Positions 1-56,279 of a stretch of 56,279 bases of DNA are shown here, in pieces. Source of the DNA: Actinomycetes bacterium (GTDB taxonomy: Bacteria; Actinomycetota; Acidimicrobiia; Acidimicrobiales; Poriferisodalaceae); the NCBI GenBank assembly GCA_024228575.1, contig JAAETH010000467.1, positions 1-56,279 of the forward strand. The letters run 5' to 3'. The first letter of the stretch is position 1, and every line of letters starts with the position of its first letter. The notes under the pieces were generated by a model that saw nothing but the letters and a program-made list of their open reading frames with translations, had not been told where the DNA came from and ran no database searches. The position numbers were made by a program, and so were the translations under genes.

Positions 1-423
1 CTTCCAATCGCCACCCCTGACGCGGTCGGCCAGGCGGGCCATCGAGTCGAGCACCGCATGGATCTGGGGCATCACATCGATCCCGTCGACGACAAGTGTG
101 TCGCTGCTGCGGCGGCGCCGGGCCGTGTGCAACACCGATCTGTCCTCGGTCGAGTTGATGCGGTCCCCGGTCAACATCTGATCGAACCGCTCGGCCACCT
201 GGCAGCGGGAAGCGAGATCGACCAGCAGGTCGACGGTCTCGTCGGTGAGCAGGTGCTTCGACAGGTCGACCTTCAGGTCGCCGACGTCGAAGGTGTATTT
301 GCTCGCACGTTCGTCGTCGTCGAACAACTCCCGCAACGTGTTCCCGACCGAGCTCGCATGGGTTTCGAGTGCCGCCCATTCGGCCGACTCGTCGATCGCG
401 AGTGTCTGTGATGTGGTGTTCAC
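1..423 (-). CDS. pgi: Glucose-6-phosphate isomerase, N-terminal part (cut by window edge)
   Basis: The enzyme interconverts glucose 6-phosphate and fructose 6-phosphate in glycolysis and gluconeogenesis, in the cytoplasm. About 141 N-terminal residues are visible and the rest lies left of the window. They follow the usual Pgi N-terminus: a VDLSKHLLTDET segment, then an RINSTEDRSVLHTA stretch matching the conserved 'G-x-x-I-N-x-T-E-x-R-A-V-L-H' region, then VDG-x-DVMP. The start is taken as GTG at 423, about 10 bases after an AGGCGG. It lies 45 bases downstream of the LigD-like stop, in the same frame and strand, so the two may be cotranscribed. No ATG is available after that stop. The family call is secure; the start is less so. 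Confidence 0.9.
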   Translation of the reverse strand, partial: MNTTSQTLAIDESAEWAALETHASSVGNTLRELFDDDERASKYTFDVGDLKVDLSKHLLTDETVDLLVDLASRCQVAERFDQMLTGDRINSTEDRSVLHTARRRRSSDTLVVDGIDVMPQIHAVLDSMARLADRVRGGDWK

Positions 424-468
424 GTGTCGGGTACCGCCTGGGTCTGGGTTGTCCGGCCGACGAACTCG

Positions 469-1497
469 TCAGCCTGGGTCAAGTCGGTTTGTACCACGAT
501 TCCTCGCCCGGCTCGGGGCGACTCGCGGTGGCTCGAGTGGCTGCTTGGGATAGACGGGAGGCCATGGGGCATCCATCAGGCCATCGTCGATGTCGCGAGC
601 GAACCACTCGAGCAGCGTCGAGATGTCCTGGGGATCGTCGTCGAAGCTCGCCCAGGGATCGCCATGGGCCTCGAGGAACCGTGGCACCGTCTCGATCGTC
701 AGGGAGTCGGGATCGACGGTCTCGACCGCGTCCCACGAGATGGGCGTCGAAACCTGCCCACCGATACGTGGTCTCACCGACCATGCCCCGAACATCGTCT
801 TGTGCGGAGCGTTCTGGTTGTAGTCGATGAAGATGCGCTCGCCGCGCTCTTCTTTCCACCAGGCTGCGGTCACCAGGTCGGGCCGACGGCGCTCGAGTTC
901 GCGCGCCAAAGCGACGGCAGCCGCCCTGACGTCGACAGAACCCCAACGGTCCTGCAGCGGGACATAGACGTGGAATCCGCGGCTACCGGTCGTCTTGACG
1001 AAGCCCTCGATGCCGAGCTCGTCGAGCAGTTCCTTGATCAGGAGGGCCGAAACACGAGCCATGTCAAAGGTTGTGCCTGGTTGGGGGTCTAGATCGATGC
1101 GAAGCTCGTCGGTGATCGCCGGCGAAGCGGCTCGGAACGGCCACGGATGGAATCCGAGGCATCCCATGTGTACGGCCCACGCGACGTGGGCCAGATCGTC
1201 GAGAACGAGAGCGTTCGATGGGGTCCCGTTCGGTGTCATGACCGTCGTTGTGTGGAGCCAATCGGGTGCACCCTTTGTGACCCGTTTCTGGAAGAAACTC
1301 TTGCCGCCGGCTCCGTCGGGAAACCGCTGCAACAGGGTGGGTCGGCCGCCCATGCGCCGCATCACCGCCGGGCCGATCGACAGGTAATACTCGATCAGGT
1401 CGAACTTGGTTTCCCCGCGCTCGGGGAAGAACACCTTCGCGGGATTGGACACTCTCAGTTCGTGACCATCGATATCGAGCACGATGGCATCGGCCAT
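469..1497 (-). CDS. LigD-type primase-polymerase, stand-alone (NHEJ/repair polymerase domain)
   Basis: A 342-residue archaeo-eukaryotic primase superfamily polymerase of the LigD PolDom type. Family members fill gaps with ribo- or deoxynucleotides during end joining and base excision repair. The three catalytic motifs are intact: RIDLDP with metal-binding Asp135 and Asp137, the S-x-G-x-H type motif II (Ser172, His176), and motif III RIFIDYN (Asp225). The protein ends in a short basic tail; no ATP-dependent ligase or phosphoesterase domain is attached. This is the architecture of mycobacterial PolD1/PolD2 rather than full LigD. No Ku or ligase gene is in the window. It sits between ald and pgi on the same strand. 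The ATG at 1497 has no obvious ribosome binding site. Confidence 0.9.
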   Translation of the reverse strand: MADAIVLDIDGHELRVSNPAKVFFPERGETKFDLIEYYLSIGPAVMRRMGGRPTLLQRFPDGAGGKSFFQKRVTKGAPDWLHTTTVMTPNGTPSNALVLDDLAHVAWAVHMGCLGFHPWPFRAASPAITDELRIDLDPQPGTTFDMARVSALLIKELLDELGIEGFVKTTGSRGFHVYVPLQDRWGSVDVRAAAVALARELERRRPDLVTAAWWKEERGERIFIDYNQNAPHKTMFGAWSVRPRIGGQVSTPISWDAVETVDPDSLTIETVPRFLEAHGDPWASFDDDPQDISTLLEWFARDIDDGLMDAPWPPVYPKQPLEPPRVAPSRARNRGTNRLDPG

Positions 1498-1513
1498 GCC
1501 CAGAGCGTAGCGA

Positions 1514-1552
1514 GGCTGTGCTGGTTCAGCCGAGGGCTGTGCTGGTTCAGCC
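1514..1552. repeat. Tandem 18-bp repeat (21-bp period) at the ald stop codon
   Basis: Two perfect copies of GGCTGTGCTGGTTCAGCC lie at 1514-1531 and 1535-1552, followed by a partial third copy. Each copy can fold as a 5-bp hairpin (GGCTG/CAGCC). The ald TGA lies inside the second copy, so the duplication also repeats the stop-codon context just 3' of the gene. It fills the ald-ligD gap and could act as a weak terminator or processing signal (inference). Confidence 0.75.
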
Positions 1553-2659
1553 CAGGGCTGTGGCAGGCTCGACCCAATCCATGCCGTGGGCCTCAGCGAC
1601 CGCCTCGTTCGTCAGATGACCCCGGTGCACGTTCAAACCCGCGAGGAAGTTCTTGTCGCCCAGCAAGGAGTCGAGGCCGTGGTCGGCCAGGCGAAGCGCG
1701 TAGGGGAGTGTGACGTTGTTCAGGGCCTTTGTAGATGTGCGGGGTACCGCACCCGGCATGTTGGCGACGCAATAGTGCACGACGCCGTTCACCACATATG
1801 TCGGATCCTGGTGTGTGGTCGCTCGCGAGGTCTCGAAACAGCCACCCTGGTCGATGGCGACATCGACAAGAACCGAGCCATTGCGCATGCGGTCGACCAT
1901 GTCGGCGGTGACCAGCTTCGGAGCCTCTGCGCCAACCACGAGGACGGCACCAACAACAAGATCGGCGCTGGTCACGAGATCGTCGAGGGCGGCGTTGGTC
2001 GAGAATACGGTCTCGAGGGCATTGCCATACTGATGCGACAACCTGTCGAGAACTGCGAGATCGCGGTCGAGGACGGTCACCTGGGCGCCGAGGCCGACAG
2101 CCATCTCGATCGAGTTCACACCAACCACACCGCCACCGATGACGACGACACGACCCGACGGAACCCCGGGTACTCCGCCAAGAAGTGTTCCCGATCCACC
2201 GGCGGGGCTTTCGAGGCAGCGAGCGCCGGCCTGCACGGCAAGACGACCGGCGACCTGCGACATCGGGGTGAGAAGGGGAAGTCGTCCGGCGTCGTCGACG
2301 ACGGTCTCGTAGGCGATGGCTGTGGCACCGCTGGCGAGGAGGCCCTCGGTCTGGGGCAAATCCGGAGCCAGGTGGAGGTAGGTGAAGAGGATCTGGCCCT
2401 CGCGCAGCTGAGCGATCTCGACGGCCTGCGGTTCCTTGACCTTCACAACCATGTCTGCGCGTTCGAACACCGCTGCTGCTGTCGGGACCAACTCGGCACC
2501 GGCCGAGATGTACTCGTCGTCTGGTGATGCGGCGCCGACACCGGCGCCAGACTGGATGATCACCGAATGTCCGTGGCTGACCAGCTCGCGCACACTCGAC
2601 GGAACCAGGCCGACCCTGTGTTCGTCGCTCTTGATCTCTGTGGGTACACCAATGATCAC
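1547..2659 (-). CDS. ald: Alanine dehydrogenase
   Basis: NAD-dependent L-alanine dehydrogenase (L-alanine + NAD+ to pyruvate + NH4+), used in alanine catabolism or redox balancing. The protein is 370 residues, the normal family length. It opens with the conserved IIGVPTEIKSDEHRVGL segment and carries the catalytic-site pattern FTYLHLAPD. A Rossmann NAD-binding loop VVVIGGGVVGVNS is near residue 175, and NMPGAVPRTST is near residue 300. I chose GTG at 2659 because GAGGGGG precedes it and the homologous N-terminus begins there; the open frame extends about 40 residues further upstream without family support. It is divergent from an Lrp/AsnC gene, the usual arrangement for alanine-responsive control (as in mycobacterial AldR). 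Confidence 0.95.
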   Translation of the reverse strand: MIIGVPTEIKSDEHRVGLVPSSVRELVSHGHSVIIQSGAGVGAASPDDEYISAGAELVPTAAAVFERADMVVKVKEPQAVEIAQLREGQILFTYLHLAPDLPQTEGLLASGATAIAYETVVDDAGRLPLLTPMSQVAGRLAVQAGARCLESPAGGSGTLLGGVPGVPSGRVVVIGGGVVGVNSIEMAVGLGAQVTVLDRDLAVLDRLSHQYGNALETVFSTNAALDDLVTSADLVVGAVLVVGAEAPKLVTADMVDRMRNGSVLVDVAIDQGGCFETSRATTHQDPTYVVNGVVHYCVANMPGAVPRTSTKALNNVTLPYALRLADHGLDSLLGDKNFLAGLNVHRGHLTNEAVAEAHGMDWVEPATALG

Positions 2660-2755
2660 GCCTGCCCCCTCGTTTCGGGTCCATCTACTAGGTACGTCGA
2701 AGATACGACGATTCGCGCGGCAGGTTCTGGCGAATCGGAGTACTGTCGCAGTGAT

Positions 2756-2774
2756 GACGCATGATTCTTGCGTC
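2756..2774. promoter_or_regulatory. Inverted repeat, candidate Lrp-family operator between ald and its regulator
   Basis: GACGCA and TGCGTC form a perfect 6-bp inverted repeat around an AT-rich 7-base spacer (tgattct), in the intergenic region between divergent ald and the Lrp/AsnC gene. Size, AT-rich centre and position fit an Lrp-type binding site. Assignment to this regulator is inference. Confidence 0.4.
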
Positions 2775-2802
2775 GACAAGCCGATGGACGACAGACCTGA
2801 CC

Positions 2803-3264
2803 ATGCCTACCGATACGAACGCGATCGACCCGATCGACGAGGCAATCCTCCAGGTCGTGTCCTCGGAGGGCCGAATCTCGAATGCCGACCTCGCCGAGCG
2901 TGTGGGGCTCAGCCCCTCGGCCACCCATCGGCGCCTGCGTCGTCTCGAGGACGACGGTGTCATCCTCGGCTACCGAGCGATTCTCGATCAGGCGAGTCTG
3001 GGCTTGGGAACCACCGTCTTTGTCGAGATCCGTCTCGAGAGCCAACGAGAGGATCTCCTCGAGGCCTTCGAGGAAGCGGCGACCGGAGTGCCCGAGATAG
3101 TCGGCTGTCACCTGATCTCGGGTGATGCCGACTATCTGCTGCGCGTCCAGGCCGACGGAGTCGCCGGCTACGAGAAGGTGCACACCACACACCTCGCACG
3201 CCTACCGGGCGTGGTGCGCATCCGTTCGAACTTTGCCATGCGTTCGGTCTTCGACCGGCCCTGA
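2803..3264 (+). CDS. Lrp/AsnC family transcriptional regulator (AldR-like)
   Basis: A 153-residue feast/famine regulator. The N-terminal winged helix-turn-helix (about residues 8-65) includes IDEAILQVVSSEGRISNADLAERVGLSPS and ATHRRLRRLEDDGVI. The C-terminal RAM/ligand-binding domain (about 72-150) includes GTTVFVEIRLES and the conserved V-x-G-x-x-x-x-x-G-x-x-D-Y-L-L motif (GCHLISGDADYLLRV). I start at ATG 2803, where the family homology begins; an upstream in-frame ATG at 2761 would add 14 unlikely residues. It is divergently transcribed from ald, so it probably activates or represses ald in response to alanine or another amino acid, and probably autoregulates. The family is certain; the effector is inferred from context. 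Confidence 0.92.
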   Translation: MPTDTNAIDPIDEAILQVVSSEGRISNADLAERVGLSPSATHRRLRRLEDDGVILGYRAILDQASLGLGTTVFVEIRLESQREDLLEAFEEAATGVPEIVGCHLISGDADYLLRVQADGVAGYEKVHTTHLARLPGVVRIRSNFAMRSVFDRP

Positions 3265-3394
3265 GCACACACGCGTTTGTATCTACGGAGTCCCTCCGGT
3301 CACGACACCCGAACCGGCCGCGAAAGACGGCGCAATCGGTGCTCATCCTCGAGCGACGGGCCGAGGTAGAGGCGGGCGAGCTTCACCCACACAC

Positions 3395-3590
3395 CACAAC
3401 GTGGTGAGGTGGGGTAGGGTGGCGGCTGTTTCCGAGGTGAACGAAGTCCGGTGTGAATCCGGCACTGTCCCGCAACGGTGAAGCCCCTTCGAGGGACGAG
3501 TCCGGTCGAATCTTTCTCGGCGACGGACCAAGACGCCCTCGAGGAAGGGTTCGGTTCGTGCGACAGGAGCTCCTGGCGTCGACCCGTCCT
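3395..3590 (+). promoter_or_regulatory. Cobalamin (AdoCbl-type) riboswitch upstream of btuFCD-cobO
   Basis: The 344-base leader before btuF contains the cobalamin riboswitch core. The segment at about 3444-3483 has GTCCGGTGTGAATCCGGC followed by ACTGTCCCGCAACGGTGA. The second AGTCCGGTCGAATC element lies near 3500. The B12 box (CGACAGGAGCTCCTGGCG) is at 3561-3578, about 20 bases before the btuF ribosome binding site (AAAGGAG). The short spacing suggests control at translation initiation. The known response is repression of downstream genes when B12 is abundant. The outer boundaries are estimates because the P1 helix was not folded computationally. Confidence 0.9.
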
Positions 3591-3608
3591 CGACGCAAAG
3601 GAGAAGAA

Positions 3609-4550
3609 ATGCTCAGACGTTTCCTGTTTCCACTCGTGGCCATCGTGGCCGTCCTGTTGCTCACGTCGTGTGGTGACGATGCCGGATCAGCGGCGCCCGC
3701 AGCGACCGACGAGACCGAGTCGACGACCGAGTCCCAGACGGCTGATGAAGCCGACACAACAGACGAGACCGAGGAAGCGATCCGCATCATCTCTCTGTCG
3801 CCGAGCTCGACCGAGATCCTCTTCGCTATCGGAGCGGGCGATCGGGTCGTGGCTGTCGACGAATTCTCGTACTACCCACCCGAGGCACCGATCACCGACC
3901 TCAGTGGGTACACCCCCAACGTCGAGTCGATCCTTGCCTACGAGCCGACACTTCTTGTGTGGCAGGGCGGACCAGACGATGTCGCGGCGTCCTTGGAAGC
4001 CGCCGGTGTGGTCGTTCTCAATCATTTCGCTGCCACCACCTTCGAGGATATCTACGCCCAGATGGCCGAACTCGGTGCCCTGACGGGGAACGAGGCCGAG
4101 GCCGGTGAACAGGCCGACGCCATGCGATCTCGTATCGCCGAGCTGGCCGCTTCGGTCCAGGTCGGCGCTGAACCGGTGACCTATTACCACGAGCTCGGAA
4201 CCGAGCTCTACAGCGCCACCTCGACAACCTTCATCGGACAGGTCTACGGGCTCGCAGGCATGGTGAACATCGCAGATGCTGCCGACCCAGACGGTGAGTT
4301 CTACGGCTACCCCCAGCTCAGCGAAGAATTTGTCCTTGCTGCCGATCCCGACATCATCTTCCTGGCAGACACCATCGGTTATGGCCAGACCGTGCAGACC
4401 CTCACCGAACGCCCCGGCTGGGACTCACTGTCAGCTGTGAAGGAGGGAAATGTCGTCGAGCTGAACGACGACGCTGCGTCACGCTGGGGCCCGCGCGTAC
4501 TCGACTTTGCCGAGGCTGTCGTAGCGGCCGCCAACAAGTTCAACGGCTGA
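3609..4550 (+). CDS. btuF: Cobalamin ABC transporter substrate-binding lipoprotein
   Basis: A 313-residue extracytoplasmic lipoprotein of the BtuF/FhuD/TroA-like family. The N-terminus is a lipoprotein signal: two Arg, a hydrophobic run, and lipobox LTSC with lipidated Cys21. An acidic/Thr-rich linker follows (about 22-58), then the periplasmic-binding-protein fold starting RIISLSPSSTEILFAIGAGDRVVAVD and containing EFSYYPPEA and a PTLLVWQGG strand. The start is ATG 3609, directly after AAAGGAG. Being the first gene after a cobalamin riboswitch, and followed by permease, ATPase and cobO, supports cobalamin or cobinamide over siderophore as ligand. The specificity rests on context, not on binding residues. 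Confidence 0.9.
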   Translation: MLRRFLFPLVAIVAVLLLTSCGDDAGSAAPAATDETESTTESQTADEADTTDETEEAIRIISLSPSSTEILFAIGAGDRVVAVDEFSYYPPEAPITDLSGYTPNVESILAYEPTLLVWQGGPDDVAASLEAAGVVVLNHFAATTFEDIYAQMAELGALTGNEAEAGEQADAMRSRIAELAASVQVGAEPVTYYHELGTELYSATSTTFIGQVYGLAGMVNIADAADPDGEFYGYPQLSEEFVLAADPDIIFLADTIGYGQTVQTLTERPGWDSLSAVKEGNVVELNDDAASRWGPRVLDFAEAVVAAANKFNG

Positions 4551-4560
4551 CATCGCCATC

Positions 4561-5610
4561 ATGGACCAGCGGACCCCTTTGCGAGCCACCCGGCTGACAC
4601 CGGCGTGGTTGCTGGGGTCCCTCATGGCCTTGATCGTTGTGTCGGTGGTGTCGCTTGGTATCGGTCCCGTCGACATTGCCCCCCACCGAGTTGCGGGGGC
4701 CGTCCTGTCCGAACTCCCCGGGGTGAACATCGACCACGGGCTCGATCCGGTCCAACACACGATCGTGACGACGGTTCGATTGCCAAGGGTGGTCCTGGGA
4801 TTGCTGGTGGGGGCGATGCTGGCCATCAGCGGCGCCGCCTACCAGGGATCATTTCGCAATCCCCTGGCCGACCCATACCTTCTCGGAGTTGCAGCTGGTG
4901 CAGGCCTCGGGGCGACGCTTGCGATCGTGAACGACTGGGGTTCGGCGGTCGGTTTCATCGACCCTGTTCCGTTGGCCGCGTTCCTGGGTGCCCTTCTGGC
5001 GGTGGCTGTTGCGTTCTCGGTCGGAAGCATCGGGTCGCGCTCGAGTGTGACATTGATCCTGGCCGGCGTGGCGGTGGCCAGTTTCTTCACCGCTGCCCAG
5101 ACGTATGTCCTGCAGCGCAACATCGACGTGGTCCAGGAGGTCTACTCGTGGATCCTCGGCCGCGTCAGCACCAGCGGGTGGGGTGAGGTCAAGCTGCTCT
5201 TGCCCTATGCGATCGCAACGATTGTGGTGTTGTTGCGATTCGGACGTGCGCTCGACGTGATGGCCGTCGGCGACGACGAGGCGCGCAGCCTCGGAGTCGA
5301 TCCGGTGCGCGTTCGGCTCGTCGTTGTGACGCTCGCCTCTCTCGCTGCCGCCGCCACGGTTGCGGTCGCCGGCCTCATCGGGTTCGTCGGCCTGGTCGTG
5401 GCCCACGCTGTTCGCCTGACGGCCGGATCGAGCAACCGCATCGTGCTTCCGTTGTCTGCGATCTTCGGAGCGACCTTCATGGTGCTCGCCGACCTCCTGG
5501 CTCGTAATGTCATCGCACCGGCCGAGTTGCCAGTGGGGGTCGTCACAGCATTTGTCGGCGCCCCGTTTTTTGCCGTCATTCTTCGCACGACCAGAAGGAC
5601 ATTGTGGTGA
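4561..5610 (+). CDS. btuC: Cobalamin ABC transporter permease (FecCD family)
   Basis: A 349-residue polytopic permease of the FecCD/BtuC family, with about ten predicted membrane segments. Family signatures include TVRLPRVVLGLLVGAMLAISG followed by YQGSFRNPLADPYLLG (the Q-x-x-x-x-N-P-L-A-x-P-x-x-L-G block). LGVDPVRVRL and AVAGLIGFVGLVVAHAVRL form the cytoplasmic coupling region that contacts BtuD. The gene starts 10 bases after btuF and overlaps btuD at its 3' end, indicating translational coupling. It forms the membrane channel for cobalamin uptake with BtuF and BtuD. Confidence 0.92.
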   Translation: MDQRTPLRATRLTPAWLLGSLMALIVVSVVSLGIGPVDIAPHRVAGAVLSELPGVNIDHGLDPVQHTIVTTVRLPRVVLGLLVGAMLAISGAAYQGSFRNPLADPYLLGVAAGAGLGATLAIVNDWGSAVGFIDPVPLAAFLGALLAVAVAFSVGSIGSRSSVTLILAGVAVASFFTAAQTYVLQRNIDVVQEVYSWILGRVSTSGWGEVKLLLPYAIATIVVLLRFGRALDVMAVGDDEARSLGVDPVRVRLVVVTLASLAAAATVAVAGLIGFVGLVVAHAVRLTAGSSNRIVLPLSAIFGATFMVLADLLARNVIAPAELPVGVVTAFVGAPFFAVILRTTRRTLW

Positions 5611-6407
5611 ACGGTCGGGTCGAGATCACCAAACTCTCCGTCACGATCGGCGGGGCTTCGATCCTCAACGAGATAGACCTCGACCTCGAACCGGGATCCT
5701 GGACCAGCGTCGTCGGCCCAAATGGAGCGGGAAAGTCGACCCTGCTTCGATCGATTGCCGGCCTCACCGCCGCATCGGGCCATGTACACATCGACGGTGC
5801 CGAGGCGAAGGGTCGCAGCCGGTCTTTGCAGGTGGCGTATCTGCCCCAACAGCCGGTGCTTCCGCCCGACATGGGACTTCTGGACTATGTGCTTCTCGGC
5901 CGCACGCCCCATCTGGGAGCATTCGGTGCCCCTGGCCACATCGACTACGACGTGGTCGAGAGTGTCATCGAACGTCTCGACCTGCTGGGCTTCACCGGCC
6001 GGGTGATGGGCTCACTGTCGGGTGGTGAGGCTCAGCGGGCTGCGCTGGCCAGGGCCCTCTGCCAGCAGGCTCCCGTGTTGTTGCTGGACGAGCCGACAGC
6101 GTCGCTCGATCTCGGTCACGGGCAGGCGGTGCTGGAGTTGATTCGCGAAGTACATGCCGCTGACCACACAACAATCATCATGACGATCCACGATCTGACC
6201 ATCGCCGGACGATACGCCGACGAGCTGGTCCTGCTCGATGGAGGCAACATCGCCGCTCGCGGTAGTCGGGCAGACGTCTTGACCGCCGAAACACTCGAGC
6301 GCCACTACGGAGCCCGAGTGCGTATCTTCCATGACGAGTCCGGTCCGATAGTTGTGCCAATCCCGGGCACACCGGGAACCGGCGACCTTTCGGGACCCAA
6401 GGAGTGA
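5604..6407 (+). CDS. btuD: Cobalamin ABC transporter ATP-binding protein
   Basis: A 267-residue ABC ATPase with Walker A GPNGAGKST, Q-loop in VAYLPQQPVLPP, signature LSGGEAQRAALARAL, Walker B VLLLDEPTASLD and H-loop TIHD. It is the FepC/BtuD type that pairs with FecCD permeases. Translation starts at one of two adjacent GTG codons (5604 or 5607) that overlap the btuC TGA at 5608-5610, so synthesis is coupled to the permease. It powers cobalamin import under control of the upstream riboswitch. Confidence 0.92.
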   Translation: MVNGRVEITKLSVTIGGASILNEIDLDLEPGSWTSVVGPNGAGKSTLLRSIAGLTAASGHVHIDGAEAKGRSRSLQVAYLPQQPVLPPDMGLLDYVLLGRTPHLGAFGAPGHIDYDVVESVIERLDLLGFTGRVMGSLSGGEAQRAALARALCQQAPVLLLDEPTASLDLGHGQAVLELIREVHAADHTTIIMTIHDLTIAGRYADELVLLDGGNIAARGSRADVLTAETLERHYGARVRIFHDESGPIVVPIPGTPGTGDLSGPKE

Positions 6408-6411
6408 GATC

Positions 6412-6975
6412 GTGACCGACGCGCCACCAGAACTGGACCCTCGGCCGAAGCTGCGAAACGCCAAGTCCCTGTTGCTGGTCAACACCGGTGACGGCAAGGG
6501 AAAGAGCAGTTCGGCCTTCGGCATGATGTGCCGCGGGATCGCGCGGGGGTGGAACGTCGCCGTCATCCAGTTCCTGAAATCGGGCGATTGGCAGGTCGGC
6601 GAGGAGAAGATCGGCCGGCGGCTGGGCGTCGACTGGTTCGCTCTCGGCGGTGGCTTCACCTGGGACTCCGACGATCTGAACGTCGACATCGCGGTGGCCA
6701 ACGATGCCTGGGCAACGGCAAAGGGGGTCATAGAGGCCGGTGAACACCAGCTGGTCATCCTCGACGAGATCACGTATTTGATGAACTGGGGATGGATCGA
6801 CGTCGACGACGTGCTCGCCACGCTCGCGAACCGTCCTGAGCAGACGAGCATCATCACCACCGGGCGCGACGCGTCGGATGCACTGATCGAGCTTGCCGAC
6901 ACGGTCACCGAGATGCGCCAGATCAAGCATGCCTACGAGGCAGGTGTCGCCGCCAAACGAGGCATCGACTACTGA
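6412..6975 (+). CDS. cobO: Cob(I)yrinic acid a,c-diamide / cobalamin adenosyltransferase (CobO/BtuR type)
   Basis: A 187-residue CobO/CobA-type ATP:corrinoid adenosyltransferase, which transfers the 5'-deoxyadenosyl group from ATP to cob(I)alamin to make the coenzyme form. The P-loop is NTGDGKGKSSSAFG (about residues 24-37). Other family features are QFLKSGDW, a VILDEITYLMNWGW Walker-B-like segment, TGRDAS and the closing EMRQIKHAYEAGVAAKRGID. The GTG at 6412 follows AAGGAGTGAGATC, a strong ribosome binding site, and lies 4 bases after the btuD stop. Its place at the end of a riboswitch-controlled uptake operon fits salvage of imported B12 rather than de novo synthesis; no other corrin biosynthesis gene is in the window. 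Confidence 0.93.
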   Translation: MTDAPPELDPRPKLRNAKSLLLVNTGDGKGKSSSAFGMMCRGIARGWNVAVIQFLKSGDWQVGEEKIGRRLGVDWFALGGGFTWDSDDLNVDIAVANDAWATAKGVIEAGEHQLVILDEITYLMNWGWIDVDDVLATLANRPEQTSIITTGRDASDALIELADTVTEMRQIKHAYEAGVAAKRGIDY

Positions 6976-7055
6976 ACATCCCTGCTCGCACCGTCATGGC
7001 GGGTACGAGCTCGCCGACTCGGCGAAGGACCGCCGGATCGGGTAATCATTGGGGC

Positions 7056-8387
7056 ATGTCTCTCGCCGATCAGACCGTCGACTTGCTCCAGACTCTCATT
7101 CGTAACGAGTGTGTCAACGATGGGAGCCCCGAATCGGGCCACGAGGTTCGCAACGCAGACGTGCTGCAGACCTTCATCGAGGGCAGTGGTGTCGACGTCG
7201 AACGATACGAGGCGAGCAAGGGTCGGGTATCACTCGTTGCACGGGTAGAGGGCACCGATCCCGATGCGCCGTCGTTGTGCCTGATGGGCCACACCGACGT
7301 CGTTCCGGTCAACCCCGACGGTTGGGAACGCGATCCCTTCGGTGGCGAACTCGTCGACGGTGAGGTCTGGGGGAGGGGCGCCCTCGACATGTTGAACCTC
7401 ACTTCGGCACAGGCGGTGGCATTTCGAGACCTGGTCGACCGCGGAGTGCGACCAAGAGGCGATCTCGTCTACTTTGCCGTCGCCGACGAGGAGTCGGGGA
7501 GTCACTTCGGCGCCCAGTGGATGGCCGACAATCACCGTGACGCCATCTATGCCGACTATGTGATGACCGAGTCGGGTGGTGTTCACTCCGGCTCCCCGGA
7601 GGCCCCCTCGATCAGCATCAACGTCGCCGAAAAGGGTGTCGCCTGGCGGCGCCTTCGTGTGAAGGGAACGCCGGGCCACGGTTCCATGCCGTTTCGTTCT
7701 GACAACGCCCTGCTGAAGGCTGGTGCCGTCATGAAACGGCTCAGCGACTACCGTCCGACGCCCCAATTCCACGAGTTGTGGAGGGCCCAGATCGGCGACA
7801 TGAGCCTCCCAGAAGACGCCAAGAACCAGCTGCTCGACGAGGATCGTATCGACGACTTCTTGACAGCGGTACCCAATCGCGGCGCCGCGACACACTGGCA
7901 CTCGTGCACCCACACCACCTTCTCGGTGAATGCGGCCCGGGGTGCTATGAAGACCAATGTGATTCCCGACACCATCGATCTCGAGGTCGACATCAGGACG
8001 ATGCCGGGAGAGTCGACCGAGGAGGTTCAGGCCCATCTCGATGCAGCTCTCGGCGATCTCGCGGGCGATGTCGAGGTGGTGGCGTTGATGAACGATGTTT
8101 CGACGATCAGCCCCACCGACACCCGATTGTGGGACTCGATCCAGCGAGCGGTAGCGAAACCCTTCGAGAGGGCGCGCCTGAGCCCTCAGTTCTCGGTTGG
8201 GTTCACCGATGCGAGGGTGTACCGCCAGATGGGAGCGGTCGCCTACGGGACTGGGTTGTTCAGCCCAGAGGTAAAGGGCAGCGACTTCGCTTCACGTTTC
8301 CACGGCCACAACGAACGCATCGATGTCGAGTCGCTACGGCTCACCACCCAGATGTACGTCGACGTGCTGGCCGACTTCTGGCGCTGA
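7056..8387 (+). CDS. M20 family metallopeptidase/deacylase
   Basis: A 443-residue zinc hydrolase of the M20 (ArgE/DapE/CPG2/aminoacylase) family. Metal and catalytic motifs are intact: LMGHTDVVPV (first metal His plus Asp), GRGALDM, the catalytic Glu pair in VADEESGS, and the C-terminal metal His in FHGHNERIDVES. The central dimerisation insert contains VKGTPGHGSMPF. ATG 7056 was chosen because homology starts at SLADQTVDLL; the frame extends 20 codons upstream without family support. The substrate cannot be told from sequence; a peptide, an N-acyl amino acid or another amide are all possible. It stands alone between the B12 operon and the carboxylase gene. Confidence 0.88.
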   Translation: MSLADQTVDLLQTLIRNECVNDGSPESGHEVRNADVLQTFIEGSGVDVERYEASKGRVSLVARVEGTDPDAPSLCLMGHTDVVPVNPDGWERDPFGGELVDGEVWGRGALDMLNLTSAQAVAFRDLVDRGVRPRGDLVYFAVADEESGSHFGAQWMADNHRDAIYADYVMTESGGVHSGSPEAPSISINVAEKGVAWRRLRVKGTPGHGSMPFRSDNALLKAGAVMKRLSDYRPTPQFHELWRAQIGDMSLPEDAKNQLLDEDRIDDFLTAVPNRGAATHWHSCTHTTFSVNAARGAMKTNVIPDTIDLEVDIRTMPGESTEEVQAHLDAALGDLAGDVEVVALMNDVSTISPTDTRLWDSIQRAVAKPFERARLSPQFSVGFTDARVYRQMGAVAYGTGLFSPEVKGSDFASRFHGHNERIDVESLRLTTQMYVDVLADFWR

Positions 8388-8441
8388 CAACACGTACCGA
8401 GTGCGGTGGTGAACGGCGGGGCACCTAACATCGGCCGGATC

Positions 8442-11400
8442 ATGACGATCACCAAGTTGCTCATCGCAAACCGGGGCGAAATCGCCGTGCGGATCGCTCG
8501 CGCTGCTGCCGAGCTGGACATCTCGACCGTGTCCATCGCACCCGCCGACGACCATGGCGCAACCCACACCCGGGTCACCGACGAGACCGTCGAGCTGGCG
8601 GGCACCGGCGCAAACGCCTATCTCGACATCGGCGCAGTCGTGGTCGCAGCGATCGACAGCGGCGCCGATGCTGTTCATCCCGGTTACGGTTTTCTTGCCG
8701 AAAACGCCGACTTCGCTCGTGCGTGCGCCGGCGCCGGGCTCACCTTCGTGGGACCAGACGTCGAGACACTCGTCCGCTTCGGAGACAAGCAGCTGGCGAG
8801 GGCATTCGCGGCCGAACACGAGGTGCCACTCTCGAAGGGAGCGGCGGTTTCGTCTGCCGCAGAGGCCGTCGCATTCTTCGAGGCCCAGGGTGGTCCGGTC
8901 ATGGTGAAGGCGGTCGGCGGTGGCGGAGGGCGTGGCATGCGACCCGCACATTCCGTCGACGAGCTCACCGCCGCTTTCGAGAGGTGCGGATCTGAGGCTC
9001 AGGCGGCCTTCGGGGACGCTCGGCTCTATGTCGAGCAACTGGTCGATCCAGCTCGTCACGTCGAGCTACAGGTCGTCGGCGATGGCACCGGCGCTGTTGT
9101 GGTGTTGGGCGATCGCGAATGCAGCCTCCAGAGACGTCACCAGAAGATCATCGAGATCGCCCCGGCGATCGGCATCGACGAGAAGGCCCGATCGACCCTG
9201 GTCGAGGCGACCGTCCAGATGGCCTCGGCAGCGAAGTACCGGGGTGTCGGGACCTTCGAGTTCCTGGTCGGTCCCTGGGGCGAGGCCGTGTTCATCGAGG
9301 CCAACGCCCGCATCCAGGTCGAACACACCGTGACGGAGATGGTCAGCGGGGTCGACCTGGTGGCTGCTCAATTACGCATCGCCGGCGGCGAGGGCCTGGC
9401 CGACATCGGTCTTGTGCCCGGGCGCCCGCCCTCCAGCGTCGGCGTCGCCATCCAGGCCAGGGTCTCGGCCGAGCGCCTGTCGGCTGAAGGTGAACCCATG
9501 CCGGCGGGAGGCACCCTCACCGTGTTCACACCCCCGAGCGGCCCCGGAATAAGGGTCGATACCGCGGGCCGTGTCGGACAACCCACCAACCCACGCTACG
9601 ACCCCCTGCTCGCAAAGGTCATCGCACACGGAGACAACTACGAACACGCCCTGGGCAGGCTCGGGCGTGCGCTCGGCGAGTTCGACCTCGCTGGGGTTGA
9701 CACCAACCTCGACCTGCTTCGCGCGCTCATCGATGCCGACGAGGTTCGGTCGGGCCAGTTCCACACCCTGACAGCAGAACTCCTGATGCCCGAGATCGCT
9801 GCGGCCTTGGCCGAAACATCTGGCCTATCCGAGACCGTCGACCCACTCGATGTCTTGTCGGCGCCCGCGTCAAGGGGTGCGGCTGCACCCGTCGCCGAGG
9901 TGATCGGGGACCAGATAGCGGTTGTCGCTCCGATGATCGGCACCATCGTGAGCCTCGATGTCGAGGTCGGAGCCGAGATCAGCGCCGGCGCTCAGGTGGC
10001 GGTGATGGAGGCGATGAAGATGGAGCACGTCATCACCGCCCCATCATCGGGTGTTGTCGCCGCCGTCCACGGGTCGGTCGGAGACGCGATCGACGAGGGT
10101 GCACTGATCGTAGCCATCGAGCCAGGTGAGGTCGGCACAACAACCACCGATGCAGACAGTGCTGTCGATCTTGATCACATACGTCCCGACCTGGCCGAAT
10201 CCATCGATCGCCACGAAGTAGGCCACGATCATCGACGACCGGCAGCCGTCGAACGACGCCTCTCGCAAGGGCGTCGAACAGCCAGGGCGAACGTTGACGA
10301 CCTGCTCGACGAGGGATCCTTTGTCGAGTACGGCCCACTCGTGCTCGCCGCCCAGCGGAGGCGGCGCAGCGTTCAGGAGCTCATAGAGAAGACACCTGGC
10401 GATGGCATCGTCGGCGGTGTCGGCACCGTCGGTGCCGATCGCTTCGACGATCCAAGGGTCGCGGTGATGACGTACGACTACACGGTCCTGGCCGGCACAC
10501 AGGGCCACATGAACCACTACAAGAAGGACCGACTGTTCGAGCTGGCCGAGCGGTGGCAGCTTCCGACGATCGTCTTTGCCGAGGGTGGGGGAGGGCGCCC
10601 CGGCGACACCGACGGCACCCAGGTGGCGGGCCTCGACTGCCTAGCGTTCTGGATCTTTGGCCGCCTCAGCGGATTGGTTCCCCTCGTGGGCATCAACACC
10701 GGCTACTGCTTCGCGGGCAATGCTGCCCTGCTCGGCATGTGTGATGTCGTGATCTCGACCCGAAACGCCAATCTGGGTATGGGCGGACCGGCCATGATCG
10801 AGGGAGGCGGGCTCGGTGTGTTCCATCCGAAGGAGGTGGGGCCGATCGACGATCAATGGCCCAACGGTGTCATCGACCTGCTCGTCGACGACGATGCCGA
10901 GGCCGTCGAAGTCGCCAAGAAGTACCTGTCCTACTTCCTGGGGTCGCTCGACGGGTGGGAAGCAGCCGACCAGCGCAAGCTCAGACACGTCATTCCCGAA
11001 AACCGTCTGCGCATCTATGAGGTACGCGACGTCATCGACCTGTTGTTCGACACGGATTCGGTTCTCGAGTTGCGTGGGGGTTTCGGCCCGGGAATGGTCA
11101 CGGCATTTGCCAGGATCGAAGGACGCCCGGTCGGTGTTGTCGCAAATGATCCAACCCATCTGGCCGGAGCAATCGATTCCGACGGTGCCGACAAGGCGAG
11201 CCGATTCATGCAGCTCTGTGATGCATTCGACATCCCGATCGTGATGTTGTGCGACACACCGGGAATCATGGTCGGACCCGAGGCCGAGAAGTCGGGCACC
11301 GTCCGCCACGCATCGCGCATGTTCGTCACCGGCGGCTCGTTGACCGTGCCTTTCTGCACGGTTGTGCTGCGCAAGGGCTACGGCCTCGGCGCCCAGGCCA

Positions 11401-11729
11401 TGGCAGGTGGCTCGTTCAAGGCGCCCATGTTCACCATCTCGTGGCCCACCGGCGAGTTCGGAGGTATGGGTCTCGAGGGGGCGGTCAAGCTCGGGTATCG
11501 CAACGAACTAGAGGCTATCGACGATCCCGGTGAGCGTCAGGCCGCGTATCTGAAGATGGTCGACCGTATGTACGAGGTCGGCAAGGCCCTCAACTTCGCG
11601 AGTGTCTACGAGATAGACGACGTCATCGATCCAGCAGACACCCGCCGGTGGATCGTCGGTGCATTCACCGCCGCAGGACCACCGCGCCCAAGAGATGGCA
11701 AGAAGCGTCCCATGATCGACACTTGGTAG
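8442..11729 (+). CDS. Single-chain biotin-dependent acyl-CoA carboxylase (BC-BCCP-CT fusion)
   Basis: A 1095-residue fusion carrying all activities of an acyl-CoA carboxylase in one chain. Residues 1 to about 450 are the biotin carboxylase, opening KLLIANRGEIAVRIARAA, with a glycine-rich ATP loop KAVGGGGGRGMR and EANARIQVEHTVTE. The biotinyl domain is at about 495-565, with EAMKMEH and biotinylated Lys526. From about 600 is a PccB/AccD5-like carboxyltransferase, including GGGGRPGDTDGTQ, NTGYCFAGNAALLG and CDTPGIMVGPEAEKSGTVRHASR. Actinobacterial carboxylases are usually split into alpha and beta subunits; the known fused form is the long-chain acyl-CoA carboxylase (LCC) of Mycobacterium avium. 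The acyl chain length accepted cannot be read from sequence. ATG 8442 is favoured over an upstream in-frame start. Confidence 0.92.
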   Translation: MTITKLLIANRGEIAVRIARAAAELDISTVSIAPADDHGATHTRVTDETVELAGTGANAYLDIGAVVVAAIDSGADAVHPGYGFLAENADFARACAGAGLTFVGPDVETLVRFGDKQLARAFAAEHEVPLSKGAAVSSAAEAVAFFEAQGGPVMVKAVGGGGGRGMRPAHSVDELTAAFERCGSEAQAAFGDARLYVEQLVDPARHVELQVVGDGTGAVVVLGDRECSLQRRHQKIIEIAPAIGIDEKARSTLVEATVQMASAAKYRGVGTFEFLVGPWGEAVFIEANARIQVEHTVTEMVSGVDLVAAQLRIAGGEGLADIGLVPGRPPSSVGVAIQARVSAERLSAEGEPMPAGGTLTVFTPPSGPGIRVDTAGRVGQPTNPRYDPLLAKVIAHGDNYEHALGRLGRALGEFDLAGVDTNLDLLRALIDADEVRSGQFHTLTAELLMPEIAAALAETSGLSETVDPLDVLSAPASRGAAAPVAEVIGDQIAVVAPMIGTIVSLDVEVGAEISAGAQVAVMEAMKMEHVITAPSSGVVAAVHGSVGDAIDEGALIVAIEPGEVGTTTTDADSAVDLDHIRPDLAESIDRHEVGHDHRRPAAVERRLSQGRRTARANVDDLLDEGSFVEYGPLVLAAQRRRRSVQELIEKTPGDGIVGGVGTVGADRFDDPRVAVMTYDYTVLAGTQGHMNHYKKDRLFELAERWQLPTIVFAEGGGGRPGDTDGTQVAGLDCLAFWIFGRLSGLVPLVGINTGYCFAGNAALLGMCDVVISTRNANLGMGGPAMIEGGGLGVFHPKEVGPIDDQWPNGVIDLLVDDDAEAVEVAKKYLSYFLGSLDGWEAADQRKLRHVIPENRLRIYEVRDVIDLLFDTDSVLELRGGFGPGMVTAFARIEGRPVGVVANDPTHLAGAIDSDGADKASRFMQLCDAFDIPIVMLCDTPGIMVGPEAEKSGTVRHASRMFVTGGSLTVPFCTVVLRKGYGLGAQAMAGGSFKAPMFTISWPTGEFGGMGLEGAVKLGYRNELEAIDDPGERQAAYLKMVDRMYEVGKALNFASVYEIDDVIDPADTRRWIVGAFTAAGPPRPRDGKKRPMIDTW

Positions 11730-11732
11730 CCC

Positions 11733-11772
11733 TGTCGATTGTCCCGCCGTCTGCATGGGCCCTCAATCGACA
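11733..11772. terminator. Hairpin between convergent genes, probable bidirectional terminator
   Basis: TGTCGATTG and CAATCGACA form a perfect 9-bp stem, extended inside by CCC/GGG, in the 58-base gap between the convergent carboxylase and dipeptidase genes. There is no strong T-run, as is common in high-GC actinobacteria. Confidence 0.6.
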
Positions 11773-11787
11773 TCCAAGTTGTTGTCA

Positions 11788-12834
11788 TCACTTCAGGTTT
11801 CGAGCGGCTTCCTCGTGGACCCGTATGGCGTTTGTCGCCACAAACTTGATCAGCTCGTCCTCGGTCAACCCTGCACTGAGGAAACGCGAACACAGGTCGG
11901 GGAAGTCCCCGTAGTGGCGGAACCACGGGCCCATCGCGAAATGGAGGTGATCGGTCGCCCAGCACACGTGATCGATGCCGGCCACCTCGATGATGCCGAG
12001 CACATTTGCCACGAAGGCGTCAGCGTCTTGTTCACCGAACGGAGCATCGATGGCCCACGTGCCGATGACACCCCCGGTTTGGGCGACCATGCGGGCATGT
12101 TCCTCGGTGATCCACCGGGGGTGTGCCTCGACATCGAGGCCGTGCGCGGCCGCACACGTCATGAGTGTGTGCGACAGCGTGATGGGTCCATCGACGGCCT
12201 CGGCGATGTCTGCGGTCGCCTCGAGCGAGGCGTGGGCCGCGTCGATGACCATGCCGTGCGAGCGGGCGATGACGACCGATTGTTTGCCCAGGTCCGACAT
12301 TCCGCCATGGATCGGTTCGTCGGTCTGGCTGTCTCCGAGCAGGCTTCTCACGTAGTGGATCGGCTGAAACTTCGTGATGCCGTCAGCGGCCAACACGGAA
12401 ATGCGATCGAGGTCGTCCTCCACCATATGAGCACCCTCGATCGACAGCAGCGCCGCCAGCCTGCCAGAAGCGTGAATGACTTCGAGGTCCGACACCGATC
12501 GGGCGATCGACATCGGCACGATCTCGCACAGTTGATCGAGAAGTGTGACCATGCGCCGGTACTCGGCCCACGCCTCACCGGGTTCGTAGTCGCGCAGCCG
12601 ATTGCCTGGTGCGCCCATCTGTAGGACGGGAAGATCGCTGGTCAGGTTGATCGATGCACTCTTGCAGCCGGCTTCGATCATCTGGTTGACGATCGTGACC
12701 AGACCGTCGTCGCCCGGGTACAGGTCGGGCGCCAGGTCTCGCACCTCCCACAGGCCGAGGTGGGTGTGGAAATCGAGAGCCGGATGGGCTGCGAGAATTC
12801 GCGAGGCCAGCTCGACGTGGTCGGACTCGGCCAC
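11788..12834 (-). CDS. M19 (renal dipeptidase-type) membrane dipeptidase family protein
   Basis: A 348-residue amidohydrolase-superfamily protein of peptidase family M19. Recognisable elements are the N-terminal metal motif DFHTHLG, the bridging-Glu segment LLSIEGAHMVEDDLDRI (about residue 135), GMVIDAAHAS, PITLSHTLM, and GIDHVCWATDH near the C-terminus. Family members hydrolyse dipeptides, often ones containing D-residues, or related amides; members acting on small metabolites are known. There is no signal peptide, so a cytoplasmic role is likely. The GTG start at 12834 lies 3 bases after the acyl-CoA dehydrogenase stop, indicating one transcript and translational coupling. That link to acyl-CoA metabolism is unexplained. 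Confidence 0.85.
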   Translation of the reverse strand: MAESDHVELASRILAAHPALDFHTHLGLWEVRDLAPDLYPGDDGLVTIVNQMIEAGCKSASINLTSDLPVLQMGAPGNRLRDYEPGEAWAEYRRMVTLLDQLCEIVPMSIARSVSDLEVIHASGRLAALLSIEGAHMVEDDLDRISVLAADGITKFQPIHYVRSLLGDSQTDEPIHGGMSDLGKQSVVIARSHGMVIDAAHASLEATADIAEAVDGPITLSHTLMTCAAAHGLDVEAHPRWITEEHARMVAQTGGVIGTWAIDAPFGEQDADAFVANVLGIIEVAGIDHVCWATDHLHFAMGPWFRHYGDFPDLCSRFLSAGLTEDELIKFVATNAIRVHEEAARNLK

Positions 12835-12837
12835 GGA

Positions 12838-14106
12838 TCAGCCGTTCTTCGGGAGGTCGCGAAATGGTGTGTCGCGACCAGGGCCTGGTTCGCGGGGGAG
12901 GCCAAGCACGCGCTCGCCGATGATGTTGCGCTGCACCTGGTCGGTACCGCCATAGATCGCCGGTCCGGGCGAGAACAGGGCGATTCCCTGGAACAACCCG
13001 CCGGTCGCGCTCGACTTGTCGGCCAACATGCCATCGGCGCCGATGACCGACAATCCGACTTCGCGAAACTGCCGGAACTGTTCGCTCATCTGGAGCTTCC
13101 CGATGTTTCCTTCGCCGCCGGTGCGCTGACGTGGATCCTTGGCCCGCAAGGCATTGAGGCGGTTGATCTCCAGCAGGGTGAACAGGCCGACAATACGCTG
13201 CCTCAGGACCGGGTCGGCGAGCGACCCGTTCGACCGCGCGATCCCGACGAGGTGGTCGTACAGACCCTTGCCGATGCCGACGCCGCCCGCACCCCTCACC
13301 CCTGTCGCTGCCGAGGCGACGACGTCGCCACACTTGCGGCCGAGGTTTCCAGCGATCTGGCCCGGCACACACTGGGCGAGCGACACCGACCCCACTCCGA
13401 GGCTTGCGCGCTCCCAGGTCAGGGTTGTGTTGGCGACCCTCCAACCATCGTTCAAGCCACCGATGGCGGCGTCGGCTCCAACCACGGCATCGGTCAAGAA
13501 CACCTCGTTGAACATCGCACGCCCGGTCATCTCCCGAAGTGGCCTGACCTCGATGCCGGGCTGGTTCATGTCGATGGCGAAGTACGAGACCCCCTTGTGT
13601 TTGGGCGCGTCTGGATCTGTGCGGGCGATCAACATCCCCATGTCGGCAATCTGGCCTCCAGAGGTCCAGACCTTCTGACCGTTGACCACAAATTCGTCGC
13701 CGTCGCGATCGGCCTTGGTGTTGAGTCCCGCCAGGTCTGATCCGGCGCCCGGCTCGGAGAAGAGCTGGCACCATGCCTGTTGCCCGGTGAGGATTGGGCG
13801 AACGAAGCGATCGATCTGCTCGGGTGTTCCGTGGGAGGCGATGGTGGGTGCGGCCAACATCGCACCAAGACCCGTCGGTGGGCCGAGAACCTTCGCGGCT
13901 GCAAGGGCGCGGCTGACCGCCTGAGATGCCGGGCGCGAGTAGCCGCGACCGCCTGCCGATTCCGACAACATCGGGTGTGCCAATCCTGCATCGGCGAGGC
14001 GTTCCCACCACTGGGCGACCGTCGCATCGGGGTTCCAGTTCTGCTCGATCCAGGCTGCGATTTCGGTTTCGATCGCCTCGGGGGAATCGTCTTCGGTGGT
14101 GCTCAT
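12838..14106 (-). CDS. Acyl-CoA dehydrogenase
   Basis: A 422-residue FAD-dependent acyl-CoA dehydrogenase. It shows the flavin/substrate signature CQLFSEPGAGSDLAGL (about residues 125-140), a VVNGQKVWTSGGQIADMGMLIARTD-type middle domain (described in part), NEVFLTDAVV, and a C-terminal helical domain with YGGTDQVQRNIIGERVLGLPREP. The ATG at 14106 follows GGAGACGAG; the frame extends further upstream without support. It resembles the actinobacterial long/branched-chain or steroid-type acyl-CoA dehydrogenases, but substrate class is not resolvable here. It is the first gene of a two-gene unit with the M19 dipeptidase and divergent from the homocysteine methyltransferase. Confidence 0.92.
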   Translation of the reverse strand: MSTTEDDSPEAIETEIAAWIEQNWNPDATVAQWWERLADAGLAHPMLSESAGGRGYSRPASQAVSRALAAAKVLGPPTGLGAMLAAPTIASHGTPEQIDRFVRPILTGQQAWCQLFSEPGAGSDLAGLNTKADRDGDEFVVNGQKVWTSGGQIADMGMLIARTDPDAPKHKGVSYFAIDMNQPGIEVRPLREMTGRAMFNEVFLTDAVVGADAAIGGLNDGWRVANTTLTWERASLGVGSVSLAQCVPGQIAGNLGRKCGDVVASAATGVRGAGGVGIGKGLYDHLVGIARSNGSLADPVLRQRIVGLFTLLEINRLNALRAKDPRQRTGGEGNIGKLQMSEQFRQFREVGLSVIGADGMLADKSSATGGLFQGIALFSPGPAIYGGTDQVQRNIIGERVLGLPREPGPGRDTPFRDLPKNG

Positions 14107-14219
14107 CTCGTCTCCAGATCGTCGCATGTCGGAAATTCGAGGGCATCGGCTCCCCATTCGCTGTTGAATGGAGCACAATCACCTTCTGAAACGCCCAGAA
14201 CCGACGACGATGATGACAT

Positions 14220-15185
14220 ATGGACTGCTTGAGACAGGTATTGGCTGAACGCGACGTGCTGCTCGTCGACGGGGCGATGGGCACCCGCCTGTTCGAAACC
14301 GGGCTCGAGCCAGGCGACGCACCGGAACGTATGAACCTCGACAGCCCTGGCGCGGTCGCCGCCGTGCACAGGGCCTACGTCGACGCCGGGTCCGACATCG
14401 TGTTGACCAACTCGTTCGGAGGGACACGTTTTCGCCTAGCGCTGCACGGCCTCGACGATCGTGTTCTCGAAGTCAACGCGGCGGCGGCTCGCAATGCGAG
14501 GGCAGCTGCAGACGAGGTCGATCGCACCGTGTTGGTGGCAGGTTCGATGGGGCCCACCGGCGAGCTGCTGATCCCGATGGGCTCGCTCGATGCCGACGAC
14601 GCAAGGCAAGCCTTCGCCGAGCAGGCCAAGGGCCTCGCCGAGGGTGGCGCCGACATGATCTGGATCGAGACCATGAGCTCCCTCGAGGAGGCGGAAGCAG
14701 CCATCGTGGGCGCCCAATCCGTCACGTCCTTGCCGATCGTGCTCACCATGAGCTTCGACACCGCCGGTCGAACGATGATGGGCGTCACCGCCACGGGGGC
14801 CGCCGAGCACCTGCTCCCCCTGGGCCTCAGCGCCATCGGGGCCAATTGTGGCAACAACCTGCCCGATACCGAGGCCGCAGTCGAGGAGTTCCGCCAGGCG
14901 GCACCAGATGTGCTCGTCGTCTCGAAGGCGAACGCGGGTATCCCCGAGTGGGTGGGCGCCGAGCTCCGATACAGCGGTTCGCCCGACGTCATGGCCGCCC
15001 ACGCCGATCGGGTCAAACACCTGGGTGCAAACATCATCGGGGCCTGCTGTGGCAGCGCCCCCGAGCACCTTGCCCACATGCGCAAGGTCCTCGACGGCGA
15101 TATCGAGATACCAGAGGTCGTCGTCCAGGAAAGGGTCGACCGCTCCGGTGTTTCCTCGAACCGTGCGCGGCGGCGCCGCCGATAG
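14220..15185 (+). CDS. Homocysteine S-methyltransferase family protein (betaine/S-methylmethionine type)
   Basis: A 321-residue Pfam homocysteine S-methyltransferase barrel, which transfers a methyl group from a donor such as betaine or S-methylmethionine to homocysteine, making methionine. The opening LLVDGAMGTRLFETG and LTNSFGG are typical. The zinc-binding cysteines are in GANCG (about residue 210) and the GACCGS pair (about 277). The cobalamin and folate domains of MetH are absent, so this is the stand-alone enzyme or the barrel part of a split system. ATG 14220 has no clear Shine-Dalgarno and may be leaderless. The Arg-rich tail (RARRRRR) is odd but short. Confidence 0.88.
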   Translation: MDCLRQVLAERDVLLVDGAMGTRLFETGLEPGDAPERMNLDSPGAVAAVHRAYVDAGSDIVLTNSFGGTRFRLALHGLDDRVLEVNAAAARNARAAADEVDRTVLVAGSMGPTGELLIPMGSLDADDARQAFAEQAKGLAEGGADMIWIETMSSLEEAEAAIVGAQSVTSLPIVLTMSFDTAGRTMMGVTATGAAEHLLPLGLSAIGANCGNNLPDTEAAVEEFRQAAPDVLVVSKANAGIPEWVGAELRYSGSPDVMAAHADRVKHLGANIIGACCGSAPEHLAHMRKVLDGDIEIPEVVVQERVDRSGVSSNRARRRRR

Positions 15186-15318
15186 CCGTTCGGGTGGGGA
15201 TCACAATGCAGACACTTGGTGCGGAGCCTCGGCCTGAGCTAGGATTATTGCTACGTCGTCGCCCGGTCGGCCGCGAACTTTTCGCCGTCGCCTCGCGTAG
15301 GTGACACTAGGAGTTCAG

Positions 15319-16518
15319 ATGCGGATCCTGTTCGCTGACGCGATCACCGAAGATCGTCTCACGCCGTTGCGCGATGCGGGCCACGATGTCCTGGTCGATT
15401 CATCACTTCGGGCGGGCGACCTTCCCGACAACATCGCTGGTTTTGATGCCCTGGTGGTTCGCTCGACGAAGGTCACCGCGGCAACGATCGACGCCGCCGA
15501 CCGGCTGGCGCTGATCGTGCGGGCCGGTGCCGGCACCGACAACATCGATACGGACGCCGCCTCGAGACGTGGCATGTACGTCTGCAACGTCCCAGGTCGC
15601 AACGCCATCGCCGTCGCCGAGCTCACCCTTGGGCTGCTGCTGGCCATAGACCGACACATCGCGGACAACGTCGCCGATCTGCGCGACGGCTTGTGGGACA
15701 AGAAGCGCTACACCAAGGCCGACGGAATCTACGGCAAGTCGATCGCCATCATCGGCCTCGGCGAGATCGGTTTTGCCGTGGCCGAGCGGGCCAAGGCGTT
15801 CGGCATGACTGTCCTGGCCGAACGCAAGCCTCGAAACGACAGGGCCCAGGCCCGCATCAGGTCTACCGGCATACACCTGGTCGACTCGCTCGATGAGTTG
15901 TTGTCCCTCGCTGATGTGGTGTCACTGCACACACCCAAAGCACCAGAGACGATTGGAATGGTCGATGCCGAATTCCTCGGCAAACTCAAGCCCGGCACAA
16001 TCTTGTTGAACACCGCCCGCGGAGACCTCGTCGTCGAAGATGACCTGATCGATGCCCTCGATCATTCACAGCTCCGGGCGGGTCTCGACGTCTACCCCGA
16101 CGAACCAAGCGCTCCGGAGGGGGACTACAACTGTCGACTCGGCCGCCATCCTAGCGTCGTCGGCACCCACCACATCGGTGCATCGACCCTGCAGGCTCAG
16201 CGGGCGATCGCCGAGGGCACCGTCGCCGTCATCGCCGACTTCGCATCTGGAAACGCCGTCAACTGCGTCAACCTCACCGAGGAGGCGCTCGGGTCGTGTC
16301 TGCTCACGGTTCGACATCTCGACAAGGTCGGTGTGCTGGCCAAGGTGTTCGCCGAATTGCGAAGTGCCGGGTGCAGCATCCAGCAGATGCAGAACCAGGT
16401 ATTCCAGGGTGCGTTCGCGGCCGTGGCCAACATCAATGTCGAAGGCAATATCGCCGACGATGTTCTCGAGCGCATCGAGTCCGACGACGACATCATCGCC
16501 GCGTCGATCTCACACTGA
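15319..16518 (+). CDS. serA: D-3-phosphoglycerate dehydrogenase with ACT domain
   Basis: The first enzyme of serine synthesis (3-phosphoglycerate + NAD+ to 3-phosphohydroxypyruvate). It is 399 residues. The D-isomer 2-hydroxyacid dehydrogenase fold includes VRAGAGTDNID, Rossmann loop IIGLGEIGFAVAERAKAFGM, LHTPKAPET, LLNTARGDLV and the catalytic His region GTHHIGASTLQAQ. The C-terminal ACT-like module (about 325-399, RHLDKVGVLAKVFAEL) may allow serine feedback. ATG 15319 follows AGGAG. It heads the serA-serC-DUF1015 cluster. The homologous 2-hydroxyacid dehydrogenases of other substrates are unlikely given serC next door. Confidence 0.93.
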   Translation: MRILFADAITEDRLTPLRDAGHDVLVDSSLRAGDLPDNIAGFDALVVRSTKVTAATIDAADRLALIVRAGAGTDNIDTDAASRRGMYVCNVPGRNAIAVAELTLGLLLAIDRHIADNVADLRDGLWDKKRYTKADGIYGKSIAIIGLGEIGFAVAERAKAFGMTVLAERKPRNDRAQARIRSTGIHLVDSLDELLSLADVVSLHTPKAPETIGMVDAEFLGKLKPGTILLNTARGDLVVEDDLIDALDHSQLRAGLDVYPDEPSAPEGDYNCRLGRHPSVVGTHHIGASTLQAQRAIAEGTVAVIADFASGNAVNCVNLTEEALGSCLLTVRHLDKVGVLAKVFAELRSAGCSIQQMQNQVFQGAFAAVANINVEGNIADDVLERIESDDDIIAASISH

Positions 16519-16553
16519 GTCCCCCGACCGCGACCGAACCAGGAACCCTCCGC

Positions 16554-17636
16554 ATGACCCGAGTTCACAACTTCTGTGCAGGTCCCTGCACCCTCCCCGT
16601 CTCGGTGCTCGAACAACTCGGCGACCAGATGGCCGATTTCGACGAAAGTGGTATGTCGCTCGTCGAGATGAGCCATCGCTCCTCGGAGTACGACGAGGTT
16701 CATCACCGTACGCTCGATCTGTTGCGATCGTTGTGCTCGGTTCCCGACGACTTCGACGTGTTGTTGATCCAGGGTGGGGCAACCCTCCAATTCGCCATGA
16801 TCCCGATGAATCTTCTCTCGGTGGGCGACACCGCCGGACACGCCGTGACCGGCACCTGGGGCAAGGGTGCATTCGCGGATGGGTCGGCGGTCGGTGACGT
16901 CTATGCGGCATGGCATGGCGAGCAACACAACTACGCACGCATGCCATTGGCCGACGAGCTCGACGTTCGTGAGGGAACCCGCTATGTGCACGTCACATCG
17001 AACGAGACGATCGGCGGGATCCGCATGCCCGATCTGTACGCGCTCGACGTGCCACAGGTCGCCGACATGTCGTCGGATTTCTTGACGCGCGAAATCCCAT
17101 GGGACAACTACGATCTCGTCTACGGCGGTGCACAGAAGAACCTTGGCCCCGCTGGAGTAGCGGTCGTGTTCATCCGCAAGTCGCTGATGGACCCGAAATG
17201 CACCCATCTACCCAAGTACCTGCGCTACGACGTACACGCCGAGGCCGACAGCCTGGCCAACACGCCGCCGATGTTCTCGATCTGGGCCATGGGCCTGATG
17301 CTCGCCTGGATCGACACCAACGGCGGCGTTGCGGGCATGCAACAAAGGGCGGCCGAACGGTCTTCGACGCTGTACGACCTGATCGACAGTAGCGACGGCT
17401 TCTACCGCAGCCCGGTAGCGAAGGGTGATCGATCTCACACCAACATCGTGTTCCGACTCGGCGACGCCGATCTCGAGGCGACCTTCCTCACCCAGGCCGA
17501 ACAACACGGCCTGATGAACCTGAAGGGCCACCGCAGCGTCGGCGGCATCCGGGCGAGCGTCTACAACGCATTGCCCACCGAGTCGGTCGAGGCCCTCGCC
17601 GACTACATGAGGAGTTTCGCCGGCGGGCAGGCCTGA
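16554..17636 (+). CDS. serC: Phosphoserine aminotransferase
   Basis: The second enzyme of serine synthesis: a PLP-dependent transaminase converting 3-phosphohydroxypyruvate and glutamate to phosphoserine and 2-oxoglutarate. The protein is 360 residues, as usual for SerC. It begins VHNFCAGPCTLPVSVLEQ and includes the EMSHRSSEYDEVH segment, the LLIQGGATLQFAMIPMNLL loop, TSNETIGGI and the PLP-lysine motif YGGAQKNLGPAG (about residue 190). The C-terminus GHRSVGGIRASVYNALP is typical. AGGAA precedes ATG 16554. It is 35 bases after serA, and its stop overlaps the DUF1015 start (TGATG). Confidence 0.95.
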   Translation: MTRVHNFCAGPCTLPVSVLEQLGDQMADFDESGMSLVEMSHRSSEYDEVHHRTLDLLRSLCSVPDDFDVLLIQGGATLQFAMIPMNLLSVGDTAGHAVTGTWGKGAFADGSAVGDVYAAWHGEQHNYARMPLADELDVREGTRYVHVTSNETIGGIRMPDLYALDVPQVADMSSDFLTREIPWDNYDLVYGGAQKNLGPAGVAVVFIRKSLMDPKCTHLPKYLRYDVHAEADSLANTPPMFSIWAMGLMLAWIDTNGGVAGMQQRAAERSSTLYDLIDSSDGFYRSPVAKGDRSHTNIVFRLGDADLEATFLTQAEQHGLMNLKGHRSVGGIRASVYNALPTESVEALADYMRSFAGGQA

Positions 17637-18820
17637 TGGCGCGGGTGAGCCCGGTGAGGGTTCGGATGGTTCGCAGCGAGTTTTCCACCGAGGTTCCGTC
17701 ACCACCCCACGATGCCCTCACACCGGCCGAACGCAGGGCCCACATCGCCGCTCACCCACTCAGCTATCTCGGGGTGACCAGGGGACCAGAGGACGCAGCA
17801 CCAGGGGTGGGCGAGACACCGGACGAGCTGCTCATCGCCGGTCGCGAGGCGCTGACCCGACTCCTGGAGGCGAACGTGTTCACCGATCTGCGCGACGAAG
17901 CGATGTACGCCTACCGCCTCGAGAACGCTGAACACCGACAGACCGGTGTGTTGTGCGGCATCTTTGCCCGGTCGAGAGCCCAGGGCCAGCTACGCGCCCA
18001 CGAAGAGGTTCGGGGGGCCAGGCGCGATCATCTCGCTCGCCACCTCGAGACCGTCGAACACCAGTCGAGCCCCGTGGTGGTCTCGCATCGTCACGACCCG
18101 GTGATCGCTGCCGAACTCGAAATGGTCGCCAACCATGATCCGATGTTGTCCATCAAGAGTGCGGACGGCCTCACACAGACCATCTGGGAGTTGTCTGGCG
18201 AGAGTATCGAGCGCATCGTTCACGCCGCCGCAGAGATGCCGCTGTATATCATCGACGGCCACCATCGAACCGGGGCGGCCGAGGTCAACTCGGAGACGGG
18301 TGGAGCCAACGCTCAGTGGGTGCTCGGAGCCATGTTCCCCGAAGACGAGATGCGCAATCACGCACATCACCGCTGGCTCCAGGCCGACGATCCCGCCACA
18401 GCCATCTCGCTCATCGAGAAGACCTTGCCTACACATCGTGTCTCCATCCACGAGATCGAGCGGCGTACACACGGCCAGATCGGTGTCTACGCCGACCACA
18501 GATGGTTGCTCGTTGAGCTGCCAGGGGGGTCGGGTGAGACCGCCTTCGACGTCCTCGAACCCGTTCGTTTGAACGATGTGCTGGCCGACCTGGGTCTGGA
18601 CGAGCTGCCGATGAACTTCTTGGCGGGGACCCGTCCATTGCCGGATCTGGCCCGCACGATCGACAGCAGTGGGGGTGTTCTGTTCGCGATGAACCCAATC
18701 GAGATGGACGAACTGTTCGCCGTGGCCGATGCCGGCCTGATCATGCCAGCGAAGTCGACCTACTTCTCGCCAAAGGCTCGTTCGGGTGTCGTCCTACGTC
18801 CCGTCGGTGTCACCGACTGA
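17636..18820 (+). CDS. DUF1015 family protein in the serine biosynthesis cluster
   Basis: A 394-residue DUF1015 protein. The diagnostic IIDGHHRTGAA motif is at about residue 203; conserved AYRLEN and TPDELL-type segments precede it. The domain has no established biochemical function, but it is frequently encoded beside serA and serC, as here, where its ATG overlaps the serC stop. A role in serine metabolism (for example the missing phosphatase step or a regulator) is inference only. Its last 61 bases overlap the convergent gene ending at 18760, so the two share coding DNA on opposite strands. Confidence 0.85.
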   Translation: MARVSPVRVRMVRSEFSTEVPSPPHDALTPAERRAHIAAHPLSYLGVTRGPEDAAPGVGETPDELLIAGREALTRLLEANVFTDLRDEAMYAYRLENAEHRQTGVLCGIFARSRAQGQLRAHEEVRGARRDHLARHLETVEHQSSPVVVSHRHDPVIAAELEMVANHDPMLSIKSADGLTQTIWELSGESIERIVHAAAEMPLYIIDGHHRTGAAEVNSETGGANAQWVLGAMFPEDEMRNHAHHRWLQADDPATAISLIEKTLPTHRVSIHEIERRTHGQIGVYADHRWLLVELPGGSGETAFDVLEPVRLNDVLADLGLDELPMNFLAGTRPLPDLARTIDSSGGVLFAMNPIEMDELFAVADAGLIMPAKSTYFSPKARSGVVLRPVGVTD

Positions 18821-19959
18821 GATCGGACCGACAAGCCCGCGCGCAGATCTGGTGCCATGTCTGCCAGCCGGCGGCTGCGCGCCAGACCCAAGGGCCGGTC
18901 CGGGTCCAGGATCTGCCAGGCGACACCGAAGTCGGCAAGGCGGATGCGGGTGTTCAGCTCTACGGGGCCGACCCGGCCAGCCGATTGACGCGTTCGAACC
19001 GAGCCTACGGCTTCTCGCCCGGCTCGCCGCCACGTGAGCTGGCTGCGGAAGGTCTCGATCCGCACATGATCGGTGTCGCCATCGGCCACGTGAGCCTCGA
19101 TGCTGAAGACTGTTCCAGACGTTCGACCCGTGCCCGAGACCGAACACAGTGTTTCATCGTGGGTATCGACCGACAGTTCGAGCGGTTCTTCGAGCATCGT
19201 TGCCACGGCATCGGCCATCACGGCCACCACAGAGCCGAAACCGCGTCGAGCCGCCACCGCCGAGCCCTTTCGCCAGCAGATTCCCTCGATCTCGTCGCTC
19301 GGGCCAAGACCGACCCTGGTGAACGCCAGCATGGCCTCCACGCACGGTTCGGCGAGCTCGACCACACGTCGCGCCAGATCTCTCGAATTGTCCAAGGCAG
19401 TCATGTCGTCTGGATCGCCCCAGGCGGGGACCAGCACGGACGTTCGCACTCCCGAGGATGCAACACTTCGAAGAACATCGGCCCTGGCCGACGGTGCGGT
19501 CGCCACGACGACGAGGTCCGATCCGGCGAAGGAGTCCGGACGGTCCGCCATCACGCCGACATCTGGAGGGGGAGTGGCGGATGGGTCGACGATGCCGACA
19601 TCGACGCCGGGAACACATGCCAACGAGCTAGCGATCTCGATGTCATTGCCGCCACCACCGACCACAAGTGCCCTGAGGTTCCAGCCCGTGGGTGAACGTC
19701 GAGGAGTCGTGCGAGCCGAAGTGCGGATCGGCGCAGTCGCAGGTCGAATCGTGTCTCGGCGTGAGGCGACCGGACCCAGCGCCGTCTTCAGGTCTGGGGC
19801 GAACTGGCTTGATCCGAACCGACTGGAGGGGTGCCAGATTCGGCGCTCTCGATGTAATGCCTTGCGGCGCCGTACGATGCCTTGGATGGACAAAAAGGCG
19901 ATGATCGCAGTGTTCGCGGCCAGGACCACGAGCAGAGCGCTCAGCTGATTGTTGCCCAT
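18760..19959 (-). CDS. Membrane-anchored Rossmann-like protein, function unknown
   Basis: A 399-residue protein that I cannot assign to a named family. It has an N-terminal membrane anchor (about residues 5-27), a basic linker rich in Arg/Ser/Thr (28-92), then a Rossmann-like nucleotide-binding start (RALVVGGGGNDIEIASSLA). The following pattern resembles Gfo/Idh/MocA N-domains: GVDVGIVDP, then SDLVVVATAPSARADVLRSVASSG. The C-terminal half is beta-rich (ELNTRIRLADFGVAW). A membrane-tethered dinucleotide-binding oxidoreductase or sensor is possible but unproven. It is convergent with, and overlaps, the DUF1015 gene by 61 bases. ATG 19959 has no clear ribosome binding site. Confidence 0.6.
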   Translation of the reverse strand: MGNNQLSALLVVLAANTAIIAFLSIQGIVRRRKALHRERRIWHPSSRFGSSQFAPDLKTALGPVASRRDTIRPATAPIRTSARTTPRRSPTGWNLRALVVGGGGNDIEIASSLACVPGVDVGIVDPSATPPPDVGVMADRPDSFAGSDLVVVATAPSARADVLRSVASSGVRTSVLVPAWGDPDDMTALDNSRDLARRVVELAEPCVEAMLAFTRVGLGPSDEIEGICWRKGSAVAARRGFGSVVAVMADAVATMLEEPLELSVDTHDETLCSVSGTGRTSGTVFSIEAHVADGDTDHVRIETFRSQLTWRRAGREAVGSVRTRQSAGRVGPVELNTRIRLADFGVAWQILDPDRPLGLARSRRLADMAPDLRAGLSVRSQSVTPTGRRTTPERAFGEK

Positions 19960-20076
19960 GTCCGGTCAACTCTCGTCATATCTGTCTCGGCGGTCAGTCA
20001 CGTCGCCAAGGGCGTGCACGCCCACCGTAGGTGGCCCCGCGGCCGAGTCTAGGCACGCTACGCGGTGCACCGCGTC

Positions 20077-21018
20077 ATGAGTCCACCAGATGTGGTCGTT
20101 ATTGCGAACCCGGCGGCTGGAAGAGGCAAGGCCACCGGCGTGGCCAGAGAGGTCGTCGAAGCCGCCACGCTGTCGGGCAATGCCACCCAGCTCACCTTGC
20201 CCGATTCTGTCGCCGCGGCGGTCGCCGCCGTCGAAGAGGCCGTCGATGTGGGCGCAGACCGGGTGATCGCCGTCGGCGGCGATGGTCTTGTACATCATCT
20301 GCTCGGGCCCCTCGTGAGGTCGAGCACGGCCCTCGGCATTGTCCCAGCAGGAACCGGCAACGATGCCGCACGCGGGTTGGGGCTCACCGGTCGACCGTCA
20401 GAAGCGATCACAAGAGCGCTGGGCGAACCGACCCTGTGTGATGTTCTGGCGTGTACCGGTGAGGGCGACCCCGAGTCCGAAATCGGCGAGACCCGATTCG
20501 TCTTGACGATCGCCGCTGCCGGTCTTCCCGTTCTCGTGAACCGGCGCGCCAACCAGATGATGCACCCGCGTGGATCGCTGCGTTACACGGTTTCGACACT
20601 TCTCGAGCTACCCCGGCTGCCGTGCGATTCGCTGAGGCTGACCCTGACCGGACCCGATGGACGGGTGACCAACATCGAGGAGACGGTCAGCCTGCTTGCG
20701 GTGGCCAACACCCACAGCTTCGGCGGCGGTACCCCCATCGCTCCCGACGCCGACCCCACCGACGGCCTGGCCGACGTCGTTGTCATCCAGGACGCCCACC
20801 GACGCGAATACCTGCGCGTCCTACCGGCTGCCATGACGGGTGCCCACGTGAAGAATCGACACGTTTCGGTGCATCGTGCTGCTGCGGTCGACGTCGAGCT
20901 TGCCGGACCAGGCAGCTCCGAGGTGTGGGGCGACGGTGAACCGCTGTGCCAGATGCCCCTCCGCATCGAGGTTGTTCCCGGAGCGCTGGCAATCTGTGGT
21001 TTGACTGCACGATCGTGA
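20077..21018 (+). CDS. Diacylglycerol kinase family lipid kinase
   Basis: A 313-residue DAGK catalytic-domain protein of the YegS/BmrU/DgkB type; members phosphorylate diacylglycerol, ceramide or related lipids. It starts with VVVIANPAAGRGKA and has the phosphate-binding loop VIAVGGDGLVHHLL and the GIVPAGTGNDAARGLGL motif that is diagnostic for the family. The C-terminal beta domain has a LADVVVIQ segment and ends in WGDGEPL. Usually the D-G-E/GGDGT motif ends with Thr; here it reads GGDGL, which may affect catalysis or specificity. ATG 20077 is preferred; GTG 20065 is an alternative. Confidence 0.88.
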   Translation: MSPPDVVVIANPAAGRGKATGVAREVVEAATLSGNATQLTLPDSVAAAVAAVEEAVDVGADRVIAVGGDGLVHHLLGPLVRSSTALGIVPAGTGNDAARGLGLTGRPSEAITRALGEPTLCDVLACTGEGDPESEIGETRFVLTIAAAGLPVLVNRRANQMMHPRGSLRYTVSTLLELPRLPCDSLRLTLTGPDGRVTNIEETVSLLAVANTHSFGGGTPIAPDADPTDGLADVVVIQDAHRREYLRVLPAAMTGAHVKNRHVSVHRAAAVDVELAGPGSSEVWGDGEPLCQMPLRIEVVPGALAICGLTARS

Positions 21019-21081
21019 TGCCGACGGGCCATCATGGAACAACCCGCCAGGCTCGCCGAGCCCTAGACCAACGAGAAGACG

Positions 21082-21519
21082 ATGACACCCAGCATCCTTG
21101 TACTGAATGGCCCGAACCTCAACCTGCTCGGTACACGCGAGCCCGATATCTACGGATCGGGAACCCTTGCCGAGCTGGTCGATGGCCTGAAGGCTGCGTA
21201 CATCGGGCGCGCAGAGATCGTCGAATTCCAGTCCAACATCGAGGGCGAGCTGGTCGGGGCAATACACGAAGCCAGCGGAACCCATGACGGCATCGTGCTG
21301 AACGCCGGCGCCTACACCCACACGAGCATCGCTCTGAGAGACGCGATCGCGGGTGTGAGCGTACCGGTGGTCGAGATCCACATCTCGAACGTGTATCAGC
21401 GCGAGGCTTTCAGACACGGCACCATGCTGGCTGGGGTGTGCCTGGGGCAGATCCTCGGGTTTGGCCGGGTCAGCTACTCGCTGGCGGTGGAGGCCTTGCT
21501 GCGCCACATCAAGGAGTAG
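21082..21519 (+). CDS. aroQ: 3-dehydroquinate dehydratase, type II
   Basis: The third enzyme of the shikimate pathway (3-dehydroquinate to 3-dehydroshikimate). It is 145 residues, the normal size of the dodecameric type II enzyme. It opens ILVLNGPNLNLLGTREPDIYG with the catalytic Arg/Tyr loop, followed by FQSNIEGELV, VLNAGAYTHTSIALRDAI and VEIHISNVYQREAFRH with the active-site His. GAGAAG precedes ATG 21082. No other shikimate genes are nearby. Confidence 0.95.
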   Translation: MTPSILVLNGPNLNLLGTREPDIYGSGTLAELVDGLKAAYIGRAEIVEFQSNIEGELVGAIHEASGTHDGIVLNAGAYTHTSIALRDAIAGVSVPVVEIHISNVYQREAFRHGTMLAGVCLGQILGFGRVSYSLAVEALLRHIKE

Positions 21520-21547
21520 CCCCGAAGCGCAGCGGACCACGAGTGGG

Positions 21548-21566
21548 CGATGGTCCCCGACCATCG
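21548..21566. terminator. Hairpin between convergent aroQ and the SHOCT-like gene
   Basis: CGATGGT and ACCATCG form a perfect 7-bp stem with a 5-base loop in the 89-base convergent intergenic gap. Probably a bidirectional terminator; there is no poly-T tail. Confidence 0.5.
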
Positions 21567-21608
21567 GTCGTTCGATGGGTGGGCGTCAAATGGAATGCCC
21601 GATCGAGA

Positions 21609-21878
21609 TCAATCGACCGTGAGCTGTTCCATCAGCTCGAGCTTGCGATCCTCGAATGTCTCGAAATCGATTTCGTCCTTCTCGAACTGGCGGTGTAGCT
21701 CCTCGACCTGAGCGAGGAGGGCCGCAGGGTCGAGGGCGACATCGGCGGTGAGCTTTTCGCCGTCGGCAACCTCTTCCTCCTCGCCGCGAGACATGCGGCG
21801 AGCCCGTTTCAGCTCGGCTCGTTCCTTCTTGGCGCGGTCACGCTGAAGCTTCCCGTAACTGGTCCTGCTCGTGGCCAT
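21609..21878 (-). CDS. Small charged protein with SHOCT-like C-terminus
   Basis: An 89-residue protein. The N-terminal half is highly basic (YGKLQRDRAKKERAELKRARRM). An acidic patch (GEEEEVADGEK) follows. The C-terminal helical segment (about residues 53-87) has the spacing of a SHOCT-type oligomerisation domain: LLAQVEELHRQFEKDEIDFE, then TFEDRKLELMEQL. No signal peptide or membrane segment is present. GAGGAGGCG before the ATG is a good ribosome binding site and the 3' end meets a terminator-like hairpin, which supports a real gene. The function is unknown; the highly charged N-terminus could bind nucleic acid (inference). Confidence 0.75.
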   Translation of the reverse strand: MATSRTSYGKLQRDRAKKERAELKRARRMSRGEEEEVADGEKLTADVALDPAALLAQVEELHRQFEKDEIDFETFEDRKLELMEQLTVD

Positions 21879-22202
21879 GTTCGCCTCCTCGACTCGTTCT
21901 CTTCAGGTGGCACAGCGCACGCGTGATGACCCACCCCCTGGTGGTGAGCCAAAGCGACAGTGCCGCCACTTCCGATCTTCGCCTCGTGGTGACGCCGGAC
22001 TCGTGGGTGCGCAGCGCGTAGTAACGCGAAATCGGAACACCCACTGTACCAGCTCGGACCATCGACACCACGGACCGTGCCCGGCGATGACACGTTGCCC
22101 CTCGCGTCTCCACAAGCTCGTGACAACCCGCCGTGACCGACGACACCCGCGCAATGATGGTGCGGGACGGTTCACTTGTGAACGGAGGAAGGGAAGGTTC
22201 AG
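21879..22202. other. Divergent intergenic region, 324 bp
   Basis: It separates the divergent SHOCT-like and Pat-like genes. I see no open frame with protein-like composition, no tRNA and no strong hairpin. It ends in GGAGGAAGGGAAGG, the ribosome binding site of the acetyltransferase gene. It presumably holds both promoters. Confidence 0.5.
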
Positions 22203-23219
22203 ATGGACGACATGTCAAGGCTGCCCGTCCCATCCCTGAGGCCGTTCCCCATGTTCGCCGACACCACCGACCACTCGCTCCTGAACTTCGAGCAACGGCT
22301 TGTGTTTCGCACCGTTGCCAGGGGAGAACCCCTGATGAGCCAGGGTGAAGCCGCCGACTTTTTCGCAATCGTGCTCTCCGGCGACGCCACAGCGACTCGT
22401 GCCAGCTCCGATGGTCCGGTCGTCCTCGCCAACCTCGGTGCCGGCGACATTGTTGGGGAGCTGGGGCTGCTGCTCGGGCGTCTCCGCGCTGCGACCATCA
22501 CGGCGGCCACCGACATCGAGGTCCTCCTCGGAGACGAGACGGCGTTCTCAGCCCTGCTCGACCTTGCAGGGGTTCACGAGCGGATCGGGCTCCAGGTCAG
22601 CAGACGTCTGGCCGAGGACACCAAGGCGATACCGATCGGGCGCGGGGCGAAGGACCTCGTGCAACTGCGTCCGCTTGTTCCCGGTGACCGCGAACCGATC
22701 TACGCGGCGGCCAACGCGGCCTCACCACAAACTCTCTACCGACGATTCTTCACGCCGGGTGTGCCCGACAAGCGAGTGCTCGACCACCTGGTCGACATCG
22801 ACTTCGTCGACCATTTTGCCTGGGTTTGTCTCTCCGAGGACGCGGTGGGCATCGGTGTGGCCCGCTACATACGAGATCGAGACGACCCCAGCTCGGCCGA
22901 GTGTGCCTTCTCGGTCGACGACAACTGGCAAGGACAGGGTATCGGCACCCTGTTACTGGGCTCTCTCGCGACGGCAGCTCTCTCGGCGGGTATCGAGACG
23001 TTGACGGGCTCGGTTCTGGCCGAGAACGCGCCGATGAGGGCCCTGTTCAAGAAGGCGGGGGCCCGATCGCGGCACTCGGAACCGGGAGTCGTCGAGGTCG
23101 AGTTGTCCGTCGACGCGGCGTGTGAACTCATCTCGGTGAACGATCGTCTGGCCCTGACCGCCACCGTTGTCGACATCGTTCACGCGGGTGGCCTCGCCCT
23201 GACGGGGCAACGTCAGTAG
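22203..23219 (+). CDS. Cyclic nucleotide-binding/GNAT acetyltransferase fusion (Pat-like)
   Basis: A 338-residue protein with an N-terminal cyclic-nucleotide-binding domain (about 15-140) and a C-terminal GNAT domain (about 153-310). This is the order and size of mycobacterial Pat (Rv0998/MSMEG_5458), a cAMP-controlled protein lysine acetyltransferase that inactivates acyl-CoA synthetases. In the cNMP cassette GDIVGELGLLLGRLRAATITA keeps the Gly-Glu and Arg that hold the ribose and phosphate. In the GNAT domain, FSVDDNWQGQGIGTLLLGSL contains the acetyl-CoA pyrophosphate loop. A strong GGAGG site precedes ATG 22203. The last 7 bases overlap convergent menB. Substrates are inferred by analogy. 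Confidence 0.88.
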   Translation: MDDMSRLPVPSLRPFPMFADTTDHSLLNFEQRLVFRTVARGEPLMSQGEAADFFAIVLSGDATATRASSDGPVVLANLGAGDIVGELGLLLGRLRAATITAATDIEVLLGDETAFSALLDLAGVHERIGLQVSRRLAEDTKAIPIGRGAKDLVQLRPLVPGDREPIYAAANAASPQTLYRRFFTPGVPDKRVLDHLVDIDFVDHFAWVCLSEDAVGIGVARYIRDRDDPSSAECAFSVDDNWQGQGIGTLLLGSLATAALSAGIETLTGSVLAENAPMRALFKKAGARSRHSEPGVVEVELSVDAACELISVNDRLALTATVVDIVHAGGLALTGQRQ

Positions 23220-24127
23220 TGCCAGGGAAACTGGTCCCAATTCGGATCGCGCTTCTCGAGGAAGGCGTCGCGGCCCTCGACAGCCTCCTCGGTCATGTAG
23301 ATGAGTCGCGTGGCCTCGCCGGCGAACACCTGCTGGCCGACCATGCCGTCGTCGGCGAGGTTCATTGCGAACTTGGCCATTCGCTGAGCGGTCGGCGAGT
23401 TCGAGTTGATATCGCGACCCCACGACAGGGCGAACGACTCCAGTTCCGCGTGTGGCACGACGGCGTTCACCATGCCCATTCGATGAGCATCGTCGGCCGA
23501 GTACGAATGGCCGAGGAAGAAGATCTCGCGGGCGAACTTCTGGCCGATCTGTTTGGCCAGATACGCCGAGCCGTAGCCCGCATCGACGCTGGCTACCGCC
23601 GTGTCGGTCTGCTTGAACACGGCGTGTTCGGCACTGGCGATCGTCAGGTCGCAAACCGAGTGCAGTGAGTGGCCACCGCCAACCGCCCACCCTGGAACAA
23701 CCGCGACGACGACCTTTGGCATCATGCGGATCAGACGTTGCACTTCGAGGATATGGAGTCGACCGGTGCGCGCGGGGTCGATGGTTGCGCTGGTGTCACC
23801 CTCGGCGTAGCGGTAGCCGTCCTTGCCCCTGATGCGCTGGTCGCCGCCTGAACAGAACGCCCACCCGCCATCCTTTGGGGATGGGCCGTTGCCGGTGAGC
23901 AGCACACAGCCCACGTCCGAACTCATGCGGGCATGATCGAGCGCCCTGTACAACTCGTCCACGGTGTGGGGCCTGAAGGCGTTGCGGACCTCGGGTCGGT
24001 CGAACGCGATTCGAACCGTTCCCTGGTCGACCGCACGGTGATAGGTGATATCGGTGAAGCCGAAGCCGTCAACGGGCCGCCACGCGGCTGGGTCGAAGAT
24101 GTCTGAAACGCTGTTGTGTTCGCTCAC
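23213..24127 (-). CDS. menB: 1,4-Dihydroxy-2-naphthoyl-CoA synthase
   Basis: A crotonase-family enzyme of menaquinone biosynthesis that cyclises O-succinylbenzoyl-CoA to dihydroxynaphthoyl-CoA. It is about 304 residues. It tracks mycobacterial MenB closely: DITYHRAVDQGTVRIAFDRP, EVRNAFRPHTVDELYRALDHAR, GNGPSPKDGGWAFCSGGDQRIRG, GRLHILEVQRLIR, GWAVGGGHSLH (oxyanion hole), GQKFAREIFFLG and YMTEEAVEGRDAFLEKRDPNW. The start is uncertain: GTG 24127 or ATG 24139. TATGCT six bases before GTG 24127 resembles a -10 box and would suit a leaderless message. No other men genes are in the window. Confidence 0.95.
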   Translation of the reverse strand: MSEHNSVSDIFDPAAWRPVDGFGFTDITYHRAVDQGTVRIAFDRPEVRNAFRPHTVDELYRALDHARMSSDVGCVLLTGNGPSPKDGGWAFCSGGDQRIRGKDGYRYAEGDTSATIDPARTGRLHILEVQRLIRMMPKVVVAVVPGWAVGGGHSLHSVCDLTIASAEHAVFKQTDTAVASVDAGYGSAYLAKQIGQKFAREIFFLGHSYSADDAHRMGMVNAVVPHAELESFALSWGRDINSNSPTAQRMAKFAMNLADDGMVGQQVFAGEATRLIYMTEEAVEGRDAFLEKRDPNWDQFPWHY

Positions 24128-24831
24128 ACAACCGAGCATAGGAGGCTGTCCCGGCACCGATCACCTATCTGGCCTTGCTCCCAGCTGCCTCCGCCTCGAT
24201 GGAGCTACCGTTCATCCTGGTGTAGTACGCAATAGCCTCGCTGGTTTCGACCGACAGGGCGAGGTCGTGTGCTCTGGGCGTTCGATTCCGCCCAGTATTC
24301 CGGCGACGAGCACGTACAGCGCTTTCCGCGCGTCCGCGGAGGTGTGGTTGGTCTCCGCGCATGGCCCACGTGCGAAACGCAGAAACAGCTACGGCGCCGG
24401 TCAGCTTGCTGCCTTGCTGCATGAAGGGTTGCCCAAACGGGGAACCCGGGCTTTCGAGGCATCGCCCCTTCGGGCCACGTTCGAAAGCCTGCTCAGGCGG
24501 CGGAGCAACCATAGCGAGCACCGTGGACACGGACCCACCTCTGCATCACTATCGGCGCTGACAGACCTGCGGTGTGTGAGCTTCGCGCTCGCGCGGACGC
24601 GTGGACCGCGCAGACTCCGGCACGTGCTGTACCCGGTTCGGCGATGCACGAGTAGCCACACACGGAAATGGTGTGGCTGTCGGGTTCTTTGTCTCGGCGG
24701 CGGCATTTCCAAACGTCGACTGGTTTCGGTTCACCACCACGACCACACGATCAACCCATCAACCCATCAACCCACAGCGACATCACTTCCGCGAGCGCGC
24801 ACAAGGGCCGGTACTCGACCAGCGGGTCACT
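24128..24831. other. Gene-free 0.7-kb region with three stable hairpins
   Basis: No frame on either strand here looks protein-like; the longest (minus, 24165-24530) is rich in Arg, Pro and Ser with no recognisable motif. Three strong inverted repeats lie within 220 bases: 24274-24295 (CTGGGCG/CGCCCAG), 24335-24359 (CGCGGAG/CTCCGCG) and 24449-24489 (GGCTTTCGA/TCGAAAGCC). A short tandem repeat is at 24750-24773. Options are a structured non-coding RNA or a decayed insertion; I cannot choose between them. It lies between the start of menB and the stop of the ABC ATPase gene. Confidence 0.45.
24750..24773. repeat. Short tandem repeat (ATCAACCC)x3
   Basis: Three perfect copies of the 8-mer ATCAACCC in a row, in the gene-free region downstream of the ABC ATPase gene. 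Confidence 0.85.
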
Positions 24832-25596
24832 TCAGTAGGCGCAGTCGTGGCCGTGTTCGTCGACGAGGTGCACGGGCCCACCTTCATCGGTCTCGAGCAC
24901 CCGCAGGCCGTAGGCTTCGCGCAACACCGCCGGCACCAGGATCTGGTCCGGCGGGCCGGCAGCCACGACACGTCCAGCCAGCAGCACGACCGTCGACGCG
25001 TGCCTGCACTCCTCGAGGTGGTGTGTGGACAACACGACGGCGGTGCCGGCGGCGTTCAGGTCACCGAGCAGGTTCACGATCAGGTCCTGGCTCGGGGCGT
25101 CGAGCCCGGTCAGCGGCTCGTCGAGGAGCAGCAGCGAAGGATCGCGCGCCAGCGCCTGGGCAATGAGCACGCGTTGGCGCTGTCCGCCAGACAGCTCGCT
25201 GTACTGTCTGGTGGCCAGATCGTCGACCCTCAGACGTCGCATCGACTCGACGACCGCATCGCGGTCGCGGGGAATCCCGCGGCGGAAAGAGCGGCCGAGC
25301 AGGCCTTCATAACGCCCCATCTGCACCACTTCGACGACGGTCAGCGGCATCCATCGATCACCAGCGTGGTGTTGAAGAACGTATCCGACACGTTCGGCAT
25401 CGACCTCGACCGTGCCAGAGGCAGCAGAAACAAGGCCCGCAACAAGGTGCAGAAGGGTCGACTTGCCCGAACCGTTTGGTCCGACCAGAGCCGTTGTCGA
25501 TCCCGGGGCGAGCTCGAGGTCGACGTCGGACAACACGACCTTGCCACCTCGGCGAACCGATGCATCGACTATCGAGATGATTGGCTCTTGGTCCAT
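24832..25596 (-). CDS. ABC transporter ATP-binding protein, metal-transporter type (orphan)
   Basis: An about 254-residue ABC ATPase with Walker A GPNGSGKST, Q-loop VGYVLQHH, signature LSGGQRQRVLIAQAL, Walker B LLLLDEPLTGLD and H-loop STHHLEEC. The pattern (DVDLELAPGSTTALVG, then LTVVEVVQMGRYEGLLG) resembles ZnuC/MntB/TroB ATPases for zinc or manganese. No permease or binding-protein gene is next to it: upstream is divergent dsbB and downstream is the gene-free region. It may serve permeases encoded elsewhere. The C-terminal tail VHLVDEHGHDCAY is His/Cys-containing. ATG 25596 is used; GTG 25599 is equally possible. The specificity is tentative. Confidence 0.82.
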   Translation of the reverse strand: MDQEPIISIVDASVRRGGKVVLSDVDLELAPGSTTALVGPNGSGKSTLLHLVAGLVSAASGTVEVDAERVGYVLQHHAGDRWMPLTVVEVVQMGRYEGLLGRSFRRGIPRDRDAVVESMRRLRVDDLATRQYSELSGGQRQRVLIAQALARDPSLLLLDEPLTGLDAPSQDLIVNLLGDLNAAGTAVVLSTHHLEECRHASTVVLLAGRVVAAGPPDQILVPAVLREAYGLRVLETDEGGPVHLVDEHGHDCAY

Positions 25597-25713
25597 CACG
25601 TCTTGTCCATCACCCCCCAAGTGTGGCCCAAGGACAGGGCCGTGCCGTCACCGGGTTCGGTCGAACTGTTGAATGAAGCCATTGCTTGGCCGACAACCCC
25701 TATCGTGTTCGCC

Positions 25714-26283
25714 ATGTTCAACGTCGACTCGATGTCGCTGCTGTTTGCGGTGTTCACCCTGGTGGCGAACTTCGTGTTCGCGGCAATACTGGTGTCGGCC
25801 GTGCTGTCGAGGGGAAGCCGCTCTGGTGGGCCGGCACCCTTCCTGCGCGACCTCGCTCCGATCGCACTTCCTTTCGCCGCGGCCATCGCCGTGGTCGCGT
25901 CGCTCGGAAGCCTGTGGATGTCGACCGGAGGAAACCTTCTGCCGTGTCGTTTCTGCTGGTTTCAGCGAACGATGATGTACCCCCTGGGTGTCATGTTGCC
26001 GATCGCAGCCCTGCGCCGAGACACCTCCGTCGCAATCTACGGATGGGCCATCGCCTTCGTCGGGTTGCTGCTCTCGTGTTATCACTACCTCATCGAGTGG
26101 GTACCAGAACTCGGCTCCGACTCTTGCAGCGCCACCGTTCCGTGCACCGTGCCCCTTTTTCGCCGGTTCGGGTTCATGTCACTCGCATACATGGCGGGAT
26201 CCGCCTTCCTCGCCATCATCGCCCTGTTGTGGGTGGCTCGCACCCGCAGCACCCATTCTCGCAAGCTCGCTGCCTCCAGCTGA
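25714..26283 (+). CDS. DsbB-family disulfide bond formation protein
   Basis: A 189-residue integral membrane protein with four to five membrane segments. The diagnostic CRFCWFQR motif (about residue 76) holds the quinone-proximal CxxC pair of DsbB/BdbC proteins. A second cysteine pair is in the external loop (SDSCSATVPC, about residues 140-149), as in the family that re-oxidises a thioredoxin-fold partner and passes electrons to quinone. The next two genes encode exported thioredoxin-fold CPHC proteins, the expected partners, in the same direction. ATG 25714 is the likely start; it is divergent from the ABC ATPase gene. Confidence 0.88.
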   Translation: MFNVDSMSLLFAVFTLVANFVFAAILVSAVLSRGSRSGGPAPFLRDLAPIALPFAAAIAVVASLGSLWMSTGGNLLPCRFCWFQRTMMYPLGVMLPIAALRRDTSVAIYGWAIAFVGLLLSCYHYLIEWVPELGSDSCSATVPCTVPLFRRFGFMSLAYMAGSAFLAIIALLWVARTRSTHSRKLAASS

Positions 26284-26345
26284 GCACCGTGTGGCCACCC
26301 GAGCCAGCTATCTCCGAAACCAGATCCGACCAGGAGCCAAATCTC

Positions 26346-26996
26346 ATGCCCGACAATAAACCGACCCACTACGACGCCGGCTCCGACGGCCCGTCGCGGG
26401 GAACGCTGATGATCCTCGGCGGATTGGTCGCCGTGCTGGTCGTCGGCGGCATCATCGCTCTGGTCGCGGCCGGACGTGGGGGAGATGATGCACCATCGCT
26501 CGCCGACATCGAGCCGCCGGCGGTATCGGGCCGCGCACTCAGCGACTTCGCTCCCGGTACCGACGATCCCGCCATCGGCCTCGAGATGCCCTTTGTCGAG
26601 GGCGTCGATTTCAGCGGCGCCGTTCAAAAACTCGAACCCACGGGCAAACCACAGGGCATCGTGTTCTTGGCCCACTGGTGCCCGCACTGCCAGAACGAGG
26701 TCCCTGTGGTTCAGGATTGGCTCGACGACGGTGGGTTGCCCGAGGGTGCCGAGCTGCGATCCGTGGCCTCGGGCATCGATCCGTCGAGAGCCAACTATCC
26801 GCCAGACGCCTGGCTCGACCACGAGGGCTGGACGCCGTCGATCGTGGTCGACATAACCGGCCAAGTCTCCACCGCCTACGGCCTGAACGCCTACCCCTAC
26901 TGGGTGTTCGTCGACGGCGACGGCAAGATCGTCCGTCGAAGCAGCGGCAGCATCACCCCGTCAGAACTCGAGTCCATCTTCAGCTCGCTGCTGTAG
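26346..26996 (+). CDS. Membrane-anchored thioredoxin-fold protein (CPHC)
   Basis: A 216-residue protein with an N-terminal membrane anchor (about residues 20-43) and an extracytoplasmic thioredoxin fold. The active site is AHWCPHCQNEV (Cys at about 108 and 111) and the cis-Pro loop is in the WTPSIVVDITG region, with NAYPYWVFVDGDGKIV near the C-terminus. CPHC is the DsbA-type redox motif, although the overall fold looks closer to TlpA/ResA. AGGAG precedes the ATG. It follows dsbB by 62 bases and is followed by a close paralogue. Probable role: a thiol oxidant or isomerase for secreted proteins, recycled by DsbB (inference from context). Confidence 0.85.
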   Translation: MPDNKPTHYDAGSDGPSRGTLMILGGLVAVLVVGGIIALVAAGRGGDDAPSLADIEPPAVSGRALSDFAPGTDDPAIGLEMPFVEGVDFSGAVQKLEPTGKPQGIVFLAHWCPHCQNEVPVVQDWLDDGGLPEGAELRSVASGIDPSRANYPPDAWLDHEGWTPSIVVDITGQVSTAYGLNAYPYWVFVDGDGKIVRRSSGSITPSELESIFSSLL

Positions 26997-27023
26997 ACGG
27001 CGGCCCAACCGAAAGCTGCTTCG

Positions 27024-27797
27024 ATGTTCCTTCGCCGAGTCCCGGGCCGATCGGGTGCGCTGATGGTCGGTTTCGCTCTGGCGGTGCTGGTTTCGTGTAG
27101 CTCCGACGGCGTTTCCAGCGCGACGGTCGAAGATCGCGAAGCCGCCCCATCGGCCGAAACCGTTACGACACCCCAGCCGACAGATCGACCGATCGAAACC
27201 ACGATCGCACCGGACACGACCGATGTCGATGCCGTCGAGAACACCGAGACGACGATCGACCGCAGTGCCCTGGACTACTCGACCCTCGTCACCGGCGAGG
27301 CTTTGCCAACACTCACTTCAACTCAGGGCGACGTCGCTGTCGGGCTGGAGATGCCGGTGGTGACCGGCATCTCCTTCGACGGATCCCCTCAGGTCTTGGA
27401 GCCCACGGGGAGTCCTCAGGCCATCGTCTTCCTTGCGCACTGGTGTCCCCATTGCCAGAACGAGGTCACGTCGCTGCAACCGTGGCTCGACGGTGGCGGC
27501 CTTCCCCCTGGAACCGAGTTGCACTCGGTTGTGACCGCGATAGACCAGTCGCGGGGCAACTACCCACCCCACGAGTGGCTCGAACGCGAGGGCTGGAGCC
27601 CGTCCGTCATCGTCGACCTCACGGGTGTGGTCGCCGATTCCTTCGGACTGAGTGCATTTCCCTACTGGGTGTTCGTCGACGGTGAGGGTCGGGTGGCGGG
27701 GCGGATCGTCGGCGGGATCGAACCAACAAACCTCGAAGATATCCTCGTCTCGTTACTGGACTTCGCCGACACCACAGGCGCGGGCGACGAGGCGTAA
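27024..27797 (+). CDS. Thioredoxin-fold lipoprotein (CPHC), paralogue of the preceding gene
   Basis: A 257-residue protein: signal peptide with a possible lipobox (VLVSC), a long Thr/Ser/acidic linker (about 30-95), then a thioredoxin domain closely matching its neighbour (LEPTGSPQAIVFLAHWCPHC, then SAFPYWVFVDGEGRVAG). The two genes clearly arose by tandem duplication; the second gained a lipoprotein-type anchor and a linker in place of the transmembrane helix. Both probably work with the upstream DsbB. The last 45 bases overlap the convergent CinA-like gene. Confidence 0.85.
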   Translation: MFLRRVPGRSGALMVGFALAVLVSCSSDGVSSATVEDREAAPSAETVTTPQPTDRPIETTIAPDTTDVDAVENTETTIDRSALDYSTLVTGEALPTLTSTQGDVAVGLEMPVVTGISFDGSPQVLEPTGSPQAIVFLAHWCPHCQNEVTSLQPWLDGGGLPPGTELHSVVTAIDQSRGNYPPHEWLEREGWSPSVIVDLTGVVADSFGLSAFPYWVFVDGEGRVAGRIVGGIEPTNLEDILVSLLDFADTTGAGDEA

Positions 27798-28241
27798 CAC
27801 AACATCGGACACAATCCGTTCCTGAGCTTCTCGCCCCTGGCAGCGTTCCAGCTCGACATGTTCCATGATGGTGGCCCCATCGCCCACCGAGGCGAGGTGG
27901 GCTCTGTCGGCACCTCGCCGATCCCGAACCGTCGCCAGCGCGGCGGTGCAGGCGATTCCACAGACAGCCGTTGTGTCGCCGGCAAGGTCTCTGGCCCTGG
28001 CGTGTGCCCTGGTGGCCATCTCGAGGGCGGTTCGGGCATGAGCGCCTCCCTCGGCACCGCCCAACCATTCCTCGACGGCGGAGTGTGCGTACGGGACGAC
28101 TGCCTCGAGTATCGTCCCCGAGGCACCGGCCACCGATAGCAGGTCCGCGATCGCCGTCGATCCGCCCCCGGTGACGACGAGGACGATCATCGTCGGCGTC
28201 GCGTGGATCGCCTCGATCAACTCGCGCCTTTGTTCGTCCAT
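27753..28241 (-). CDS. CinA C-terminal-like family protein
   Basis: A 162-residue protein resembling the CinA/PncC amidase fold: VVTGGGSTAIADLL, then GASGTILEAVVPYAHSAVEEWLG, which matches the 'ES-C-T-G-G...PG-S/A-S...E..V.Y...A....LG' framework. A second conserved block is GIACTAALATVRDRRGADRAH. The canonical catalytic Ser/Thr-Lys environment of PncC is altered, so NMN deamidase activity is not assured. GAGGAGG precedes the ATG at 28241, a strong start. It is divergent from the thiolase gene and overlaps the thioredoxin-like gene at its 3' end. Confidence 0.72.
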   Translation of the reverse strand: MDEQRRELIEAIHATPTMIVLVVTGGGSTAIADLLSVAGASGTILEAVVPYAHSAVEEWLGGAEGGAHARTALEMATRAHARARDLAGDTTAVCGIACTAALATVRDRRGADRAHLASVGDGATIMEHVELERCQGREAQERIVSDVVLRLVARACGVGEVQ

Positions 28242-28328
28242 CGATGTGGCCTCCTCACGACGATCTCCTACTATGACCGGTGTCGAGGCGAAGTGCTCGC
28301 CCGACTGCCATCTCGAGGGAGAGTCGAA

Positions 28329-29531
28329 ATGCCTGAAGCCGTGATCGTCGCGACCAGCCGCACCCCAATCGGCCGTGCGATGAAGGGCAGCCTGGTCGAT
28401 GCGAGGCCAGACGATCTGTCCGCATTTGTCCTCACCGACCTGATGTCGAAGGTGCCTCAGATGGCACCCGAATCGGTCGAAGATGTCATCTGGGGAATTG
28501 GTCAGCCTGGTGGTGAGGGCGGCTACAACATCGCACGCGTAGCGGCGGTACAGGCCGAGCTCCCGGCACCGGGTGTCACGGTCAACCGCTATTGCTCCTC
28601 GTCGCTCCAGACCATCCGCATGGCCGCCCATGCAATCAGGGCCGGCGAGGGGAACTGCTTCATCTCCGGCGGTGTCGAGACCGTCAGCCGGTATGGCCAG
28701 GGTGCCTCCGACACCGGTCCGCACAACGAGATGTTTGCCGATGCCGAAGCCAGGACCGCAAAACGTGCCGAAGGCGGCGCCGAGGTCTGGTCCGAGCAAG
28801 AAGGCATGCCCGACATCTATATGGCCATGGGACAGACCGCGGAAAATGTCGCCCAGTTGACCGGCATCAGCCGACAACGCCAAGACGAGTGGGGAGTTCG
28901 CTCTCAAAATCGGGCCGAGGCCGCCCTCGCGCGCGGGTTCTTCGAGAACGAGATCTCGCCCTACACACTGGCCGACGGCACGGTTGTGTCTACCGACGAC
29001 GGCATCAGGGCCGGAACGACCTACGAGAAGGTCTCCCAGCTGAACCCGGTCTTCAGGCCCGATGGCACCATCACCGCGGGCAATGCCTGCCCGTTGAACG
29101 ATGGTGCAGCAGGTGTGGTGGTCATGTCCGATACCAGGGCGGCCGAACTCGGCCTGCAGCCGCTCGCACGTATCGTGTCGAGCGCGGTCAGCCACCTCAA
29201 CCCCGAGATCATGGGTCTCGGTCCGATCGACGCCATCGGCAAGGCTCTCGCCCTGGCCGAGATGGGCGTCGACGACATCGACTTGTTCGAGATCAACGAA
29301 GCCTTTGCCGTGCAGGTCCTTGGTTCGGCCGACACCATTGGCATAGACGAGGACAAGCTCAACATCAACGGAGGAGCGATCGCTCTGGGCCATCCGTTCG
29401 GCATGACCGGAGCTCGTATCATGGCGACCCTCATCAATGGTCTCCAGGACTCCGACAACGAGTTCGGTGTCGAGTCGATGTGTGTCGGCGGTGGCCAGGG
29501 CATGGCCATGGTCATCCAGCGGCTGAGCTGA
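28329..29531 (+). CDS. Thiolase (acetyl-CoA C-acetyltransferase family)
   Basis: A 400-residue thiolase that forms or cleaves 3-ketoacyl-CoA. The catalytic residues are in place: nucleophile Cys89 (NRYCSSSLQ), His355 (GGAIALGHPFGMTGAR) and Cys385 (SMCVGGGQGMA), plus NEAFAVQ. Its start is RTPIGRAMKGSL. Degradative and biosynthetic thiolases are not separable here. It is followed after 8 bases by an APH-family kinase, a pairing seen in acyl-CoA degradation clusters. Confidence 0.93.
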   Translation: MPEAVIVATSRTPIGRAMKGSLVDARPDDLSAFVLTDLMSKVPQMAPESVEDVIWGIGQPGGEGGYNIARVAAVQAELPAPGVTVNRYCSSSLQTIRMAAHAIRAGEGNCFISGGVETVSRYGQGASDTGPHNEMFADAEARTAKRAEGGAEVWSEQEGMPDIYMAMGQTAENVAQLTGISRQRQDEWGVRSQNRAEAALARGFFENEISPYTLADGTVVSTDDGIRAGTTYEKVSQLNPVFRPDGTITAGNACPLNDGAAGVVVMSDTRAAELGLQPLARIVSSAVSHLNPEIMGLGPIDAIGKALALAEMGVDDIDLFEINEAFAVQVLGSADTIGIDEDKLNINGGAIALGHPFGMTGARIMATLINGLQDSDNEFGVESMCVGGGQGMAMVIQRLS

Positions 29532-29539
29532 GTTCCGAC

Positions 29540-30574
29540 GTGACCCAGATCCCCGGCTACGAGGTCGCACAGGTCGAGGCGTGGGCGGCTGCGAACACCG
29601 ATCTCGTCCCACCATTCGTTTGGGTGCGCCTCGAGGGCGGACACTCGAACCTGACCTACCTGCTGAACGACGCCAACGGAGCAGAGGCCGTCATACGGCG
29701 CCCGCCTCAGGGTGAGCTGCTACCAAAGGCCCACGACATGGGCCGCGAATTCAAGATCATCTCCGCCCTCGACGGCAGGGGAGTGCCGGTCGCAAAACCC
29801 CACGCCTACTGCGAGGACCCAGCGGTTACGGGCGCCCACTTCTACATCATGGACAAGGTGGGCGGTCGGGCCCTGTACACGGCAGACGATGTCGAGGAAT
29901 GGATTCCGGTCGAACACAGGCCCGCTGTGGGGCTCAGCTTCATCTCGACGCTCGCCAAGCTCCATTCGCTCGACCCCGTCGACATCGGATTGGGCGATCT
30001 CGGTCGCCTCGACGGATATGTGCAGCGCCAGTTGCGGACGTGGTACGGCTCGTGGACATCGAGCACAGGCGCCGCCGACCACGACGACCCTCGAGTACAC
30101 GAGATGCACGAGCGGTTTCTCGCCGAGGCGCCCGAACAGGGCCCCGCTCGTGTGGTGCACGGCGATTTTGGTCTGCACAACACGATGATCGACCCCGAAG
30201 GCTCGCTCGTTGCGGTCCTCGACTGGGAGATTGCGACGTTGGGTGACCCACTTGCCGACTTCGCCTACTCGTTGAACGCCTGGTCGACGCCGGCCAGCCC
30301 TGCGGGAGCCGATTCCCAGCCTCCCACGACGGTTGAGGGCATGGCCGAGCCAGAGGTTCTGATCTCCGAGTATCAGAACCACACGGGCGCAGACCTCGGT
30401 CGGCTCGACTTCTACCGTGCGTTCAACTACTTCAAGACCGCGTGCATCCTTCACGGTGTCTACGCTCGATACCGCAGGGGCCAGAAGAGCACCGAGGGCA
30501 TCGACATGGAACACCTGTTGGGTCGGTGCATCATGGCGGTCGACACCGCTGCCGAGTACGCCGCCCGCATGTAG
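29540..30574 (+). CDS. APH-family phosphotransferase (ACAD10/11 kinase-domain type)
   Basis: A 344-residue kinase-fold protein of the aminoglycoside phosphotransferase/choline kinase superfamily. The catalytic loop is VVHGDFGLHNTMIDPEG and the metal-binding DWE is in AVLDWEIATLGDPLADFAYSL. The N-lobe has GGHSNLTYLL and the RRPPQGELLPKAHDM segment seen in the kinase domain of ACAD10/ACAD11 and their bacterial homologues, which phosphorylate 4-hydroxyacyl-CoAs. Coupling to a thiolase supports a role in hydroxy-fatty acid degradation rather than antibiotic resistance. The GTG start at 29540 is 8 bases after the thiolase stop. Confidence 0.85.
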   Translation: MTQIPGYEVAQVEAWAAANTDLVPPFVWVRLEGGHSNLTYLLNDANGAEAVIRRPPQGELLPKAHDMGREFKIISALDGRGVPVAKPHAYCEDPAVTGAHFYIMDKVGGRALYTADDVEEWIPVEHRPAVGLSFISTLAKLHSLDPVDIGLGDLGRLDGYVQRQLRTWYGSWTSSTGAADHDDPRVHEMHERFLAEAPEQGPARVVHGDFGLHNTMIDPEGSLVAVLDWEIATLGDPLADFAYSLNAWSTPASPAGADSQPPTTVEGMAEPEVLISEYQNHTGADLGRLDFYRAFNYFKTACILHGVYARYRRGQKSTEGIDMEHLLGRCIMAVDTAAEYAARM

Positions 30575-30590
30575 CGGGTCAGGCGAACCG

Positions 30591-30607
30591 ATCGGACACG
30601 ATCCGAT
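30591..30607. terminator. Hairpin between convergent genes, probable terminator
   Basis: ATCGGA and TCCGAT form a 6-bp stem with a 5-base loop in the 61-base gap between the APH-type kinase gene and the end of the six-gene minus-strand cassette. Confidence 0.4.
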
Positions 30608-30635
30608 TGCCATCGGGACAGGGGAGTGTTTGTCG

Positions 30636-32027
30636 CTACGCGCGCTGAATCATGTGTGCTGGCACCCATCCGGCGTGCCCAGCTGCGTCGAGCGTTCTGG
30701 CCCATCCACCCGATTCCTCATGCGCCGGATACCAGGCGCCGGGCTCCAATTGTCCGATGACCGAGCCGTCGCCGAGCTGAACCTGAACAGTGGTGTTCAC
30801 GTAGAACCAGTAGAGCGCTGTGGGTTCTGGCTCTACCTTCGGCTGTTGCACCGGTTCTGGGGCCGGAGTTGCTTCGATCTCGTGCCCGCGCGAAGTATCG
30901 ACAGCGGGCGCTGCGAACGGTGTGAGCCCGGTCGGGTCGACCCAGCAGCGAGCACCATTCAGGCATTCGACCAGTGTCCAACCGGAATCGGAATCCTCGA
31001 TTCGTCGCACGACCTGGCCGGCCAGATCGACCGACGGCGCAGATCCCGACACCACAGACCCAACGGTCGTTCCTTCGGGACCCACGTAATGGTTGGGCCC
31101 CCCGTCGGAGACCTCTCGAGTGAGTGGGACTGCGCTCGGCCCAGTCTCTGGCGCTGATTCGGCTGAGTCTTGCTGCTCGGTCATTTCCTGATGGCCCTCC
31201 CGACGTCTTCGCATCGCTTCGCGGGCGATCGCAGCGCCCCCCGTCACCACCGCACCGGCGATCAGACGCTCGGCGCCTCCGAGTACGCCGCGAGCTCCAC
31301 CAGGCACCGGGTCGGCTGCGACGCCTGGTCCGCCAACACCTCCGTCGGGTCCAGGAGCAGGGCCGCCTGTCACCTCCGGGACGGGGGTGGAGGGAGCTGG
31401 GCCGACCGGCGCGCCGGCGGATCCGCCGGCCCCTTGCGATTCGACCATGGAGGTGTACTCCTGCCCTCCTTCCTCAGCGTCGGCTTCGGTCTCCTCATAC
31501 GCCACCCGACCTGCCTCGAACGCCTCCGCCATCGCCTCAGAGATCTCTGCCTCGATGTCGGGAAGGGTCGCGTGATCCTGAACCACAGCGCCGCCCACGG
31601 TTGTCACGTCCTGAACGACCACACCGTCGACCACAAGCGTGTAACGGGTCGGGGCTGCCCCGCCGACTCCCGCTCCCGGGATGGGTCCGGTATCGGTGGC
31701 GGCGCTGGCGAGGGTGTGTCCATCGTCGAGCGACACCGACTCGATGGCTCGCTCTCCGAAGGCGGCGATGCTCAGACCCATCGCCCGCACCACAACCGCC
31801 GTATCCCCGACGACTGCCATGTCGGCTCCGTCCGCGGCGAGAGCGCCGAGAGCCTCGTCGATCGCTCCCGAACTCTCCGAGACCGCTGGAGCCGAACGCA
31901 GAGCCTCGATGATGTCTATCGCGGCACCTACGACGGGCCGGGCGTCCGCGGCACCCGCCAACAGGGTCGCGAGTGACGTGAACGCCGCCAACTGGATGGA
32001 AGGATCGACGATTCGGCTTGTGGTCAT
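30636..32027 (-). CDS. Envelope cassette gene 6: protein with two SH3-like modules, function unknown
   Basis: A 463-residue protein without a recognised family. The N-terminal third is Ala/Val-rich and hydrophobic (about 10-80). Residues 100-175 form a beta-rich segment (TRYTLVVDGVVVQDV) followed by an acidic helix (about 155-190). A Pro/Gly-rich linker (about 200-270) and a basic stretch (AREAMRRRREGH) come next. Two C-terminal modules resemble bacterial SH3 domains: about 315-372 (GWTLVECLNGARCWVDPTGL) and about 403-463 (GWARTLDAAGHAGWVPAHMI). It is the last gene of the cassette; its ATG overlaps the stop of gene 5 (ATGA at 32024-32027), so the two are translationally coupled. The SH3-like calls are by pattern only. 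Confidence 0.75.
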   Translation of the reverse strand: MTTSRIVDPSIQLAAFTSLATLLAGAADARPVVGAAIDIIEALRSAPAVSESSGAIDEALGALAADGADMAVVGDTAVVVRAMGLSIAAFGERAIESVSLDDGHTLASAATDTGPIPGAGVGGAAPTRYTLVVDGVVVQDVTTVGGAVVQDHATLPDIEAEISEAMAEAFEAGRVAYEETEADAEEGGQEYTSMVESQGAGGSAGAPVGPAPSTPVPEVTGGPAPGPDGGVGGPGVAADPVPGGARGVLGGAERLIAGAVVTGGAAIAREAMRRRREGHQEMTEQQDSAESAPETGPSAVPLTREVSDGGPNHYVGPEGTTVGSVVSGSAPSVDLAGQVVRRIEDSDSGWTLVECLNGARCWVDPTGLTPFAAPAVDTSRGHEIEATPAPEPVQQPKVEPEPTALYWFYVNTTVQVQLGDGSVIGQLEPGAWYPAHEESGGWARTLDAAGHAGWVPAHMIQRA

Positions 32028-34657
32028 GGCCCTGATCCGACCATCTCGCGTGTGATGCGCTCGTAGATCTCGCCGACCTGGGCTGCGATGCCGAACAGGC
32101 TGACCATGGCCGATGTGTGAATGAATGCCCCGGCGACCGCCACGGCGGTACCGGTGGCCGCGGACGTCGACATCATGCTGACACCGATCCCAATCGCCGC
32201 TACACCCGCGGGTGCGCCGGCCACCGTCAGCGACGCCGCTCCGCCGATCACGATCAGGCCCAGTCCGGCCAGGAACATGTTGGACATGGCGTCACCAAAG
32301 GCCTTGAGATACGACTGGAGCGCGACAAGGTTGAATCCCAACGCGGGTTTCTCGCCGTACTTCTCGAGGGCTTCGATCTGCGCCAAGTAGGTCGCAAGCC
32401 TTCCTTGGTCGTTGGCGAACGACCCAGACGAGACGGCACCCACGGTGTGGGCCACGGTGCCATCGACGGAATCGGAGAGCCCCGCGAGCACTTCGCGCAG
32501 CTGATTCTTCAGTGAAACCTCGGTCAACGCGGTGGTGTTGGCGCCGCCGAGGAGAATGTCGTCGAGGGTTTGGGCAATCCACTTGAAGACATTGCCGACC
32601 ACCCCGTCGGCCGCCTTGCCCAGAATCGGCAGAATCTGGCGCCTGAGCTCATGAGCGAGCCTGTCGATCAGGTTTCGGGATATCTCCATGAAGTTGCGGT
32701 ACGCGAAATACCAGGCGCGCTTCAGATGTGGTCCGATGCCGGGGATCTTTTCCAGAGCCTTCGCCCACTTGACCTTCGAGATGATGAAGTCGAGGAAACT
32801 CCAAGCCGCACTTCCGAACGACTCGATGCCCCGGTCGACAAGTTTCTCCTGCACTGCGTCGACAACGACGGCTCCCTGCAGGGCAGCGGTCAGCACCTTC
32901 GTCCCGTGAATGGCCTTTGCCTCGTCGCAGGAGTCGGCTGCCGGCCACTCGGCGAGATGGGTGGCCTGCACCTGGCCGGACTCGTGGATGCTCGACCATG
33001 TCGGAGCCTCGACCATTCGCCTGAGAGCCGGGGCACCCTTGCCGCGCGTGACGCCGACCAGGCGGCCGAGCGTGTTGGCCGCGCAGATGTCCTCGATCGA
33101 ACCGGGTTCCTCGGTCCACTTCTGGAGGGTCAGCAGCGGCCTCGTTTCGCCACCGTCGGTCCTGGCCTGCCAAGCCTTCGCTATCTCGGGGAGCTCGATC
33201 TCGACACGCCCCTGGTCGTCGGTGCGCTCCTCCGCTGCGACCGACACCTTGTTGCCGCCGCTGGTGACCATGATGTCCGGCATCGCCTCGAAGGCGTCGG
33301 CCTCGACGGGAAGGCGCTTCCACAAGTCGTTGAACCTGGCCCCGAGGTGTACCGAGATCGCCGCAGGAGATTCGCCAGCAGCGACGAGCGCGTGATCGTA
33401 GGATCGCCAATGTGTACCGACCTTGTCGCCGCTCACGGTCAGATCGAGCGCAGGGTTGCACCACAGCGTGATGGGTGACTCGGTGAGACGGTTCTCGCCG
33501 CGGCCTCTGTAGATCTTGAGTGTCTGGTCGTAGCGCGCTCCGGGGCGGTACTCGAGGTCGGGTGGACTCCAGTTGAGAGTGGTTCTGCCGCCGTCGCCTT
33601 CGGTCAACTCGACCCCATCGGGTTCGACACTTCCCCCCGGGAAACCACCGCCCGTTTCCAGCTCCCAGGTGATCTCACCCTCCTTTACGGGCTCGTTCGT
33701 CTTGGTGTCGATGAACTGGAGCTCGAGTTCGTGGGGCTGGCCATCGGCGGGAACGGGCCTGCCAGGACGGAGGATCTCGGTGCGGATCGGCGGTGGCCGA
33801 AGCCTGACTTCGACGTGCTGGGTGAGAAGGAAGCCCTCGTCACCCCGCAGGTCGAGAGCGTTGATCCGGCGGCCGGAGATCCGATCGACTCCCCAGGCCT
33901 TGACCCGAACCCAATCGGTGAAGGGCAGTGTGTGTTTCGGGAACTGCTTCGAAGGGAGTGCCTTCTTCGACTGCCACCGATTCAGCTCGCGGTTGTTGCC
34001 AGAACCGGGCTGGGCCACGTCCCAGGGTTTGTCGTCGTCGTGAGGCCCGAAGATCCCGGGATCGAACCGTGGGCCGGTCCAGTGGCTGAAGGAAACGACC
34101 TCAGGGTCGTAGCCCCGCTTGGTCGAGGCGTCCCAGTAGGGGGTCGAGAACGCCGTCGGTGGCCCCTTGGGGCTGGTGGGCAGCCAGGTCTCCAACACGT
34201 TGCGCAGCTGGAACTCGTCCTTGCCGTCGGCGTACAGATCGATGACCGGTGGGTTCTCGGGAGCGGGAAGTATCCGCATGTCGGACCACTTGATCTCGTG
34301 GGGCGGGAGGGCGAGAGTGACCGAATCCTTGATAACGATCGACTGATCCGAGCCAGCTTGTGAGGATCCCTTCGCGGGCTTCGCGGTCACGGTGAAGCCG
34401 ATGGGTTGCATCGCGTATTGCCAGAACGTGGCGTTGTCCTCGAGCATCCGGTCGCCGAGCTCGGACTTGTAGACAGCGATCTCGGTGGTCGACTGCTCTT
34501 CGTCCTTTGTGAACTTCAGCAGTCCGGTCTCGTCGCCCTCGATCGACTGGACCTCGATCGGCTCGTCGGCGTCTCGGCCCTTGAAGGTCAGCCGGACCTT
34601 CACGTCGATCGGCTGGGGGTCCTCGCCGTACCGGATCGGGATCTCGTACTTGACCAT
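32024..34657 (-). CDS. Envelope cassette gene 5: 877-residue protein, Ig-like and membrane-active C-terminus, function unknown
   Basis: The largest protein of the cassette and not one I recognise. It lacks a signal peptide. Residues 1-120 look beta-rich (IPIRYGEDPQPIDVKVRLTF). Residues about 290-385 resemble an Ig-like/Big domain (HELELQFIDTKTNEPVKEGE). About 385-560 are further beta-rich sequence with a second such unit possible. Residues about 640-790 are predicted mainly helical and amphipathic (KVKWAKALEKIPGIGPHLKR). Residues 794-865 are strongly hydrophobic, enough for two to three membrane segments, and a short charged tail follows. ATG 34657 is 2 bases after the gene 4 stop. A large effector, scaffold or pore protein are all conceivable, and none is shown. 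Confidence 0.78.
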   Translation of the reverse strand: MVKYEIPIRYGEDPQPIDVKVRLTFKGRDADEPIEVQSIEGDETGLLKFTKDEEQSTTEIAVYKSELGDRMLEDNATFWQYAMQPIGFTVTAKPAKGSSQAGSDQSIVIKDSVTLALPPHEIKWSDMRILPAPENPPVIDLYADGKDEFQLRNVLETWLPTSPKGPPTAFSTPYWDASTKRGYDPEVVSFSHWTGPRFDPGIFGPHDDDKPWDVAQPGSGNNRELNRWQSKKALPSKQFPKHTLPFTDWVRVKAWGVDRISGRRINALDLRGDEGFLLTQHVEVRLRPPPIRTEILRPGRPVPADGQPHELELQFIDTKTNEPVKEGEITWELETGGGFPGGSVEPDGVELTEGDGGRTTLNWSPPDLEYRPGARYDQTLKIYRGRGENRLTESPITLWCNPALDLTVSGDKVGTHWRSYDHALVAAGESPAAISVHLGARFNDLWKRLPVEADAFEAMPDIMVTSGGNKVSVAAEERTDDQGRVEIELPEIAKAWQARTDGGETRPLLTLQKWTEEPGSIEDICAANTLGRLVGVTRGKGAPALRRMVEAPTWSSIHESGQVQATHLAEWPAADSCDEAKAIHGTKVLTAALQGAVVVDAVQEKLVDRGIESFGSAAWSFLDFIISKVKWAKALEKIPGIGPHLKRAWYFAYRNFMEISRNLIDRLAHELRRQILPILGKAADGVVGNVFKWIAQTLDDILLGGANTTALTEVSLKNQLREVLAGLSDSVDGTVAHTVGAVSSGSFANDQGRLATYLAQIEALEKYGEKPALGFNLVALQSYLKAFGDAMSNMFLAGLGLIVIGGAASLTVAGAPAGVAAIGIGVSMMSTSAATGTAVAVAGAFIHTSAMVSLFGIAAQVGEIYERITREMVGSGP

Positions 34658-34659
34658 GG

Positions 34660-35211
34660 TCAGAACAACCTCAGCCCATATTCTCCACCGACGATGACGT
34701 GAACCGTCTCCGACGCAGTCCCGTTCTTCCACGAACCCTGCACGATCAGGTCGAACTCGGTGATCTCGCCGAGCTCTTCCACACTGACGGTCACCACCAG
34801 GGTTCCGGTTCCGGTGAGGGGAACCACGAGGAGGCCCGAATCGGGGGGAACGGTGATGTTGAACGGCATCGCCACCTGGGTTGTTTTGCCCTCGGCGCCC
34901 ACGTGCCAGCCTGTCAAGGTGAACTCGGCGGGTTTGTCGGGTTCGACCTCGATGAGGTTCGAGCTGACCTGCACGATAGCGAGGTCGGTCTCCTCGCCCG
35001 CTGGGGTTGCGGCCACGGCGGCTGCTGCTGCGGCGGCCACAGCTGCCCCTCCACCCACGACGGCGATGATGCCGTTGTAGCCACCGGTCTCCTCACAGTC
35101 GGCTGGCGACGAACAGTCGTGGGCGGCCGCCGAGTCGGCCCAGCTGACCACCGGCACAAGAACGATGCCCAGGATCATGGCCGTGGTGATCCGGCGGGCG
35201 AGACGCGTCAT
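34660..35211 (-). CDS. Envelope cassette gene 4: exported/membrane-anchored Ig-like protein, function unknown
   Basis: A 183-residue protein. It has an N-terminal signal or anchor (RITTAMILGIVLVPVVSWAD), a short loop with two cysteines (HDCSSPADCEETGG), then an Ala-rich membrane helix (about 50-70). An outer beta-sandwich of about 100 residues follows, with Ig-like strands (EVEPDKPAEFTLTGWHVG, then TGTGTLVVTVSVEELGE). Its ATG overlaps the gene 3 stop (ATGA, 35208-35211), and gene 5 starts 2 bases after its stop. The long frame extends upstream through gene 3 in another phase; the start chosen is the first Met with a proper signal sequence. Confidence 0.75.
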   Translation of the reverse strand: MTRLARRITTAMILGIVLVPVVSWADSAAAHDCSSPADCEETGGYNGIIAVVGGGAAVAAAAAAAVAATPAGEETDLAIVQVSSNLIEVEPDKPAEFTLTGWHVGAEGKTTQVAMPFNITVPPDSGLLVVPLTGTGTLVVTVSVEELGEITEFDLIVQGSWKNGTASETVHVIVGGEYGLRLF

Positions 35212-35882
35212 CGCCGCCCCCAGGAGATCGCCCTGTTGGCGGTGGGTCCGTATCGATGCAGCAGATGGCCGAGCACGATGCCGTACAAGCCGTGTCCGAC
35301 CAGACCCGTCGCAAGAAACGCAGGATCGTCGAGGCGAACTTCGAGGAACCGCGGATACAACATCATCATGAAGAATTGGAGGGTCTCGGCCCATATGAGC
35401 CCCTGCCACCATTTCGCCCGCGGCAGGATGAGCGCCAGCATCATACCGAAGCTGATGCCGTTCCAGAAGTGATAGGCCCACCCAACTCCCACCGCGAGGT
35501 CGTCGGTCTCGGGTTTGCCGGTGATGATGCTGCCGAAGATCGGATGAGCCCGGTAGGGGTTGAAATCGAGTCCGAAGATCTCGACGAGCAGTGGCCTCGA
35601 TGTGTCGTAGGCGACGGTCGCGATCAGGCCGAACAATGCGCCGGCGACGATGCGATTCGAGAAGATGCGGGCCCGGTCGGTCCTTCCCTGGCCGAGGAAG
35701 GCGACGATGACCAGGAAGGCGCTTGCGGGCAGCACCACGAACCCGGCTAGCCATGTCATGGAGAGATCCCACAAGATGTGGGCCGCCAAGGCGACACCAG
35801 ACGTGGAAGCCAAAGCGACCAACACCACGAGCTCGTGCACAGGCAGATGTTCGGTTCGCCGTTGCTCATCAGGCCTGGTCAC
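35208..35882 (-). CDS. Envelope cassette gene 3: polytopic membrane protein, function unknown
   Basis: A 224-residue protein with six or so membrane segments starting at HELVVLVALASTSGVALAAH. Polar residues inside the membrane part look conserved-like: GWAYHFWNGISFG (about residue 143), AETLQFFMMM and GLVGHGLYGIVLGHLLHRYG near the C-terminus, giving three His and one Glu in or near helices, reminiscent of a metal or catalytic site (inference). GTG 35882 was chosen because it overlaps the gene 2 stop as GTGA and has TGGAG upstream; an ATG at 35990 would give a 112-base overlap with gene 2 and a Pro-rich extension. Confidence 0.75.
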   Translation of the reverse strand: MTRPDEQRRTEHLPVHELVVLVALASTSGVALAAHILWDLSMTWLAGFVVLPASAFLVIVAFLGQGRTDRARIFSNRIVAGALFGLIATVAYDTSRPLLVEIFGLDFNPYRAHPIFGSIITGKPETDDLAVGVGWAYHFWNGISFGMMLALILPRAKWWQGLIWAETLQFFMMMLYPRFLEVRLDDPAFLATGLVGHGLYGIVLGHLLHRYGPTANRAISWGRR

Positions 35883-36997
35883 GACGGACTGCTCCAGCTC
35901 GGCGGGTTGCCCGGCGGCGGGTTCTGTGGCGGGCGAGTGTTGTCGGGAGGTGGTTCGGACGACCGTTCTCGCCGGAGCCTCGAGATCCACCTTCGAAGCG
36001 CGGAGAACAGGCGATTTGTCACCGAGGTGATGTCACCGTTCATGGGAAGGAAGGCAACATAACCGAACAACATCGTGGCCAACACGACGAGCTGTTCCTT
36101 GCGAGCGGTGTCCGAAACACGCTCCTGGTTCATCGATACGTAGGCGAGGATCATCGGCAATCCGACGGCCAAGAGCCCTCTGAAGACACCGGGAATACGG
36201 TTTCGCTTCCCGATCGCTCCACCGAAACGCCTCGCCAGAGCAGGCCCGAACCGCATGCCCGCAAACGTGAGCAGGCCGATGACAGCAGGGAACATTCGCT
36301 GGGAGACAAGCCCGGACTCGCTGGAGGTATCAGCATGGGTCGAGGCGTAGAAAACCCCGAACAACACGGTGGTCAGCAGTGGTATGGCAAGCGAACTCCC
36401 CCCCTTGGGGAGGATCTTGCGGAGCTGGCTCTGGATGGGTCTGCGAAGAGCGATGACCACGACGAGGCTGATGATTCCGCCAAGAGCCTGCAGGAATCCG
36501 ATCTTGGCGCTGCAGACGTACATGCCCCAGGTCTTGGGCGTCTCACGCGTGCAATCACCTTCGGGCAGGACGCCGCTGATGAGATCGCCGGGCAACTTGA
36601 GGACCGGCCACAACACCACCGACATCAGGATGGTCGAGACGACCGCGAGAAGGCCCAACAGCGCTCCCATGCCCGGCTTCTCCAGTCCGCCGAGGAAGCC
36701 TGCCACCTTGTCGGTAACTGGTACATCGGCGCCAACCGGTGCACCGACGGCGTCGGATGACGATGCAGCCGAGTGTTCGGGTTCGATCAACAGCGATGCG
36801 TCGACCCAACCCTCCCAGCCGTCGCGGGCGACAACATTTGCCCAGCCGGTCGTTTCGGCCAGGACCCGGAGCTGGGTTCCGCCGGGAAGGGTCAGGGTCG
36901 GAGGAACCGCCGGATCCGGATATGGCCAGGCCGCAAGACCTCCAGCGGGCGCCATGTGAGTCGGCTGCCAACCGGTGTCGCCGACACCGTCCTCCAT
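35879..36997 (-). CDS. Envelope cassette gene 2: SH3-like domain plus polytopic membrane protein, function unknown
   Basis: A 372-residue protein. The N-terminus carries an SH3b-like module (about residues 33-72: LPGGTQLRVLAETTGWANVV, then WEGWVDASLL). A linker follows, then about six membrane segments from 108 to 325. One loop has a cysteine pair (GDCTRETPKTWGMYVCSAK). The C-terminal cytoplasmic tail is basic, then Pro-rich (RRERSSEPPPDNTRPPQNPP). It begins 12 bases after gene 1 stops and overlaps gene 3 by 4 bases (GTGA). Outside SH3 placement suggests it may read peptidoglycan or a partner protein (inference). Confidence 0.75.
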   Translation of the reverse strand: MEDGVGDTGWQPTHMAPAGGLAAWPYPDPAVPPTLTLPGGTQLRVLAETTGWANVVARDGWEGWVDASLLIEPEHSAASSSDAVGAPVGADVPVTDKVAGFLGGLEKPGMGALLGLLAVVSTILMSVVLWPVLKLPGDLISGVLPEGDCTRETPKTWGMYVCSAKIGFLQALGGIISLVVVIALRRPIQSQLRKILPKGGSSLAIPLLTTVLFGVFYASTHADTSSESGLVSQRMFPAVIGLLTFAGMRFGPALARRFGGAIGKRNRIPGVFRGLLAVGLPMILAYVSMNQERVSDTARKEQLVVLATMLFGYVAFLPMNGDITSVTNRLFSALRRWISRLRRERSSEPPPDNTRPPQNPPPGNPPSWSSPS

Positions 36998-37009
36998 GCC
37001 CGCCGCCCC

Positions 37010-37960
37010 TCAGCCCGCTGCCAGGACCCGTAGCTCGGCGAATCCTCCCGTCGAGGAGTTCTCCTGCCCCGTGAACGTCAGGACGATCGTTCGGCCAACG
37101 ATGTCGGGTTCGACGGTCACATCGGGATCTGGCGATCCCTCCAGTCCGACAACGGCCTCCCAGACCGAAACCCCGGAGCCATCGAGCACCTGCACGAGGA
37201 CGGTCTCGAAGCCATGTGCGGTTCGGAACCCAGAGTCGTAGTGTGCTGCGTTCGAAACGATCTCGATCGCCGCTATCGGGTAGTCGGCTACAGCCGCCCA
37301 CCTGAGGGTCGAGGCGGCATCACTGTTGCTGTACGAGGCCCACGAGGTGGTCGCGTCGCCGTCGACAGCGAACCTGGCATCCCAATTGCCACAACGGCGC
37401 GAACTCGCTGTCACCGAACCCGAGGCGGTGATGTCGACGTCGGGTGGTTGGGTTGTTGTGGTGGCTTGGGTGGTTGTCGTGGCCTCAGTGGTGGTCGTTG
37501 CGAAAGTGGTTGTCGTGACCTCTGAGGTCGTCGTCGTGCACGCTTCGGGCGGCGTGGTGGTCGTGGGTGGTGCGGTGTCTGCGGCGGTGGTCGGTGGAGC
37601 AGAAGTTGTACTCGCTGAGCCACCGGCCACCACCGAGGTGGTGGCCGACGTCTCGGTCTCGCCCCCGCCTGAACGCCCCATCGTGTAGGCAGCTCCGAGC
37701 AGCACCATCGCAGCGACGACGCCAGCGACCCAGCGCCAGGTGTTGATGTTGCCCGGTGACGGCGTCATCGTCGACCCGGGTTCAGGAGCCTCCGCCGGAG
37801 GTGGTCCTGTCGGGCCGCCGGCCGAAGGTGGTTGCGTCGGAGGCGTCATGGGCGGCCCGGTTGGCGGGTCCCAAGCCGGAGTCTGTTGTGGAGGCGGGCC
37901 CGGTGGTGGTCCCGAAGGCGGCCGCGACTCGGGTGGTGGTCCGACCGGTGTATCGCTCAT
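37010..37960 (-). CDS. Envelope cassette gene 1: Pro-rich/TM/Thr-rich/discoidin-like protein, function unknown
   Basis: A 316-residue single-pass protein. Residues 1-70 are a cytoplasmic Pro/Gly-rich tail with repeated PPP and GPP. A transmembrane helix lies at about 75-94. Residues about 105-172 are an extracytoplasmic Thr-rich stalk with TTTT runs separated by short spacers, likely a glycosylation target. Residues about 175-316 resemble a galactose-binding/discoidin (F5/8C or NADase-type glycan-binding) domain: SGSVTASSRRCGNWDARFAV, DGDATTSWAS, AAIEIVSNA, IVLTFTG. AGGAG lies 8 bases before the ATG at 37960. It is the promoter-proximal gene of the cassette; a downstream gene of an MFS transporter lies 70 bases upstream on the same strand. 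Confidence 0.8.
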   Translation of the reverse strand: MSDTPVGPPPESRPPSGPPPGPPPQQTPAWDPPTGPPMTPPTQPPSAGGPTGPPPAEAPEPGSTMTPSPGNINTWRWVAGVVAAMVLLGAAYTMGRSGGGETETSATTSVVAGGSASTTSAPPTTAADTAPPTTTTPPEACTTTTSEVTTTTFATTTTEATTTTQATTTTQPPDVDITASGSVTASSRRCGNWDARFAVDGDATTSWASYSNSDAASTLRWAAVADYPIAAIEIVSNAAHYDSGFRTAHGFETVLVQVLDGSGVSVWEAVVGLEGSPDPDVTVEPDIVGRTIVLTFTGQENSSTGGFAELRVLAAG

Positions 37961-38030
37961 CGGGGGCTCCTATCCCTGCCCTTCCCGGCGAGCGTCGCCC
38001 TGGGCGTGGATCGTTGTCTAGGGCCGGAAG

Positions 38031-39326
38031 TCAGTTCGGGGCAGTGGCTGCTTGTTCGCGTGCAGCGGCAACCTTTGCAGACGTCAGCCGTGGGGCCGCG
38101 TACAACAGCAGGACTATGTGCAACAAACCCGACAGCAGCCACGGTAGACGCAGCGCCGTCTCGCGCGAAGTAGTCCCGTCTCCGAATGCGACCACAAGAC
38201 CACCGAGTAGTGACCCGAGCGGCATCATACCCCATCCGAAGAACCGGTAGACCGAGTTGACCCTGCCCAGCAGGCCGTCTGGGATCACAGTCTGGCGCAG
38301 CGACACGGTGATGACGTTCCAGACAACCCCGAGGATCACGGCCAGACCGAAGAAGAACCACACGACCATCCAGTTCGACTGCAGTCCGATGACGATATTG
38401 ATCGCTCCGCCTCCGATCAGGGTCACGAGCAGCAACGGACCCTCACCCACACGTTTGGCCACGGGTGACGCGACAAATCCGCCTATGACCCCACCGACCG
38501 CTGCGCCGGTGCCGAGAAGGGCGAACTCGGTCGCCGATGTGTCGAGCACCTCCTGGCCGAACAACACCAAGGTCGCGAAGGGAATCATGCCGAGCATGTT
38601 CAACACGCCGAGAGTGATCGCCAGTGGGCGCAACAGTTCGTGGCTCCACAACCACCTCAGACCTTCCTTCAATTCGTCTCGCCAGGGTGCACGATCGTCA
38701 TTGGTCTGGGGTGTGAAGTCGCCGGGGATCGACGCCACTATCCCGGCCGCGACGGCGAACGTCGCCGCATCGACGAAGAAGGGCAGGGCGAATGCGACAC
38801 CGATCAAGAGGCTGCCGAGTGGCGGCCCTGCGAAGCTGTTGGCGACCAGCTCGGCGCTCCAAAGGCGGCCGTTGGCCTTCTCGAGATCGTCCTTGTCGAC
38901 GACGGCGGGCAAGAACGTCTGGCTGGCGTTGTCGCGCAGTACTTCGGCACATCCGAGAAGCAGGGTTGCGACGAGCACGACGACGTACATGGACACATTG
39001 GTCCCCGACACCGATTCGAGTTCGGCCGGTCCGGGCAACCCACTGGACTTCCAAGCAACAAACGCTGCGACACCGAGGGTCAGGGCAGCGCGCACAGAGT
39101 CCATCGAGACCATCAGACGTCGCCTGTCGACCCTATCGGTGATGACACCCGCCGGGAGGGAGAACAAGAGCCAGGGAAGCCGCTGGGCCGCCGCTACGAG
39201 TGCGATGAGTGTTGCGTTCCTGGTGACACCCGAAGCGAGCCACGGGTAGGCGATGATTCCGATGCCGTCGCCAAGATTGGAAATGGTGCTGGCGCCGACC
39301 AGCCGCAGGTATCCACGATTCCTCAT
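38031..39326 (-). CDS. Major facilitator superfamily transporter
   Basis: An about 431-residue MFS permease with 11-12 membrane segments and the motif-A-like loop GVITDRVDRRRLM (about residues 62-74). It resembles the enterobactin-exporter/macrolide efflux type (EntS/MefA-like, DUF894) by the region DNASQTFLPAVVDKDDLEKANG and the repeat GLLGRVNSVYRFFGWG. A drug or metabolite exporter is likely; the substrate is unknown. ATG 39326 is preferred over GTG 39332. It lies upstream of the six-gene cassette on the same strand, 70 bases away; cotranscription is possible but not required. Confidence 0.85.
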   Translation of the reverse strand: MRNRGYLRLVGASTISNLGDGIGIIAYPWLASGVTRNATLIALVAAAQRLPWLLFSLPAGVITDRVDRRRLMVSMDSVRAALTLGVAAFVAWKSSGLPGPAELESVSGTNVSMYVVVLVATLLLGCAEVLRDNASQTFLPAVVDKDDLEKANGRLWSAELVANSFAGPPLGSLLIGVAFALPFFVDAATFAVAAGIVASIPGDFTPQTNDDRAPWRDELKEGLRWLWSHELLRPLAITLGVLNMLGMIPFATLVLFGQEVLDTSATEFALLGTGAAVGGVIGGFVASPVAKRVGEGPLLLVTLIGGGAINIVIGLQSNWMVVWFFFGLAVILGVVWNVITVSLRQTVIPDGLLGRVNSVYRFFGWGMMPLGSLLGGLVVAFGDGTTSRETALRLPWLLSGLLHIVLLLYAAPRLTSAKVAAAREQAATAPN

Positions 39327-39367
39327 CGCCACAGTGTCTAGTCGCGATTCGCTTCGGGAGCAGGCGA

Positions 39368-40294
39368 CTATTCGGTGACAAAATCGATGAGGCGCTCGAC
39401 CGAATTGATGAGGCTGACATCGAGATCGGTGAACGATTCGACCTGGCCGACGACACGTCGCCAGAATGCGGGTGGCTCACCGACGCCCAGTGCATCGCAG
39501 ATTCCCGTCTTCCAGTCGGTGCCCATGGGCACCCGCGGCCACGCCTCGATGCCGACGACCTGGGGCTTGACGGCCTCCCACACATCGACGAATGGGTGGC
39601 CGAGCACCAGCACGTGCGACTGATCGACCGCGGCGGCGATTCGTGCCTCCTTGGTGCCTTCGATCATGTGGTCGAGGAGAACTCCGAGCCGACGGGTGTG
39701 TCCTGGCTGGAACTCGGCAATCATCGCCGCCAGATCGTCGGCTCCATGCATGGGCTCGACCACAACACCTACATGGCGCAGGTCGTCGCCCCAGATCTTC
39801 TCGATCAGCTCGGCGTCGTGTACGCCTTCGACCCAGATGCGCGCGGCCCGAGCGACCTTGGCCTTGACCGTCGGAGCGCTGACCGATCCCGAGCGTGTTG
39901 TTGCCGGCGCCACGGGGGCGATCTTGGGTTGGACAAGCGATACGTTGCGTCCGTCGATCCGGAAGGCTCCGGGAAGTCGGCGGTGAGTGCTGATCCGTCC
40001 GTCGGCAAGCCTCAGCTTGACCGCTGACGACGAGACCGAGATGACATGGCCGCGCCTGCCACTCGCGTTGTGCCACACGACCAGATCCCTGGTCGCCGCG
40101 ACCTCGGGATATGACGACGGATGTCGCCGGCGGAAATCGTCGACGCTGCCGGCGAGGATGCCAGAGGTCTTCCATCGAGGTGTTTGTGTCCTGGCCACAG
40201 ATGCTGAAGGTACCGAACCCTCGATTCCGAAGGGGGTTTGTCCGACAGGGACTGAAAGTGGCGAGTCCATCACGTCAGGTGGGTGTTTCGTCAC
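39368..40294 (-). CDS. DUF3097 family protein
   Basis: A 308-residue protein of the actinobacterial DUF3097 family. Typical features are the N-terminal beta domain (DLVVWHNASGRRGHVISVS) and the central block WVEGVHDAELIEKIWGDDLR, followed by VVVEPMHGADDL and HVLVLGHPFVDVWEAVKP, which resemble a Toprim-like arrangement (EGxxDAE and D-x-D-type segments). The function is not established. ATG 40294 or the internal ATG 40270 could be the start. It is divergent from the large secreted protein gene, with 122 bases or so between them. Confidence 0.85.
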   Translation of the reverse strand: MTKHPPDVMDSPLSVPVGQTPFGIEGSVPSASVARTQTPRWKTSGILAGSVDDFRRRHPSSYPEVAATRDLVVWHNASGRRGHVISVSSSAVKLRLADGRISTHRRLPGAFRIDGRNVSLVQPKIAPVAPATTRSGSVSAPTVKAKVARAARIWVEGVHDAELIEKIWGDDLRHVGVVVEPMHGADDLAAMIAEFQPGHTRRLGVLLDHMIEGTKEARIAAAVDQSHVLVLGHPFVDVWEAVKPQVVGIEAWPRVPMGTDWKTGICDALGVGEPPAFWRRVVGQVESFTDLDVSLINSVERLIDFVTE

Positions 40295-40416
40295 AAACAG
40301 GATTCACATACCCACGCTCTGTGCGCTACCGACAGATACTGGCTCTCCTTCAGAAGCCGGCTGGATCGACAGCACAGTCTCTAGCAACACACCCTCGACC
40401 AGCAAGGTATGACCCC

Positions 40417-43197
40417 GTGGACCACAAGTCGGTGAAACGCATGATCAGGGTGGGTGTTGTCCTCACCGCTCTAGCCGCGGTGGGACTCATCGCCGTCGGC
40501 CAATCGGGCTCTGGCGCGAACGGCGCACAGAGCCTCCAAAACGCCGACGTTCGCACCGACACTCCCGTCGCCACCGATGGGCGCGCCTATGCGGGAACCC
40601 AAAGGGGCGACCGCATCGTCGTCGGAGGAACGTTCACCTCGCTTGAACCCGACGAGGGTAAGACGGCCATCTCTCAGGCGTACCTCTATGTCTACGACGT
40701 CAACTCGGGCGACCTCGATCCCAACCAGTTCACCCTCGACAACCGGGTCAGCGTGGTGATCCCAGCGTCAGAGGACGATGCTGTGTTCGTCGGTGGCAGG
40801 TTCACCGATATCGGTGGCACGACCAGGCAGAAGCTGGCCAAGATCGATCTCGACGCTGGCACGGTCATCACCGAGTTCGTCGCCCACACCGACGGCCAGG
40901 TCAAGGACCTGGTGTTGGTCGGTGACACCCTGTTCCTGACGGGTGGATTCACCCAGGTGAACAGCGTCGAACGTCTCGGGCTCGCCGCTGTTGATGCGAC
41001 CACCGGTGCCGTCAGAACCGACTTCGACTTCCCGCTGACGACCTACATCGGCCAGGTCGACGGAGCGATCGGGCAACGATTGGGCACCACGCCAGACGAT
41101 CAGACGCTTGTCGTGATGCATCGCGGCAAGTTCGTCGACGGTCTCGATCATCGAGGGATAGCGATGATCGACATCGCTGCAACACCCGCTCTGCTGCCGT
41201 GGCGAACCGACTTCTGGGACTCCACCACGGTCATCTCCATCGTCGACGGCGAGGTTTCCCCCGACGGCACCTACCTCGTCGTCGGAGGGGGTTGGGGTGA
41301 TAGTCCGCCCTGGCGCGACACTGCGGTCGCCTTCCCCGTTACTGGGGGACCCGATACCGACCCTCTCTGGGTGACACGAAACCACGACTCCACATTTGCC
41401 GTCGCTATCGACGACAACGCCGTCTACATCGGTGGTCATTTCTGCTGGACCGAGGGCCCGACGACCCCAGAACCGTGGGGCAACCCGCCCTCGGGGAGTT
41501 GCCCGAACAAGACTCGAAATGACCCGACGGAGGTCTACCGCGACACGTTTGCCGCACTCGACCCCACGACCGGCAAGGCCATCAAGTACGCGCCGGACTC
41601 CGACGCTCGCAACGGGATTCGTAGCATCGAGATCGTCCCTGCTGGCATGCTGGTCGGTGGTGACCAGACGTGGACGGCCGACGTCAGGACCGGACGGTCC
41701 GCTCTGTTCGACATCGCAGAAGCCCGCGAGGATCTCGCCCTGTCGGGAACGGCGACCCACTCGTCGAGTTGGGGTGGCCACGAGCCCGAAAGAGCCATCG
41801 ACGGCAATCGCGACAGACATCTCTTCAGCCACACGATCGCCGCGACCAACTCCGAGGCCCAGCCGTGGTGGAGCGTCGACCTCGGTGAGGTGAAGCCGGT
41901 CTCGACCATCTCGTTGTGGACCCGCAGCGACTGCTGCTTGAGCGAATTCTCCGATGTGTGGGTCTTCACAAGCGAGCAGCCTTTCGCAAGCGACAACCCA
42001 GCGATCCTGTCGCAAGACCCCAACGTGGTGTCGACGTTCCTCGCCGGGTCGCAGGACCGCATGACCTCGGTCGACTCGTGGACCGACGCAAGGTATGTCA
42101 GGGTCCAGCTCGACGGGACCGGCCAGCTGTTCTTGTCCGAGGTCTCGGTCTATCTCGACACGGGCATCGGAGGTCCAGACGCAACACCTCCATCCGCCAC
42201 CTTCGACTCGCCCGCGGATGGAGGCGAGGTACAGGCTCCCATCCGTCTGGTTGGCACCGCGAGCGACAACCAGTCGGTCGACGGGATCCTTGTCGAGGTT
42301 CAGAACCGCGACACGAGCAGCTGGCTACGCTTCGACGGCTCCTGGGGGAGCTGGCAGCAGCAGTTTGCGACCATGGCCGGGCCAGGAGCCACGAGCACGG
42401 ATTGGACGTTCGACATCGCCGCGGCCGTTCCAGGCCGCTACAAGGCCTCGGTTCGAGCCGTCGACGCCGCCGGGAACTCCCACGACCTGATGACGGTCAA
42501 GTTCGAGGTGGTGGGTGGCGGTGCCACACCTGCGTCTGTCACGATCAGCTCCCCCCAGGACGACGAGCTCATCGCCGGGTCGAGTCTGAACGCCGTGGGA
42601 ACCGCAACCGACGCTGTTGAGGTGGGGGCGGTCAAGGTGTCGGTTCGCGATCGCAGCACGGACCTGTGGCTGCACTCCGACGGCTCGTTCGGGTCGTGGC
42701 AGGACCACGAGGCAACCCTCGCCACGCCGGGCGCAGCGAGCACCGATTGGACATTCAGCAGCGCCCTTGCGGCTGGTTCGTACAAGTTGTTCGTGACAGT
42801 CATCGACGCCGAAGGTGTAGCGGCTTCGGAAACCACCGCCAAGTTTGTGGTCGGCGCCGACGACGAGGTGCCCACGGTGACCGTGACATCTCCGACACTC
42901 GATCAACAGGTTCCGGTCGGAATGGTCGACCTCGCAGGAACCGCAACGGACAACACGTCTGTGGTCCAGGTCGAGTTCGCCCTGCGAGATCGGGTCTCCA
43001 AGCAGTGGCTGCAACCCGACGGCACGTGGGGTTCGTGGACCCGGCTCGAGGCAATCCCGAGCAACCAAGGGACACAGCTGAGCGGCTGGTCGTATCAGCA
43101 GAACCTGCCAGCCGGCAGCTACAAGATGTACGTGATCTCATACGACCAGGCCGGCAACGAAAGCGCCGAGTTCATCTGGACGTTTGCCGTCGCGTGA
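40417..43197 (+). CDS. Large secreted protein: beta-propeller-like, discoidin-like and three Ig-like repeats
   Basis: A 926-residue exported protein. It has a signal peptide (KRMIRVGVVLTALAAVGLIA). Residues about 40-430 form repeated WD/PQQ-like blades (VGGTFTSLEP, VGGRFTDIGG, LTGGFTQVNS, IGGHFCWTEG). Residues about 441-580 are a discoidin/F5/8C-like domain (ALSGTATHSSSWGGHEPERA). From 588 there are three tandem Ig-like repeats about 115 residues apart, each containing a WL-x-x-DG-(S/T)-(W/F)-GSW motif. GTG 40417 is preceded by AAGGT at good spacing; GTG 40432 and ATG 40441 are alternatives. It probably binds carbohydrate or a surface polymer; no enzyme active site is evident. It ends 11 bases before a convergent gene. 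Confidence 0.8.
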   Translation: MDHKSVKRMIRVGVVLTALAAVGLIAVGQSGSGANGAQSLQNADVRTDTPVATDGRAYAGTQRGDRIVVGGTFTSLEPDEGKTAISQAYLYVYDVNSGDLDPNQFTLDNRVSVVIPASEDDAVFVGGRFTDIGGTTRQKLAKIDLDAGTVITEFVAHTDGQVKDLVLVGDTLFLTGGFTQVNSVERLGLAAVDATTGAVRTDFDFPLTTYIGQVDGAIGQRLGTTPDDQTLVVMHRGKFVDGLDHRGIAMIDIAATPALLPWRTDFWDSTTVISIVDGEVSPDGTYLVVGGGWGDSPPWRDTAVAFPVTGGPDTDPLWVTRNHDSTFAVAIDDNAVYIGGHFCWTEGPTTPEPWGNPPSGSCPNKTRNDPTEVYRDTFAALDPTTGKAIKYAPDSDARNGIRSIEIVPAGMLVGGDQTWTADVRTGRSALFDIAEAREDLALSGTATHSSSWGGHEPERAIDGNRDRHLFSHTIAATNSEAQPWWSVDLGEVKPVSTISLWTRSDCCLSEFSDVWVFTSEQPFASDNPAILSQDPNVVSTFLAGSQDRMTSVDSWTDARYVRVQLDGTGQLFLSEVSVYLDTGIGGPDATPPSATFDSPADGGEVQAPIRLVGTASDNQSVDGILVEVQNRDTSSWLRFDGSWGSWQQQFATMAGPGATSTDWTFDIAAAVPGRYKASVRAVDAAGNSHDLMTVKFEVVGGGATPASVTISSPQDDELIAGSSLNAVGTATDAVEVGAVKVSVRDRSTDLWLHSDGSFGSWQDHEATLATPGAASTDWTFSSALAAGSYKLFVTVIDAEGVAASETTAKFVVGADDEVPTVTVTSPTLDQQVPVGMVDLAGTATDNTSVVQVEFALRDRVSKQWLQPDGTWGSWTRLEAIPSNQGTQLSGWSYQQNLPAGSYKMYVISYDQAGNESAEFIWTFAVA
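42182..43190 (+). repeat. Three in-gene Ig-like repeats
   Basis: The 3' third of the secreted protein gene encodes three homologous modules starting near 42182, 42530 and 42870. Each ends in a WTF-type strand and carries WLRFDGSWGSW, WLHSDGSFGSW or WLQPDGTWGSW. They are protein-level repeats with diverged DNA. Confidence 0.8.
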
Positions 43198-43208
43198 CCC
43201 GGCCTAGG

Positions 43209-44066
43209 TCAGGTTCGGGCTGCGATCACATCGTGGACCGCCAGGACCAGGCGGGCATTGTCGACGTGCAGGTTCTCGATCATGCGGCCGTCGACCGTGC
43301 ACACACCACGGCCCTCGGCCTGGGCCTCGGTGAACGCCTCGATGACGCGACGGGCATAGCCGACATCGTCCGCGGTCGGCGACCACACCCGGTTGCACGG
43401 TTCGAGCTGGGCGGGATGGATGAGGGTCTTGCCGTCGAAACCCATCTGCCATCCCTGAACACACTCGTCCTCGAATCCAACTGCGTCCTTGACATCGTTG
43501 AACACACCGTCGAGTGCGCTGATGCCATGACGGCGGGCTGCCAGTAGTGCGGAGGCAAGGTGGGGGACCAGAGGGACCCGTCCCGGTATCAGCTGGGCTC
43601 GCAGCTCCTTGGCCATGTCGTTGGTGCCCATCACAAAACAATCGACCCGGGGGTGGGCCGCGATCTCATCCGCGTTGACGATGCCGTCCGGTGTTTCGAT
43701 CATCGCCCAGACCTTGACGTTGCTCGACGCCGCAGCGCGGTCCATCACCGCGGTGATCTCGTCGACGTGTGCGGCCGAGGCCACTTTCGGGATGACGATG
43801 GCTGAGGGTCCGGCTGCACTGGCAGCTGCGACGTCGTCGGTTCCCCACGGAGTGTCGAGACCATTGCACCGAATGGTCAGCTCGCGGTGGCCGTAGGAGC
43901 CCGAGCGAACAGCTGCGACCGCCTGCTCGCGTGCTATCGGCTTCGAATCGGGGGCGACTGCATCTTCGAGATCGAAGATGAGGGCGTCGGCATCGAGTCC
44001 GGCGGCCTTCTCGAGAGCTCGCGAGTTGGCTGCCGGCATGTACAGAACGGAACGTCGGACCTTCAT
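43209..44066 (-). CDS. CitE/HpcH-HpaI aldolase family protein (malyl-CoA thioesterase/lyase-like)
   Basis: A 285-residue CitE-like TIM barrel. Motifs: RRSVLYMPAANSRALEKA, the acidic FDLEDAVAPDSK (metal/CoA site), the catalytic Arg-containing RCNGLDTPWGTDD, IVIPKVASAAHV, MIETPDGIVNADEI with the metal Glu, and GFDGKTLIHPAQL. Family members cleave citryl-CoA, malyl-CoA, citramalyl-CoA or hydrolyse malyl-CoA. It follows a closely related malyl-CoA lyase-like gene by 39 bases on the same strand, an arrangement like the mcl1/mcl2 pair of the ethylmalonyl-CoA pathway, where the second gene is a (3S)-malyl-CoA thioesterase. Which activity it has is inferred, not shown. Confidence 0.85.
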   Translation of the reverse strand: MKVRRSVLYMPAANSRALEKAAGLDADALIFDLEDAVAPDSKPIAREQAVAAVRSGSYGHRELTIRCNGLDTPWGTDDVAAASAAGPSAIVIPKVASAAHVDEITAVMDRAAASSNVKVWAMIETPDGIVNADEIAAHPRVDCFVMGTNDMAKELRAQLIPGRVPLVPHLASALLAARRHGISALDGVFNDVKDAVGFEDECVQGWQMGFDGKTLIHPAQLEPCNRVWSPTADDVGYARRVIEAFTEAQAEGRGVCTVDGRMIENLHVDNARLVLAVHDVIAART

Positions 44067-44105
44067 GGGTGACTCTTCCTCGTCGTTGTGTGAGGGGCGG
44101 ATTGA

Positions 44106-45158
44106 TCAGGCGGTGAAGCCGTAGAGGGCGGCGAGCTCGGGGTCTCGCTCAGACAGCTGGCGGGCCAGGCCCATGACGACGTGGCACTGCTTGACCGACG
44201 CATCGTCCTCCATCTTGCCGTCGAGCATGAGGGCGCCCGTGCCGTCACCCATCGCCTCGATGACCCTCCGGGCGTGTTCGACCTCGGCCAGGTCCGGTGA
44301 GAAGACCCGCTTGGCGATGTCGATCTGGCTCGGGTGAAGGCTCCAGGCCCCAACGCAGCCGAGCAGGTATGCGTTGCGGAACTGATCCTCGCACGCAACG
44401 CCGTCGGCGATGTCGCCGAAAGGGCCGTAGAACGCCAAGATGCCGTGGGCGACACACGCATCGACCATACGAGCGAGCGTGTAGTGCCATAGGTCCTGTT
44501 GTGCCGTGAGGCGAGGAGCGTCGGCATCTTCTCCGGGATCGGCCCTGACGAGATATCCCGGGTGGCCACCACCGACTCTGGTGGTCTTCATGCGCCGGTT
44601 CGCCGCGAGGTCGGCTGGGCCGAGCGACAGTCCCTGCATCCGGGGGGAAGCACCACAGATCTCTTCGACATTTGCGACGCCGCGAGCCGTCTCGAGAATG
44701 GCGTGAATACCGATCGGACGATCGAGTCCGGCCCGTGCTTCGAGCTGGGCGACAAGGCGATCGACGTAGTGAATGTCTTCGGGACCCTCGACCTTTGGAA
44801 CCATGATGACGTCGATGCCACCTTCGGCCTCGACCACCGCCGCGACCATGTCGTCGAGGCACCACGGCGAGTCGAGACTGTTGACGCGGGTCCAGAGCTG
44901 GGTTTCGCCCTTGTCGAGGGTGCGCGCCACATGGACCATGCCGGCCCTGGCGGCTTCCTTGTCGCCGGCGGGCACACCATCCTCGAGGTTCGCCAGCAAT
45001 ATGTCGACCTTTGGTGCGAGATCTGGGAGTTTGGAGACCACCTTCTCGTTTGATGCCGGGAAGAAGTGGATCATCCTCGAGGGGCGGACGGGAACCTCGC
45101 GAAGCGGCTCGGGAGCACCTAGGGCGAGTGGGAGGAAGAAGTCCTTCGGGGGGCGCAT
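44106..45158 (-). CDS. L-malyl-CoA/beta-methylmalyl-CoA lyase-like protein
   Basis: A 350-residue CitE superfamily lyase that is strikingly like Mcl of Chloroflexus and proteobacteria: [121 protein letters not shown], and [19 protein letters not shown]. Mcl splits malyl-CoA to glyoxylate and acetyl-CoA, or methylmalyl-CoA to glyoxylate and propionyl-CoA. The metal-binding Glu and Asp and the catalytic Arg lie in the intact motifs above. It suggests an ethylmalonyl-CoA or partial 3-hydroxypropionate-type pathway; the missing partners are not in this window. Confidence 0.88.
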
Positions 45159-45215
45159 GGCACTTCCTTCTTTGGGGATCGTTGGAGTGGGGCAATGGTT
45201 GGCCCAGAGACGGGC

Positions 45216-45228
45216 AACCTGTCAGGTT
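45216..45228. promoter_or_regulatory. Perfect 13-bp palindrome upstream of the malyl-CoA lyase gene
   Basis: AACCTGTCAGGTT is perfectly symmetric around one T. It lies in the 136-base gap upstream of the malyl-CoA lyase start (45158) and downstream of the PAP2 gene stop (45295). The size and position suit a TetR- or GntR-type repressor operator; no regulator gene is adjacent. Confidence 0.4.
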
Positions 45229-45294
45229 AGAACCCCAGGACGGGCCGGAGCCACCCGATGATTCCCCACTCGAGACGCATACAAGGGCGCCGAC

Positions 45295-46131
45295 TCAGCG
45301 AGCTATTCGTGTGGCCCGTTCGCGCCACACGATCAGACCCAGTGCCGACAGCGAGATCGCTACCCCGAGCACAACGTCGACGAGGTAGTGGTTGCCTGTG
45401 ATGACGACGACCGCAGCCATCAGAACCGCTGGAAGAACCAACAATACCTTGGCCAGATGACTCCGCAGAAGGGGGAACAAGAGCACCGCACTGAGCGCCA
45501 TCCAACCGACGTGGAAACTCGGCAAGGCCGCGTTCTCGTTGATGAGCCAGCTGGGGTGCGCGATGTAGTTGTGCCTGGCCGCCTCGTTGACCGTGTCGAC
45601 ATATCCCGACAGGAACCGCGGCGGGGCGACAGGAAACATCGCGAAGACCACAAGACCGACGAGGCCGGACGCGAACAGGGCGTTGCGGTAGCGCCGGAAG
45701 AGTGCCCTGTGGCTGAGCCATGTGTACAAGAGGGTGGCGATGATGACGGGCCAGTAGGCAAACGAGTAGATCCAGTTTGCGACCGAGACCACCCACTCGT
45801 AGTCGAGTGCCACCTGCTGGATGTCGGCCTCCCACTCGAACCCGAGAGCACGCTCGAATTCGAGCAGTCGGCCCGCATTGCGTGCGGCCGAGGTGGCAGA
45901 TCCTGCTGTGACGGCACGAACGCCGAGATAGGCCCCGAGGCCGCCGACCAGGACGAGGACATTGCGAACGATGGTGGTGATCGACCGGCCGTTGGAGGCC
46001 GCGGCCTCTTCGACCGGATCGATGGCGTCGGGTTGTGCTGCATCGACCGCGATGTCGGGCTGATCGGCCTCGATGTCGAACGCGCGCGAACGCAGCGTGC
46101 CTTCGTGGTTTGGTTCGATCGACCAGGCCAT
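45295..46131 (-). CDS. PAP2 superfamily membrane protein (inositolphosphotransferase-like)
   Basis: A 278-residue integral membrane protein. An acidic cytoplasmic N-terminus (about 1-45) is followed by six or so membrane segments. The PAP2 motifs are PSFHVGW (His at about 190) and GNHYLVDVVLG (His at about 233), giving the two catalytic His. The order and spacing resemble the PAP2_3/AUR1-type family, which handles inositol phospholipids in actinobacteria. A phosphatase or phosphotransferase acting on a lipid phosphate is likely; the substrate is unknown. It is 37 bases downstream of the selenoprotein-like gene on the same strand and may be cotranscribed. Confidence 0.85.
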   Translation of the reverse strand: MAWSIEPNHEGTLRSRAFDIEADQPDIAVDAAQPDAIDPVEEAAASNGRSITTIVRNVLVLVGGLGAYLGVRAVTAGSATSAARNAGRLLEFERALGFEWEADIQQVALDYEWVVSVANWIYSFAYWPVIIATLLYTWLSHRALFRRYRNALFASGLVGLVVFAMFPVAPPRFLSGYVDTVNEAARHNYIAHPSWLINENAALPSFHVGWMALSAVLLFPLLRSHLAKVLLVLPAVLMAAVVVITGNHYLVDVVLGVAISLSALGLIVWRERATRIAR

Positions 46132-46168
46132 GACAGTTGCGGCCCCTCCTGGTGCGGATTTGGTTTGA

Positions 46169-46780
46169 TCAGGGTCGAGGTCCGAAGTCGGGCCGTTCGG
46201 TGCGAGTTCGCTTCAGCTCCCAGAATCCGGGGACGGTGCTGATCATAATCAGACCATCCCACAGATCGAGGGATGATTGGGTGTCGGGTACGCGGGTTAT
46301 GACGGGCCCGAAATAGCCAACGCGCTCGCCGAGCGAGTTGTCGAAGGTGATGATCGGTGTGCCGATGTCGTCGCCCGCGAGGGCGAGCCCCTCGTTCATC
46401 GCGTCCTCGATGACGGGATCCCACGTCGCGGCGTCGTCCATCGCCGAGGCGTAGGCCACGTCGAGCCCTGCTGCCTCGAGAAGATCCTCCGTTGTCAGAT
46501 CGTCGCGTCGGCCATCGTGGTGGATCTGGCGGCCACACTCCCAATAGAACGCCTGGGCCGCCTCGTTTCCTTCCGCAGCCTTGATGGCCTCGAACACCCG
46601 CAGCAGCTGGTGTGTCTTGTAGACAGGCGAGTCGGTGTCGTCGATCTCGTTCTTGAAGTAGAGGCTGATCGACTTCCAGTTGATCTCGAGCTCGCGCTCG
46701 GGAGCAACTTCATCGACGACCCAACGGGCCGTCACCCAGCACCACGGTCATATCGGATCGATGTAGAAGTCGACCTGCAT
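46169..46780 (-). CDS. Probable selenoprotein: DsbA/Rv2466c-like oxidoreductase with UPWC active site
   Basis: A 203-residue thioredoxin-fold protein of the DsbA/mycothiol-dependent nitroreductase (Rv2466c) family. Conventional calling starts it at GTG 46735 and loses the active site. Reading upstream in frame gives MQVDFYIDPI, a TGA (46748-46750), then PWCWVTARWVVDEV. This aligns with FWFDPLCPWCWITSRW of Rv2466c, so the TGA falls exactly on the first Cys of C-P-W-C; residue 11 would be selenocysteine and Cys14 the resolving Cys. The C-terminus keeps IGTPIITFD, GYFGPVI and FWELKRTRTERP. Weak AAAGG precedes the ATG at 46780. A hairpin at 46716-46732 fits a bacterial SECIS. The alternative is a nonsense mutation in a Cys codon; a sequencing error is also possible. 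Confidence 0.85.
46716..46732 (-). promoter_or_regulatory. Candidate bacterial SECIS hairpin
   Basis: On the minus-strand mRNA, ACGGCCC and GGGTCGT pair (7 bp with one G-U) around loop GTT, starting 15 bases after the in-frame UGA. The loop is 22 bases from the UGA and its first base is G. This meets the usual bSECIS description: loop 16-37 bases downstream of UGA, with a G in the first two loop positions. Confidence 0.6.
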
Positions 46781-46936
46781 GGAGCTTCGAACCTTTCACC
46801 CCGAGAAACACTTCCACCGGCGGCGAAAGCCCGCTCGAACTCTACCGAACGAGGAGCACTATTCAGCGTCGCGCCGGAACGCTGTTCCACCGGCATCAAC
46901 TGAGCCCGAGGCAGCACGATTTGACACACTGGGTAC

Positions 46937-47458
46937 ATGCAACCGCTGATCGACCGGCCCTTCACGAGTCGCTGGTCGCGAGCCAAGCCTTGGATGTTGC
47001 CTGTCGTGTTGTCGCTTGTTGTCCTGGCCGCGATTTTTGTGGGTGTGACCTTCGTCGTGTTCGACATGGTCACGGTGCCAGACGACGCAAACCGCGAGAA
47101 GATCTCCAAGGGTGACCACATCATGGTCAACACTCGCTCGACTGTCGATCTGGGCGAGCTGATCGTTTTCGAACGTCCTGGGGCCGACACGATCTCGATC
47201 GGTAGGGTCGTTGCTGCAGGTGCAGACCTGGTTCAGGTCGGTGAGGGTGGGCTGTTGTTGAACGGTGTTCCGGTTGCAGAGCCCTACCTTCTGGGCGACG
47301 ACCCCGGTCCGCCGATCGACCCGTTCAGCGTCCCGGATGGCTCCGTGTTCGTCCTCGCCGACGACCGGCGTCATCAGGCGATCGAGACGATGGGCCTCGT
47401 GCCTCTCGACCTCGTCGTCGGGACGGTGTCGTTTCGGTTCTGGCCCCTGGGTGGCTGA
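46937..47458 (+). CDS. Signal peptidase I homologue lacking the catalytic Ser and Lys (pseudo-peptidase)
   Basis: A 173-residue S26 signal peptidase-like protein with one N-terminal membrane helix (about 21-44) and an external beta domain. In LepB, box B is PSGSM-x-PTL-x-x-GD. Here the aligned positions from Pro to Gly-Asp keep the same spacing (VPDDANREKISKGD), but the catalytic Ser is Ala. In box D the general-base Lys of K-R is Gly (ISIGRVV). Box E GDNR reads ADDR. Other LepB features remain: GELIVFERP, LLLNGVPVAEPYL, VPDGSVFVLADDR, FRFWPLG. So it is probably a catalytically dead signal peptidase with a binding or regulatory role (inference). It is divergent from the selenoprotein gene. 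Confidence 0.82.
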   Translation: MQPLIDRPFTSRWSRAKPWMLPVVLSLVVLAAIFVGVTFVVFDMVTVPDDANREKISKGDHIMVNTRSTVDLGELIVFERPGADTISIGRVVAAGADLVQVGEGGLLLNGVPVAEPYLLGDDPGPPIDPFSVPDGSVFVLADDRRHQAIETMGLVPLDLVVGTVSFRFWPLGG

Positions 47459-47480
47459 CCCCACAATTCTCAGCAGCACC

Positions 47481-49160
47481 TCAGCTGGAGCACGAGAGTG
47501 TGGAGCAGCCAGCCCTTGTGCGGGCCCACTCGGGTCGCTTGGAGGCGTACTCGTCCATGCCGGGCTGCTCGTCATAGGGGTGTCGTACCAGCTCGAGAAG
47601 CCGCTCCACCTCGCTGAAATCGCCCTCGTGCGCCTTGTCGATCGCCACCTGTGCAAGGTGGTTGCGTAGCACGAACTTCGGGTTCGAGGCGTTCATCGAG
47701 GCCCTTCGTTCTGCTGGCTCTCGACCCGTCGATGACACCCGTTCGTGCCAGAGCTCAATCCAAGAGACGGTCGCTTCGACATCGTCGCGCGACCACTCCT
47801 CTGGCCGATAGATCGCAGGCCCCATGACGTCGGCAATGGCTCGGGACTCGCCGATCGCAGCGTCGAGAGCGGCACTGCCAAGGGCGCGGAAGAAGATCGT
47901 CATGTCGGTCTCGACGCGCTGCAGCAAGGAGAAGCAGGTGTCGGCCAGCTCGGCGTCGCCGGGGAGCTCCTCGCCCAGACCGAGCTTGGCTTGGACGGCC
48001 GATCGCCAATGTGATTGGTAGACGTCGACATATCCGTCGAGAGCGGCGGTGACACGCTCGACATCGTCGACGAGTGGGAAGATCGCGTTGGCGAACTGCA
48101 TCAGATTCCAATGGGCGACCTGGGGTTGCTGGGCGAAGCGATAGCGCCTGTGCGAGAAGTCGGTCGTGTTCGGTGTCCAGTTCGGATCGAAGTCGTCGAT
48201 CCAACCGTATGGCCCATAGTCGATGGTCTCGCCGAGAATCGACATGTTGTCGGTGTTCATGACGCCATGAACAAAACCGACACGCATCCACTCGGCCATC
48301 AGCCGTGCCGTGCGGTCGCGGACCTCGACGAACCAGGCGAGGTACTGATCCGGACCGATCTGGGCGGGAGAGGCCGAACCCGACCCGTCGAGCAGGTGGG
48401 GAAAGTGCTGTGTGATGGTGTGGACGGCGATCTTGCGAAGCAGTCCGACGTCGTGGCGCGACGCGGGCAACTCGAAGCTTCCGAACCGCACGAATGTGGG
48501 GGAGACACGACACACGATGGCGCCTGGCTCCATCTGCACATTCCCGTCGTAGAACATGTCGCGAGCCACATACTCGCCGGTGGTGACGAGGCTCAGTGCT
48601 CTGGTCGTCGGGATTCGGAGATGGTGCATCGCTTCACTGCACAAGAACTCGCGAATCGACGAGCGCAGCACGGCGAGCCCGTCCGCGGTTCGGCTGTATG
48701 GGGTCGGACCGGCACCCTTCAGCTGAAGCATCTGGGTGCCCGCGAGGTGCGTCGAGACCTCGCCAAGGGAAATGGCTCTCCCGTCGCCCAGCTGGCCGGC
48801 CCAGTTGCCGAACTGGTGGCCGGCGTAGGCCATGGCGAAGGGTTCACTGCCCTCGAGAACGTGGTTGCCGGCCATGACCTCGACGAACAACGGGTCGGAT
48901 GCTGCCTCCGACCCGAGATCGAGCATTTCGGCTACCTCACGGCTGTGAGCCACCAGCCTTGGTTCATCGACCTTGGCTGGAGAAACGAACGAATAGGCAG
49001 CCCCGTGAACCTGTCGGCGGCCGTTGTGTTCGTTCGCGTCGCCGGGAAGCGACTCGGTGAACGGGTTTGTGAACCGCCACCCGGTCACGCTGGAGAGTGG
49101 GTCGGCTTGAACCGGCGCGTCGGAATGGACCGGGTCGCGCGAGTCGCTCGCTTGACTCAT
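47481..49160 (-). CDS. selO: SelO/YdiU family protein adenylyltransferase (pseudokinase fold)
   Basis: A 559-residue SelO-family protein. Family members have a kinase-like fold but transfer AMP from ATP to Ser, Thr or Tyr of proteins, in redox-linked stress responses. Motifs: FAMAYAGHQFGNWAGQLGDGRAISLGE-type block, ATP-binding QLKGAGPTPYSRTADG, SSIREFLCSEAMHHLRIPTTR, GFVHGVMNTDNMSILGETID, and DYGPYGWIDDFDP (metal). The C-terminus is GCSTLSCSS: Cys557 is third from the end, where eukaryotic SelO has selenocysteine; Cys552 can be the partner. The terminal TGA follows normally, so this is the Cys form. ATG 49160 overlaps the stop of the Fic-like gene (ATGA), so synthesis is coupled. Confidence 0.93.
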   Translation of the reverse strand: MSQASDSRDPVHSDAPVQADPLSSVTGWRFTNPFTESLPGDANEHNGRRQVHGAAYSFVSPAKVDEPRLVAHSREVAEMLDLGSEAASDPLFVEVMAGNHVLEGSEPFAMAYAGHQFGNWAGQLGDGRAISLGEVSTHLAGTQMLQLKGAGPTPYSRTADGLAVLRSSIREFLCSEAMHHLRIPTTRALSLVTTGEYVARDMFYDGNVQMEPGAIVCRVSPTFVRFGSFELPASRHDVGLLRKIAVHTITQHFPHLLDGSGSASPAQIGPDQYLAWFVEVRDRTARLMAEWMRVGFVHGVMNTDNMSILGETIDYGPYGWIDDFDPNWTPNTTDFSHRRYRFAQQPQVAHWNLMQFANAIFPLVDDVERVTAALDGYVDVYQSHWRSAVQAKLGLGEELPGDAELADTCFSLLQRVETDMTIFFRALGSAALDAAIGESRAIADVMGPAIYRPEEWSRDDVEATVSWIELWHERVSSTGREPAERRASMNASNPKFVLRNHLAQVAIDKAHEGDFSEVERLLELVRHPYDEQPGMDEYASKRPEWARTRAGCSTLSCSS

Positions 49161-50320
49161 GCGTGCAGGCTAGCGGTGACTCCCCCGTGAGCCGGTCGAC
49201 GGGCCGCGGTGCTCAACACATCGTGGAGTGCGACAACCTCGCCCTTCAGAATCGCCCTGCGCTTGGCCGCTTCATAGTCGGCGGTCAGGTTCCGGGGAAC
49301 GATCATCGGAGTGCCACCCAGGTCGCTCAGCTCCGTGTTCATCAGCAAGAGGGCGACCTCCTCCGTCGCATCGGCGAAGGGGTCGACCAGCAGCACCACG
49401 AACAGAACACCGACAGAACGGGCGAGCGCCTCGGGGATTGTGGCCGTCATCGCGAACCCGGCCCGCAGCATTACCTCGACATCGTCGGCGGCGACGAACT
49501 CGAGGCTCGGAAGCCGGTTGGGGCCACCCCGCCAGGCGCCGGGATCGGTAGCACACACGGTCGTGTGAAGCGCTCGCAACATGTCGATCAGTTCGTCCGC
49601 TGTCGATCCGACGTGGACGTCCGCCCCCGACCAGTCGGGGTCACCTCCGAGACTTCGCACCGCCCCGGCGATCGCCAACACGGCACGATGGTCGGCGGGG
49701 ATCTCGGCGGCGGTGAAGTCGATACCGAAGAGTGCGGCGACATCGGCAGCGTCGACGACATCGTCACCTTGTGCAATCGTCATCGCCTTCTGAGCAATCT
49801 GATCCGCGTCCTCACCCCAGAGCGTGACATTGTCCTTGGCCCACCACTGCATTTCGGTCTGGGTGAGAGTGCGGGGCACACGACCCTTCACCGATCTCGA
49901 GACCTTCATGTTGTCGACGATGGTGCGCGAAGGCGATGACATCTGGAGGCCGTAGACCCACTCGAAGTCGTCATCCATCCTCTCGAGTGGGCGGACCAGC
50001 ACGGTCACCCCGGGCAGGTCGAGGTGCGACTTCCGTTCGTCCGTTGAAACGACAATGATCCCATCGACCACCTCACCCCCACAGCTTGCGGTGCGGTCGA
50101 CGACGACTCCGTCCGGCATCAGGAACCCGACGATCTGCCAGATGTTCCTCTCGACGAGCTCGCCCGCGGGCGTTTCGAGATCGGCGGTGTAGATGTGGCT
50201 GGCCAGGCGGCGGATTCGTCCAGCGTTGACCCCGCGACGCAGCGTCGGTGCCGATGCCACATCGTCGAAGAACACCGTGCCGTACGCCGTCGGCCAGGGG
50301 GAACTGAGTGGTCGAGCCAT
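49157..50320 (-). CDS. AbiEi-like/degenerate Fic protein, catalytic motif lost
   Basis: A 387-residue protein. The N-terminal part resembles AbiEi antitoxins or the winged-helix N-terminus seen in front of actinobacterial Fic domains: NAGRIRRLASHIYTADL, PDGVVVDRTA, SSPSRTIVDNMKVSRSVKG. The C-terminal half follows a Fic fold, ending LLLMNTELSDLGGTPMIVP, then RNLTADYEAAKRRAI. Where Fic enzymes have HPF-x-D-GNGR, the sequence reads DPFADATEE: His to Asp and the G-N-G-R anion loop to A-T-E-E, so AMP transfer is very unlikely. GAGGAG precedes the ATG at 50320. It is translationally coupled to selO (ATGA), suggesting the pseudo-Fic guides or regulates SelO (inference). Confidence 0.8.
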   Translation of the reverse strand: MARPLSSPWPTAYGTVFFDDVASAPTLRRGVNAGRIRRLASHIYTADLETPAGELVERNIWQIVGFLMPDGVVVDRTASCGGEVVDGIIVVSTDERKSHLDLPGVTVLVRPLERMDDDFEWVYGLQMSSPSRTIVDNMKVSRSVKGRVPRTLTQTEMQWWAKDNVTLWGEDADQIAQKAMTIAQGDDVVDAADVAALFGIDFTAAEIPADHRAVLAIAGAVRSLGGDPDWSGADVHVGSTADELIDMLRALHTTVCATDPGAWRGGPNRLPSLEFVAADDVEVMLRAGFAMTATIPEALARSVGVLFVVLLVDPFADATEEVALLLMNTELSDLGGTPMIVPRNLTADYEAAKRRAILKGEVVALHDVLSTAARRPAHGGVTASLHA

Positions 50321-50412
50321 GGGAACTCCTCCTCGGGTTTGTTTCCCTTTCTTCGAGGTATGTCGTCCGTGCAGCACTACGAAACAGCAGTTCTGTTCAG
50401 AAGACCTCGTGC

Positions 50413-51648
50413 ATGGCTCGATTCGTGCCCAAGATCAACCTGATGTACAACGGCGGGGTGAAACAGGACTCCCCGAGTCGCGAGCGCTCGGCGGCGGTCG
50501 TGATCATCACCATCATGGCGTGCGCCGCGGTCGCCCAGGCCTTTGGCCGCTTCACCTGGGGGGTGGTTCTGCCCGACGCTCGCGACGACGTGCTCGGCGG
50601 ATCGAACACAGTCGCTGGCCTGATGGGCACGTTGAACGTGACCGCGTACCTGCTGGGCACCCTTGGTGCAGCGTTCTTCGCATCCAAGATCTCGCTGACC
50701 AACCTGTTGCGACGCGGGCTCATCCTGTCGACGACCGGCCTCTTGACCATGTGGCTGGTACCCGTTCCTGGCGTCATGGGAGTGGCACTGTTCTTGATGG
50801 GTTTCGGTGGCGCCATGATCTGGATCCCTTCACCCGCCCTCGCCGCCAGACAACTACCCGCTCACCGCAAGGCCTTCGCCGCCGGACTCGTCGGATCCGG
50901 GATCGGCATCGGCATCGTCTTCACGGGCCAGCTGGCCGCTTGGATGCGCGACGATGCCAAACCCGACACCTGGAAGCAGGTCTACGGAGTTGAGGCTGTC
51001 ATCGGCCTGCTGGCGCTGGTCGGCGCCCTCGTGATTCTCCAGTCACGCGGCGAGACCGTCTCGGCCCGCGGTGGCCTCGGCGGATTCCAGGCCCTGCGCC
51101 GGGTCGAAGGCTGGGCCCCACTGTCCGCCTGCTACACGGCCTATGGGTTCGCCTACCTGCTCGCCATCGCCTTCCTCGTGGCTCGCCTGGAAGACGACTC
51201 CGGCCTCTCGTCGGGCACGGCGTCTGCGGCGTTTTCCCTCATGGGGTTTGCGACGATCGTCGGCGGCCTGTCCGTCGGGTTCTTCGTCAGCCGGTTCGGT
51301 GTTCGGCGGACGCTGATGACCGGCTCGGGTGTCTTCGGAGCGAGCACATTGCTGGTATTGGTCGGCTCCAGCCCCTGGATCTGGTTCGCCGCCGCTGGTC
51401 TGGGCCTGATGTTCTCGACCGTTCCCGCCTCGATCGCCACCCACATCGTTCAACATGCCTCCGACGAGGACTATGGCCCCGCCTATTCCGCCGCCACACT
51501 CGCGTTCGGATTCGCCCAGATGCTGGCTCCACAGCTCGGCGGTGTCATCGCGGACGCCGCGGGCAGCTTCGCCCCGGTGTTTGTTCTCTCTGCCGGATTC
51601 TCGGCCGCGGGCGTGATCGCCGCATGGAAGCTCCCCAGACACACGTGA
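50413..51648 (+). CDS. MFS transporter (YbfB/YjiJ-like)
   Basis: A 411-residue MFS permease with about 12 membrane segments. It resembles the YbfB/YjiJ or OxlT-like part of the family: GRFTWGVVLPDARDDV at the first helix, LTNLLRRGLILSTTG, and GFGGAMIWIPSPALAARQLP. The start is uncertain (ATG 50413, ATG 50443 or GTG 50458); AGAAG sits before the first. The substrate is unknown. It is divergent from the AbiEi/Fic gene, separated by 92 bases holding both starts. Confidence 0.83.
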   Translation: MARFVPKINLMYNGGVKQDSPSRERSAAVVIITIMACAAVAQAFGRFTWGVVLPDARDDVLGGSNTVAGLMGTLNVTAYLLGTLGAAFFASKISLTNLLRRGLILSTTGLLTMWLVPVPGVMGVALFLMGFGGAMIWIPSPALAARQLPAHRKAFAAGLVGSGIGIGIVFTGQLAAWMRDDAKPDTWKQVYGVEAVIGLLALVGALVILQSRGETVSARGGLGGFQALRRVEGWAPLSACYTAYGFAYLLAIAFLVARLEDDSGLSSGTASAAFSLMGFATIVGGLSVGFFVSRFGVRRTLMTGSGVFGASTLLVLVGSSPWIWFAAAGLGLMFSTVPASIATHIVQHASDEDYGPAYSAATLAFGFAQMLAPQLGGVIADAAGSFAPVFVLSAGFSAAGVIAAWKLPRHT

Positions 51649-51667
51649 ACGATCGTCGGAAACTGGC

Positions 51668-52258
51668 TCAACGGCGGGCGAGTAGCCCGCTCAGACACAC
51701 CTCGATCACGGCGCCGATGTCGGGCGTTTCGGGCAGGTGGCCCTCGGTGATCAGGATGACAAGACCATGGACCGACGACCAGGCGGCCGCAGCTGCGGTC
51801 TGGGCGTCGGAGGTCGCCAGCCCACCACGCGCGATGGCCGAATCGATGAACCAGACGAACACGGCGTAGGCAGCTTCGTACGATGGTCGCAGCTGCTCGA
51901 ACAGCGCCTCGTCGTGGTGGGAGAACATCAGGCTGAACATGGCGGGGTTCTCGACGCCGAAGTCGACGTACGCCCTGCCGCCGAGACGCAGCAGGTCATC
52001 GCCGTGCTCGACGTCTGCGTTCGTCGCGGCGACGAACGTCTCGGCCAGCTCGTCGAACCCAGACGAAGCCAGCGAGGCGAGCAACGACGTGTGGTCCGAG
52101 AAGTGGCGGTACGGCGCGGCGTGACTGACCCCTACGTCGCGAGCGATGCGGCGCAGGCCCAGACCAGCGGTTCCATCGGTCTCGAGGATCTCCCGGGCTG
52201 CTGCCAACAACGCTGGTTTCAGGTCACCGTGGTGGTATGGGCTCAAACCGATCTCCAC
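51668..52258 (-). CDS. TetR-family transcriptional regulator
   Basis: A 196-residue TetR repressor. The N-terminal helix-turn-helix is at about residues 8-55: YHHGDLKPALLAAAREILE, GLRRIARDVGVSHAAPYRHFS. The C-terminal ligand domain is of the TetR_C_33/WHG type (HGLVILITEGHL). The GTG at 52258 begins the YHHGDL block; no ATG is nearby. It is divergent from a haloalkane dehalogenase-like gene, and two palindromic sites lie between them, so it most likely represses that gene and itself. The ligand is unknown, plausibly the hydrolase substrate. Confidence 0.88.
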   Translation of the reverse strand: MEIGLSPYHHGDLKPALLAAAREILETDGTAGLGLRRIARDVGVSHAAPYRHFSDHTSLLASLASSGFDELAETFVAATNADVEHGDDLLRLGGRAYVDFGVENPAMFSLMFSHHDEALFEQLRPSYEAAYAVFVWFIDSAIARGGLATSDAQTAAAAAWSSVHGLVILITEGHLPETPDIGAVIEVCLSGLLARR

Positions 52259-52273
52259 TCGGGCCAGACAATA

Positions 52274-52290
52274 TGTTGACAGCGTAAACA
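52274..52290. promoter_or_regulatory. Candidate TetR operator 1
   Basis: TGTTGACAGCGTAAACA is an imperfect 17-bp palindrome (6 of 8 pairs match). It is 16 bases upstream of the TetR start, and contains TTGACA, which could also serve as a -35 box. Confidence 0.6.
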
Positions 52291-52309
52291 CCAATCGATA
52301 ACTTCGCAA

Positions 52310-52326
52310 TGTTGACAGCGTCACCA
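52310..52326. promoter_or_regulatory. Candidate TetR operator 2
   Basis: TGTTGACAGCGTCACCA shares 13 identical bases (ATGTTGACAGCGT including the preceding A) with operator 1, 36 bp away, and has 6 of 8 symmetric pairs. It lies 24 bases before the hydrolase ATG. Together they suggest the consensus TGTTGAC-NNN-GTCAACA. Confidence 0.6.
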
Positions 52327-52350
52327 TCACACCGTGGAGGTTTCGACACG

Positions 52351-53223
52351 ATGGCAAACGAGGCAGCTGGCGACGTTCCCGGATGGGTCGATCGCGAGGC
52401 ATACCCGTACCGACCCAAGACGCTTGACCACGCCGATGGTCGCATGTCCTACGTCGACGAGGGGGAGGGGAGTCCGGTGCTGATGGTGCACGGGAACCCC
52501 GCTTGGTCATTCCTCTACCGACACCAGATAGAAGCCGTCAGCGGCTCCATGCGAGCGATCGCTCCCGATCATCTGGGTTTTGGCCTGTCGAATATCGCGA
52601 CCCGGACGATCGGGCCATTTGACCACTCGAAGAACCTCGAACGTCTCGTCGAACACCTCGACCTCGACGACATCACCCTGGTCGTTCAGGACTGGGGCGG
52701 CCCGATAGGGCTTGCCTTCGCAGAACGACAACGGCCGCGCATCTCGAAGCTGGTCATCTGCAACACGTGGGCGTGGCCGGTCGATCGCGACTGGTACTAC
52801 CAGGGGTTCTCGAAGATGGTCGGAGGGCCCATCGGCCGGGCGATGATCCGCCGCAGGAACTTCTTCGTCGAGTCGGTCATGGTCAAGGCCTTCGGCGACA
52901 AGACCAAGCTCACCAACGACATCCACGATCACTACCGAAACGCTCTCGATACGCCTGCCAAACGCGATGCGTGCGCACGGCTTCCGGGAGCGATCATCGG
53001 AGCGACAAACTGGCTTCGAGAGGTCGAGGCAGGCCTGTCGGCCCTGTCCGACCTTCCCGTGCGGCTGGTTTGGGGAATGGACGACATCGCCTTTCGCGAG
53101 AAGGAGCTCGAGACCTTCATCGGCTACTTCCCCGAGGCCGAGGTCACCCGCCTCGAAGGAGTCGGCCACTTCGTTCAGGAGGAAGCGCCCGACGCGGTGA
53201 CGACCGCCATCCTCGCCGACTGA
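52351..53223 (+). CDS. Haloalkane dehalogenase-like alpha/beta hydrolase
   Basis: A 290-residue alpha/beta hydrolase of the haloalkane dehalogenase subgroup, close in pattern to DhlA-type (HLD-I). The nucleophile elbow is VVQDWGG (Asp114 with a following halide-type Trp115). The oxyanion strand is VHGNPAWSFLYR. A candidate catalytic acid is in WGMDDIAF, and the His is in GVGHFVQEEAP. GTGGAGG precedes ATG 52351. It is controlled by the divergent TetR gene, with two operator-like sites. Whether it cleaves carbon-halogen bonds cannot be decided from sequence; an epoxide hydrolase or ester hydrolase is an alternative. Confidence 0.82.
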   Translation: MANEAAGDVPGWVDREAYPYRPKTLDHADGRMSYVDEGEGSPVLMVHGNPAWSFLYRHQIEAVSGSMRAIAPDHLGFGLSNIATRTIGPFDHSKNLERLVEHLDLDDITLVVQDWGGPIGLAFAERQRPRISKLVICNTWAWPVDRDWYYQGFSKMVGGPIGRAMIRRRNFFVESVMVKAFGDKTKLTNDIHDHYRNALDTPAKRDACARLPGAIIGATNWLREVEAGLSALSDLPVRLVWGMDDIAFREKELETFIGYFPEAEVTRLEGVGHFVQEEAPDAVTTAILAD

Positions 53224-53384
53224 TCGAAGCCCTCAGCCGAAATAGGCAGGAGAACAGGACTCGGCCCCTGCTACGGTTTCACGTGTGAACAGCTGAGAGT
53301 TTCCCCGATCCCCACGGCCGGCCGCGAATTCGACTCGTAGCCCAGCCGTCGTGTTCTGATCGTTCTCATTCACCGGGGTCCGTC

Positions 53385-55028
53385 TTGTCCGCCCAGCTCC
53401 ACACATACCGTCTCTCGTTCGCCTACGGCCCTCAGGTCATCCTTCGCTCGGTGACCTTGACAGTGGCACCGACCGACCGCATCGGCGTCATCGGCCCCAA
53501 CGGGTCGGGCAAGTCGACCCTGCTGCGACTGCTGGCGGGTGAACTCGAACCCAGCCACGGAGAGGTCTCGAGCAATCCTCCCGATGCCTCGATCGTCCTG
53601 CTGCCCCAGACCATCGAGTGGGGACTCGACCTTCCCGGCCTTGACTGGTTGGCGGTCAACGCCGGAATCGACGCTGTATCGAACCGGTTCGAGAATGCGA
53701 CAGCGGCGGTCGCCGCGGGCTCGCCGGGCGCCGCCGAGCTCTACGATGCTGCACTCGCCGACCTTGTCTCGGCCGACCCTGCGACGTTCGAGGCCAGGGC
53801 GATGACAGCTGCAGACGAGGTCCAACTCGGGCCAGACGCACTTGTACAGGCCGTCGGAACCCTTTCCGGAGGACAACGAACCCGGCTCAAGCTGGCGGCT
53901 ATCGGGTTGAGTTCGGTCGACGTCCTGCTGCTCGACGAACCGACGAACGATCTCGATCAGGAAGGGCTTTCACTCCTCGAGAGTTCTCTGAGCCGTCGCG
54001 GGGGTGCGACGGTGGTCGTCTCTCACGATCGCGATTTCCTCGAGCGATATGTCACCTCGATCGTCGAGCTCGATGACCATTCGCGCGAGCTGAGCCGCTT
54101 CGACGGGGGTTATCGAGCATGGCTCGACGAGCGCACGGCCATTCGGAACAAGGCCGAGCAGGAGTATGGAGCCTGGGAGACCCACCGCCGGACCCTGAAG
54201 GACCGTGCCGTCCGCCAGCGGCAGTGGTCGCAGACCGGGGAGAGAGCCGCCAAACGCAGCGACGAGCCGGACAAACACATCAGGGCCGCTCGTATCGCGA
54301 GTGCCCAGGGTCTCGGAGCGGGTGCCAGCACCACCGAACGTGCTCTCGCCAGGCACGAACACAATCGAGTCGACAAGCCGTGGGACCGATGGGAGCTGCG
54401 CCTCGACTTCCCGAACACCGAACGCTCCGGCGACCTGGTGGGCGAGTTGACGGCAGCCGTCGTCGAGCGCGGGTCGTTCCGGCTCGGGCCAATCGACCTG
54501 AACCTCTCGCAGGGGGAACGTGTCCTGGTGCAGGGGCCAAACGGCGGAGGCAAGACCACACTGCTCAGCGCCTTGTTCGGACTGTTGCCCCTGGCCAGCG
54601 GCAATGGCCGGACCGGGCGATCGGTGTCTGTGGGGTGGATGAAGCAGGGGCGCGACACGTTTGGTGATGGACCCCTGCTCGACTCGTTCATGGAGCAGGC
54701 CGGTCTCGATCTGCCGGCCGCCCACAGCCAGCTCGCGAAGCTCGGGGTCGATTTCGAACGGGCCCACCGCCCAGCGTCGGAGCTGTCGCCCGGCGAGGTG
54801 ACGAGGGCGACCCTTGGCATGTTCGCGGCGACGGGTGTGAACACCCTCGTGCTCGACGAGCCCACAAACCACCTCGACCTCGAAGCGATAGAGCAGCTCG
54901 AAGCCGCCCTCTCGAGGTTCGACGGAACCGTGATACTGATCACCCACGACCGTCGGATGGCGGCAAACTTCGCTACGACCCGCCGCTGGGTGATCGAGGC
55001 CGGCCGGGTCGTGTCCGACACGGCGTAA
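53385..55028 (+). CDS. ABC-F family ATPase (ribosome-associated/antibiotic resistance type)
   Basis: A 547-residue soluble protein with two ABC domains and no membrane segment. First domain: Walker A GPNGSGKST, signature LSGGQRTRLKLAAIG, Walker B VLLLDEPTNDLD, H SHDRDFLERY. An interdomain linker (about 235-335) is rich in charged residues (YGAWETHRRTLKDRAVRQRQ). Second domain: GPNGGGKTT, a slightly altered signature LSPGEVTRATLG, TLVLDEPTNHLDLEAIEQLE, THDRRM. It starts at TTG 53385. ABC-F proteins bind the ribosomal E site; resistance factors and housekeeping ones are not distinguished by this. A 161-base leader precedes it. Confidence 0.9.
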   Translation: MSAQLHTYRLSFAYGPQVILRSVTLTVAPTDRIGVIGPNGSGKSTLLRLLAGELEPSHGEVSSNPPDASIVLLPQTIEWGLDLPGLDWLAVNAGIDAVSNRFENATAAVAAGSPGAAELYDAALADLVSADPATFEARAMTAADEVQLGPDALVQAVGTLSGGQRTRLKLAAIGLSSVDVLLLDEPTNDLDQEGLSLLESSLSRRGGATVVVSHDRDFLERYVTSIVELDDHSRELSRFDGGYRAWLDERTAIRNKAEQEYGAWETHRRTLKDRAVRQRQWSQTGERAAKRSDEPDKHIRAARIASAQGLGAGASTTERALARHEHNRVDKPWDRWELRLDFPNTERSGDLVGELTAAVVERGSFRLGPIDLNLSQGERVLVQGPNGGGKTTLLSALFGLLPLASGNGRTGRSVSVGWMKQGRDTFGDGPLLDSFMEQAGLDLPAAHSQLAKLGVDFERAHRPASELSPGEVTRATLGMFAATGVNTLVLDEPTNHLDLEAIEQLEAALSRFDGTVILITHDRRMAANFATTRRWVIEAGRVVSDTA

Positions 55029-55038
55029 GGTCGTGGGG

Positions 55039-55698
55039 ATGGGGGACGAACAGGCGCAGCTGCGGAGGTTCTATGAGACCGAGGCTCGGGAGAACAGGCG
55101 GAGATCTCCCAAGGGTTTGCGAGTCGATCTGCGAGACGGCTACATCGATCGTCTTGTCTCCGAGGGATGCAGGACACTCCTCGACTTCGGCGCAGGTCCA
55201 GGACTCGACGTCCGCACATTCGCTGGGGCCGGTTTCGACTGTGTGGGCCTTGACCTCGCGATCGGCAACGCCGTCCTCGGGACACGCGAAGGCCTCTCCA
55301 TCGTCCCAGGATCGATCGTTGCGCCTCCGTTCAAGGACGCTTCCTTCGATGCCGGCTGGTCGATGAGCACCCTGATGCACCTTGCCGACGATGCTGCTGT
55401 CGACGCTGTGACTGCGATGGCACGAGTTCTACGAAATGGCGCCCCATTGATGGTCGGCCTCTGGGGATCGGAGGCAGGCCGTCACGTGATCGAGACCGAC
55501 GCACACGGGAACCCGCGCCCATTTCATCATCGCTCGCCCGATCGCAACCGCCAGATCCTCGCCGCGGCCGGGTCGATCGAGCACGCTCAGGTACTCGATC
55601 TCGATCGCGACGGGTGGCAGTATCAGGTGTTCCGAGTGCGGGTTGGCCACAACCTCGTGCCCGGCACGAGATCGAACACTCCCGGAGTCCGAGCATGA
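55039..55698 (+). CDS. Class I SAM-dependent methyltransferase
   Basis: An about 219-residue Rossmann-fold methyltransferase. Motif I is LLDFGAGPGLDVRTFAGAG, followed by CVGLDLAIGN (motif II), then FDAGWSMSTLMHL (motif IV) and RVLRNGAPLMVGLWG. It belongs to the UbiE/Methyltransf_11 type; the acceptor is unknown. ATG 55039 is used, with AAGG upstream; GTG 55033 is possible. It follows ABC-F closely and its stop overlaps the deaminase ATG (ATGA), so the three genes are likely one transcript. Confidence 0.85.
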   Translation: MGDEQAQLRRFYETEARENRRRSPKGLRVDLRDGYIDRLVSEGCRTLLDFGAGPGLDVRTFAGAGFDCVGLDLAIGNAVLGTREGLSIVPGSIVAPPFKDASFDAGWSMSTLMHLADDAAVDAVTAMARVLRNGAPLMVGLWGSEAGRHVIETDAHGNPRPFHHRSPDRNRQILAAAGSIEHAQVLDLDRDGWQYQVFRVRVGHNLVPGTRSNTPGVRA

Positions 55699-56279
55699 CC
55701 GGCCGTCCATCCCTGGCCTCGATCGAGGGCTTGCCGAAGGCCGAGCTGCACGTCCACATCGAGGGAACACTCGAGCCCGAGTTGTTGTTCGATCTGGCCG
55801 AGCGCAACAGCATCGAGTTGCCATTTCCTGACGTCGAGGCACTTCGCAGGGCCTACTCGTTCACAGATCTGCAGTCGTTCCTCGACATCTACTACCAGGG
55901 CGCTGCAGTGCTGCACACCGAGCACGACTTCCACGATCTCACCTGGGCCTACCTCGAGCGGGCGGCCGCCGACGGCGTGCGCCGGGCCGAGATCTTCTTC
56001 GATCCACAGACCCACACCGAGCGCGGGGTCGGATTCGATGTATTCATGCCGGGGTTCTTGAGCGCCATCGATGAAGCAGCCGATCGACTCGACATGTCGA
56101 CGGGTTTGATCATGTGTTTCCTGCGCCATCTGTCACCCGAGGCCGCAATCGACACTTTCGACGCCTCGGCCGCGTACCGCGACCGACTGTTGGGGGTCGG
56201 GCTCGACAGCTCTGAGGTCGGCAATCCACCGGAGCTGTTCGCCGACGTTTTCGAGCTGGCCGCGGCCGCCGGGCTGCGA
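55695..56279 (+). CDS. Adenine deaminase-like protein (adenosine deaminase superfamily), 3' end outside window
   Basis: The first 195 residues of an adenosine/adenine deaminase superfamily member. The metal-binding LPKAELHVHIEGTLEPELLF (His19, His21) opens it. The region FDPQTHTERG, then LSPEAAIDTF and GLDSSEVGNPP matches the AAH-type adenine deaminases (e.g. Pseudomonas PA0148) better than classical adenosine deaminase. It converts adenine (or adenosine) to hypoxanthine (or inosine) for purine salvage. ATG 55695 overlaps the methyltransferase stop by 4 bases. The C-terminal catalytic part is outside the window. Confidence 0.88.
   Translation, partial: MTGRPSLASIEGLPKAELHVHIEGTLEPELLFDLAERNSIELPFPDVEALRRAYSFTDLQSFLDIYYQGAAVLHTEHDFHDLTWAYLERAAADGVRRAEIFFDPQTHTERGVGFDVFMPGFLSAIDEAADRLDMSTGLIMCFLRHLSPEAAIDTFDASAAYRDRLLGVGLDSSEVGNPPELFADVFELAAAAGLR

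What the first reader, a model, noticed from the sequence alone, without database searches (positions are those of the whole stretch)
46937..47458. Signal peptidase I homologue with both catalytic residues replaced
Box B keeps the Pro-to-GlyAsp spacing but has Ala for the nucleophilic Ser; box D has Gly for the Lys base; box E has ADDR for GDNR. The fold-defining remainder (VPDGSVFVLADDR, LLLNGVPV-type, fwP end) is retained. A conserved pseudo-peptidase could hold pre-proteins or act as an inhibitor or chaperone for export.
Basis: seen in the sequence. Interest (0 to 1): 0.6.

Follow-up and report, generated by a model that had tools for sequence, protein, structure and literature searches.

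The report
Catalytically dead signal peptidase homologue
This gene encodes a membrane-anchored relative of the enzyme that trims exported proteins, but it has lost both catalytic residues while keeping the fold, and two related bacteria keep the same kind of dead copy beside an intact enzyme, so it probably binds exported proteins rather than cutting them.

Summary
Window 46937..47458 (+) encodes a 173-aa signal peptidase I (S26) homologue with Ala at the nucleophile, Gly at the general base, and ADDR in place of GDNR. No shift of the alignment restores a Ser/Lys pair. Two orthologues were found in the 39 held genomes of its family (49% and 39% identity). Both have Gly at the base position; one still has Ser at the nucleophile, the other Gly. 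All three replace the Gly next to the catalytic Lys and share residues (Asp, Asn, Thr, Gly) at four positions that do not vary in 32 intact relatives. All three genomes keep an intact Ser/Lys LepB. The predicted structure is one transmembrane helix plus the signal peptidase fold. Its closest solved structure is Streptococcus pyogenes SipA, another dead signal peptidase with Gly for Lys, needed for pilus assembly. No pilin or sortase was recognised among eight neighbouring proteins. Best reading: a lineage-specific pseudo-peptidase acting as a non-catalytic binder of exported proteins. The loss of catalysis is well supported; the binding role is inferred. It evolves about eight times faster than LepB. 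It is a new member of a known kind. Its divergent neighbour is a strong selenoprotein candidate.

The parts
46937..47458 (+). Catalytically dead signal peptidase I homologue, 173 aa (end includes stop)
   Evidence: ORF; Pfam PF10502 and NCBIfam TIGR02227 above cut-off; orthologues in G001 and G008
46970..47059 (+). Single N-terminal transmembrane helix (residues 12-41) after a short N-terminus with Arg and Lys
   Evidence: AlphaFold2 model helix 12-41, mean pLDDT of model 85.7; that it spans the membrane and the orientation are inferred (positive-inside rule)
47075..47092 (+). Box B, residues 47-52 VPDDAN: Ala at the nucleophile; Asp49 and Asn52, at otherwise invariant Ser and Met positions, are shared by all three orthologues
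47198..47209 (+). Box D, residues 88-91 IGRV: Gly at the Lys general base (Gly in 3 of 3 orthologues, Lys in 32 of 32 intact SPases)
47357..47374 (+). Box E, residues 141-146 ADDRRH: Ala for the Gly that packs on the catalytic Lys; the following Ser is lost
   Evidence: role of the Gly from PMC4049620 (passages)
46169..46780 (-). Divergent neighbour: Rv2466c-like oxidoreductase with an in-frame TGA (46750..46748) at the first residue of UPWCW, candidate selenoprotein; adjacent in all three genomes, no functional link shown

Best explanation
The gene encodes a pseudo-signal-peptidase: a type I signal peptidase (S26) copy that diverged from active SPases, lost the Ser-Lys dyad and the Ser two residues before the nucleophile (an oxyanion residue, by recall), and was kept as a membrane-anchored, non-catalytic protein. 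One N-terminal helix holds the signal-peptidase beta-fold on the outer face of the membrane. Shown by computation: homology, predicted fold, loss of the dyad in three genomes, an intact LepB in the same genomes, selection on the protein sequence. Inferred: it cannot cleave; positions that line the peptide cleft in E. coli SPase by recall (window V47, I62, I88) stay hydrophobic, so it may still offer a peptide site and work by binding part of an exported or membrane protein (an assembly factor or holdase, like SipA) rather than by cutting. I put the dead-enzyme part at about 0.9 and the peptide-binding role at about 0.5.
For: Dyad loss: A51 and G89 against Ser and Lys in 32 of 32 intact SPases; orthologues S/G and G/G. 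Linked changes that fit permanent loss of the Lys: the Gly272-equivalent is A/T/A in the three, Gly in 32 of 32; the Ser88-equivalent is Asp in 3 of 3, the Met91-equivalent Asn in 3 of 3, the conserved Lys at window position 66 is Thr in 3 of 3, the box E Ser (column 309) is gapped in 3 of 3. Selection: identity 48.8% (window-G001, 170 codons), 39.0% (window-G008, 172) and 30.6% (G001-G008, 170); Nei-Gojobori dN/dS 0.47/1.55, 0.73/1.33 and 0.85/1.30 (dS near saturation). 2000 simulated neutral copies per distance reach at most 23.3% identity at 1.3 and 22.1% at 1.55 substitutions per site and stay open in 38 and 33 cases (no indels modelled). Inheritance: the three form one clade (100/96) with the same branching as the LepB paralogues of the same genomes. 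Intact LepB in G000, G001, G008. Fold: mean pLDDT 85.7; best PDB match SipA 4n31 by Foldseek (E 4.5e-8) and VIA-align (Z 16.6, 126 residues, 2.3 A). SipA has Asp/Gly for Ser/Lys, no peptidase activity and a retained cleft, and is essential for pilus polymerisation (PMC4049620: abstract, passages and part 1 of 2 of the Discussion).
Against: It evolves about eight times faster than LepB (path 2.09 against 0.26 between the window's genome and G001), so constraint is weak, and dN/dS rises to 0.66 between G001 and G008. It is found in only 3 of 39 family genomes. No client, pilin or sortase was identified beside it. The SipA authors detected no binding of SipA to pilin, sortase or peptides, and a mutation predicted to occlude the SipA cleft did not affect pilus polymerisation, which weakens the cleft-binding idea even for the model case. 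Orthologue L007 keeps a Ser at the nucleophile position. I did not inspect the model's pocket: no coordinates were in the script box (listing).
Confidence: 0.6

Rival explanations
1. A decaying duplicate: an SPase I copy that lost its catalytic residues and is drifting to a pseudogene without function.
For: Fast evolution and patchy presence: 3 of 39 family genomes; a different residue at the nucleophile in each orthologue (A, S, G); dN/dS 0.66 between G001 and G008.
Against: Open frame of nearly the same length in three genomes (173, 171, 175 aa) with pairwise identities of 48.8, 39.0 and 30.6% against at most 23.3% in neutral simulations at 1.3 substitutions per site; shared replacement residues at otherwise invariant positions.
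Confidence: 0.12
2. A regulator of secretion: it competes with LepB for preproteins, or binds LepB or the translocon, and slows processing (inhibitor or decoy).
For: Same fold and membrane anchor as LepB, present together with it in all three genomes.
Against: No direct evidence; LepB lies on another contig in each of the three genomes, so no linkage to it is seen.
Confidence: 0.15
3. A peptidase with an altered active site, for example using the conserved Asp49 or, in L007, the remaining Ser with another base.
For: Asp49 and Asn52 are the same in 3 of 3 orthologues; L007 has Ser at the nucleophile.
Against: The window and L008 have no Ser at the nucleophile (A, G) and none of the three has Lys or His at the base (G, G, G); mutating the Asp at the nucleophile position of SipA did not affect its function (PMC4049620 passages).
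Confidence: 0.05
4. A partner of the divergent selenoprotein oxidoreductase, forming a redox or export module with it.
For: The two genes are divergent neighbours in G000, G001 and G008.
Against: The oxidoreductase occurs mostly without the pseudo-peptidase: 34 of 39 family genomes have a close orthologue, 3 of 39 the pseudo-peptidase. In G009 the PAP2-like neighbour is kept but an aldolase-like ORF (by eye) lies on the divergent side. Rv2466c is cytoplasmic by recall, while the SPase domain should face outward.
Confidence: 0.08

Closest known systems
Streptococcus pyogenes SipA (PDB 4n31; PMC4049620)
   Same: Signal peptidase I fold with one membrane anchor, about the same length (its extracellular part is residues 36-173), catalytic Lys replaced by Gly, Gly272 replaced, dyad absent; best PDB match by fold and, for 2 of 3 orthologues, by sequence.
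   Different: Nucleophile position Ala/Ser/Gly here, Asp in SipA; by my register, counted back from the shared Gly-Asp, SipA has Thr, Met and Arg where these have Asp49, Asn52 and Thr66; no pilin or sortase recognised among eight neighbouring proteins; the one sortase found is on another contig; common descent neither shown nor rejected.
Staphylococcus aureus SpsA (PMC12445088, passages)
   Same: A second SPase I homologue that lacks two conserved catalytic residues, present with an active SPase.
   Different: Its sequence and neighbourhood were not compared here.
LepB of the same genome (L002)
   Same: Same family; 32.3% identity over 167 positions.
   Different: LepB keeps Ser, Lys and GDNR and is 224 aa; in the tree the pseudo clade lies outside the intact rows, with modest support (90/78, not starred).
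SipW-type (Ser-His) signal peptidases (L005, L006 in the same genome)
   Same: Signal-peptidase superfamily; L005 reaches the PF10502 cut-off, L006 does not.
   Different: They have His where the base lies (HRVV, HRIA; 'SipW-type' is my label from recall); the window protein has Gly.

Membership tests
Type I signal peptidase, S26 (as a homologous family) | Significant match to curated family models over the whole domain | tested here: met
   PF10502 63 bits, cut-off 22.9; TIGR02227 77.4 bits, cut-off 47
Type I signal peptidase, S26 (as an active enzyme) | Ser nucleophile in box B | tested here: not met
   Ala51; 32 of 32 intact relatives have Ser
Type I signal peptidase, S26 (as an active enzyme) | Lys general base in box D | tested here: not met
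   Gly89, Gly in 3 of 3 orthologues; 32 of 32 intact relatives have Lys
Type I signal peptidase, S26 (as an active enzyme) | Cleavage of preproteins | not testable with these tools
   Needs an assay
SipA (pilus assembly pseudo-SPase) | SPase fold without Ser-Lys dyad, Lys to Gly | tested here: met
   SipA residues from PMC4049620 passages
SipA (pilus assembly pseudo-SPase) | Encoded in a pilus cluster with pilin and sortase genes | tested here: not met
   Eight neighbouring proteins from 40111 to 51648 gave no sortase or pilin in NCBIfam at E 1e-5; three of the eight had no NCBIfam match (46169-46747, 49157-50377, 40111-43197). Four of the eight were also scanned with Pfam, without a sortase or pilin. 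The one sortase found in the genome is on contig C426, the window is C467. The rest of the window was not scanned for pilins.
SipA (pilus assembly pseudo-SPase) | Common descent with SipA | tested here: inconclusive
   SipA joins the pseudo clade with support 76/7.7; holding SipA with two Firmicutes SPases instead is not rejected, p-AU 0.253; long branches
SipW-type Ser-His signal peptidase | His at the base position | tested here: not met
   Gly in 3 of 3
SpsA of S. aureus | Sequence similarity and genome context | not tested
   Only review passages read

The most novel reading that the evidence does not exclude
A separate family of outward-facing pseudo-signal-peptidases in one Acidimicrobiales lineage, arisen independently of the streptococcal SipA and with its own conserved Asp-x-x-Asn motif around the former nucleophile, that acts as a receptor or assembly factor for a specific exported protein, possibly tied to the neighbouring selenocysteine oxidoreductase.
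Probability: 0.15. Interest if true: 0.6.

Novelty: new member of a known kind. Interest (0 to 1): 0.35.

Why it matters
Dead signal peptidases are described for a few Firmicutes, where one is needed for pilus assembly by an unknown mechanism. A second lineage, outside Firmicutes and without a recognised pilus cluster, with the same Lys-to-Gly change and the same release of the neighbouring Gly, would suggest that the signal peptidase fold is reused as a non-catalytic binding protein more than once, and gives a comparison set for asking which surface does the work.

Tried and rejected
Shift of the alignment to find a Ser/Lys pair: rejected, the invariant flanking residues fix the register.

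Wider orthologues: a profile of the three proteins over 397 genomes of the order, 395 of the class and 396 of the phylum, overlapping samples 'drawn evenly', gave no further member. In the order the window's own gene scores 304 bits and the next match 86.9. In the class one other genome passed the threshold (G511, 93.3 bits, L112); its ORF has SSSM, VKRVV and GDNR, an intact SPase. G001 and G008, which have the gene, do not appear in these three results, so they were not drawn; and as a rule only the best 8 or 9 first-look candidates per genome were scored. Absence outside the family is therefore weak evidence. A more divergent dead SPase scoring like an intact one would also be hidden: only the best 30 loci were fetched. 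The scan of genome contigs returned the same two orthologues (L072 = L007, L073 = L008) and two Methylophaga loci; viral contigs gave none.

Common origin with SipA: tree and AU test inconclusive, long branches. The similarity to SipA is uneven: SipA is the top PDB sequence hit for the window (44.7 bits) and L007 (43.9 bits) but fourth for L008 (21.1 bits), and for the three-row profile SpsB scores slightly better (52.3 against 50.7). The LepB paralogue matches SipA weakly (19.6 bits against 99.5 for its best hit).

Shared control region with the divergent oxidoreductase: the intergenic regions align poorly beyond the start of the oxidoreductase gene, and the one promoter-like site found lies inside the pseudo-peptidase gene on the other strand. 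SECIS by folding: energies not clearly better than shuffles (z -0.67, -1.45, 0.05).

Rows dropped: one search listed 44 distinct SPase ORFs; 34 went into alignment A3 with the window. Left out were 8 further intact SPases (L011, L013, L019, L025, L026, L027, L032, L034; Ser and Lys in all 8) and the 2 Methylophaga proteins, which have Gln for Lys and would make the Lys count 32 of 34. The script asked for a box-E-like motif and so passed over 7 SPase loci (L020, L051, L055, L057, L059, L060, L061); on a second look 7 of 7 have Ser and Lys, and GDNR was read in 6 of 7 (L020 and L059 also read). The tree uses 18 of the 32 intact rows.

Literature: the listings showed no description of a dead signal peptidase in Acidimicrobiales; only PMC4049620 (outline and abstract, passages, part 1 of 2 of the Discussion) and PMC12445088 (passages) were opened. 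For the selenoprotein neighbour, searches returned no paper, and of the 8 papers listed I opened none.

Full report
What is there. Window 46937..47458 (+) is a 173-aa ORF starting at ATG. It is a signal peptidase I (S26) homologue by two curated models: PF10502, 63 bits with cut-off 22.9, and TIGR02227, 77.4 bits with cut-off 47. In an alignment with two orthologues and 32 intact SPases from loci fetched here, the window has Ala51 for the nucleophilic Ser, Gly89 for the Lys base, and ADDR for GDNR. Ten residues invariant in all 35 rows fix the register. The 32 rows were picked by a script that asked for a box-E-like motif; seven SPase loci it had passed over also have Ser and Lys (7 of 7).

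Orthologues. A protein search of 61 genomes and a profile search of the 39 held genomes of the family found two further members: G001 (same genus, 49% identity, L007) and G008 (another genus of the family, 40%, 39%, L008). The profile scores of the three are 304, 302 and 287 bits; the next match in the 39 genomes is 87 bits. L007 and L008 appear in public records as Acidimicrobiales bacterium HKST-UBA10 and Actinomycetota bacterium M_MetaBat.222, both MAGs. Samples of 397 (order), 395 (class) and 396 (phylum) genomes gave no further member, with the limits told under Tried and rejected.

The lesion. At the nucleophile the three have A, S, G; at the base G, G, G; at the Gly that packs on the Lys (Gly272 in E. 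coli) A, T, A. The last change fits the statement in PMC4049620 (passages) that any side chain there would clash with the Lys. The Ser88-equivalent is Asp in 3 of 3, the Met91-equivalent Asn in 3 of 3, and the conserved Lys at window position 66 is Thr in 3 of 3; in 32 of 32 intact SPases these are Ser, Met and Lys. Of 45 columns identical in the three proteins, 22 match the majority residue of the intact enzymes and 23 do not. So the proteins share features of their own and are not just eroded copies. E. coli numbering other than Ser90, Lys145, Gly272 and Ser278 is my recall.

Selection and origin. The codon comparison gives dN/dS of 0.47/1.55 (window-G001), 0.73/1.33 (window-G008) and 0.85/1.30 (G001-G008) by Nei-Gojobori, near saturation. 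In 2000 simulated neutral copies per distance, identity reached at most 23.3% at 1.3 and 22.1% at 1.55 substitutions per site, and the frame stayed open in 38 and 33 copies (a simple model without indels). Observed identities are 48.8, 39.0 and 30.6%. The three form one clade (100/96) branching like their LepB paralogues, which suggests a single origin before these genomes split; whether other genera of the family lost the gene or never had it is open. The pseudo-peptidase evolves about eight times faster than LepB (path 2.09 against 0.26), so the constraint is real but weak.

Other signal peptidases in the genome. PF10502 finds four places: the LepB at C225 (IPSGSM, FIKR, GDNR), the window gene, and weak matches at C678 (over the cut-off) and C414 (below it). 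The last two have SASM/SGSM with HRVV/HRIA, which I read as SipW-type Ser-His enzymes from recall. G001 and G008 also have an intact LepB. The dead copy therefore does not leave the cell without signal peptidase.

Fold. AlphaFold2 on the 35-row alignment gives mean pLDDT 85.7, one long helix (12-41) and a beta domain. The best solved match is SipA of Streptococcus pyogenes (4n31): Foldseek E 4.5e-8, VIA-align Z 16.6 over 126 residues at 2.3 A; the next, S. aureus SpsB, has Z 14.8. The alignment given to the predictor was mostly intact SPases, which pulls the model towards that fold. SipA has Asp and Gly for Ser and Lys, no peptidase activity and a retained cleft, and is essential for pilus assembly (PMC4049620: abstract, passages, part 1 of 2 of the Discussion). 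By sequence SipA is the top PDB hit for the window and L007 but not for L008, and the three-row profile prefers SpsB slightly. Whether the two lines of dead peptidase share an ancestor is open.

Surroundings. On the minus strand, with 156 bases between, lies an Rv2466c-like oxidoreductase (PF22234, 113 bits); on the other side, convergent, a SelO/YdiU homologue. Further out are a PAP2 phosphatase-like protein and two CitE-like lyases. In G001 the next ORFs beyond the pseudo-peptidase are a chemotaxis-receptor-like protein and a SelO-like ORF (by eye), in G008 a TauD-like protein. No sortase or pilin was recognised among eight neighbouring window proteins; two of them (40111-43197, 49157-50377) stayed without any match and only the second was also tried in Pfam. 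The one sortase found in the genome is on another contig. The oxidoreductase is present in 34 of 39 family genomes at 49% identity or more while the pseudo-peptidase is in 3 of 39, so their adjacency is probably a local arrangement.

How it probably works. Shown: an SPase-like protein without a Ser-Lys dyad in any of three genomes, under weak purifying selection, kept beside an intact LepB. Inferred: the domain sits outside the membrane (short positive N-terminus, single helix) and cannot cleave. Inferred by analogy with SipA: it binds part of an exported or membrane protein and helps place or hold it. The analogy is imperfect, since the SipA authors found no in vitro binding and a mutation meant to occlude the cleft left pilus polymerisation intact. 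Alternatives are a decoy or inhibitor of LepB and a decaying duplicate.

Verdict. Dead SPase homologues are already known (SipA; SpsA per PMC12445088, passages), so this is a new member of a known kind. The conserved selenocysteine candidate next door is a separate finding, perhaps of equal interest.

Noticed in passing
window 46169..46780 (-), TGA at 46750..46748: Rv2466c-like oxidoreductase (PF22234) with an in-frame TGA at the first Cys of CPWCW (DPI-TGA-PWCW). The TGA is at that place in 30 of 30 family loci read and in L008; 34 of 39 family genomes have a close orthologue, 3 of these (G021, G005, G013) not read. The genome has a tRNA-Sec over the cut-off (66.8 bits, cut-off 47; anticodon TCA) and a SelB match over its cut-off (260.3 against 242.25) on the same contig. 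Strong selenoprotein candidate; a clear SECIS was not shown by folding.
   Followed up: partly
L074:4737-5594 and L075:4620-5480 (Methylophaga MAGs): Signal peptidase I homologues that keep Ser and Met in box B (DNSM) but have Gln for the catalytic Lys (VLQRVVA) and ADNR for GDNR: a separate half-dead SPase line outside Actinomycetota.
   Followed up: no
L005:1264-1950 and L006:1231-1920 (G000:C678 and C414): Two SipW-like signal peptidases (His at the base position), each near an ORF with AFSDT and GSVV(I/L)TDDD that resembles a TasA-type secreted substrate by recall.
   Followed up: no
window 47481..49160 (-): SelO/YdiU protein adenylyltransferase homologue (PF02696) ending in CSTLSCSS; convergent with the pseudo-peptidase, and a like ORF is near it also in G001.
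   Followed up: no
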